Below are positions 1-35,854 of a DNA stretch of 35,854 nt, one piece after another. The stretch covers positions 1-35,854 of the forward strand of contig JAIPBL010000064.1 of the NCBI GenBank assembly GCA_021739645.1. Direction: 5' to 3'. The notes beneath the pieces were generated by a model. That model did no database searches. It saw only the letters and a list, made by a program, of their open reading frames with translations, and was not told the origin of the DNA. Within the stretch, counting starts at the first letter, position 1, and every line of letters starts with the position of its first letter. This DNA is from Saprospiraceae bacterium (lineage in GTDB: Bacteria; Bacteroidota; Bacteroidia; Chitinophagales; Saprospiraceae). Both the position numbers and the translations under genes were made by a program.

Positions 1-78
1 CCGCCACTTTTCCACTTGAGTCTTAGAAGAAACGAATATGAAGAACTTGACCGACGACCGTTTTCAGTAATGGAATAA
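1..78 (+). CDS. C-terminal end of an unidentified gene, cut by the window edge
   Basis: Frame 1 is open from the first base and ends in TAA at 76-78, giving 25 residues that end in the charged stretch RRNEYEELDRRPFSVME. The other two plus frames close within about 30 bases. A strong terminator starts 25 bases after the stop, which supports a real gene end. Too little is present to name a family. The short length means it could be a chance open frame. Confidence 0.4.
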   Translation, partial: PPLFHLSLRRNEYEELDRRPFSVME

Positions 79-102
79 AGACTTAAATCGGTTTTTGGGA
101 TG

Positions 103-139
103 GCCTCTCTCCACTGAGTGTTGGAGGGGGGCTTTTTTT
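103..139 (+). terminator. Rho-independent terminator after the partial first gene
   Basis: An 11-base stem (103-113 with 122-132, with G-T pairing or mismatch near the middle) closes an 8-base loop and is followed by a run of seven T (133-139). It lies just after the stop at 78 and fits the end of that transcript. Confidence 0.75.
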
Positions 140-177
140 ATGGGGTTATGTAAATACGGGTTTGAAACATTGTTTGC

Positions 178-330
178 AGTGCCGTTAGGCACGAAATGCT
201 GGTAGTAATCAGCCGAATTGGGAGCAAGCGTGCCGTAGGTACGCTAAATCTAGTGGGGCTAGTTGTGTACCTACGGCACACATGGCCGTGGTTGATTCAT
301 TTGCTACCGACATTTTGTGCCTAACGGCAC
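178..330. repeat. Nested palindromic repeat, copy 1
   Basis: The outer arms (about 178-205 and 304-330) are near-perfect reverse complements built on GTGCCGTTAGGCAC plus an AAATG..GGTAG extension. The inner arms (228-244 and 265-281) are reverse complements built on GTGCCGTAGGTAC. The whole can fold as a hairpin within a hairpin. A second copy lies at 5419-5640. No open frame across it looks like a protein. The rest of the gene-free stretch (79-847) contains only the terminator and this element; I see nothing recognisable from 331 to 847. Confidence 0.8.
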
Positions 331-847
331 ATTTTGATACCTCATTTGTGGCTTTAAAAATATCCTGTAGCACACTGCGACAGGGTATTTTTTTCGATAG
401 ATATATTAAAAAAATAAAACAGGCATGATTTTTACTATTTGTTAGGTAGGAACATACAAGGGCTGAAAACTGAGCCTTCCTCAAAAGAGAAAACAGACAC
501 ATTCACAACACTTCTATTTAGCTTTTCCTTTTCCAAACTTCACACTGACAAGAAAATAAGGCTGTAGCACTGGCTACTTTTGAGAACACCTACACACAAC
601 ACCTGGTGGGGAGCACTATTCGTATTTGAGAAGACTACCATTTTCCCTTCCTTAACATTCAGCGATACAGGCTTTATCGCAAGGTTCTCCAATTGTAGTT
701 CTGTTCTAAATGAGCTAAAAATCTGATGGTCAGTATTTTATGCTAAATACTTACAATTTCAATAGCTGTGAGGGTAGATTCTATTGCCAGAATTTGACTG
801 ACCAGCAGGAAGCATATAATCCAGATTCGTTAACAAATTTTAATTCA

Positions 848-3800
848 ATGAAACAGAACAAATTCTCCCGATTAGGCACACTGTGGACTTTCTTAATCGT
901 CCTTTTTGCCCAAATCACAGCCCACGCTGGGCTAATTACTTGCGGTGACAATATAAATTTGTCGCCAGGCACAAACTGTATGGTAACAGTAGATGCTAAT
1001 TTTGTCATCACTACCTCAGATTGTACCGGGCCTTACCTTCTAACGGCAAAAGATCTGCTTGGAAACATCATTGCCTCAGGTATCGGCTCCATCAGCTTCG
1101 ACGCTACGATGCACCTCGGTACCATAATCTCCATTGAGGTCATGGACATTCCATCGGGTACAGCCTGCGAGAGCAATTATGATGTTTACGATGGCTCAAA
1201 CCCGATTATCAATTGCCCGACAGACACTGTCAGCTGTACTGCTTCATTGGACACCGCTGACTTAAAACCAGTCGTGTACAGTGACAATTGCGGCATTGAT
1301 ACCTTGTTCTTCCATGATGACACCACGTTGTTTGATTGCAATTTTATTCCTTCCACTTTCATTTCAAGTGTAAACAGAAATTGGACGGTGCGGGATATTT
1401 ATGGGAATGAAGCATCGTGTACCCAGAATATCTATCTTTTACGCCCTGATACTTCGATGGTCCAGATGCCTGCCGATATTACCATCAATTGTACAGCTTC
1501 AACTGACCCAGACTCCACAGGGCGGCCAACGATTGATGGGCGACCGCTTTACAACAACGGTCTTTGCAACATGTTTGTCTCCTACACCGACCTGGAAATA
1601 CCCTCGGATTGTGGGACGAGACCAATCTTGAGGACATGGGTGGTCAGCGATAATTGCATCATTTCGGATATAAAAATAGCGACCCAGGTTATCTTGCTCC
1701 AAGACATAGAACCGCCAGTATTTACAGGCTGTGGTGACTCACTTTTTTACCAAACAGATTTTGAGTTTTGCCATACTGATATTGTGTTGGATATGCCGGA
1801 TGTGACGGACAATTGCAGTGAATTTGAGGTGCAAGCCAGTATTCCGGGTTTTCCAGTGACTACTAATTTCACCTTCCAAGATGTTCCAAAGGGAATGCGC
1901 TTGGTGACATTTATTGCAACGGACAGTTGCGGCAATATCTCGGCGCCTTGTACCAAGAAGATATTTGTCATTGACAACGAGACGCCAACGGCTATTTGCA
2001 AAAATTTCCCCATCGTTTCATTGCCCAACAATGGTACGGTAAATGTGCTGGCCAGTGTTTTCAACGCAGGTAGCCACGACAACTGCCCCGGCCCGTTGGT
2101 GTTCACTGGCAGTCGGGATGGATTGCCGTTTACGCCGACCGTTAATTTCAATTGTGCCGATGCAGGTGACACTATCATGGTCACCATACTGGTGGCGGAA
2201 GGGGGAAATCTCTCGTCTTCCACCCCTTGCATGGTGCAGGTGGTGGTGCAGGATAAAATCCCGCCGGGCATTTCTTGCCCAGGCCCGCTGACCATCCAGT
2301 GTACGGCGGACTATTCTAACCTATCAGTGTTCGGCAGCCCTTTTGTGTACGACCCATGCGGGTATATTCTTGAAGTGGATTCAACGATTGATATCCAAAA
2401 CTGTGGCGTTGGCACCATCATCCGGGAGTTCACCGCAACGGATTCCAGTGGCAACAGCAGCAGTTGCACGCAGGTGATTTCGGTGATTAACTCAACGCCC
2501 TACAACGGCCAGGGCATCGTTTGGCCATTGGACACGATGTTTGTGAATTATTGCGCTGGCCCGGCGAACCTCGGCCCTGGCAACCTCCCCGCACCGTACA
2601 ATTTTCCGCAAACACCAACGTCCAGTTGCGCCATGCTGGCCGTGAACTACGTTGACCAGTTTTTCAATATTTCCTCCCCGGCATGCTACAAAATCGTGCG
2701 CACCTGGAAGGTGATTGACTGGTGTCAGTACAACCCATCCAACCCCACAGTGGGTGCCTGGACAAGCCAGCAAATAATAGCAGTGGTGGACAACATAGCC
2801 CCGGTCATCACATATTGTCCAAGCGATACGATTGTAAGCGTGGGGGCGGACTGCAACCTTGCAAACGCAGTTTTCATTCCGGTGACAGCGACGGATTGCA
2901 GCCCAAGCATTGCGATTACCAACAATTCGCTATATGCCACAAGTGGCGCCAATGCCAGCGGCCAATACCCACAGGGCCAGTACCACATCGTCTTCACGGC
3001 GAAGGACGGCTGCGGGAACAAATCAAACTGTGCCTTCAACCTGACGGTGACCGACCTAAAAAAACCAACGCCATACTGCAACACGGGCATCGTCACCGAG
3101 CTGCAAGCGATGGGGGGGCAAATCATGGCATCTGTTCAAGCGGGACAGTTCAACGACAATAGCTTCGACAACTGCACCGCTAAGGCCAACTTGGCGTACA
3201 CCATCCGTCTCGTGGGAGACCCCAACCCGCCGAGTAACGGGCTGGTCTTCGATTGCGATGACATCGGACAATACCAAGTAGAGGTTTGGGTGACAGACCT
3301 GGCTGGAAACAGCGACTTCTGTGTGACCAACGTCTTTATTCAAGACAATATGGACCTCTGTCCTTTTATGGACGATACGCTGGTAGTCAATCTGACTTCG
3401 ATAGGTGGTTATGTCGAGTCCATGATGGGTGATGAGATGCCACAGGTGGAAGTTTCTGCTGCAAATACAGGCATGATGGCCGAAACAGATGTCACTGGCA
3501 TTTATCAAATCAACGGCCTGCAACCGGGCGGGAATTATGTCGTTGCTCCGCAAAAAGACGTGTCGCCACTCAACGGCGTCACCAGCTTCGACCTATTGCT
3601 GATGACCAGCCACGTGCTCGGTACCGTGCCGTTTACTTCGCCCTACAAACTCATCGCTGCCGATGCCAACCGGAGCGGGATGGTGACCACGATGGATATC
3701 ATCGAGGTGCGAAAACTGATTTTGCACATCACTGACCATTTTCAGAACAACACCTCTTGGCGGTTTGTGCCAAAGAGCTACGTGTTCCCGAACCCAGCCA

Positions 3801-4633
3801 ACCCGTTCACGCCTGCGTTCCCAGAGGCACTGCACCTGACGGTTGGTCAACAAATGCCGAATGCGGATTTTGTGGGGATAAAAATCGGTGACGTGAACGG
3901 CAACGCCATCCCTGGCTTCACTGGTGGCGGCACCGAGGAGCGCACCAACGCCGTCCTACCCTTCGTGACCGAGGACCGAGACCTCGTGGTGGGCGAAGAA
4001 ATCACCGTTCCGATAAAAATAACGACCGCAAGCGACTTGCTTGCCATACAATTTACATTAGAATTTATAGACGATCTGGAATTGCGGGGCTATGAAAAGG
4101 GCGCACTGCCATCACTCGGCGATGATGCCTTCGGCAAAACGCTGCTCGGGCAGGGAGTTCTCACGACAGTTTGGTTCAACCCGGACCCGGCTGCCCTGAA
4201 AAAGGACGACGCCCTTTTCAACCTCCGTTTTTTGGTGAAAAAGCCGGGCCGCCTGAGCGAAATGCTCTCGATGACCGCCCGCTACACCGATGCCCTGGCC
4301 TACCAGACCGATGGTCAGCCTGTGCTGCCAGTGCTTGAATTCTTGAATCCGAAGGGAGAACTGACCAGCGCCGGGTTCCAGTTGTACCAGAACCAGCCGA
4401 ACCCGTTCAAGGAATCGACCAGCATCGGCTTCACACTGCCGGAGCGGGCCGACGCCAAGCTGACCATCTACGATACAGGTGGACGGGTGCTGAAGACTTT
4501 CCAAGGCAGCTACGACAAGGGTTACAACGAAGTGACCGTCGAGCGCTCCGACCTGAAATCGGGTGGGGTGGTGTTCTACAAGTTGGAAACGCCGTCACAC
4601 AATGCCGTGCGGAAAATGGTGCTGCTGCAATAA
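848..4633 (+). CDS. Giant secreted adhesin-like protein with T9SS sorting tail
   Basis: The frame is open from 740, but the methionine at 848 is followed directly by a signal peptide (MKQNKFSRLG.. to ..AQITAHA), so I place the start there, giving 1,261 residues. Roughly residues 110-840 are cysteine-rich modules of about 100 residues with recurring CP..C, DNC and D.CGN motifs, resembling HYR/Ig-like repeats of Saprospiria surface proteins. Next come a carboxypeptidase-regulatory-like fold (about 851-917), a dockerin-like stretch with ADANRSGMVTTMDI and GDVNGN motifs (about 914-1017), a cohesin-like beta domain (about 1034-1164), and a type A sorting tail (about 1174-1261) with the NQPNPF motif. 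The likely fate is T9SS export and attachment to the cell surface. Ligand unknown. The gene is monocistronic, closed by a strong terminator, and converges on the gene at 4914. Confidence 0.85.
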   Translation: MKQNKFSRLGTLWTFLIVLFAQITAHAGLITCGDNINLSPGTNCMVTVDANFVITTSDCTGPYLLTAKDLLGNIIASGIGSISFDATMHLGTIISIEVMDIPSGTACESNYDVYDGSNPIINCPTDTVSCTASLDTADLKPVVYSDNCGIDTLFFHDDTTLFDCNFIPSTFISSVNRNWTVRDIYGNEASCTQNIYLLRPDTSMVQMPADITINCTASTDPDSTGRPTIDGRPLYNNGLCNMFVSYTDLEIPSDCGTRPILRTWVVSDNCIISDIKIATQVILLQDIEPPVFTGCGDSLFYQTDFEFCHTDIVLDMPDVTDNCSEFEVQASIPGFPVTTNFTFQDVPKGMRLVTFIATDSCGNISAPCTKKIFVIDNETPTAICKNFPIVSLPNNGTVNVLASVFNAGSHDNCPGPLVFTGSRDGLPFTPTVNFNCADAGDTIMVTILVAEGGNLSSSTPCMVQVVVQDKIPPGISCPGPLTIQCTADYSNLSVFGSPFVYDPCGYILEVDSTIDIQNCGVGTIIREFTATDSSGNSSSCTQVISVINSTPYNGQGIVWPLDTMFVNYCAGPANLGPGNLPAPYNFPQTPTSSCAMLAVNYVDQFFNISSPACYKIVRTWKVIDWCQYNPSNPTVGAWTSQQIIAVVDNIAPVITYCPSDTIVSVGADCNLANAVFIPVTATDCSPSIAITNNSLYATSGANASGQYPQGQYHIVFTAKDGCGNKSNCAFNLTVTDLKKPTPYCNTGIVTELQAMGGQIMASVQAGQFNDNSFDNCTAKANLAYTIRLVGDPNPPSNGLVFDCDDIGQYQVEVWVTDLAGNSDFCVTNVFIQDNMDLCPFMDDTLVVNLTSIGGYVESMMGDEMPQVEVSAANTGMMAETDVTGIYQINGLQPGGNYVVAPQKDVSPLNGVTSFDLLLMTSHVLGTVPFTSPYKLIAADANRSGMVTTMDIIEVRKLILHITDHFQNNTSWRFVPKSYVFPNPANPFTPAFPEALHLTVGQQMPNADFVGIKIGDVNGNAIPGFTGGGTEERTNAVLPFVTEDRDLVVGEEITVPIKITTASDLLAIQFTLEFIDDLELRGYEKGALPSLGDDAFGKTLLGQGVLTTVWFNPDPAALKKDDALFNLRFLVKKPGRLSEMLSMTARYTDALAYQTDGQPVLPVLEFLNPKGELTSAGFQLYQNQPNPFKESTSIGFTLPERADAKLTIYDTGGRVLKTFQGSYDKGYNEVTVERSDLKSGGVVFYKLETPSHNAVRKMVLLQ

Positions 4634-4666
4634 TTCGAAATTGTTTGAAATCAACATATAAGTTTC

Positions 4667-4702
4667 GCCCCCCTGACGGTTTTCGCCAGGGGGGCTTTTT
4701 TT
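4667..4702 (+). terminator. Terminator of the adhesin gene
   Basis: A perfect 9-base GC-rich stem, GCCCCCCTG (4667-4675) with CAGGGGGGC (4687-4695), closes an 11-base loop and is followed by seven T (4696-4702), 34 bases after the stop codon. Confidence 0.9.
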
Positions 4703-4826
4703 AGTGAAAAATGGCCATTCTCAACCAGAATGTTTTATTTGAAAACACCAAGATTGCTTCCCTTAGATTCAATGCACGACGAGACGACTTGGTACCGGTG
4801 AGAAAGGACTTCCCAAATTGCGGAGT

Positions 4827-4876
4827 AAGTTAGGCCGCAACTTCAAGTTGCGACCTAACTTGAGCATGAAATGCTC
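4827..4876. repeat. Double inverted repeat between convergent genes
   Basis: A 17-base arm at 4827-4843 pairs with 4845-4861 with one mismatch around a single central base; the core reads AAGTTAGG..CGCAACTT. It is followed immediately by GAGCAT-GAA-ATGCTC (4862-4876). It lies 38-87 bases beyond the stop of the minus-strand gene at 4914 and could end that transcript, but no clear T-run follows, so a dispersed palindromic repeat is equally possible. Confidence 0.6.
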
Positions 4877-4913
4877 TGTTTTGTGAAAGGTATTTTATCA
4901 GGCAACTTGGCAC

Positions 4914-5327
4914 CTAATCCTTCACCTTCCCCAGCACCCAACCTATCGCACCGCCTGCCACCGCAAAACGGACAGCGAAAGTGAGGGCATAGTAGAATAT
5001 GCCGTTCACATTGGCGAGAGTAGTCACACCGTACATCCACATGCCGAAAGTCATTCCGATGAGGAACCCAAGCCAGGCACCTGGCCAAAGGCCGCCTTTA
5101 AAGGTGGAGATGTTTGCCCACTTGCTGAAAATCAGGGTCATTAGCAGTCCGTAGCCGATTTCCATGAGGATGATGACAGGGAACAGTGGTGGGTTCCTTG
5201 CGCCAGCCGCTGCTCCTTCTCCATCGATAAAGGAGGGGTCGTTTTGGAAAATGATGATGTAAATAAGGTAACCGGTGATGAACAATGCGGCACCGCCCGC
5301 CAATGCGCCTAAGATTTGCTTTTTCAA
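4914..5327 (-). CDS. Small four-helix membrane protein, function unknown
   Basis: This 137-residue protein has about four hydrophobic segments (near residues 5-26, 47-66, 78-100 and 108-133), the last two glycine-rich (WPGAWLGFLIGMTFGMW, then RFAVAGGAIGWVLGK). The layout resembles DUF1761-like small membrane proteins, but I cannot assign it firmly. It stands alone: the next upstream gene is 397 bases away across a palindromic repeat. No catalytic motif is visible. Confidence 0.75.
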   Translation of the reverse strand: MKKQILGALAGGAALFITGYLIYIIIFQNDPSFIDGEGAAAGARNPPLFPVIILMEIGYGLLMTLIFSKWANISTFKGGLWPGAWLGFLIGMTFGMWMYGVTTLANVNGIFYYALTFAVRFAVAGGAIGWVLGKVKD

Positions 5328-5418
5328 GTTAAGTTGATTTTAAGATATGAAAGTTGAAAAGTGAATTTTATGGTGAAAACAGCGTAGCAATTTTGCTGGT
5401 ATATTTCCCCTCGCTTCT

Positions 5419-5640
5419 TAATGCGAATAACGGGTTGAAATGTGCCTTATCCCGATAGCTATCGGGACAAAATGTCGGTAGAAATGGGTTGAAATGTCAG
5501 ATTAGCGTGCCGTAGGTACGCCACAAGCCCACGAAAAGTAACGTACCTACGGCACGCAAGTCGTCGGTTCAACATTTCTACTACCAACATTTCGTGCCTA
5601 ACGGCACTTTTTCCACTAGTTGAACCCGTTATCCGCATTA
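5419..5640. repeat. Nested palindromic repeat, copy 2, with an inserted palindrome
   Basis: There are three nested levels. The outermost arms carry AATGCG.ATAACGGGTT (about 5419-5440 and 5617-5640). The middle arms (about 5441-5487 and 5561-5607) are the GTGCC..AAATGTCGGTAG unit seen at 178-330. The inner arms GCGTGCCGTAGGTACG (5505-5520) and CGTACCTACGGCACGC (5542-5557) are perfect complements. The left middle arm is interrupted by the perfect 18-base palindrome TCCCGATAGCTATCGGGA (5450-5467). It fills most of the 397-base gap 5328-5724; nothing else is recognisable there. Confidence 0.8.
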
Positions 5641-5724
5641 TTATAAAAATCAGCGTCTTTCAGCGTCGAAAATCATGCTTCAATTTTTCTCTTAGCACCC
5701 GTAAATAGTTCAAAACATAAATGC

Positions 5725-8160
5725 CTAATTCACCCGCCCCTGCTCCTCTGCCGAGCCTGTTTCCCGCTTCCTGTTTCCTTTGACCTTATTGCTGCCAAAG
5801 TTGCGGGAATAGGATAGCCGGACGGCTCTTTCCGCAAACCTGAAAGCTCCTTTGTACTCGAAACCAAGCGTTGGATCAGTGGTGTATGATTCAAAATCGA
5901 AAGTCTTTAGAATGTCGTTTACGTTTAGGCTAAGTCTCCCATTGTTGCCGCCGAGGTTTTTTTGTAAACCAGCGTTTAATGCCCCAGTTGCTTTACTTTT
6001 GAGAAAACCCCGCTGGCCAGGCGACCTATAATTCCCTGAAATTTCAAGGGTGAAATTTTTGGGCAACTTGAAGGTTTGAACCGAGTTTATTCTGAAACTC
6101 TTTTGCTCGTTCGTCAAAAACCTACCTTCAAACCTGCTCCTGTCCTGTTGCCATAAAGCCATGAAATTGTTTTGCATTTGCCACCACTTCGCCACCTCCA
6201 CCGGGAAAGACAAGGTGGCCGAAACTCCCTGTGAATAGTCAAGGTTTTCAGTGGTGTTCACTTGCTTATTGGTGGCCGGGTCAACAGATGGCTGACCTCG
6301 TGTAATAGCCTCGTCCTCGAAACTGTATTGGAGGGAAAACAGAACGGTTTTGAACCTGTAATCTGCTTTCACTGCATCCGTGATGGCGGGTTGTAGCCTA
6401 ATGTTTCCAGTGGCGTAAGTAGTCGGATCCGCAAAAATTATCCAAGGAGCCAACTGCGTGAAATCAGGACGGCTGATGCGGCGACTATAAGAGAATTGAA
6501 CTTTATTGTTGTCATTAATGGCACGTGAAAGAAAGAAGCTGGGGAAAAATCGCCCATAGTTTCTATCCACGATGTCTGGCTCATCGGCACTGCCGAGGTT
6601 GGATTGGGTATGCTCGTAACGCAGCCCGAATTTCAGGTCGGTTTTCTCATCCAATTTCATGCTAAGCGCAGAGTAGGCGGCCAGTATGTCTTCGTTCAGT
6701 TTATAATCTGCGGTAAAATCTTGGTCTATTTCCCAACCCTGAGGCCCGAGCATTTGCAGGCTGATATTGTTGTTAAAACTGGAAAAAGCACCTTTTACGC
6801 CGACTTCCAGCACCGTATTTTCTCCAATATTATTGACATAATCTGCCTTACCCACCGTAAATCGGATGGGGGTTTCTTTTCCCGAACTTAGCTCCTCTGA
6901 CTTAGTGATATTGTCATTGCCATCGTAGTATTTGATGTGGTAGTCAGTGGGTTGGTCTTGGTGGTAATAGGCGTAGTCAAGGTCTAAGTTGAGCGTTTGT
7001 TTTTTTGTGAATTTGTGTTGGAGGTTGAGGTTCCCCAGGTAATTGTTCCAAAGGTTTACCTCGTCAATAATCATTTCTTGATTGCTTGCTAAAACGCCGG
7101 ATTCTTTCACCCTGATATCGTTGAACGCATCCATCGTCCAGTCTCTTTGCGACCAGGTAGCCAAGGCGCCAATGATAGTCTTTTCACTCAATTGGAAGTC
7201 TGCACCAAATCGCAGGTTGTGGTTGATCGTCAAGGTAGGGTCACGGTAGCTTGTACTGCTGGTCTCCGTCGGAACACCCTGAAAATCAATGCTTCGGTAA
7301 TTTCCAAACCGCTGGACAGAGCGATCGTAAGCATAGGAGTAGTCACCAAAGAGATTGACCTTGTTTTTTCGGTAATTGAGGTTGAGTCCGCCGCCAAATT
7401 TTTCGTGAACGCCATAACCGGCATTCAGGGAAAAAGAGCCGTTGGTGCCCTCGTCCGGGTTTTGTTTCATCACGATGTTGATGAAACCAGCATTGCCTTC
7501 CGCATCAAAATTGGAGGGAGGCGTGGTAATTAGTTCAATCGAATTGATGTTGTCAGCGTTCATGCCTTCCAGCATCTGCACAACGGCATCGCTCGACATC
7601 CGGCTGATTTTTCCGTTAATCATTACCACCACGCCGTTCTTTCCAGCCATGGATATGCTGCCATTCAAACGGTCAACGATGACACCCGGCGAACGCTCCA
7701 AGACCTCCAGCGCATTCGACCCGGCAGCGGTGACCGAGTTGGCAACATTCACCACCATCCGGTCAATTTTCTGCTCGAATAGTGCCTTTTTTGCCACCAC
7801 TTCCACCGTTTTGAGTTGCTCCACATCCTTACTGACCGTGATGGTGCTCAGGTCTTTCGTATCACTCCCGTTCAAGGTAAATGGCTTTGAATATGCGGTG
7901 GCATATCCGACCATCGTGACCGAAAGCAGATAGTCGCCAGCCTGTACATTTGAGAAGGAATATTTGCCGTCAATATCCGTGACTTCACCTTTTACGAGCG
8001 TGGAATCCGTGCTTCGCAAAAGGAGCACATTGGCGAATGGGAGAGGGTTGCCTGTATCCTCGATGACGTTTCCGGTGATGATGCCTCCGGAACAAAAAGC
8101 AGCAGTTCCAAAAAGGCATAAGATGGTCAGGATGGCCAGGGGACAAATTGTATTTTTCAT
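5725..8160 (-). CDS. TonB-dependent receptor, outer membrane beta-barrel family
   Basis: I start at the methionine at 8160 because it begins a clean signal peptide (MKNTICPLAILTILCLFG..); an in-frame methionine 14 codons earlier adds only non-signal sequence. The 811-residue protein has a carboxypeptidase-regulatory-like domain (about residues 26-110: GNVIEDTGNPLPFANV, GKYSFSNVQAGDY, VGYAT), a plug domain (about 125-230: LERSPGVIV, INGKISR, IELITTPPSNFDAEG) and a long beta-barrel (about 240-811). Domain order fits the OMP_b-brl_3-type receptors of Bacteroidota. TonB-driven uptake of an unknown ligand is the family expectation. No SusD-like lipoprotein lies beside it, so a classical glycan-uptake pair is not indicated. 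Confidence 0.88.
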   Translation of the reverse strand: MKNTICPLAILTILCLFGTAAFCSGGIITGNVIEDTGNPLPFANVLLLRSTDSTLVKGEVTDIDGKYSFSNVQAGDYLLSVTMVGYATAYSKPFTLNGSDTKDLSTITVSKDVEQLKTVEVVAKKALFEQKIDRMVVNVANSVTAAGSNALEVLERSPGVIVDRLNGSISMAGKNGVVVMINGKISRMSSDAVVQMLEGMNADNINSIELITTPPSNFDAEGNAGFINIVMKQNPDEGTNGSFSLNAGYGVHEKFGGGLNLNYRKNKVNLFGDYSYAYDRSVQRFGNYRSIDFQGVPTETSSTSYRDPTLTINHNLRFGADFQLSEKTIIGALATWSQRDWTMDAFNDIRVKESGVLASNQEMIIDEVNLWNNYLGNLNLQHKFTKKQTLNLDLDYAYYHQDQPTDYHIKYYDGNDNITKSEELSSGKETPIRFTVGKADYVNNIGENTVLEVGVKGAFSSFNNNISLQMLGPQGWEIDQDFTADYKLNEDILAAYSALSMKLDEKTDLKFGLRYEHTQSNLGSADEPDIVDRNYGRFFPSFFLSRAINDNNKVQFSYSRRISRPDFTQLAPWIIFADPTTYATGNIRLQPAITDAVKADYRFKTVLFSLQYSFEDEAITRGQPSVDPATNKQVNTTENLDYSQGVSATLSFPVEVAKWWQMQNNFMALWQQDRSRFEGRFLTNEQKSFRINSVQTFKLPKNFTLEISGNYRSPGQRGFLKSKATGALNAGLQKNLGGNNGRLSLNVNDILKTFDFESYTTDPTLGFEYKGAFRFAERAVRLSYSRNFGSNKVKGNRKRETGSAEEQGRVN

Positions 8161-8340
8161 GGTCAAACTATTTTGTTGAAACCAAATAAAATTAGACTGC
8201 AAAAGTGAGTCAAGTGGGTTTCAATTATCCGGACTCATATTGCATTGGGTAGCACACATTGTTCATTCGGAGAACATGAGTCGTCCCGAAAGTATTAAAT
8301 CCTCTTTCCTGCCTGTCGTGGCAAGTTTAATAATGCTGGA

Positions 8341-9027
8341 TTACCAAAACCTGTATGCGTCAACCAAATTTCTCCACCAATCCCATTCGTGAATGGACGT
8401 AAAAAGAATGGCAATAAAAGAGAACAATGCCATCAAAATCAGATAGGGTAAATAAACCTTTCCCTTTTTATAATCAATCAGTATCAAAATGAATATCAGG
8501 ATAATACTGATGGAATAGGTTAGCGATGCATTTTGGGACAGGCTTACACCATCAAAACCAATAACCCTTATCAATCCAGGTACTAAGGCAAAAAAGACAG
8601 TTGAAATCATATACCTCGAATGCAGGTGTATATTCTTCCGGTGATAGTAAGCAAGTGCCACGAAAACCAAAAAGCCACTGGAAAGAACGATTGAACTGAA
8701 AGCAAACTGATATTCTGCATTTGTGCCATCCTCATTGAAGGTGACCATTAACATGTGGTCAATAATCAGTAGTGAGCCGATGAATACCCAAAAGGCAATG
8801 ATTAGGGATATCAACCCAACCATGCGGTGAACCTTGATTTTGCCAATATTGAACAACAACGGCTGTACAATCAATACCATTATCCACAAAACGGCAGGCA
8901 ATGCATGAAAATGGAATATTGATTCATTCTCAAAAAATGGCTTGAAATAAGAGGGGGTAAACCCAATAATTACTGTTAGGAAAACTACGGCTAGGAAAAT
9001 AGTAATGCTTCTATAATAGATGGTCAT
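8341..9027 (-). CDS. Seven-helix membrane protein, DUF2306-like
   Basis: The frame extends to 9201, but that extension overlaps the dioxygenase gene and is not membrane-like; the methionine at 9027 (MTIYYRSITIFLAVVF..) begins directly at the first helix. The 228-residue protein is almost entirely hydrophobic, with about seven helices. It has conserved-looking histidines in HFHALPAVLW (near residue 40), KVHRMVG (near 66) and HLHSRYM (near 133), which could be haem or metal ligands as proposed for DUF2306-type proteins. It lies 62 bases downstream of the dioxygenase on the same strand and is probably cotranscribed. Assignment to DUF2306 is by general resemblance only. Confidence 0.7.
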   Translation of the reverse strand: MTIYYRSITIFLAVVFLTVIIGFTPSYFKPFFENESIFHFHALPAVLWIMVLIVQPLLFNIGKIKVHRMVGLISLIIAFWVFIGSLLIIDHMLMVTFNEDGTNAEYQFAFSSIVLSSGFLVFVALAYYHRKNIHLHSRYMISTVFFALVPGLIRVIGFDGVSLSQNASLTYSISIILIFILILIDYKKGKVYLPYLILMALFSFIAILFTSIHEWDWWRNLVDAYRFW

Positions 9028-9089
9028 GGCTGTTTTTGTTGTGATTAAAGTGACCGGGTGACTCGCAGTCACTTGGTCACTTTTAATTT

Positions 9090-10100
9090 CTACCCCAGCT
9101 TCGGCGCCACCACCGGCGCCATCGGCTGGGTTTTCGAAGTGCTGTGCAGCGTGACGCTGTTCACCGAGCCGTCGCCATTGCGGTTGAACACGAGGCGGCA
9201 ATCAATGGAAGTGGCCAAAAACTCGTCCTTGCCCTGTGGCTTCAATTCCACGGTGGCATACCCCGACATATCGAGGTAAAGCTGTTGGCCATCCAGGTGG
9301 ACGATGACTTCCTCGTTGGGGGTTCTGTTAGGCAGGCTCATATTGTATTTCCCGGCACATGCGCTGAGGGCAGCCAACCGCTCTTCGGCAGTGGGCACCT
9401 TTTTTAGCTTCACCTCAAAACTGAAAACTGGGATATTGCCTTCCTCCCGCACCGGGCTGAGGATGAATTGCGCCCGCTCTTCCTCCGGCAGTTCGGCTAT
9501 CACCGAATCTGTTTTGTTCAGTTCTTCCCCTTCGAAGTACAGTTGGGTGACGATTTCGTGGTAGCCCCGCCGGGAGACCTTGAAGTGGATATGCGGGGTG
9601 CGCCAATTCGCCACCACGTTCGGGTCGTCGAAAGCATAAGCGCCAGGCTTGATGGTTTTGAAACCATAACTGCCCTCGGCGCTGGTCGTCATTTCGCCCC
9701 AGCCCTCGAAATTGGGGTCAAGTGGGATTGGGTTTTTGGCGTCACCTTCGTGGGAGTAGCGGCCACCGTGGTTGGCCTGCCAGATTTCGACCAGGGCTTT
9801 TTCAACTGGCTGACATTCCTCGTCGAGGATGCGGCCCCGGACGAACATGACCTGGCCTTTCGCTTGGCCTTCTTTGCCTTGGATGGTGGTCAGGTCCACG
9901 TCGCCATCACCGTTTTTTATATGCGGGTAAAATGGGCCAAGGGTCTGGTCGGGCGTGACTTTGCAATTGGAAGCGGCATCGGTCGCCGGGGCTGTTTCGC
10001 CGTTGGTATTGTTGCAGCCGATGGCGGTGGTGAGGATGCCGGCGGTAGTTCCAAGCCCAAGCCGGAGAAAGCGGCGGCGGTCGTTGTTTTTTGATTTCAT
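9090..10100 (-). CDS. Exported intradiol ring-cleavage dioxygenase-like protein
   Basis: The N-terminus (MKSKNNDRRRFLRLGLGTTA) has a twin-arginine-like RRRFLRL motif followed by a lipobox-like TAIGC with Cys29, suggesting folded export and a possible lipid anchor. The core (about residues 48-225) matches the catechol/protocatechuate dioxygenase fold: TLGPFYP, VRGRILDEECQPV, VEIWQAN, then the expected iron ligands Tyr115, Tyr155, His170 and His172 (PHIHFKV). Family members cleave catechol-type rings between the hydroxyls using Fe(III); the substrate here is unknown. Residues about 230-336 form an additional domain I do not recognise. No other aromatic-degradation gene is nearby, so it may act on external phenolics. 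Confidence 0.85.
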   Translation of the reverse strand: MKSKNNDRRRFLRLGLGTTAGILTTAIGCNNTNGETAPATDAASNCKVTPDQTLGPFYPHIKNGDGDVDLTTIQGKEGQAKGQVMFVRGRILDEECQPVEKALVEIWQANHGGRYSHEGDAKNPIPLDPNFEGWGEMTTSAEGSYGFKTIKPGAYAFDDPNVVANWRTPHIHFKVSRRGYHEIVTQLYFEGEELNKTDSVIAELPEEERAQFILSPVREEGNIPVFSFEVKLKKVPTAEERLAALSACAGKYNMSLPNRTPNEEVIVHLDGQQLYLDMSGYATVELKPQGKDEFLATSIDCRLVFNRNGDGSVNSVTLHSTSKTQPMAPVVAPKLG

Positions 10101-10173
10101 GACTCGGTGATTTTAATAAATGAAAATTGAACCATTGGGCCCATCACAATTAATTTTTCTATCTTTCTCCTCC

Positions 10174-12018
10174 TTATCTTTCCGGGCACCGTAGTTTTTT
10201 TTGGGCATTCTCAAAGGACGAACCTCCGAACAGAATAACTGCGTCTGCCCAAGCAACTGCCGCTGCAAGACAGATTGGATCGCCATTACAGGTCCGCTGC
10301 ATTTCTACAAGGAACAGCCCATCACAATAAATTTTTCCTTTCTTCTCCTTCTCTTCCTTATTCCACGGAAGAGCGTAACAAAGGTCATGTATCACACAAG
10401 GCTGGAAAAACTTATCTTTATAGGATTTAGAGACAGTATCATATAAAGGCGCACTGCAACCATCTGTGGACCATACTTTATTCATCTCGCTCGCCTTGCA
10501 CAAAGCAATGGATGGGCCATTTATTTCCAGGAAATCATCCACATACGTCCAGTTGACTTTGCAGGTAGAATCCGACACCTTAAATACTCCCCACATCTGG
10601 TTAGAATTCCATTCAATCGTTGGGTAGTAATCCTTCGACAATAGATTTATAGGTGTTTTTTTTGCTATAGCTTCCTTGTCCCCCTCTACCGCAAAGAAAG
10701 TAGCAGAATACTGCCTTACACCATCCTCAATGCAAAAGTCTTTTTGTGGGGTTTCCCAACGGGGATTACATGACGCATCTTCGATGTCCCATTCACCCCA
10801 CATACCGCCGACGCCCTGATTGTTGGTGCGTTTTGGCGGCCCCTGGTTGACACCATTGATTACGATGAATGTACTCTTAGCGGCTGCTTCCCAGCCCATG
10901 CCCGCGTCGGTAGAAAGGCGGGCGGAGTACTGTACAATGCCGGGGCTGATGCAGTTGTCTTTCTTGGGTGCTCCCCATGTAGGGAGGCATGAGTTGTCGT
11001 TGATGTCCCATTCGCCCCACATGCCGCCGACGCCCAAGTTTTTGGTGCGTTTTGGTGGTCCCTGGCTGACGCCGTTGATCGTGATGGGGGTGCTTTTGGC
11101 TGCTGCTTCCCAGCCCATGCCCGCATCGGTAGAAAGGCGGGCGGAGTACTGTACAATGCCCATTCCTTTGCATCCATCATTTTTGGCTGTCTGCCACTTG
11201 GGTACACAGGCATCGTCCTTAATGTCCCATTCGCCCCACATACCTCCGGCGCCCTGATTGTTGGTGCGTTTCGGCGGGCCCTGGTTGACACCATTTATTG
11301 TGATGGGGGTGCTTTTGGCTGCTGCTTCCCAGCCCATGCCCGCGTCGGTAGAAAGGCGGGCGGAGTACCGTACAATGCCGGGGCTGATGCAGTTGTCTTT
11401 CTTGGGTGCTCCCCATGTAGGGAGGCATGAGTTGTCGTTGATGTCCCATTCGCCCCACATGCCGCCGACGCCCTGATTGTTGGTGCGTTTCGGCGGGCCC
11501 TGGTTGACACCATTTATTGTGATGGGGGTGCGTTTAGCGGCGAGGTCCCAGCCTATCCCAGCATCTGAAGCCAATCGGGCAGAGTAGGTTGCCCTACCGC
11601 TGCCGATACAGCGATCTTTCTTGGCAGCACCCCACTTTGGCATGCAGGAGTTGTCGTTAATATCCCATTCGCCCCACATTCCGCCCAAACCCTGATTGCT
11701 GGTTCTATCGGGCGTTCCCTGGTTAACACCGTTAATGACAATGGAGGTGGTATTGGCGGCATTTTCCCAACCTTTCCCGGCGTCATTAGCCAATCGCGCA
11801 GAGTAGGTGGCTCGGCCGGGTTGGATGCAGCGGTCCTTTTTTGGAGCGCCCCAAGACTGGGCAGAGAGGGAGAAGCTGAAGAGCGTTGCACATAAGAAAT
11901 AAACGGTTTTGAGAAAGAAGCTCCTTTCTCCAGTTAGCCGTAAACGGCGAGGTGATTCAGGCAAATAACGATCGTTTTTACTTGCCGGTTTTTGGTGAAC
12001 GCTACTAAAGTGTACCAT
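10174..12018 (-). CDS. Secreted protein with 73-residue tandem repeats and a phospholipase A2-like domain
   Basis: The 614-residue protein has a hydrophobic export segment at about 34-54 ending LSAQ, after an unusually long 33-residue basic stretch; no closer ATG exists in frame. Residues 56-420 are five 73-residue repeats, each starting WGA.KKD.C and ending GGMWGEWDI.D..C, followed by one degenerate repeat (421-489). The C-terminal domain (490-614) has C541-VI-H544-D545-L-C547-Y548 and a second C565-D566 pair in YCDGLFL, the layout of the phospholipase A2 His-Asp centre. The repeat pattern (Y/S..A..GW..AA..., then G-W-G-W) weakly recalls MVL-type mannan-binding lectins. I infer a secreted lipase with a binding stalk. 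The gene lies 198 bases downstream of the HTCS regulator gene on the same strand. Confidence 0.82.
   Translation of the reverse strand: MVHFSSVHQKPASKNDRYLPESPRRLRLTGERSFFLKTVYFLCATLFSFSLSAQSWGAPKKDRCIQPGRATYSARLANDAGKGWENAANTTSIVINGVNQGTPDRTSNQGLGGMWGEWDINDNSCMPKWGAAKKDRCIGSGRATYSARLASDAGIGWDLAAKRTPITINGVNQGPPKRTNNQGVGGMWGEWDINDNSCLPTWGAPKKDNCISPGIVRYSARLSTDAGMGWEAAAKSTPITINGVNQGPPKRTNNQGAGGMWGEWDIKDDACVPKWQTAKNDGCKGMGIVQYSARLSTDAGMGWEAAAKSTPITINGVSQGPPKRTKNLGVGGMWGEWDINDNSCLPTWGAPKKDNCISPGIVQYSARLSTDAGMGWEAAAKSTFIVINGVNQGPPKRTNNQGVGGMWGEWDIEDASCNPRWETPQKDFCIEDGVRQYSATFFAVEGDKEAIAKKTPINLLSKDYYPTIEWNSNQMWGVFKVSDSTCKVNWTYVDDFLEINGPSIALCKASEMNKVWSTDGCSAPLYDTVSKSYKDKFFQPCVIHDLCYALPWNKEEKEKKGKIYCDGLFLVEMQRTCNGDPICLAAAVAWADAVILFGGSSFENAQKKLRCPER
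10759..11853 (-). repeat. Five tandem 219-bp repeats in the phospholipase-like gene
   Basis: Five direct copies of a 219-base unit encode residues 56-128, 129-201, 202-274, 275-347 and 348-420. Copies 3 and 5 share long identical DNA stretches at a spacing of 438 bases (for example starting near 10943 and 11381), suggesting recent duplication or gene conversion of a two-unit block. A sixth, diverged unit follows at about 10552-10758. Confidence 0.9.
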
Positions 12019-12079
12019 GATGAAACGTTGTTTATAGGTTTTAATTCAAACTCCCCGAAAAGTATTTTCAGGAACACCA

Positions 12080-12087
12080 CAAATGTA
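12080..12087 (-). promoter_or_regulatory. Candidate Bacteroidota -7 element for the repeat/phospholipase gene
   Basis: The minus strand reads TACATTTG, an exact match to the TAnnTTTG consensus, 62 bases upstream of the start codon at 12018. No convincing -33 TTTG lies at the usual spacing, so support is from the -7 element alone. Confidence 0.45.
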
Positions 12088-12216
12088 CAGGCAAACCCCT
12101 CCCAACCACCCGCACCCAATTCGCAAACAACTGGACAGGATTCGCAAATGGCAAAAAAAGATAGGACTGTTTTTGCAAAGTAGTAAAAAAGTAGAATGCA
12201 ACCAGTTGAAAGTCAA

Positions 12217-15200
12217 TCAGTTGCGATACTCGCTCGGCGCTTTCCCAAATTCCTTGTGAAAAGCCCTCGAAAAATAATTCGGGTCATTGAAACCGACCGA
12301 GTAGGCAATTTCGGAGATGTTCAGTTCGGTGCTTTCGAGCATTTCCTTGGCCCTGTGCAGGCGTATTTTTCGGATGAAAGCATTGGGAGGCTCGCCCGTG
12401 AGGGCATTCATTTTTCGGTATAGCTGCGATTGGCTCAGGTGGACGGCACGGCTGAGTTCTTCAGCGCCGAGGTCAGCCTTGTCGAGGTGCTCCATGACCG
12501 TGTTTTGGAGCTTCTGGAGGAAGCGGTCGTCGAGGGTGGGTTCGGCAGGAGAGGGCGCAGAAATGACATTTTTTGAAAAAATGTCATTTCTCATCCCGGC
12601 ATATCGCAATTGCAGCGCCCGCCGCAGTTCCAGCAGTTTTTCCAGCCGCACGTACAGCTCCTCCTTGTTGAACGGCTTCATCAAATAGGCATCGGCCCCT
12701 TTGCGAAGGCCCGTGATGCGGTCGGAGGCTTCCGCCTTTGCCGTCAGCAAGATGATGGGGATGTGGCTGGTGCGCTCGTCGTGCTTCAGCGTTTCACAAA
12801 CTTCGTAGCCGTCCTTTTCCGGCATCATCACATCGCTGATGATGATATCGGGGATGATTTCAAAAGCCTTCTCGATGCCGACTTGCCCATTGGGCGCCGT
12901 GGTAATGTCGTATTCCTTTTCCAACAAGCCAACGATGTAAGTGACCACATCTGCGTTGTCCTCGATAACCAGTAGCACCGGTTTTTCAGTGACCAAAACT
13001 TCCGTTTCGTCAGTCGGCGCTGCAACAATAGGGGCTGGCAGATCAGGCACCAGTTCCGGGGCGAGGCTGCGGGAAGAGGGGAACTCGGTCTGCGGCAGCG
13101 GGGTATTTGCCTCCAACCTGATGGGCAACAGCAAAGTGAAGTTCGTTCCTTTCCCAGCGGTGCTTTCCACCGAAATACTACCACCCATCAGCTCCACCAA
13201 TTCTTTGGTCAGTGCCAGGCCGATACCTGTGCCCTCGCCCTTTCGGGTGCTGGAATTGTCGGCCTGAAAGAAGCGGTCAAAGATATGCTTCACCTGGTCT
13301 TGTGGGATGCCAACGCCCGTGTCCTGTACTTTCAGTTTCAAAAATGGTTGCCCGTTTCGCTCGGTTTGGTTGGCGTGCAGCACGACTTTGCCGCCCGCTT
13401 CGGTGAACTTGATGGCGTTCGACAGCAGGTTGTACACCACATGCTGGATTTTTACTTCGTCAAAGTCCATGACCAGTTCCGGTATCTCGGAATAGAAGGT
13501 CAGGCGCACCTTTTTCTCGTGGGCCATGGAGTGGAACGACTCGGTCAGGTATTGCAGGTAGTTGATAATATCGCCCTGCACGACGTCCATTTTCATGGTG
13601 CCAGAGTCGAGCTTGGAGAGGTCGAGCAACTGGTTGATGAGGCGGAGCAGGTTCTTGCTGTTGCGGCGGATGAGCTTCCGCTCGTTCTCGTGCCCACGGA
13701 TATTTTCAATCATGCCCATGATGACCGTGAGCGGCGTGCGGAACTCGTGGGTGATGTTGGTGTAGAGGCGGGACTTGAGGGCATCGAGTTCTTGCAGGCG
13801 CAATGCCTCGGCGTTGATGGATTGGCGACGCAGTTCAAAACGACGAATGCCGAAAAGTATGCCTCCGGCAGCAAGCACATAGAAAAGGTATGCCCACCAA
13901 GTACGGTACCAGGGCGGCAGAACAATCATTTCGATAGAAGCCTCCGCCGTACACCACACGCCCGTTGCCGTTTTAGCCTTTACCTGAAAAGTGTATTTGC
14001 CGGGGTCAATATTCGTGTAATGCGTTTCCTGTGCGCTTCCCGCCGACTGCCATTCCGACTGGTAGGGCAGCAGCCGATAGTAGTAGGTTGTCCCTTCCGG
14101 TTTATAAAAAACAGGCATGGCAAAGCTGAACCCGAAGTTGTTCCGACTGAACGGAAGGGTGAGGGAAGGGGTGTAGCGTAGCATTTTTTGCAAGATGCTA
14201 TCCGCTGCCCCAACGGTTACGGCTTGGTGGTTTTGAAAAAAATCGAGCAGGTAAACCGAGGCAGTGTAGTCACGTGCTGGAAGACTGTCTGGGTGAAACC
14301 GGAAGCTGTTTTCACCCATAAAAAAATACAGCCAGCCATCGTCGTCCCGACAACCGTGCTGCTCATCCACGAACTCGCCCGGCAGTCCGTCGTATTCATC
14401 GTAATTGGTGAACGTGCCCGTTTTCAAATCCAACTTTTGCAGGCCCAGTGCTGTGCCAATCCAAGGGTTGCCGTTGGCATCTTCCACCACGGTATTCACC
14501 ACATCGTGCAGCAGCCCGTTTTGTTGGTTGTAGGTATTGAAACGGTCATTGGCAGGGTCGTAAACGGCTAGTCCGTTGGTGGTGGTGAGGTACATGTTTC
14601 GGCCTCCGCCTTTGTACATCAATTGGCAGACAACGGTCGGCAAGCTGTGCGGGTCGGTGGGGTCGTGGCGATATACTTTGTGCTGTTTTGTTTCCAAATT
14701 ATAGTTGTAAACTCCCCCGGTCGTGGAGACCCAGATGCTTTTGCCTTCATCGTGGATGATGTCTTGGAAATAGGACATGGAAGCAATAAAGCCGGGAATG
14801 TTTTTTTGCATTTCGGGAAATGCATCTACCCACTTGTTGGCCTGTTCGTCAAAGTATAGGAGGTTGTCCCAAATCCTCCCGCCAGCCATTCGCAAATTGG
14901 AGCTGGTACGGCCTTCGGGGAGCAGCCTGATTTTTCCCGTTTTTTGGTTGTACAATTTTGGTATGCTGCGGTCTCCTTCGGAAATGAGGATTTCCTCGGT
15001 GCTGAACCTGACCAACTTGGGGCCTATCCCTTTCAGCGGGCCAATGGGCAGGCCGCCCGGTGTCAGTTTTTTTGTTTGGGTGTCAAAAGTAAAAACACCT
15101 TCATTAGACCAGGCGACCACCTTGTTTTTCTTCAAAGGAAATAGCTGTATGACTGGCATTTGGGCAATCATTTCAAAAGGATTGCTGAGGTCATGCGCCA

Positions 15201-16266
15201 CTGCCACACCATCGCCACGAGTGATGAGCCACAGGCTGCCCGCCCGGTCTTTGGCCATGCAGGGTATCATGGTTGACGGTATGCTGTTTGGGTTTTTATC
15301 ATCTTGCAGGTAAATGGTTTTTGAGCCATCTGCCGGGTTCCAGCGCCACAGTTCGCCATCTGCGCCGATCCATATTTTCCCGTTTTCATCGGCTAAAAAA
15401 GAGTAAGGGACTTTAGTGTTTTTAAAATGGAAATCCTGTGTCAGATCCCTGAAAGTCTCGGCAACGGGGTCAAACTCCCAAAACCCCTCGAATGATGAAG
15501 TGAGCAGAAATTTGCCATTGGGCATTTCAACTTGGTCCTGCACTACCCTGAAACGCCAGTCATTTGGCACATTGGGAGCATGTTGGATGAGTTTTGGGGT
15601 TCCGTTTGGCAGCACTCTGTACAAGCCGTCCGTTACCCCCAACCATACAGTGCCATTCTTTTGCTGGTAAAAATGATGGCCGTCCTTCAAGTTGCCCACC
15701 CGTTCAAACTGTCCGGTCTTCTTCACCCATCGGCAGAAGCCATTGAAGCGGGTACCAATCCAGATGTTGCCGTCCTTGTCTTTGTTGAAAGTGTTCATGC
15801 CATGGCCGCACATACCCGCCTCCTCACTGCCCACATGTTCGAAAGCCTCTGTCTCCGGGTCGAAAATGTAGAGGCCCTCATCTGCCGTGCCCGCCCAGAT
15901 TTTACCATCATCCGCTTCGACTAATCCGACCGTCCAATTATTGCCAATGCTATGCGGGTTGAGCGGGTCGTAGCGGAAGTTTTTGAACGAAATGCCATCG
16001 AAACGGCTGATGCCGTGGTGGGTGGAAAACCACATGAATCCTTCCTTGTCCTGAAGGATAACCTCCCTGCTGCCCGTGCCGGAGTTTACCAACCCGTCCT
16101 TGATGCCATAGTGCCGAAAATGAAGTTGCTGGCTAAACAGCGGATTCGTGAAAAAGAGAAACATTACCGACAAAAATAAGCAGCTACCAAGCCGAAATTC
16201 GGCTTGCAAATAGTACAAGGATAAGGTAGCGTATCGTGTAATGCAGTTTCTCATCTGAACATTCAA
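12217..16266 (-). CDS. Hybrid two-component system protein (HTCS): sensor kinase, receiver and AraC-type DNA-binding domain
   Basis: One 1,349-residue chain carries a full signalling pathway. After a signal sequence (ending near LFSQ, residue 46) come two-component-regulator propeller repeats (about 50-690: WFSTHHGISRFDG, IWIGT, WIGTALGLQ), a Y_Y_Y domain (about 705-785), one transmembrane helix (about 790-810), a HisKA domain with THEFRTPLTV (H near 836), a HATPase domain (DTGVGIP, GTGIGLALTKELV), a receiver (about 1090-1205, phosphoacceptor Asp in ISDVMMP) and an AraC-type helix-turn-helix (about 1255-1349: SQLYRKMNALTGEPPNAFIR, ISEIAYSVGFNDPNYFSRAF). The sensor faces the periplasm. HTCS proteins usually control glycan-use loci, but none is adjacent; the nearest candidate target is the repeat/phospholipase gene downstream. 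A start at 16254 is also possible. Confidence 0.93.
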   Translation of the reverse strand: MNVQMRNCITRYATLSLYYLQAEFRLGSCLFLSVMFLFFTNPLFSQQLHFRHYGIKDGLVNSGTGSREVILQDKEGFMWFSTHHGISRFDGISFKNFRYDPLNPHSIGNNWTVGLVEADDGKIWAGTADEGLYIFDPETEAFEHVGSEEAGMCGHGMNTFNKDKDGNIWIGTRFNGFCRWVKKTGQFERVGNLKDGHHFYQQKNGTVWLGVTDGLYRVLPNGTPKLIQHAPNVPNDWRFRVVQDQVEMPNGKFLLTSSFEGFWEFDPVAETFRDLTQDFHFKNTKVPYSFLADENGKIWIGADGELWRWNPADGSKTIYLQDDKNPNSIPSTMIPCMAKDRAGSLWLITRGDGVAVAHDLSNPFEMIAQMPVIQLFPLKKNKVVAWSNEGVFTFDTQTKKLTPGGLPIGPLKGIGPKLVRFSTEEILISEGDRSIPKLYNQKTGKIRLLPEGRTSSNLRMAGGRIWDNLLYFDEQANKWVDAFPEMQKNIPGFIASMSYFQDIIHDEGKSIWVSTTGGVYNYNLETKQHKVYRHDPTDPHSLPTVVCQLMYKGGGRNMYLTTTNGLAVYDPANDRFNTYNQQNGLLHDVVNTVVEDANGNPWIGTALGLQKLDLKTGTFTNYDEYDGLPGEFVDEQHGCRDDDGWLYFFMGENSFRFHPDSLPARDYTASVYLLDFFQNHQAVTVGAADSILQKMLRYTPSLTLPFSRNNFGFSFAMPVFYKPEGTTYYYRLLPYQSEWQSAGSAQETHYTNIDPGKYTFQVKAKTATGVWCTAEASIEMIVLPPWYRTWWAYLFYVLAAGGILFGIRRFELRRQSINAEALRLQELDALKSRLYTNITHEFRTPLTVIMGMIENIRGHENERKLIRRNSKNLLRLINQLLDLSKLDSGTMKMDVVQGDIINYLQYLTESFHSMAHEKKVRLTFYSEIPELVMDFDEVKIQHVVYNLLSNAIKFTEAGGKVVLHANQTERNGQPFLKLKVQDTGVGIPQDQVKHIFDRFFQADNSSTRKGEGTGIGLALTKELVELMGGSISVESTAGKGTNFTLLLPIRLEANTPLPQTEFPSSRSLAPELVPDLPAPIVAAPTDETEVLVTEKPVLLVIEDNADVVTYIVGLLEKEYDITTAPNGQVGIEKAFEIIPDIIISDVMMPEKDGYEVCETLKHDERTSHIPIILLTAKAEASDRITGLRKGADAYLMKPFNKEELYVRLEKLLELRRALQLRYAGMRNDIFSKNVISAPSPAEPTLDDRFLQKLQNTVMEHLDKADLGAEELSRAVHLSQSQLYRKMNALTGEPPNAFIRKIRLHRAKEMLESTELNISEIAYSVGFNDPNYFSRAFHKEFGKAPSEYRN
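12559..12591. repeat. Perfect 33-base palindrome inside the HTCS coding sequence
   Basis: The 16-base arm AGAAATGACATTTTTT (12559-12574) and its exact reverse complement (12576-12591) flank one central base. It encodes the short stretch around NDIFSKNVIS (about residues 1225-1236), in the linker between the receiver and the DNA-binding domain. Confidence 0.85.
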
Positions 16267-16292
16267 GGAATTGCTTTAAGTATGTTCTAAGC

Positions 16293-16300
16293 CAAAGGTA
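16293..16300 (-). promoter_or_regulatory. Candidate -7 element for the HTCS gene
   Basis: The minus strand reads TACCTTTG, matching TAnnTTTG, 27 bases upstream of the start at 16266. It sits in the 253-base gap between the HTCS gene and the divergent sigma-factor operon. No clear -33 element. Confidence 0.45.
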
Positions 16301-16519
16301 GTGAAATGTTGCTTTTGAGTCGGGAGGATTTTTGATGCTGTGCCCCCCTTTGTTTAACCCACGCCCTTGCCCAGTCTTGAGGGGTTATGGCAAAACGCTG
16401 TGTTCCTCCTTGCAACCTTTCCACTAAAATGACCACCTGCAAAAAAGCATCTTTGCACCGCACCAAAACATTTCGTAGGCCCGCTTCCGTAGAGGGCTTT
16501 GTCGTAAACAAGAACCTGC

Positions 16520-17053
16520 ATGCCTGTCACAATTTCATTTGAAGAAATATACGAGGCGCATAAAAACATGGCCTTCAACCTATGCCTGAACTACCTGCAA
16601 AACCAACAGGAGGCAGAGGAGGCAGCACAGGATGTATTCGTAAAAGTGCATGAAAAACGGGCGGGATTTCAGGAACAATCAAGTCTGAAAACCTGGATTT
16701 ACCGCATCACGGTGAACCACTGCCTCGATGTGCTGAAGGCCAAAAAGCGGCAAAAGCGCTTTGCTTTTATCACCAGTATTTTCGGTGATGATGGTGCAAC
16801 ATTGCATGACCCATCTCATTTCGACCATCCCGGTGTGCAGCTCGAAGACCGGGAAGCGCTGGCCAGCTTGTACCAAAAAATAGATGGATTGCCGGATGCG
16901 CAAAAAACGGCGCTCCTCCTGAAATACCTCGACGACCTGTCCCAAAAGGAAATTGCCGACATCATGCAACTGCCCGTCAAGGCCGTGGAATCGCTGTTGC
17001 AACGTGGCAAGCAAAACTTGGAAAAAAAACTGAACAGCCCCGAAGGATTTTGA
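16520..17053 (+). CDS. ECF-type RNA polymerase sigma factor
   Basis: The 177-residue length is typical of an ECF sigma factor. Region 2 covers about residues 5-75, with the acidic helix NQQEAEEAAQDVFVKVHEK and the promoter-melting segment SLKTWIYRITVNHCLDVLKA. Region 4 covers about 120-170 (LPDAQKTALLLKYLDDLSQK, then EIADIMQLPVKAVESLLQR), a helix-turn-helix for the -35 element. It heads a five-gene operon (16520-19500) and is divergent from the HTCS gene. ECF factors are normally held by an anti-sigma factor encoded next to them; the 93-residue membrane protein that follows fits that place. Confidence 0.93.
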   Translation: MPVTISFEEIYEAHKNMAFNLCLNYLQNQQEAEEAAQDVFVKVHEKRAGFQEQSSLKTWIYRITVNHCLDVLKAKKRQKRFAFITSIFGDDGATLHDPSHFDHPGVQLEDREALASLYQKIDGLPDAQKTALLLKYLDDLSQKEIADIMQLPVKAVESLLQRGKQNLEKKLNSPEGF

Positions 17054-17078
17054 ACCAATTGTCGTCAAACCCAACGAA

Positions 17079-17360
17079 ATGATGAAACAGTACCAAAATA
17101 TCGAACAACTGAAGAAGGTCCGCAAAGTGGATGCGCCGCCTTTCTTGCTGACGAGGATTCACGCCAAAATAAGGGCCAGTAAGGTGGAGCAGTTACCCCT
17201 TTCGTGGAGATGGGCAGGTGGTTTGGCCTTTGGTCTGATGCTCTGTTTAAATTTGTTGGCGGTCAAAATGAACCACCAAGCCACGGGTCAACCCGATGGG
17301 ATAGAAGCCCTCGCAGATGGCCTCCAAATGACCAACGCAAATCAATTGTACCATGAATAA
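17079..17360 (+). CDS. Small single-pass membrane protein, candidate anti-sigma factor
   Basis: This 93-residue protein has a cytoplasmic, basic N-terminal part with a PPFLLTRIHAKI stretch (about residues 20-31), one transmembrane helix (about 45-63) and a short outer tail. The topology and its place 25 bases after the ECF sigma gene suggest an anti-sigma or sigma-associated role. It lacks the HxxxCxxC zinc motif and is too small for a full anti-sigma domain plus sensor. Its last eight bases overlap the next gene, indicating translational coupling. The start could be one codon later (MKQYQ..). Confidence 0.7.
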   Translation: MMKQYQNIEQLKKVRKVDAPPFLLTRIHAKIRASKVEQLPLSWRWAGGLAFGLMLCLNLLAVKMNHQATGQPDGIEALADGLQMTNANQLYHE

Positions 17361-17799
17361 GATCAAATTCTTGACTATTTCGGTGATTGCCCTCGTTGTG
17401 CTCAACCTCGTGACGGTTGCATTTTTTTGGATGAAAAGGCCGCCTCGTCCTATGCAGAAAGGTCCAAAAAAAATCATCGTCGAGCGCCTTCACTTCGATG
17501 CGCAGCAAGTGACGGCTTATGACAAACTCATTGCGGAACACCAACAAGCCATCGCTGCAAAATCACAAGAGATGGGCGAAGCCAAGAAAGTGCTTTTCGC
17601 TTTGCTAAAGGGCGATGATTTTTCAAAAAAGGATTCCTTGATTAGTGTCATCGGGCAGGTGCAGCAGCAGATAGAAGCAACTCATTTTCAGCATTTCATG
17701 AGCATCAAGGAGCTGTGCAAAGACGAGCAATTACAGGCGTTTAAAGACTTATCTTCTGACCTGGCCAAATACTTTGCACCACCACCCAAAGGTAAATGA
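17353..17799 (+). CDS. Membrane-anchored Spy/CpxP-like periplasmic protein
   Basis: The 148-residue protein has an N-terminal hydrophobic anchor (about 5-24), a proline-rich basic stretch (MKRPPRPMQKGPKK) and then an all-helical domain (about 40-140) with glutamine-rich helices (AEHQQAIAAKSQEMGEAKK) and a late FKDLSSDLAKYF helix. This fits the heavy-metal sensor/chaperone group (Spy, CpxP, ZraP, CnrX). No histidine-rich metal site stands out. It overlaps both neighbours (8 bases before, 4 after). In the operon it is the natural periplasmic signal sensor, perhaps with the preceding small protein. Confidence 0.72.
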   Translation: MNKIKFLTISVIALVVLNLVTVAFFWMKRPPRPMQKGPKKIIVERLHFDAQQVTAYDKLIAEHQQAIAAKSQEMGEAKKVLFALLKGDDFSKKDSLISVIGQVQQQIEATHFQHFMSIKELCKDEQLQAFKDLSSDLAKYFAPPPKGK

Positions 17800-18509
17800 A
17801 GTATCATTTGAAAATATCCATGGCCATACTTTTAGCAGGGCTTTTTTTGCTGCATACGCCGCTTTTTGCGCAGCAAAATCCACAAGAAATCGTACTGCAT
17901 ATAAATCCCATATTGAATGGAAAATCTTCCAATGATGGATTGATTATTAGTCAATTAAATGGCGACTCCATTGCCATACACACCCTCCGTTTTTACCTCA
18001 GTAATTTCGTTTTTTATAAAAACGGAAAGGAAATAGGACGAGAAAAGGACAGCTACCATTTGCTGGATATGGAGGATGAATCTACCTTGTCCATAGCCAT
18101 AAACCCCAATACCGGCGATGGTCTTGGCGCCATCCGCTTCGACCTCGGCACAGACAGCCTGACCAACGTTTCCGGTGCCATGGGTGGCGACCTCGACCCC
18201 GCCAATGGCATGTACTGGGCATGGAACAGTGGCTATATCAATTTTAAAATAGAGGGATATTATGAAAAATGCCCGACCCGAAACCACCAGTTCCAGTTTC
18301 ATATCGGTGGCTATTTGCCGCCGTTTAAAACGGTGCAAACCATTGAATTAACTGGTTTAAATAAGCGTGAAATATGGGTGGATATGGAACTGTCCGTTTT
18401 TTTTGAACATATAGATTTGGCAAAAGAGCACAGCATTATGTCGCCCTCCAAGGCAGCGGCAAACCTAGCGCAATTGCTGTCCAAAACCTTTCGCATACAT
18501 GGGGAATAA
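17796..18509 (+). CDS. MbnP-like periplasmic protein
   Basis: The 237-residue protein starts with a signal peptide (to about LFAQ, residue 26). The mature part matches the MbnP-like family: an IVLHINPILNGK opening, LRFYLSNFVFYKNGKEI (about 64-80), YHLLDMED (about 87-94), and the signature GGDLDPANGMYWAWNSGYIN (130-149) with Trp141 and Trp143. In characterised MbnP, a tryptophan is oxidised to kynurenine by the di-haem enzyme MbnH, producing a copper-binding site. The next gene here, overlapping by 11 bases, encodes such a di-haem protein. Which tryptophan would be modified cannot be told from sequence alone. Confidence 0.85.
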   Translation: MKYHLKISMAILLAGLFLLHTPLFAQQNPQEIVLHINPILNGKSSNDGLIISQLNGDSIAIHTLRFYLSNFVFYKNGKEIGREKDSYHLLDMEDESTLSIAINPNTGDGLGAIRFDLGTDSLTNVSGAMGGDLDPANGMYWAWNSGYINFKIEGYYEKCPTRNHQFQFHIGGYLPPFKTVQTIELTGLNKREIWVDMELSVFFEHIDLAKEHSIMSPSKAAANLAQLLSKTFRIHGE

Positions 18510-19500
18510 ACTGCCACTGGCTGTCCTGTTTTTAGGCATTTTAGGCATGGTGCTCGTTGCCGCCGTGTCGGCATATTCCCCCGAGCCTGTAGCGTTGAAA
18601 TATCCAGAAAGCTGGCCAACTCCCACCTATGATTTCACCAAAAATCCACTTACCAAACAAGGCATTGAGCTTGGTAGGCGGCTGTTCTATGACCCCATTT
18701 TGTCCAAAGACAGCACCATCTCGTGCAGCAGTTGCCACCTGTCCTACACCGCTTTCACGCACGTTGACCACGACCTGAGCCACGGCATCGCCGACCGCAT
18801 CGGCACCCGCAATTCCCCGGTACTGATGAACCTGGCCTGGGTCAGCAGTTTCATGTGGGATGGTGCGGTGAACCACCTGGATATGCAGGCGTTGGCGCCG
18901 ATTTCGAGTCCGGTGGAAATGGATGAAACCATTGAAAACGTGGTGAAAAAAGTGCAGCGCAGCAGCCCATATCCGTCCCTGTTCTACCATGCCTTTGGCG
19001 ATAGCACGGTGACCGGTGAGCATTTGCTGAAAGCGATGGCGCAGTTTGAACTGACGCTCGTGAGCGCCAACTCAAAATATGACCAAGTGAAACGTGGGGA
19101 GGCGGCATTTACCGGGCAGGAAAACAATGGTTATATGTTGTTCCAAAAAAACTGCGCCCGCTGCCATGCCGAGCCGTTTTTTACCAATCATGACTTTGAA
19201 AAAAACGGCTTGCCGCTCGACACGACGCTGCATGATTTTGGCCGGATGGTCATCACTCAACTGCCTACCGACTCGCTGAAATTCAAAGTGCCGACACTGC
19301 GTAATATCGAATTTTCCTACCCGTATATGCACGATGGCCGCTTTCGGAAATTGGGCGATGTTATGAAACATTATACCCAATCCAGCCAATTGAATATCGA
19401 ACTGAGCTCCAATGAAAAGGTGGATTTGACGGCGTTTTTGCTGACGCTGACGGATAAGGAGTTTCTGTTCAATCCCGATTTTGCTTTTCCTCGAAATTAG
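18499..19500 (+). CDS. Di-haem cytochrome c peroxidase-like enzyme (MbnH/MauG family)
   Basis: The 333-residue exported protein has an N-terminal membrane/signal segment (about 5-25) and two c-type haem motifs, CSSCH (76-80) and CARCH (219-223), at the spacing of the CcpA/MauG/MbnH superfamily. Other family features include LGRRLFYDPILSKD before haem 1, RNSPVLMNLAW (about 104-114), FMWDGAVNHLD (about 118-128), and a late VPTLRNIEFSYPYMHDGRF stretch. Members either reduce hydrogen peroxide or oxidise tryptophan on a partner protein. The adjacent MbnP-like gene makes the MbnH-type role more likely. It is the last gene of the ECF operon. Confidence 0.88.
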   Translation: MGNKLPLAVLFLGILGMVLVAAVSAYSPEPVALKYPESWPTPTYDFTKNPLTKQGIELGRRLFYDPILSKDSTISCSSCHLSYTAFTHVDHDLSHGIADRIGTRNSPVLMNLAWVSSFMWDGAVNHLDMQALAPISSPVEMDETIENVVKKVQRSSPYPSLFYHAFGDSTVTGEHLLKAMAQFELTLVSANSKYDQVKRGEAAFTGQENNGYMLFQKNCARCHAEPFFTNHDFEKNGLPLDTTLHDFGRMVITQLPTDSLKFKVPTLRNIEFSYPYMHDGRFRKLGDVMKHYTQSSQLNIELSSNEKVDLTAFLLTLTDKEFLFNPDFAFPRN

Positions 19501-19565
19501 TTGAGATAATTTCCAGCCCTCCATGCTTCCAGCCCTTCCCCATTGTCTATGTTTGCGCTATGGCG

Positions 19566-19579
19566 CCTCATGAATGAGG
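19566..19579. repeat. Short inverted repeat before the uronate operon
   Basis: CCTCAT-GA-ATGAGG forms a 6-base stem just upstream of the SDR gene start at 19601. It could be a leader hairpin or a fragment of a dispersed palindrome; no T-run follows. Confidence 0.4.
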
Positions 19580-19600
19580 TACTCAGCTAAAAGCAAAATA

Positions 19601-20416
19601 ATGGACACCTTATTTAATTTAAAAAACAAAGTAGCTGTCATCACCGGAGGCTCTGGCATTCTTTGCGGTGCAATTGCCAAAGCCATGGCCGAGCGAGGTG
19701 CTAAAGTGGCCATCCTCGGCAGGACACCCGCCAAGGTGCAGGCGATGGTCGCAGCAATCGAAGCGGCAGGCGGCGAGGCACTCCCGCTAGTAGCCGATGT
19801 GCTCGATGCAGTGGCATTGCAGGCTGCCTGTGACACCGTGCTGGCGAAATGGAGGAGGATTGATATCCTCATCAATGGGGCAGGCGGCAATATTCCCGGC
19901 GCTGCCATTCCGCCGGAGGACAATTTTTTCAACCACCCTTTCGAAAACCTGCAAAAGGTATTTACCCTGAATTTCGACGGCACGGTGCTGCCCTCCATGA
20001 TTTTTGGCAAACCGATGGCTGAGGCCAAATCCGGCAGCATCATCAACATCTCCTCCATGACGGCGCAGCAGGCCGTGACCCGTGTGCCTGGCTACTCAAC
20101 GGCCAAGGCAGCGGTGGACTGTTTCACCAAATGGCTGGCGGTGGAGGTGGCGCTCAAGTTCGGCGACGGTGTCCGGGTGAACGCCATCGCTCCCGGTTTT
20201 TTCATCACCGAACAAAACCGGCGACTGCTGACCAACGAGGATGGCAGTTTCACTGACCGTGGAAACTCGGTCATCCGCAAAACGCCGACCCGGCGCTTTG
20301 GCGAACCGGAAGAATTGATTGGCACAGCGGTCTGGCTTGCTTCGGATGCTTCTAAATTCGTGACTGGCACGGTGATTCCCGTGGATGGTGGGTTTAGTGC
20401 TTGGAGCGGGGTGTAG
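19601..20416 (+). CDS. uxuB: SDR-family fructuronate reductase (D-mannonate oxidoreductase)
   Basis: I start at MDTLFNLKNKVAVITGGSGI (19601); the frame is open 9 codons further but that part is not SDR-like. The 271-residue protein is a classical short-chain dehydrogenase: TGGSGILCG cofactor loop (about 14-22), INGAGG, and the catalytic pair in VPGYSTAKAA (Tyr and Lys four apart). The C-terminal RKTPTRRFGEPEELIGTAVW and VDGGFSAWSGV are typical of the SDR enzymes acting on D-mannonate/fructuronate, as in Bacillus-type UxuB rather than the long-chain E. coli enzyme. The neighbouring glucuronate isomerase supports this: it would reduce the isomerase product fructuronate to mannonate using NAD(P)H. 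Confidence 0.82.
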   Translation: MDTLFNLKNKVAVITGGSGILCGAIAKAMAERGAKVAILGRTPAKVQAMVAAIEAAGGEALPLVADVLDAVALQAACDTVLAKWRRIDILINGAGGNIPGAAIPPEDNFFNHPFENLQKVFTLNFDGTVLPSMIFGKPMAEAKSGSIINISSMTAQQAVTRVPGYSTAKAAVDCFTKWLAVEVALKFGDGVRVNAIAPGFFITEQNRRLLTNEDGSFTDRGNSVIRKTPTRRFGEPEELIGTAVWLASDASKFVTGTVIPVDGGFSAWSGV

Positions 20417-20478
20417 CTGTACACCGCAGCTCCCGCTGCGGAGGCATAATAGCTGCGAAGCGGGAGCTACGCAGTACG
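20413..20478. repeat. Hairpin repeat, operon copy 1 (uxuB-uxaC gap)
   Basis: Two inverted units, one built on CCGCAGC-TCCC-GCTGCGG (20424-20441) and the opposite-strand form AGCGGGAGCTACG..GTAC (20459-20477), fill most of the 82-base gap. The first folds as a perfect 7-base stem with a TCCC loop. The same core (AGCTCCCGCT and its complement) returns at 22886-22953 and 23411-23494. Confidence 0.8.
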
Positions 20479-20498
20479 CTAAAAAAAGTACACGGATT

Positions 20499-21899
20499 AT
20501 GTCAAAGCCATTTTTAGGAAAAAACTTCCTGCTCGACAACGAGTTCGCTGTCCGGCTTTACCACGATTTTGCAAAAGACCTGCCCATCATTGACTACCAC
20601 AACCACCTGTCCCCAAAGGAAATCGCAGCGGACAGGCAGTTTGAAAACGTCACGCAAATCTGGCTCAACGGCGACCACTACAAGTGGCGGGCGATGCGGG
20701 CCAACGGCATCCATGAGCGGTTCATCACGGGCGATGCGACCGACTGGGAGAAGTTTGAGAAATGGGCGGAAACCGTGCCTTTCACCCTCCGAAACCCGCT
20801 CTACCATTGGACGCATTTGGAACTGCGGCGCTACTTCGGCATTGATATTTTACTGAAAAAAGAAACTGCCAGGGAGGTCTTCGACGAGTGCAACCGACTG
20901 CTGGCCACGCCCGCTTTTTCCGTGAGAAACTTGCTCCGCAAAATGAACGTCGAAGTCGTCTGCACCACCGACGACCCGACGGATGACCTGCGTTTTCACC
21001 AAGAGGTTTTGACCGATGGTTTTGAGATAAAAATGTTGCCCGCTTTTCGACCGGACAAGGCCATTCTCATTGAAAACGAAGGATTTGTCAAGTACATCGA
21101 AAGGCTGGGAGCGGTAGCGGACACCCCAATTTCCAACCTGCAAAACCTCCTCGAAGCGCTGCAAAAACGGGTGGATTTTTTCCATGAAAATGGCTGCCGC
21201 CTCTCCGACCACGGGCTGGAGCGTATTCCGGCAGCAGACTTTACGGATGCAACTGTGGACGGCATTTTCCGCCGCCGCCTCAAGGGGGAATCCATCAGCC
21301 CGGAGGAGGCTTTGCAGTTCCAGTCTGCCTTGCTTTTTTACGCCAGCAAAATGTACCACGCCAAGGGCTGGGTGCAGCAGTTCCACCTCGGTGCACTGCG
21401 CAACCAGAACACCCGGCTGCTCCGCCAACTCGGCCCCGACACGGGCTTCGACAGCATCGGCGATTTCAGTCAGGCAACGTCGCTGGGCAGGTTCCTCGAT
21501 AGGTTGGACAACGAAAACTGCCTGGCGAAAACCATTCTCTACAACCTAAACCCACGGGACAACGAGGTATTCGCCACGATGGCTGGCAACTTCAATGACG
21601 GTTCGGTGGCTGGCAAAATGCAGTACGGTTCAGCGTGGTGGTTTCTCGACCAACTCGACGGCATGGAAAAGCAAATCAACGTCTTGTCGAACATGGGCCT
21701 GCTTCCCCGTTTCGTGGGGATGCTGACGGACAGCCGCTCGTTCCTTAGCTTCCCCCGGCATGAGTATTTCCGGCGCTTGCTGTGCCATGTTTTTGGGCGG
21801 GATGTGGAGCGGGGGCATTTGCCGGATGACCTCGGCATGTTGGGAGAAATGGTCAGGGGGATTTGCTACGGAAATGCAAAGCGGTACTTTGGGTTTTGA
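20499..21899 (+). CDS. uxaC: Glucuronate (uronate) isomerase
   Basis: The frame is open from 20385, but the upstream part is read through the hairpin repeat; the methionine at 20499 (MSKPFLGKNFLLDNEFAVRL) begins the known UxaC N-terminus, giving 466 residues, the usual family length. Motifs include IDYHNHLSPKEIA with the metal-binding His34 and His36, WLNGDHYKWRAMRANG (about 54-69), CTTDDPTDD, and the C-terminal FVGMLTDSRSF and YFRRLLC segments. It converts glucuronate to fructuronate or galacturonate to tagaturonate in the cytoplasm. The TRAP transporter genes follow almost without a gap (4 bases to the dctP start). Confidence 0.95.
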   Translation: MSKPFLGKNFLLDNEFAVRLYHDFAKDLPIIDYHNHLSPKEIAADRQFENVTQIWLNGDHYKWRAMRANGIHERFITGDATDWEKFEKWAETVPFTLRNPLYHWTHLELRRYFGIDILLKKETAREVFDECNRLLATPAFSVRNLLRKMNVEVVCTTDDPTDDLRFHQEVLTDGFEIKMLPAFRPDKAILIENEGFVKYIERLGAVADTPISNLQNLLEALQKRVDFFHENGCRLSDHGLERIPAADFTDATVDGIFRRRLKGESISPEEALQFQSALLFYASKMYHAKGWVQQFHLGALRNQNTRLLRQLGPDTGFDSIGDFSQATSLGRFLDRLDNENCLAKTILYNLNPRDNEVFATMAGNFNDGSVAGKMQYGSAWWFLDQLDGMEKQINVLSNMGLLPRFVGMLTDSRSFLSFPRHEYFRRLLCHVFGRDVERGHLPDDLGMLGEMVRGICYGNAKRYFGF

Positions 21900-21903
21900 A
21901 AAG

Positions 21904-22896
21904 ATGATTATGTGGCCAAATAAAAATACTTCCCTTGCTTTTGCCCTTGTCGGCCTTGTGTTGTTCGGCGGCTGTGCCAAAATAGCTGGCACAAAATCCC
22001 TCAAGCTCGCCCACGGCTTGCCGACCGACCACCCTGTACACATGGGCATGGTGCGGATGGGGGAGTTGCTGGCGCAAAAATCAGGGGGCAGGCTGACCAT
22101 CGAAATCTACCCCAGCCAGCAACTCGGCACAGAACGGGAATGCCTGGAACTGCTGCAAATCGGCAGCCTCGGCATGACGAAAGTTTCCTCTTCTGTTTTG
22201 GAAAATTTTGCTCCCGAAATGAAGGTGTTTGGCCTGCCCTACCTCTTCCGTGATAGGGAGCATGCCTACCATGTTTTTGATGGCAAGGTAGGAAGGGAGT
22301 TACTGTTGCAAACTGAAAAATTTTGGCTGCGGGGACTGACTTATTTCGATGCCGGACAACGCTCGTTTTACACCAAAACCCGCCCTGTGCACACACCGGA
22401 AGACCTGAGCGGTTTGAAAATCAGGGTGCAGGAAAGCCCGGTGGCGATGGGAATGGTGCGTGCGCTCGGTGCTGCCCCCACGCCCATTTCTTATGGCGAA
22501 CTATATACGGCGCTCCAGCAGGGAATTGTGGATGGGGCAGAAAACAACCCGCCCAGTTTTTACACCTCCCACCATTACGAAGTCTGCAAATACTACACGC
22601 TCAACGAACACACTGCGGTGCCAGATGTGCTGATTATCAGTACCTTGGCATGGAAACGCCTCACGCCGCAAGAACAGCGATGGCTCCAAGCCGCAGCGGA
22701 CGAGGCCACCGTTTTCCAAAGAAAACTATGGCAAGAAGCGGAGCAGCAAGCACTGGATGCCGTGCAAAAAGCGGGCGTTGAGGTTATCCGCCCCGATAAA
22801 TCACTGTTCATGGAACGCACGAAAGGGATGCTGGAGGAATATAAAAAAGACCCGGTGATGCGGGGGCTGATTGAAAGTATCCAACGTACCCCGTAG
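21904..22896 (+). CDS. dctP: TRAP transporter solute-binding lipoprotein (DctP family)
   Basis: The start at 21904 (MIMWPNKNTSLAFALVGLVL), 4 bases after uxaC, gives a lipoprotein signal with LFGGC lipobox (Cys at about 24); earlier in-frame methionines lie inside uxaC. The mature 330-residue domain shows DctP features: LAHGLPTDHPVHMGM, AQKSGGRLTIEIYPSQQLGT, FGLPYLFRD, GLKIRVQESPVAMGMVRALG with the family arginine that binds the solute carboxylate, and YGELYTALQQGIVDGAENNP. Context points to a hexuronate ligand. Its stop codon lies within the hairpin repeat that follows. Confidence 0.92.
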   Translation: MIMWPNKNTSLAFALVGLVLFGGCAKIAGTKSLKLAHGLPTDHPVHMGMVRMGELLAQKSGGRLTIEIYPSQQLGTERECLELLQIGSLGMTKVSSSVLENFAPEMKVFGLPYLFRDREHAYHVFDGKVGRELLLQTEKFWLRGLTYFDAGQRSFYTKTRPVHTPEDLSGLKIRVQESPVAMGMVRALGAAPTPISYGELYTALQQGIVDGAENNPPSFYTSHHYEVCKYYTLNEHTAVPDVLIISTLAWKRLTPQEQRWLQAAADEATVFQRKLWQEAEQQALDAVQKAGVEVIRPDKSLFMERTKGMLEEYKKDPVMRGLIESIQRTP

Positions 22897-22953
22897 CTCC
22901 CGCTACGGAGTTTTTAAAAACAAAAACCAACCGCAGCGGGAGCTGCGGCGTAC
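22886..22953. repeat. Hairpin repeat, operon copy 2 (dctP-dctQ gap)
   Basis: Two perfect 7-base hairpins in opposite polarity, CCGTAGC-TCCC-GCTACGG (22891-22908) and CCGCAGC-GGGA-GCTGCGG (22931-22948), each flanked by GTAC-type ends, separated by an A/T-rich spacer. The dctP stop TAG (22894-22896) is part of the first hairpin. Confidence 0.85.
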
Positions 22954-22955
22954 TT

Positions 22956-23483
22956 ATGAAACAAACCATAGACAAATACCTCGCTTACCTGCTCATCTTC
23001 CTCATGGCAGTCATCACCCTTGATGTCCTTTGGGGTGTGTTCACCCGCTACGCACTCGGCAGCCAAGCTGGCTGGACGGAGGAACTCGCCCGCTACCTGC
23101 TCATCTGGATTGGGATGCTGGGCGCTGCTTATGCTTCTGGTCAGAAAATGCACTTGGCCATTGACTTGCTTTCACCAAAACTCAGTCCGAAGGCACAGGC
23201 AAGGCTTGCCGTTTTCATCCATCTGCTCGTGGCTGGTTTCGCATTGACGGCAATGGTCGTTGGTGGGCTGCGATTGATGTACATCACGCATACGCTGGGG
23301 CAGGCTTCGGCGGCGATGCGGATACCGCTGGCGCTGGTGTATGCGGCGATTCCGATGGCTGGTTTGCTGGTGGTACTGTACTCCGTTGCACCCGCTACAG
23401 AGGGGAAAGTATCCCGTAGCTCCCGTTACGGAAAAGAACAAAACTCCGCAGCGGGAGCTGCGGCGGGCAATAAAGCGTCGTAG
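22956..23483 (+). CDS. dctQ: TRAP transporter small permease (DctQ family)
   Basis: The 175-residue protein has the DctQ layout of four transmembrane helices (about 8-30, 45-66, 85-107, 125-147) with the typical LAYLLIFLMAVITLDVLWGV opening and ELARYLLIWIGMLGAAYA segment. It forms the small membrane subunit of a sodium-driven TRAP transporter with DctM. The last 22 or so residues (from about VSRSSRYGKE) are encoded by the third copy of the operon's hairpin repeat and do not look like family sequence, so the ancestral protein probably ended near residue 150. Confidence 0.88.
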   Translation: MKQTIDKYLAYLLIFLMAVITLDVLWGVFTRYALGSQAGWTEELARYLLIWIGMLGAAYASGQKMHLAIDLLSPKLSPKAQARLAVFIHLLVAGFALTAMVVGGLRLMYITHTLGQASAAMRIPLALVYAAIPMAGLLVVLYSVAPATEGKVSRSSRYGKEQNSAAGAAAGNKAS

Positions 23484-23494
23484 CGGGAGCTACG
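23411..23494. repeat. Hairpin repeat, operon copy 3 (inside the dctQ 3' end and the dctQ-dctM gap)
   Basis: Three units of the same family follow one another: CCGTAGC-TCCC-GTTACGG (23414-23431), CCGCAGC-GGGA-GCTGCGG (23446-23463) and CGTAGC-GGGA-GCTACG (23479-23494). The first two are translated as the dctQ tail; the third ends 11 bases before the dctM start. Confidence 0.85.
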
Positions 23495-23505
23495 ATTTAC
23501 GTAAC

Positions 23506-24792
23506 ATGGAAATACTCATCCTCGTCCTCACCTTCCTCATCCTCCTTGCCATCGGTGTGCCGATAGCCTGGAGCATCGGCATCAGCAGCCTTTGCACGAT
23601 GCTGGTCAGCATCCCGGCGTTGCCTGCCTTCACGACCGTGGCGCAGCGCATGGGCACGGGGTTGGACAGTTTTGCCCTGCTCGCCATCCCGTTTTTCATC
23701 ATTGCCGGGGAAATCATGAACCGGGGCGGTATCGCCCGACGGTTGGTGGATTTTGCCAAAACGCTGGTCGGCTCGCTGCCCGGCGGGTTGGCGCACGTCA
23801 ACATCATGGCGGCGATGCTCTTCGGTGCTATATCTGGTTCGGCGGTGGCGGCGGCGAGTGCCATTGGCAGCATCATGGGACCTGCGATGGAAAAGGAAGG
23901 CTATTCAAAACAGTTTTCCGCAGCGGTGAATATCTCCTCCTCGACCACGGGGCTGGTCATTCCGCCGAGCAATATCCTCATCGTGTACTCACTGGCGAGC
24001 GGCGGTGTAAGCATTGCAGCACTGTTTCTGGCGGGTTATATCCCAGGCATTCTGACTGGTTTTTTCTTGATGGTGGTGGCAGGATTTTGGGCAAAATGGA
24101 AAAAATTCCCAGTGGGCGAGCGCAGCAAATTTGGGCAAGTGGTGCGCAGTTTTATCGCTGCTTTTCCAAGTCTGTTGCTCTTGGTGGTGGTGATTGGCGG
24201 CATCGTTGCAGGTGTTTTTACGGCAACGGAGGCTTCGGCGGTGGCGGTGGTGTATTGCCTTGGGCTGGCGTTTTTTTACAAGGAAATTACTTGGAAAGAT
24301 ATTTCACCATTATTGCTGCGCTCGGCGGGTACGACGGCCATCGTTATGCTGCTCATTGCCACCTCCATGAGCATGTCGTGGATTATGGCTTTTGAAAATT
24401 TCCCGCAAAACATCACGGATTTGATGCTGTCCATCAGCGACAACAAAATCGTCATTTTGCTCATCATCAACCTGTTATTACTTTTTGTCGGCGTTTTTAT
24501 GGACATGACCCCGGCGGTGCTAATTTTCACGCCCATCTTTCTTCCCGTAGTAAAATCATTGGGCGTTGACCCGACCCATTTTGGGATTATCATGGTGATG
24601 AACCTTTGTATTGGGCTTTGTACGCCGCCCGTTGGTTCGGTGCTTTTCGTCGGCGTCGGGGTGGCTGGCACGACCATTGAGAAAGTGGTGAAACCCTTGC
24701 TGCCGCTGTTCGTCGCCATGCTATTGGCACTGCTGTTGGTGACGTTTGTACCGGAGTTGAGTTTGTGGTTGCCGGGGGTGTTTGGGTTTTGA
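23506..24792 (+). CDS. dctM: TRAP transporter large permease (DctM family)
   Basis: The frame is open from 23341, but this overlaps dctQ and the repeat; MEILILVLTFLILLAIGVPI at 23506 is the expected DctM N-terminus, giving 428 residues. About 11-12 hydrophobic helices are seen, with family motifs GIARRLVDFAKTLVGSLPGG, GAISGSAVAAASAIGSIMGP, IPPSNILIVYSLASG, FMDMTPAVLIFTPIFLPV and GLCTPPVGSVLFVG. It is the translocating subunit that couples solute import to sodium. It ends the uronate operon, with 90 bases to the next gene. Confidence 0.95.
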   Translation: MEILILVLTFLILLAIGVPIAWSIGISSLCTMLVSIPALPAFTTVAQRMGTGLDSFALLAIPFFIIAGEIMNRGGIARRLVDFAKTLVGSLPGGLAHVNIMAAMLFGAISGSAVAAASAIGSIMGPAMEKEGYSKQFSAAVNISSSTTGLVIPPSNILIVYSLASGGVSIAALFLAGYIPGILTGFFLMVVAGFWAKWKKFPVGERSKFGQVVRSFIAAFPSLLLLVVVIGGIVAGVFTATEASAVAVVYCLGLAFFYKEITWKDISPLLLRSAGTTAIVMLLIATSMSMSWIMAFENFPQNITDLMLSISDNKIVILLIINLLLLFVGVFMDMTPAVLIFTPIFLPVVKSLGVDPTHFGIIMVMNLCIGLCTPPVGSVLFVGVGVAGTTIEKVVKPLLPLFVAMLLALLLVTFVPELSLWLPGVFGF

Positions 24793-24882
24793 ATATTGCC
24801 TTTCCCCGAAAAAACTTAAACCGAGCGAAGGATTTTGTAAAATTGGTCGTCAAAGGGGTATTGTCACTAAAATTAACGACCA

Positions 24883-27150
24883 ATGAGATATTCCATTTTT
24901 GCTTTTTTCTCCCTTTTTCTTTTGACAGGGCCAATCATCCGTGCCCAGGATTTTTACGACCTTAACACCATCCAAACCATCGAAATCACTTTTGCCCAAA
25001 GCAACTGGGACCAACTGCTGGATGCGGCCTACGCCGGAAGCGGTGATTATATCATGGCCCAAAGTGTCACCATCAATGGGGAGGTTTTCGACAGCGTTGG
25101 GGTGAAATACAAAGGCAACAGTACCTACGCCGCCAACCAGGTCAAAAACCCGTTCCACATCGAATTGGACACCTACAAGGAACATGATTACGAGGGGTAC
25201 ACGGATATAAAATTGAGCAACGTGGCCAAAGACCCTTCCTTTTTAAGGGAGGTTTTGTCGTACCAGGTTTTGCGGCAATACATGGATGCGCCGCTTTCCA
25301 ATTATGCCAATGTATATGTCAACGGCACATTGATAGGGCTGTACAGCAACTCCGAGTCTATCACGAAAAAATTTGTCAACAGCCATTTTTATTCAAAAAG
25401 CAATGCTTTTTTCAAATGCAACCCACCAGACGGGGCCGGACCGGGGACGAGCGCTTTACCCAATCTGGCCTATTTGGGCGAGGACAGCAGCAATTACTAT
25501 AATGCTTATGAATTAAAATCAGACGCTGGCTGGGGAGAATTAATTGACCTGTGCGATACGCTGTCCAACCATACCAATGTTATTGAAAAGATATTGGATG
25601 TTGACCGGGCGATATGGATGCTTGCATTCGACAACGTATTGGTCAACCTCGACAGTTATATCGGTGGGTTTGCTCAGAATTATTATTTGTACCGGGATGA
25701 TTCAGGCAGGTTTTTGCCGGTGGTCTGGGATTTGAATGAATCGTTTGGTCGCTTCAGCAGTACGGGCTCTGGCAACTTACTCACTACTGCTGCCAAGCAG
25801 CAAATGAGCCACCTGCTCCATGCAAATGATGCGATATTTCCATTGATTCAAAAATTATTGAGCGTGCCGATGTACAAGCGCATGTACCTTGCCCATTGCA
25901 AGACGATTCTTTTAGAGAATTTTGACAACAATTCCTATTACGACACGGGATTGGCGTTGCAGTCAACTATCAATGCTGCAGTTCAAGCCGATGTAAACAA
26001 GTTTTTTACTTACAACAATTTCATCCAGAATTTAACGACAGACATCAATAGCGGCGGCCCCGGCGGCGGCGCTACCCCCGGTATCACGAATTTAATGGAC
26101 GGCAGAAATGACTACCTGCTGGCGCTTGCTGATTTCACCCAAATGGAACCAACCATTTCCAATAGCGCATTATCTAATCCGACTCCAATCATTAATGAAA
26201 CGATTACGGTTACAGCTACCATAACAAATGCGAATGCTGCATATATCGGCTACCGAAGCGAATTGGGTGCGCCTTTTATTAGGCTGCAAATGTTCGATGA
26301 TGGCGCTCATAATGACGGTACTGCCAATGACGGAACTTATGGCGTGAACCTGACAATTGAAAATTCATTTACCCAGTATTATATTTATGCGGAAAACAAC
26401 AATATCGGCAAATTCTCCCCAGTTCGGGCAGAGCATGAATACTATACGATAACCGCCACTACCTCAAACCCCACGGTTGGCGACCTCGTCATCAATGAGT
26501 TCATGGCTTCCAATGAAGCTACCATCGCTGACCAGGATGGCGAATTTGATGATTGGATTGAACTGTATAATAATAGTTCTTCCACGATTAATTTGGAAGG
26601 ATATTCCCTTTCTGATGATGCCAATGAGCTAATGAAATGGGCTTTCCCAGCGGGCAGTTCCATTGTTGGGAATGGCTACCTGATTGTATGGGCGGATAAC
26701 GATGAGGACCAAGCAGGCTTGCATGCTACTTTCAAATTAGCGGCAGCGGCAGAGTCCATATTTTTGGTGAATTTGGCTGGCAGCATCGTGGATGAGGTAA
26801 GTTATGTGGACCAAACAACGGACGTTTCTTATGGTCGCTATCCAAATGGCATCGGGAATTTCCAGACCATGACCCCAACATTTAATGCAGAAAATACCGG
26901 AACGACCAGCGCTGCAAATCAGGAGCTCGAAAATATTGTTTTCAAAGTATATCCAAACCCCGCCCGCTCCACATTTAATTTGGAATTAAAGGAGCAGGGA
27001 GAAAAAGCCGTGTCCGTTTACAACCTGAACGGAACGGTATTTCACCAAGGCACTTTTTCCGAGAATATGCAGGTTGACGTGTCGGATTGGCCCGCCGGGA
27101 TGTACATCGTCAGGGTGGAGAATTCTTTTATGAAAATGGTGGTAAACTAA
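24883..27150 (+). CDS. Secreted CotH-like protein with lamin-tail domain and T9SS sorting tail
   Basis: The 755-residue protein starts with a signal peptide (ending near IIRAQ, residue 21). The N-terminal half (about 35-330) resembles the CotH kinase-like fold: VGVKYKGNSTY, FHIELDTY, YEGYTDIKLSN, SFLREVLSYQVLRQYMDAP, NVYVNGTLIGLYSNSE, and a VWDLNESFG motif. A beta-rich region (about 415-530) follows, then a lamin-tail domain (about 533-660: VINEFMASNEATIADQDGEF, DDWIELYNN, GYLIVWADND) and a type A sorting tail (about 690-755) with VYPNPARSTF. Spore-coat CotH phosphorylates proteins; activity in this secreted Bacteroidota form is unknown. It follows the TRAP operon by 90 bases but looks functionally separate. 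Confidence 0.87.
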   Translation: MRYSIFAFFSLFLLTGPIIRAQDFYDLNTIQTIEITFAQSNWDQLLDAAYAGSGDYIMAQSVTINGEVFDSVGVKYKGNSTYAANQVKNPFHIELDTYKEHDYEGYTDIKLSNVAKDPSFLREVLSYQVLRQYMDAPLSNYANVYVNGTLIGLYSNSESITKKFVNSHFYSKSNAFFKCNPPDGAGPGTSALPNLAYLGEDSSNYYNAYELKSDAGWGELIDLCDTLSNHTNVIEKILDVDRAIWMLAFDNVLVNLDSYIGGFAQNYYLYRDDSGRFLPVVWDLNESFGRFSSTGSGNLLTTAAKQQMSHLLHANDAIFPLIQKLLSVPMYKRMYLAHCKTILLENFDNNSYYDTGLALQSTINAAVQADVNKFFTYNNFIQNLTTDINSGGPGGGATPGITNLMDGRNDYLLALADFTQMEPTISNSALSNPTPIINETITVTATITNANAAYIGYRSELGAPFIRLQMFDDGAHNDGTANDGTYGVNLTIENSFTQYYIYAENNNIGKFSPVRAEHEYYTITATTSNPTVGDLVINEFMASNEATIADQDGEFDDWIELYNNSSSTINLEGYSLSDDANELMKWAFPAGSSIVGNGYLIVWADNDEDQAGLHATFKLAAAAESIFLVNLAGSIVDEVSYVDQTTDVSYGRYPNGIGNFQTMTPTFNAENTGTTSAANQELENIVFKVYPNPARSTFNLELKEQGEKAVSVYNLNGTVFHQGTFSENMQVDVSDWPAGMYIVRVENSFMKMVVN

Positions 27151-27263
27151 AAAATATGCCTCTGCTGCGAAGGATTCCAAAAATTTTGTCGCAGAAGGTG
27201 AAAAACATTGAATATAGCCACCATAGTGGTTTCTAAAAATTACCGTGGGTTATGGATGCGGAT

Positions 27264-27301
27264 AAATCTCCCCGAGTGTCGGCACTCTGGGAGATTTTTT
27301 C
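27264..27301 (+). terminator. Terminator after the CotH-like gene
   Basis: AAATCTC and GAGATTT outer arms (27264-27270, 27291-27297) and GAGTG/CACTC inner arms (27274-27278, 27283-27287) form an interrupted stem with a TCGG loop, followed by T residues. It lies 114 bases after the stop. The remainder of the 368-base gap 27151-27518 holds one copy of the CGAAGGATT motif (27168-27194) and otherwise nothing recognisable. Confidence 0.7.
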
Positions 27302-27518
27302 AAAACCACCCTTTTAATCAAGAAAGTCTTCGAGGCCGTGCAGACAAATATGGTGCAGCGGTATTTTAAATCAGCATAGCTATACAACCTCTTCATATCA
27401 ATCACCTACTTTAAATCATAAAAACTTACCGAATTTATTTTTCATAAAAAGCTCATAAGTAGCTGATTTTCATAATACAACAATAGCTGAAGGATACTTC
27501 CGACGGCATGAACATCTT

Positions 27519-30050
27519 ATGGATATGCTAAAATACAGCTGGCTGATTTTTCTGGCTCTACTGTTCACATCGTCTCTTGCGGCGCAGGAAACGGATACCC
27601 TGCAAGTCATGGAATATTCCTCTCCCAAGGATTATGAAATCGGTGGCATCAAGGTAACAGGCGCTCATTTCAGCGATGAAAGTGCGCTGATTTCCGTCGC
27701 AGGGTTACGGGTGGGCGACCGGGTTAGAATACCCGGCAGCAGCATCAGTAAAGCTGTGAAGGGCTTGCTGAAACTTGGGCTTTTTGAGGGGGTGGAAATT
27801 TTCAGGGAAAAAACAATCGGCGATGTGGTTTTTCTTGAAATTGCCGTCCAGGAACGGCCACGGCTCACGAGTCACTCTTTTAAGGGTGTCAAAAAGTCGC
27901 AACATGATGACCTGAACCTGAAAATCGAACCCGTTCTCGTCAAAGGCGGTATCGTTACGGAGCATATCAAAGCGAGTGCCTCGCTGCTAATCCGGCAATA
28001 TTTTGTGGAAAAAGGCTACGCCGATGCCAGCGTGACAGTGCAGGAAGTGCCGGAGAAAGACCAGCCAAACGCCGTTCACCTGGTGTTTGACGTGGAAACG
28101 GGAGGAAAGGTAAAAGTGCAGGACATCACCTTTGAAGGCAACGCCCATGTGAAAGATCGAAAGTTGCAAAAACTGTTGGAGACCAAGCCAAAACGCAAGT
28201 TGTTTGCCTCCTCAAAACTCATCCCTGAAGAATTGGAAAACGGCAAAGCTGCGATGCTCAAGCACTACCAAAGTCTCGGCTTTCTGGATGCACGTATCGT
28301 CTGTGACAGCGTTTGGCGGGAAAACCCGAAGGGTGAATGGCGCATCCATTTCAACCTGGAAGAAGGGCAGCGGTACCATTTTGGCAACATCACCTGGCGG
28401 GGCAATTCCAAGTACGATAATACACAGTTGTCGAAGGTTTTGGGCATCCAAAAAGGAGATGTTTACAACCCGGAACTGCTCCAAAACCGCCTCAGTTTCA
28501 GCCAAAACGGGGATGATGTGAGCAGCCTTTACATGGACAAAGGGTACCTGTTTTTTCAGGTTGACCCAGCAACGGTGGCCGTCCGGGGGGATACCGTGGA
28601 CCTGGAGCTCCGCATGTACGAAGGGCCGCAGGCAAGGGTGGACAAAGTGGTCATCAAAGGCAACGACCAAACGAACGAACACGTCATCCGGCGGGAACTT
28701 TTCACCGAACCGGGCAAGACGTTCAGCCGGGCCGACATCATCCGTTCGCAGCGGCAAATTGCCAACCTTGGTTATTTTAACCCCGAAAATCTTGGCATCA
28801 ACACCCCTGTCAATCCCCAGCGTGGCACGGTGGACGTCGAGTACACGGTGGAAGAAAAGAATTCCGACCAACTGGAACTCTCCGCCGGTTGGGGAGGCAC
28901 CGGCATCGGGCTTACGGGTACGCTGGGCGTTACTTTCAACAATTTTTCGCTCCGCAATGCGCTCGACCGTTCGACCTGGCGCCCGCTGCCCACGGGCGAT
29001 GGACAAAAACTTTCTTTGCGGGTACAGACCAACGGCAAGGCCTACCAGTCGTACAATATGTCTTTTACGGAGCCTTGGTTAGGTGGCAAAAAGCCCAATT
29101 CGTTGACGGTGGCCAATTTTTACAGCCGTTATACCAATGGTTATAGCAGCAGCAACGATTATTTCGAATCATTTTCTGTCCTCGGCAGTACGGTCAGCCT
29201 TGGCAAGCGATTGCAATTCCCCGACGACAATTTTGTGGCTTCCACAGCGCTCAGTTTTCAAAAATACTCGCTGGACAATTGGACTTCCGGCCTTTTTCAA
29301 ACGGATGACGGCCAACTCGTTTCCAACGGAAATTTTTACAACCTGAGCCTCAAACAAACCATCGCCCGAACGACCATCAACAATCCCATTTACCCGATGG
29401 AAGGCTCCAGGGTTTCGCTCTCTGTGCAGCTTACACCGCCCTACTCACTTTTCGGCAATCGGAATTCGGGCACGGACGCCGTCCAACTCAATAAATGGGT
29501 GGAATACCATAAATGGCGTTTCGACTCGGAATGGTACACCACCCTGACGGGCAAACTGGTACTCAAGGCCAGTGCAAAATTTGGATTTTTAGGTGCATAT
29601 AATTCATCCAATGGCATATCGCCCTTCGAACGTTTTCAGCTTGGCGGCGACGGCCTGAGCAATACAAACGGCAGCTTCACCGGCACCGACATCATATCCC
29701 TGCGTGGATATGAAGTAAGCGACCTGGAAAACAACCTTATAGATGGTACAACGGTCGCCACGCCGATTTATAACAAGTTCACGCTCGAACTGCGCTATCC
29801 CTTGTCATTGAACCCAAGCTCAACAATATATGGGCTGGCTTTTCTGGAAGGCGGCAATTCCTGGCAGTCTTTCAAAGCATTTAATCCCTTTGATGTGAAA
29901 CGCTCCGCCGGGGTTGGATTGCGGGTTTTCCTCCCCATGTTCGGTACGCTGGGATTTGACTATGGGGTTGGTTTTGATAAAACGGGTGTGGATAAAAGCC
30001 TGAAAGGGATGGGGAAGTTTAGTATTATTTTGGGGTTTGAGCCGGATTAG
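27519..30050 (+). CDS. bamA: Outer membrane assembly protein BamA (Omp85 family)
   Basis: The 843-residue protein has a signal peptide (LIFLALLFTSSLAAQ), several POTRA domains (about residues 35-430, with repeated patterns such as VQDITFEGNAHVKDRKLQKL and VDKVVIKGNDQTNEHVIRRE) and a C-terminal 16-strand barrel (about 445-843). The loop-6 signature appears as IISLRGYEV. Length and layout fit the Bacteroidota BamA, which folds and inserts outer membrane beta-barrel proteins. A start two codons later (MLKYSW..) is possible. It stands as a single gene here, without bamD or skp-type neighbours, so a second Omp85 paralogue cannot be excluded. Confidence 0.9.
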   Translation: MDMLKYSWLIFLALLFTSSLAAQETDTLQVMEYSSPKDYEIGGIKVTGAHFSDESALISVAGLRVGDRVRIPGSSISKAVKGLLKLGLFEGVEIFREKTIGDVVFLEIAVQERPRLTSHSFKGVKKSQHDDLNLKIEPVLVKGGIVTEHIKASASLLIRQYFVEKGYADASVTVQEVPEKDQPNAVHLVFDVETGGKVKVQDITFEGNAHVKDRKLQKLLETKPKRKLFASSKLIPEELENGKAAMLKHYQSLGFLDARIVCDSVWRENPKGEWRIHFNLEEGQRYHFGNITWRGNSKYDNTQLSKVLGIQKGDVYNPELLQNRLSFSQNGDDVSSLYMDKGYLFFQVDPATVAVRGDTVDLELRMYEGPQARVDKVVIKGNDQTNEHVIRRELFTEPGKTFSRADIIRSQRQIANLGYFNPENLGINTPVNPQRGTVDVEYTVEEKNSDQLELSAGWGGTGIGLTGTLGVTFNNFSLRNALDRSTWRPLPTGDGQKLSLRVQTNGKAYQSYNMSFTEPWLGGKKPNSLTVANFYSRYTNGYSSSNDYFESFSVLGSTVSLGKRLQFPDDNFVASTALSFQKYSLDNWTSGLFQTDDGQLVSNGNFYNLSLKQTIARTTINNPIYPMEGSRVSLSVQLTPPYSLFGNRNSGTDAVQLNKWVEYHKWRFDSEWYTTLTGKLVLKASAKFGFLGAYNSSNGISPFERFQLGGDGLSNTNGSFTGTDIISLRGYEVSDLENNLIDGTTVATPIYNKFTLELRYPLSLNPSSTIYGLAFLEGGNSWQSFKAFNPFDVKRSAGVGLRVFLPMFGTLGFDYGVGFDKTGVDKSLKGMGKFSIILGFEPD

Positions 30051-30189
30051 TAAAGATGGGCGATATTGAGATATTGGGCGATTAGGATATTGCCAAATTG
30101 CTTTAAATTAATATAGCAGTCAAGTTTAGGGTGAAAATGCTGGGTGGAAATTTTTTTTCACGTCATTTTTTGAATAATTAAAAAACAAA

Positions 30190-30238
30190 ATTTCCCTTTG
30201 CCGAAGGATTTTGAAATCCTTGTCGTCAAAGAGGAAAT
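30190..30238 (+). repeat. Long hairpin in the leader of the thioredoxin-like gene, carrying the CGAAGGATTTTG motif
   Basis: Successive arms ATTTCC/GGAAAT, CTTTG/CAAAG and AAGGATTT/AAATCCTT pair around a TG centre, interrupted by CCG and GTCGT bulges. It ends about 25 bases before the start at 30263. It is the most complete of five occurrences of the motif CGAAGGATTTTGAA..TTGTCGTCAAA in the window (others at 17041, 24826, 27168, 31265). Confidence 0.7.
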
Positions 30239-30262
30239 ATACAATCACAATTCAATCAAACA

Positions 30263-31126
30263 ATGAAAAAATTAATTTTTGGAATTATCCTGACTGCCGC
30301 TGCCTTTGTGGTTTTTGCGGCCATGAAGAGCATTGATAAAGATGCGCTTCCAACTACTGTCAACGAAGCCACAGGTTACAAAGTAGGGGACAAAGCAACC
30401 GATTTCAACCTGAAAAACGTGGACGGCTCGATGGTCTCGCTTGCCGGCATCAAAAATGCCAAAGGCTATATCGTGGTGTTTACCAGCAACGTCTGCCCTT
30501 TTGCTATAAAGTACGAAGACCGTTTGATTGCATTGCACAAGGAGTTTGCTCCAAAGGGATATCCGGTGGTGGCGATTAATTCAAATGACCCTGCCGTACA
30601 GGAAGGTGACAGTTTTGAAAACATGAAAAAAAGGGTAGCTGAAAAAGGGGTCCCTTATGTTTACCTCGTAGATGAAGGGCAAAAAATATATCCACAATAT
30701 GGCGCCACTAAAACGCCACATGTTTTTTTATTGGACAAAGATTTAAAGGTTCAGTACATCGGCGCCATTGATGACAATGCGGATTCCCCCGAGGATGTAA
30801 AAACGAGATATGTTGCGAATGCCATCCATGCTTTGGAAAATGGCAAATTGCCTTCCCCTAATTATACCAAAGCAATAGGCTGCCCCATCAAAAGTGCAAA
30901 AAGTGGGGAAGGTAACAGAAGGCAAGGCCCACCCAATGGCGATAGAAAGCAACCACCTTCCGCTGACGAATTGTTGAAAATGATGGACAAGGACAATGAC
31001 CAAAAAATCAGCAAAGCCGAGGCGATGGGGCCATTGCAAAATGATTTCGACCGTTTAGATACCAACAAGGATGGGCAATTGAGTAAAGAAGAATTGTCGA
31101 AAGCAGGCCCGCCGCCAAAGGGATAA
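30263..31126 (+). CDS. Exported thioredoxin-like protein with C-terminal EF-hand pair
   Basis: The 287-residue protein begins with a signal/anchor segment (MKKLIFGIILTAAAFVVFAA). Residues about 40-200 form an AhpC/TSA-type thioredoxin fold: VGDKATDFNLKNVDG, the redox-site region TSNVCPFAIKYEDRL with a single Cys78, and the cis-proline loop TKTPHVFLLDKD (Pro152). The second thioredoxin cysteine is missing; another cysteine occurs at 207 (IGCPIK). A polar linker leads to two EF-hand loops, DKDNDQKISKAE (242-253) and DTNKDGQLSKEE (266-277), with Asp/Asn/Ser at the calcium positions and Glu at position 12. A calcium-responsive periplasmic peroxidase or thiol protein is an inference. Confidence 0.82.
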   Translation: MKKLIFGIILTAAAFVVFAAMKSIDKDALPTTVNEATGYKVGDKATDFNLKNVDGSMVSLAGIKNAKGYIVVFTSNVCPFAIKYEDRLIALHKEFAPKGYPVVAINSNDPAVQEGDSFENMKKRVAEKGVPYVYLVDEGQKIYPQYGATKTPHVFLLDKDLKVQYIGAIDDNADSPEDVKTRYVANAIHALENGKLPSPNYTKAIGCPIKSAKSGEGNRRQGPPNGDRKQPPSADELLKMMDKDNDQKISKAEAMGPLQNDFDRLDTNKDGQLSKEELSKAGPPPKG

Positions 31127-31197
31127 TATTTCCAGTATTCTGATGAAAGAACCGTTTTAAAAAGTTATTTTTTTTCATTGGTTTTTTGGGGTTATTT

Positions 31198-31232
31198 GTC
31201 GGGCGGAAGCGATTCTGCCCGGCATTTTTTTT
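31198..31232 (+). terminator. Terminator after the thioredoxin-like gene
   Basis: GTCGGGCGGA (31198-31207) pairs with TCTGCCCGGC (31214-31223), allowing two G-T pairs, over a six-base loop, followed by A and eight T. Confidence 0.75.
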
Positions 31233-31335
31233 GCCAGAAGTCACCCCTGAAAATGGATGCCCACCGAAGGATTTTGAAAATCATGTGGCTGCAATTCAAT
31301 ATTATTTCTGGCAATTTAATTTAGAACAGCGGCCT

Positions 31336-31343
31336 TACATTTG
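31336..31343 (+). promoter_or_regulatory. Candidate -7 element for the DUF1566 gene
   Basis: TACATTTG matches the Bacteroidota TAnnTTTG element, 22 bases before the probable ATG at 31366. No convincing -33 element; the start of transcription would fall near 31350. Confidence 0.45.
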
Positions 31344-31365
31344 ATACACTGCCAAAAATACAATC

Positions 31366-32902
31366 ATGAAAAATAGAATGATAACCCCCCATGCATTATT
31401 TGCAGCCAACCAAACTTTATCCTTGCATTATTAGTGATGCTTTTTTCAAGCAATTACAACTTTGCACAAAGCGGCTTAACCTACCCAATCGTCGATACCG
31501 ACCAGACAGCATTTTTTGGCAACGTGACAAGCATTTCTGAACCCGTTGCCGGAGCAGCTTTTTACGGGCAGGATGCCCAGCATGCCGGATACCAACCTTC
31601 GTACACCGACAACGGCGACGGAACGGTCACCGACAATGTCACCGGGCTAATGTGGCAGCAATCGCTCGACCATAACGGCGATGGCGAAATTGATTATGCC
31701 GATAAATTAATTTATGCTGAAATATTGGCACTCCCCGGCACCGTGACCACCGGGGGTTATACCGATTGGCGGGTGCCGACCATTAAGGAGCAATACTCAC
31801 TCATATTGTTCAGCGGTCGGGACATCAGTGGTTATAATGGAACCACTACCGATGGTTTAATCCCTTTTATTGACGACGATGTTTTTGCATTCAATTATGG
31901 AGACCTCGATGCTGGGGAACGTTTGATTGATGTGCAATGCGCCTCCACAAATGTCTATGTCGGAAGTTCAATCGGGGAAATGGTCTTCGGGGTCAACTTT
32001 GCCGATGGCCGTATCAAAGGGTATGGGACGACTGTCATGGGGCAAGATAAATTGTTCAATTACCTGTTGGTGCGGGGCGACACGGATTATGGGGTCAACA
32101 ATTTCACCGGCAATGGCGACGGACCATTACCGATGCCGCCACCGGATTGACATGGATGAAGAACGACAACGGAGAGGGCGTACTCTGGGCAGATGCGCTG
32201 AGTTATGCCGAGGGGTTTGAGCTCGCCGGACATTCGGATTGGCGTTTGCCCAATGCCAAGGAATTGCAAAGCATTTTGGATTATACCCGTTCACCTTCTA
32301 CCTCCAATTCGGCAGCCATTGACGCACTTTTTAACAGTACGGAAATTACCAATGAATTTGGACAGGCAGATTATCCTTATTACTGGAGCAGCACCGCACA
32401 TGCAACTTGGGTAGAAGACCATGATGGCGCATGGGGCGTTTACGTTGCTTTTGGCCGTGCGTTGGGTTATGACCAAATGTCACCAAATCCCACATGGAGA
32501 GATGTCCATGGTGCAGGCTCACAACGCAGCGACCCAAAAGTTGGCGACCCCGGAGAATTTCCAACAGGTCATGGCCCTCAGGGTGATGCTGTTCGGATTT
32601 ATAATTATGTGCGACTGGTGCGGGGCGGGGAGACCACCACAGCGTTGAATGATTTGAGTTTCAAAGAATACAATTTTAACGTTTATCCCAATCCTGCTCA
32701 AAGTGAAATTACCGTTTCTGCGGAGGTGGAATTGACGACCGTTTCCATTTACAATTTGTCGGCACAAAAAGTTATGACACAGTATCCGAATCAAAAAGAG
32801 GCTACCATAAATATTGGCCATCTTGCCAATGGGATGTATTTCGTTAAGGCCATTGCAAAAGACGAAAGTATTGTCATGCAGAAAATAATTGTGGAGAGAT
32901 AA
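31366..32902 (+). pseudogene. DUF1566-domain secreted protein with T9SS tail, broken by two frameshifts
   Basis: Three frame segments join into one sensible protein. Segment 1 starts at ATG 31366 (MKNRMITP). One missing base in the C6 run (31385-31390) would connect it to the frame encoding FILALLVMLFSSNYNFAQ, completing a signal peptide. Segment 2 runs to 32150 with DUF1566/Lcl-type motifs (GDGTVTDNVTGLMWQQSLD, GGYTDWRVPTIKEQYSLI). It breaks near 32122: adding one base there gives GDG-TITDAATGLTWMK and leads into segment 3 (AGHSDWRLPNAKELQSILDY, then a sorting tail with VYPNPAQSEI). Both shifts are single-base losses, so sequencing undercalls are as likely as a true pseudogene. DUF1566 proteins are usually exported; function unknown. 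Confidence 0.8.
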
Positions 32903-32924
32903 TATACCTACTTTGGCAGGATTG

Positions 32925-32978
32925 AAATAAAAGTTGAAATGCTGGTAGTCCATAATATTTCAGCTTTTATTTTTTTTT
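32925..32978 (+). terminator. Terminator after the DUF1566 gene
   Basis: A 16-base stem with one G-T pair (AAATAAAAGTTGAAAT at 32925-32940 with ATTTCAGCTTTTATTT at 32957-32972) closes a 16-base loop and runs into a long T tract. Confidence 0.75.
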
Positions 32979-33170
32979 AAAAAACCAATTCCACCAAAAG
33001 ATTCCCCGCCAAACGCTAATAACGAACGTACTACCTGTTTTCAAAAAATGCGTTCTAAGTTTTCACAAGAAATCCCTTGGTTCGGATATTAAACCAATCA
33101 AAAGATACCCAGTCAAACGCCGCCAACCCCAAAATCACCTATCAACCTCACACTTTTCCAACACCAAACA

Positions 33171-33597
33171 ATGAAGAAACCCATTCCCCTGTTTTCCTTT
33201 TTCCTCCTGTTTGCGGCGGCAACCATGGCGCAGCACAACGTCGTCCTCATCATCGCTGACGATTTGAGCACGGACTACCTCGGTTTTTACGAAGACCACC
33301 AAGACACCGCTGCCATGCCGAACATCCGCAAACTGCTGGACAAAGGCGTGCTTTTCACCCATGCCACTTCCAATCCCATTTGCTCCGCCACCCGTGCGGA
33401 TGCTCGTGTATCCAAATCCATTTACTTCCCATATCCACATTAAACCGGCGATGGACAATGCGCATTATGCGCTATTTAATACGATGGGACAGCTTGTTTA
33501 TGCTGGGAAAAATATTGAAACCGAGGATTTTTCTGAATTGGGGGGCGGGATTTATATGGGGGAAGGGGTGGTGACGGTACGGGTTCGGAAGGTATGA
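33171..33597 (+). pseudogene. Remnant of a secreted sulfatase: N-terminus joined out of frame to its T9SS tail
   Basis: The first 76 residues are the start of a type I sulfatase: signal peptide (to ATMAQ), NVVLIIADDLSTDYLGFY with the metal-binding Asp pair (30-31), MPNIRKLLDKGVLFTHA, and the formylglycine site C71-S-A-T-R75. Family members run to about 450-600 residues, but here similarity stops at that point (about 33396-33400). From about 33406, in the next frame, the sequence is a type A sorting tail (VYPNPFTSHIHI, ALFNTMGQLVYAG, VVTVRVRKV) ending at 33597. The simplest reading is one deletion that removed about 1 kb or more of the middle of the gene. The product cannot be an active sulfatase. 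Confidence 0.8.
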
Positions 33598-33691
33598 ATC
33601 GGTTATAGCACAGCCAAAAATAAGGCCTGTGGGGATTTTTCGCTTTTTTGAAAATGCAACAGTTTTGGTGGGGAAACTACAATGCTTATTT

Positions 33692-35635
33692 TCATCTTGG
33701 TTTCTTTGATGTTTCTTTCATTCGATTTAGAAAATCAGAGTGTTGTTCTATAAAATATCTTTCACTTGGAATATCAACAACATCAAGTGCTAAATTTAAA
33801 TCTCTTTCTGCCTCTCCTAACAACTCCCTGCACATTTCCCATGCTCTTGCTTTAGTCTTTTGGGAGCTATTCCAATCTTTTCCTGTATTAATGCATTTCT
33901 TTGCTAAGTCCATTTTCGAGGTTGCTCTTTTTTCTAAAAGAGTAGGATTATTGGCTAATTTAGGATACTTATTCATTGCTTCGCTAATAAATTTAATCAC
34001 TTCATCAGGAGTACCTAATTTTTTTAAACTTATCGCTGCTTTTACGATTTGTCCCTCTTCTAACCGACCAGACAAGGCAATATCTAAAGTTCTATTAGAA
34101 AATTCTTGAATTGCTTTATCCTTTTTTTCAAGCGACAAAGCCTCGGATATGTTTAATAGAGTATTTGAATTGATTGCATATAGGTCAATTTTATTTTTAG
34201 TTAAGAAAGAATATAGCACTTTAGCTTCTTTAAGTTTTGTAACAACTTCTACCAATAAATCTAAAGCTCTAAAATTATAAGGGTCTTTTTCGAGTAGAAT
34301 TATTAGTTTGCTTTCCGCTTCTTGATAATTTTCAAGAATGATTCTATCTTGAATTTCTTGGAGTTCTCGAATTATTTGATGTCTTGGATGAGCAGGAAGA
34401 ATACAAGTAACACTTTCCGTTTCTAATTCAAAGATAGGGTCTGGACATCCTTCCTCTTTCATTGTTCTTATGATTGTGGGAATACCTTGTCCTTCAGACT
34501 GTGCCAATTGAATTTTATTAAATAAATATGCAAAACTTTGGTTTCTCCATTTCGGGCTTGATTTACCTTCTTTAAACTTTTCTTTATTGACAGCCCAATG
34601 TAAAGCGCCAGGTGAACGCACCTCTATCCTATCCGCAAAAACTGTTATTCTATTAGGTTCTGCAATTTCATAATCTCTATGCACTATTGCATTGATAACA
34701 GCCTCTTGGAGTGCTCTTATAGGGTATTTTACCTGATTAGGTTTATCGTTTAGCTTATCAAAAGCAACATAAGCTTCAGCATTTAACAACTCAATTGATT
34801 TCTTAGCTTGTTCTATTAATGTTCCAGTAAGCAGGTGTCTTTCAGCTGTAGGTTCGCTTCTATCTTTTCCTCTGTAAATTGACAGAATGGTATATGATTC
34901 TGGGTAAAAGCGTGTTATACTGGTCTTTTTGCCAAATATTAACAATGTGAAATTTTTAGGCTTCAAACTATTATCTAATCCAACTCTATCAAATAGAGGA
35001 GGCACAAATTCTGCAATCTGTTCTTTTTCAGAAAAATAATCTTCAAGGGATTTATCAGGAGAAAGGAGTCCCATTTCCTGCATATAGTCTCTAAAAATCA
35101 AAACATCTATATCTGCTTCGGAGGCTCGTGTATTTATCCTTTTATCGAAATATTCAATATTTTGCTTTTTAATTAATAGTTGGGTGAGAATTCCATTTCT
35201 CGCTTCTTTAGTATCACTTGCAATTCTAACATAATACAAAGATTTTTCTCCGTCTCTATATGTATGTGCATCAGGACTTGCAATTATTGTGAATACCAAT
35301 ATCCGTGTTGAGGCATCCTCTGGATTTTCTAATTCTGTAACTAACGGATTTATTGACGGGCTTACGTTATCTCTACATTGTTGTGTTACCTTACCTGTGA
35401 TTTCTTTGACTTTATCTGCTGTCAAGCCTGTATAAAATACCTTAGGAAAACCATGTTCATCTTTTCCTTCTTTTGCACCGCATATAACATACCCACCTCC
35501 CACATTTGCAATGTCATTAGCAAAAGCTGAGATAGTTCTTACTATACTTTTAACTACATCTTTATCATCACCATTTTCTTTCCACTCAACTCTTTCACTT
35601 TCCCTAACTGATAATTCTTTTAAATCTATATTCAT
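33692..35635 (-). CDS. AlbA_2 (Schlafen-like) protein with HATPase_c_4-type domain and helical C-terminus
   Basis: The 647-residue protein opens with an AlbA_2/Schlafen-type domain (about residues 10-150: ESERVEWKEN, ISAFANDIANVGGGYVICGA, YYVRIASDTKEARNG). The middle (about 290-415) matches the GHKL-like domain found behind AlbA_2 in the RecG-like/transcriptional-regulator group: PIRALQEAVINAIVHRDYE, ITVFADRIEVRSPGALHW, QSEGQGIPTIIRTMKEEGC. The last 230 residues are helical, TPR-like, and unassigned. Base composition is clearly more AT-rich than the rest of the window and codon choice favours A/T, suggesting horizontal transfer. Such proteins occur in defence islands and as regulators; the role here is not known. 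Confidence 0.85.
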   Translation of the reverse strand: MNIDLKELSVRESERVEWKENGDDKDVVKSIVRTISAFANDIANVGGGYVICGAKEGKDEHGFPKVFYTGLTADKVKEITGKVTQQCRDNVSPSINPLVTELENPEDASTRILVFTIIASPDAHTYRDGEKSLYYVRIASDTKEARNGILTQLLIKKQNIEYFDKRINTRASEADIDVLIFRDYMQEMGLLSPDKSLEDYFSEKEQIAEFVPPLFDRVGLDNSLKPKNFTLLIFGKKTSITRFYPESYTILSIYRGKDRSEPTAERHLLTGTLIEQAKKSIELLNAEAYVAFDKLNDKPNQVKYPIRALQEAVINAIVHRDYEIAEPNRITVFADRIEVRSPGALHWAVNKEKFKEGKSSPKWRNQSFAYLFNKIQLAQSEGQGIPTIIRTMKEEGCPDPIFELETESVTCILPAHPRHQIIRELQEIQDRIILENYQEAESKLIILLEKDPYNFRALDLLVEVVTKLKEAKVLYSFLTKNKIDLYAINSNTLLNISEALSLEKKDKAIQEFSNRTLDIALSGRLEEGQIVKAAISLKKLGTPDEVIKFISEAMNKYPKLANNPTLLEKRATSKMDLAKKCINTGKDWNSSQKTKARAWEMCRELLGEAERDLNLALDVVDIPSERYFIEQHSDFLNRMKETSKKPR

Positions 35636-35675
35636 TTAATTATTTTTCATTTTATTTTGAAGTGATATTGTATGG

Positions 35676-35683
35676 CAAAGTTA
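35676..35683 (-). promoter_or_regulatory. Candidate -7 element for the AlbA_2 gene
   Basis: The minus strand reads TAACTTTG, an exact TAnnTTTG match, 41 bases upstream of the start codon at 35635. Confidence 0.45.
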
Positions 35684-35723
35684 CAGATTTTCAATTTATG
35701 TGTTATCCTTTTTTTGTAATTGA

Positions 35724-35854
35724 TTAGCGATGTTGCGCCTCGTAAGCGGGCATATTTCCTGTTCGCATAACATAAGCCAATCCGTCAAGAATATCATGCC
35801 CCCTCTTTCGCAGGGTCTTGATGACACTCATAAATGCGGCACGGGCATCAGCCC
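35724..35854 (-). CDS. C-terminal fragment at the window edge, possibly a transposase
   Basis: On the minus strand a frame enters from the right edge and stops at 35724-35726. It encodes 42 residues containing ADARAAFMSVIKTLRKRGHD and AYVMRTGNMPAYEAQHR. The first part recalls the extreme C-terminus of IS66-type transposases, where a helix of this kind ends the protein, but the match is by eye only. Its GC content is higher than the adjoining AT-rich gene. Confidence 0.35.
   Translation of the reverse strand, partial: ADARAAFMSVIKTLRKRGHDILDGLAYVMRTGNMPAYEAQHR

Follow-up and report, generated by a model that had tools for sequence, protein, structure and literature searches.

In the CnrYXH nickel/cobalt system of Cupriavidus metallidurans (pMOL28), CnrY is a small membrane anti-sigma factor of a class other than the zinc-motif one, as described in the accessible parts of PMC7406223 and PMC7689651. 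MbnP and MbnH were presented in a 2013 survey as a pair reaching far past methanobactin producers, with ECF sigma factors of the FecI type near some of the pairs (PMC3621798); therefore, an ECF link to MbnP/MbnH as such is not new. In the accessible text of that survey, some isolated pairs lie near TonB transporters together with MbnI/MbnR of the FecI/FecR type, and no CnrYXH-like trio appears. CorA/CorB and MopE/SACCP of methanotrophs resemble the pair in that a copper protein with a kynurenine site is made beside a di-haem peroxidase-like protein; the CorA/MopE proteins are copper-repressed (PMC3912023), and according to the survey MbnP has no marked sequence similarity to MopE or CorA (PMC3621798).

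We analysed a stretch of 35,854 nucleotides (the window) from a Saprospiraceae bacterium whose genome assembly comprises 6.16 Mb in 147 contigs and is 99.7% complete. Five genes in this window form what is fairly probably a sensor-plus-output unit, with a CnrYXH-like switch (genes 1-3) followed by a copper-protein output (genes 4-5):

16520..17053, plus strand: ECF sigma factor (177 aa; Pfam Sigma70_r2 and r4_2), putatively in the role of CnrH
17079..17360, plus strand: candidate anti-sigma factor, a single-helix membrane protein (93 aa; Asn58 in the helix), putatively in the role of CnrY
17353..17799, plus strand: candidate sensor, helical, periplasmic and membrane-anchored (148 aa), putatively in the role of CnrX
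17796..18509, plus strand: MbnP-like protein (237 aa; Trp141 and Trp143 forming WxW, His169)
18499..19500, plus strand: MbnH-like di-haem enzyme (333 aa; C76-C79-H80, C219-C222-H223, Tyr292)
16267..16519, no strand: intergenic stretch 5' of the operon, the expected place of a promoter; no site recognised

An ORF check of the window returned the five genes just where a sequence-only reading had placed them, on the same strand and with the same overlaps: 25 bases separate the sigma gene from the 93-aa gene, and the following junctions overlap by 8, 4 and 11 bases. The left neighbour, read from the opposite strand, is a large hybrid two-component gene (12217-16266), and the right neighbour is a short-chain dehydrogenase gene (19574-20416). 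Gene order, folds, conserved residues and conservation of the order are the parts directly shown here.

As in CnrYXH and NccX, adjacent genes encode an ECF sigma factor, a small single-helix membrane protein without the zinc motif and a membrane-anchored periplasmic sensor. The sizes are alike (94 aa for CnrY versus 93 aa; 148 aa for both sensors), and CnrX/NccX and the 148-aa protein have a similar fold. In contrast, the gene order differs (cnrY-cnrX-cnrH versus sigma-small-sensor), the Ni/Co ligands of CnrX are mostly not kept, no significant sequence similarity to CnrY was seen, and the output is an RND efflux pump in CnrYXH but MbnP/MbnH here; no metal efflux pump is encoded within the operon. 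Among the matches listed in a literature search that left most subscription journals outside, no title described an operon of this type. We regard the operon as new in how it combines familiar components, a combination without earlier description among those matches.

To collect relatives, we scanned genome contigs with the MbnP protein of the window and gathered 45 loci, an uneven sample because all were reached via this MbnP; the best relative found by MbnP is L009, from a Saprospiraceae MAG (62% identical). With one profile per protein, 38 of the 45 loci could be judged: these either show the trio or extend 1,700 bases or more upstream. The complete five-gene order, whose conservation had been named as the check on the sequence-only reading, was found in 29/38 loci, including L020 and L045, in which about 2.4 kb separates MbnP from MbnH. 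Two (L027 and L047) showed the first four genes and then a contig edge, and seven (L010, L011, L012, L023, L038, L044 and L051) lacked the trio. The remaining seven of the 45 were too short for judging; in one of these, L034, the trio is encoded by the other strand. Alignments A1-A4 consist of rows chosen from the 45 loci (27, 25, 29 and 23 rows, respectively, window protein included), short and near-identical loci being omitted.

An even sample was provided by 149 genomes of the taxonomic order. PF20243 was present in 129 of them, the YHYH domain in 79 and a sensor-like protein in 60 (E 0.001 or better, some weak). Sixty sensor loci were fetched from genomes of the order, leaving out the window's own locus, matches of E 8.2e-13 and E 4.9e-11 and all those weaker than E 1e-8; genes were counted on the strand of the sensor within 6 kb downstream. 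The trio was followed by MbnP and MbnH in 16/60 loci (14 of these with YHYH in addition), by YHYH only in 6/60 and by a MauG-like protein in 2/60, whereas in 27/60 it occurred without MbnP, MbnH or YHYH by the profiles used. Seven of the 60 showed sigma factor and sensor with the small protein not recognised, and two, of which one includes MbnP, MbnH and YHYH, begin on or close to the end of a contig. Because the trio occurs with other outputs too, we consider it a module, a CnrYXH-like design in Bacteroidota serving several outputs.

An MbnP tree of 89 rows was built, in which L009 stands in for the MbnP of the window, the midpoint root serves drawing only, and the label (46/89 rows) denotes an upstream sensor gene rather than the whole trio. 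Forty-four of the 46 labelled rows fell into one 52-row group with support of 100/98; this group also contains four rows without the trio and four not judged. The other two, L054 and L058, belong to another group, of 7 rows, where L061, L062 and L070 are unlabelled just because their stretches are short; they sit at the same places as L130, L144 and L134, which carry the trio. Other short stretches in the tree may hide a trio too. Judged from these sequences, the sensor-MbnP link seems to be old and passed on mainly by descent, but with a second origin at least once or else repeated losses. An ordinary MbnP/MbnH pair might have come to lie by chance downstream of an unrelated sigma-factor cassette, as the 7/38 loci with a pair but no trio and the 27/60 with a trio but none of these outputs would allow. 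This is very unlikely in view of the overlapping genes in the window and the grouping of sensor-linked MbnP; the arrangement is more than chance because relatives keep the order.

The identity of the pair, as proposed in the sequence-only reading, was borne out. The MbnP-like protein matched Pfam PF20243 with E 1.6e-36 (126.4 bits against a cut-off of 27), scored 28.2 bits with the NCBIfam MbnP equivalog TIGR04052 (cut-off 140, not reached), and has the fold of the solved MbnP; single-sequence and profile searches of PDB sequences gave no match for it, and 7l6g was found by fold search alone. The tryptophans proposed for modification, W141 and W143, were present and invariant in 29/29 rows of alignment A3, and with four unjudged rows excluded, WxW was found in 46/46 sensor-linked and 36/39 other MbnP rows.

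The MbnH-like protein matched CCP_MauG (Pfam, E 2.5e-52), and its two CxxCH motifs, invariant in 23/23 rows, mark it as a di-haem protein; with NCBIfam TIGR04039 (MbnH) it scored 201.9 bits and did not reach the cut-off of 362.85. The top PDB match of the family profile was 6e1c, 'Di-heme enzyme' (E 3.8e-64), while with the single sequence ten peroxidase chains ranked over 6e1c (1iqc, 5.9e-45; 6e1c, 4.2e-36). Tyr292, invariant in 23/23 rows, aligned with a Tyr of 6e1c, whereas peroxidases 3o5c and 1iqc have Met at this place, which we take to be that of the distal ligand of one haem. MauG, which presumably also has Tyr as the sixth ligand, is likewise a di-haem enzyme (best MauG entry E 5.7e-24, single sequence) but acts on tryptophans of methylamine dehydrogenase; the presumed substrate here is MbnP. 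Kynurenine was reportedly found in MbnP in a 2021 paper. MbnH, as a MauG-type di-haem enzyme, would oxidise Trp141 or Trp143 of MbnP to a copper-binding kynurenine, and we think it likely that MbnH does modify MbnP in this organism. The locus shares with Methylosinus trichosporium and other MbnP/MbnH loci the families, fold, WxW, MauG-type tyrosine and gene pairing, but the NCBIfam cut-offs were not reached here and MbnB is missing. Methanobactin genes had been said to be absent; this stands for the enzyme MbnB, the one gene covered by the search (PF05114, 0 matches in the host genome).

Aligned across 170 columns, the sigma factor and CnrH share 24% identity, with a pairwise E of 1e-13. The 93-aa protein, whose single-helix topology was read from sequence, matched no Pfam or NCBIfam family in profile scans. 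It lacks HxxxCxxC, the motif of class I (zinc-motif) anti-sigma factors, and HxxxCxxC or CxxC was found in 0/84 small proteins from related loci; the missing zinc motif pointed out earlier was thus confirmed. A FecR domain (PF04773) was not found in the small protein with Pfam, setting the switch apart from the FecI/FecR (MbnI/MbnR) type. Profile comparison with CnrY gave no significant match, and a PDB search gave no CnrY match; the mutual sequence similarity of anti-sigma classes is very low, as stated in the accessible part of PMC7406223. The Asn58 column holds Asn in 77/84 small proteins and, as aligned, in CnrY. The sequence-only reading had taken the missing zinc motif as a sign of a possibly new sensing arrangement. 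That claim is not supported: CnrY is likewise a small membrane anti-sigma factor, and the third protein is CnrX-like.

The 148-aa protein gave a weak match to Metal_resist (PF13801, E 0.025), under the Pfam cut-off, and merely weak matches to unrelated chains in a single-sequence PDB search. By structure it has the CnrX fold: CnrX occupied ranks 2-12 in Foldseek and ranks 1-8 in a structural second look, in which CnrX and NccX outscored Spy and CpxP. In profile comparison, E was 3.4e-4 with CnrX and 0.0053 with full-length NccX. A Spy/CpxP-like protein had been read from the sequence; a Spy-like periplasmic protein is indeed encoded, but it is nearer to CnrX than to Spy or CpxP. Residues were counted in 94 sensor-like proteins, close relatives kept in. 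Asn18 and Gln126 were each present in 93/94, His63 and Cys122 each in 82/94 and His114 in 76/94, with Tyr there in 11. The conserved Asn in the helices of both the small protein and the sensor suggests that the two membrane helices may pair. With output classes set by the first YHYH profile, Cys122 was kept in 47/50 proteins with MbnP, 7/7 with YHYH only and 28/37 with neither, and His63 in 46/50, 6/7 and 30/37, respectively; therefore, the candidate site is strongest with an MbnP or YHYH output. The metal ligands of CnrX, which we take to be His42, His46, Glu63 and His119, are mostly not retained: His114 aligns with His119, the sole CnrX His place kept as His. Met123 of CnrX is required for signalling (PMC7689651); the corresponding residue in the 148-aa protein is Ile118, and 92/94 sensor proteins carry Val, Leu or Ile there.

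We judge that the switch probably functions in the CnrYXH manner. Three points keep this judgement from being firmer: the hhalign probability, the Foldseek order and the poorer conservation of Cys122 where a locus has neither MbnP nor YHYH. The trio might instead be an envelope-stress or redox switch, the third protein being Spy/CpxP-like and titrated by misfolded protein or by oxidation of Cys122. We find this unlikely: CnrX and NccX outscore Spy and CpxP, His63 and His114 are kept together with Cys122, Tyr292 is of the MauG/MbnH type rather than the peroxidase Met, and MbnP is a metal-protein family, as is YHYH by one prediction, that of a zinc site in YHYH domains in a jumbo-phage survey (PMC7824862). 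Under such a switch, MbnH would serve peroxide removal.

In the CnrYXH-like reading, the anti-sigma action, metal sensing, kynurenine formation and copper role that we infer would run as follows. The 93-aa membrane protein would tether the ECF sigma factor to the membrane; its partner there, the 148-aa periplasmic protein, would free the sigma factor upon a signal, most likely a metal ion, perhaps copper via His63, His114 and Cys122; and the released sigma factor would transcribe the unit. That copper is the sensed signal falls somewhat short of an even call. With a dedicated sigma switch in the same operon, its trigger would tell the purpose of MbnP/MbnH outside methanobactin producers. Tentatively, the switch might fire when copper is scarce, with MbnP and YHYH capturing copper like CorA/MopE. 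WxW conservation in all 46 sensor-linked MbnP rows would fit, as would CorA and CorB, which are made at low copper, CorA binding Cu(I) at its kynurenine site (PMC3912023). However, CnrX-type sensors turn on upon metal binding (PMC7689651), and the two flanking genes are not copper uptake genes. Because the analogous CorA/CorB are made at scarce copper, we leave the direction of the response, copper excess or hunger, either way.

Self-regulation was also part of the sequence-only reading. Of 91 sequences taken from 5' of sigma genes, 21 contained GCAA/CATC with a spacing of 16-21, versus 2.35 in shuffles, and the spacing was exactly 17 in 19/27 dyads of related operons. A weight matrix from 14 sites recognised 18/77 other stretches at shuffle p <=0.034 (30 shuffles each), counts that overstate independence because the training sites came from the same upstream set with many close relatives; about 59/91 stretches show no motif. 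Two relaxed promoter patterns matched 2/91 and 7/91 stretches. Motif sites are placed immediately 5' of the sigma gene, and autoregulation is therefore suggested for the relatives that have them. The motif was not found in 16120-16519 of the window (best p 0.245) or upstream in L009 (p 0.605), in L014 (0.675) or of the host YHYH gene (0.75). For the window promoter, dyad search, weight matrices and alignment with L009 gave nothing significant, and a consensus scan found no sigma-70-like site on the plus strand upstream of the operon. Self-regulation of this operon is plausible by analogy with related operons that carry the motif, but that motif was not found upstream of it. An ECF promoter motif of F. 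psychrophilum has a CGT box (PMC9723704) and is not obviously the same as the related-operon motif.

In most relatives a sixth gene follows. With a YHYH domain profile made for this analysis, a YHYH gene was found after MbnH in 32/38 loci that offer 1 kb or more of room, and among five-gene loci with room in 24/26 (absent in L009 and L021). In 31 of the 32 it lies within 90 bases of MbnH or overlaps it by 4; in L041 it is linked just through an assembly gap, and an apparent MbnH-YHYH fusion there was rejected since the joint ORF crosses a stretch of N. No YHYH gene follows MbnH in the window; the host genome has one, on contig C58. The first YHYH profile had included the type IX secretion tail, and a recount used the domain alone. 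Seven matches were lost: two each in L165 and L173 and one each in L020, L045 and L144. The gene that follows MbnH was never among them, which leaves 32/38 unchanged; L173 left the YHYH class. A match in the window at 32147-32902, which covered the secretion tail only, also disappeared. YHYH was commoner in genomes with a sensor-like protein (47/60 versus 32/89; Fisher p 3.6e-7, relatedness ignored) and is undercounted, as L158 and L167 show, where the gene after the sensor is a divergent YHYH.

The recurring gene points to a third partner missing from the accessible description of the pair. The putative third output of most relatives is a YHYH-domain protein, secreted as a rule and with predicted metal binding; this genome encodes it elsewhere. 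A switch with a new His-His-Cys site may control MbnP, MbnH and an exported YHYH protein that serves MbnH as a second substrate or is given copper by MbnP, a regulon we propose as a possibility on the doubtful side. Such a regulon would concern copper handling in Bacteroidota, with YHYH as a surface-exported metal protein. In the accessible part of a diatom paper, YHYH is a list entry (PMC11992049). Pfam PF14240 was confirmed in 7/10 output proteins scanned; two with this domain, in L118 and L126, are the genes after MbnH, and both carry a type IX secretion tail. Across 12 aligned YHYH proteins, the two YHxH histidines were invariant.

In 32 of the 38 relatives with room for it (sets L009-L053 and L118-L172 of the compared loci), a gene encoding a YHYH domain (PF14240) lies close behind the gene for MbnH, the di-haem enzyme, and those post-MbnH YHYH proteins that were tested carry a type IX secretion tail. 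The YHYH protein is likely a third member of the MbnP/MbnH unit.

The trio of ECF sigma factor, small membrane protein (candidate anti-sigma) and periplasmic candidate sensor is also followed by other genes. At six loci (L123, L125, L133, L138, L140 and L147), YHYH was found behind the trio with MbnP/MbnH absent. At L115 and L119, the trio is followed by an unassigned protein of 270-272 aa and a MauG-like protein of 444 aa, which may represent a further modifying enzyme and a substrate of its own. At the sensor loci L165 and L173, the genes that follow encode calcineurin-like phosphoesterases that carry type IX tails, identified by Pfam for L165 and by eye for L173.

One annotated frame adjoins cnrY on pMOL28, the Cupriavidus metallidurans plasmid (L184):

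L184 22905-23027: 41-codon frame annotated as 'YHYH domain-containing protein'

This frame is short and His-rich; its YHYH name comes from the annotation, and any kinship to PF14240 is conjectural.

In two Flavobacteriaceae loci (L020 and L045), MbnP and MbnH lie farther apart, with roughly 2.4 kb of additional DNA between them. The contig of L034 is labelled Polynucleobacter and its MbnP closely resembles that of L029 from Flavobacteriales, and an inverted trio lies alongside; L034 is probably a contamination or misassembly.

Besides the MbnP of the window, its own genome holds five more MbnP-family matches (L176-L180). Four were placed in the MbnP tree, and among these the WxW motif is absent from L177, L178 and L179.

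Other genes in the window are as follows:

31434-32150 and 32147-32902: two overlapping frames that each encode an Lcl C-terminal domain, with a type IX tail present in the second; either tandem genes or a single gene broken by a frameshift
33692-35635: protein that combines a Schlafen AlbA_2 domain with a RecG-like domain at its C-terminus
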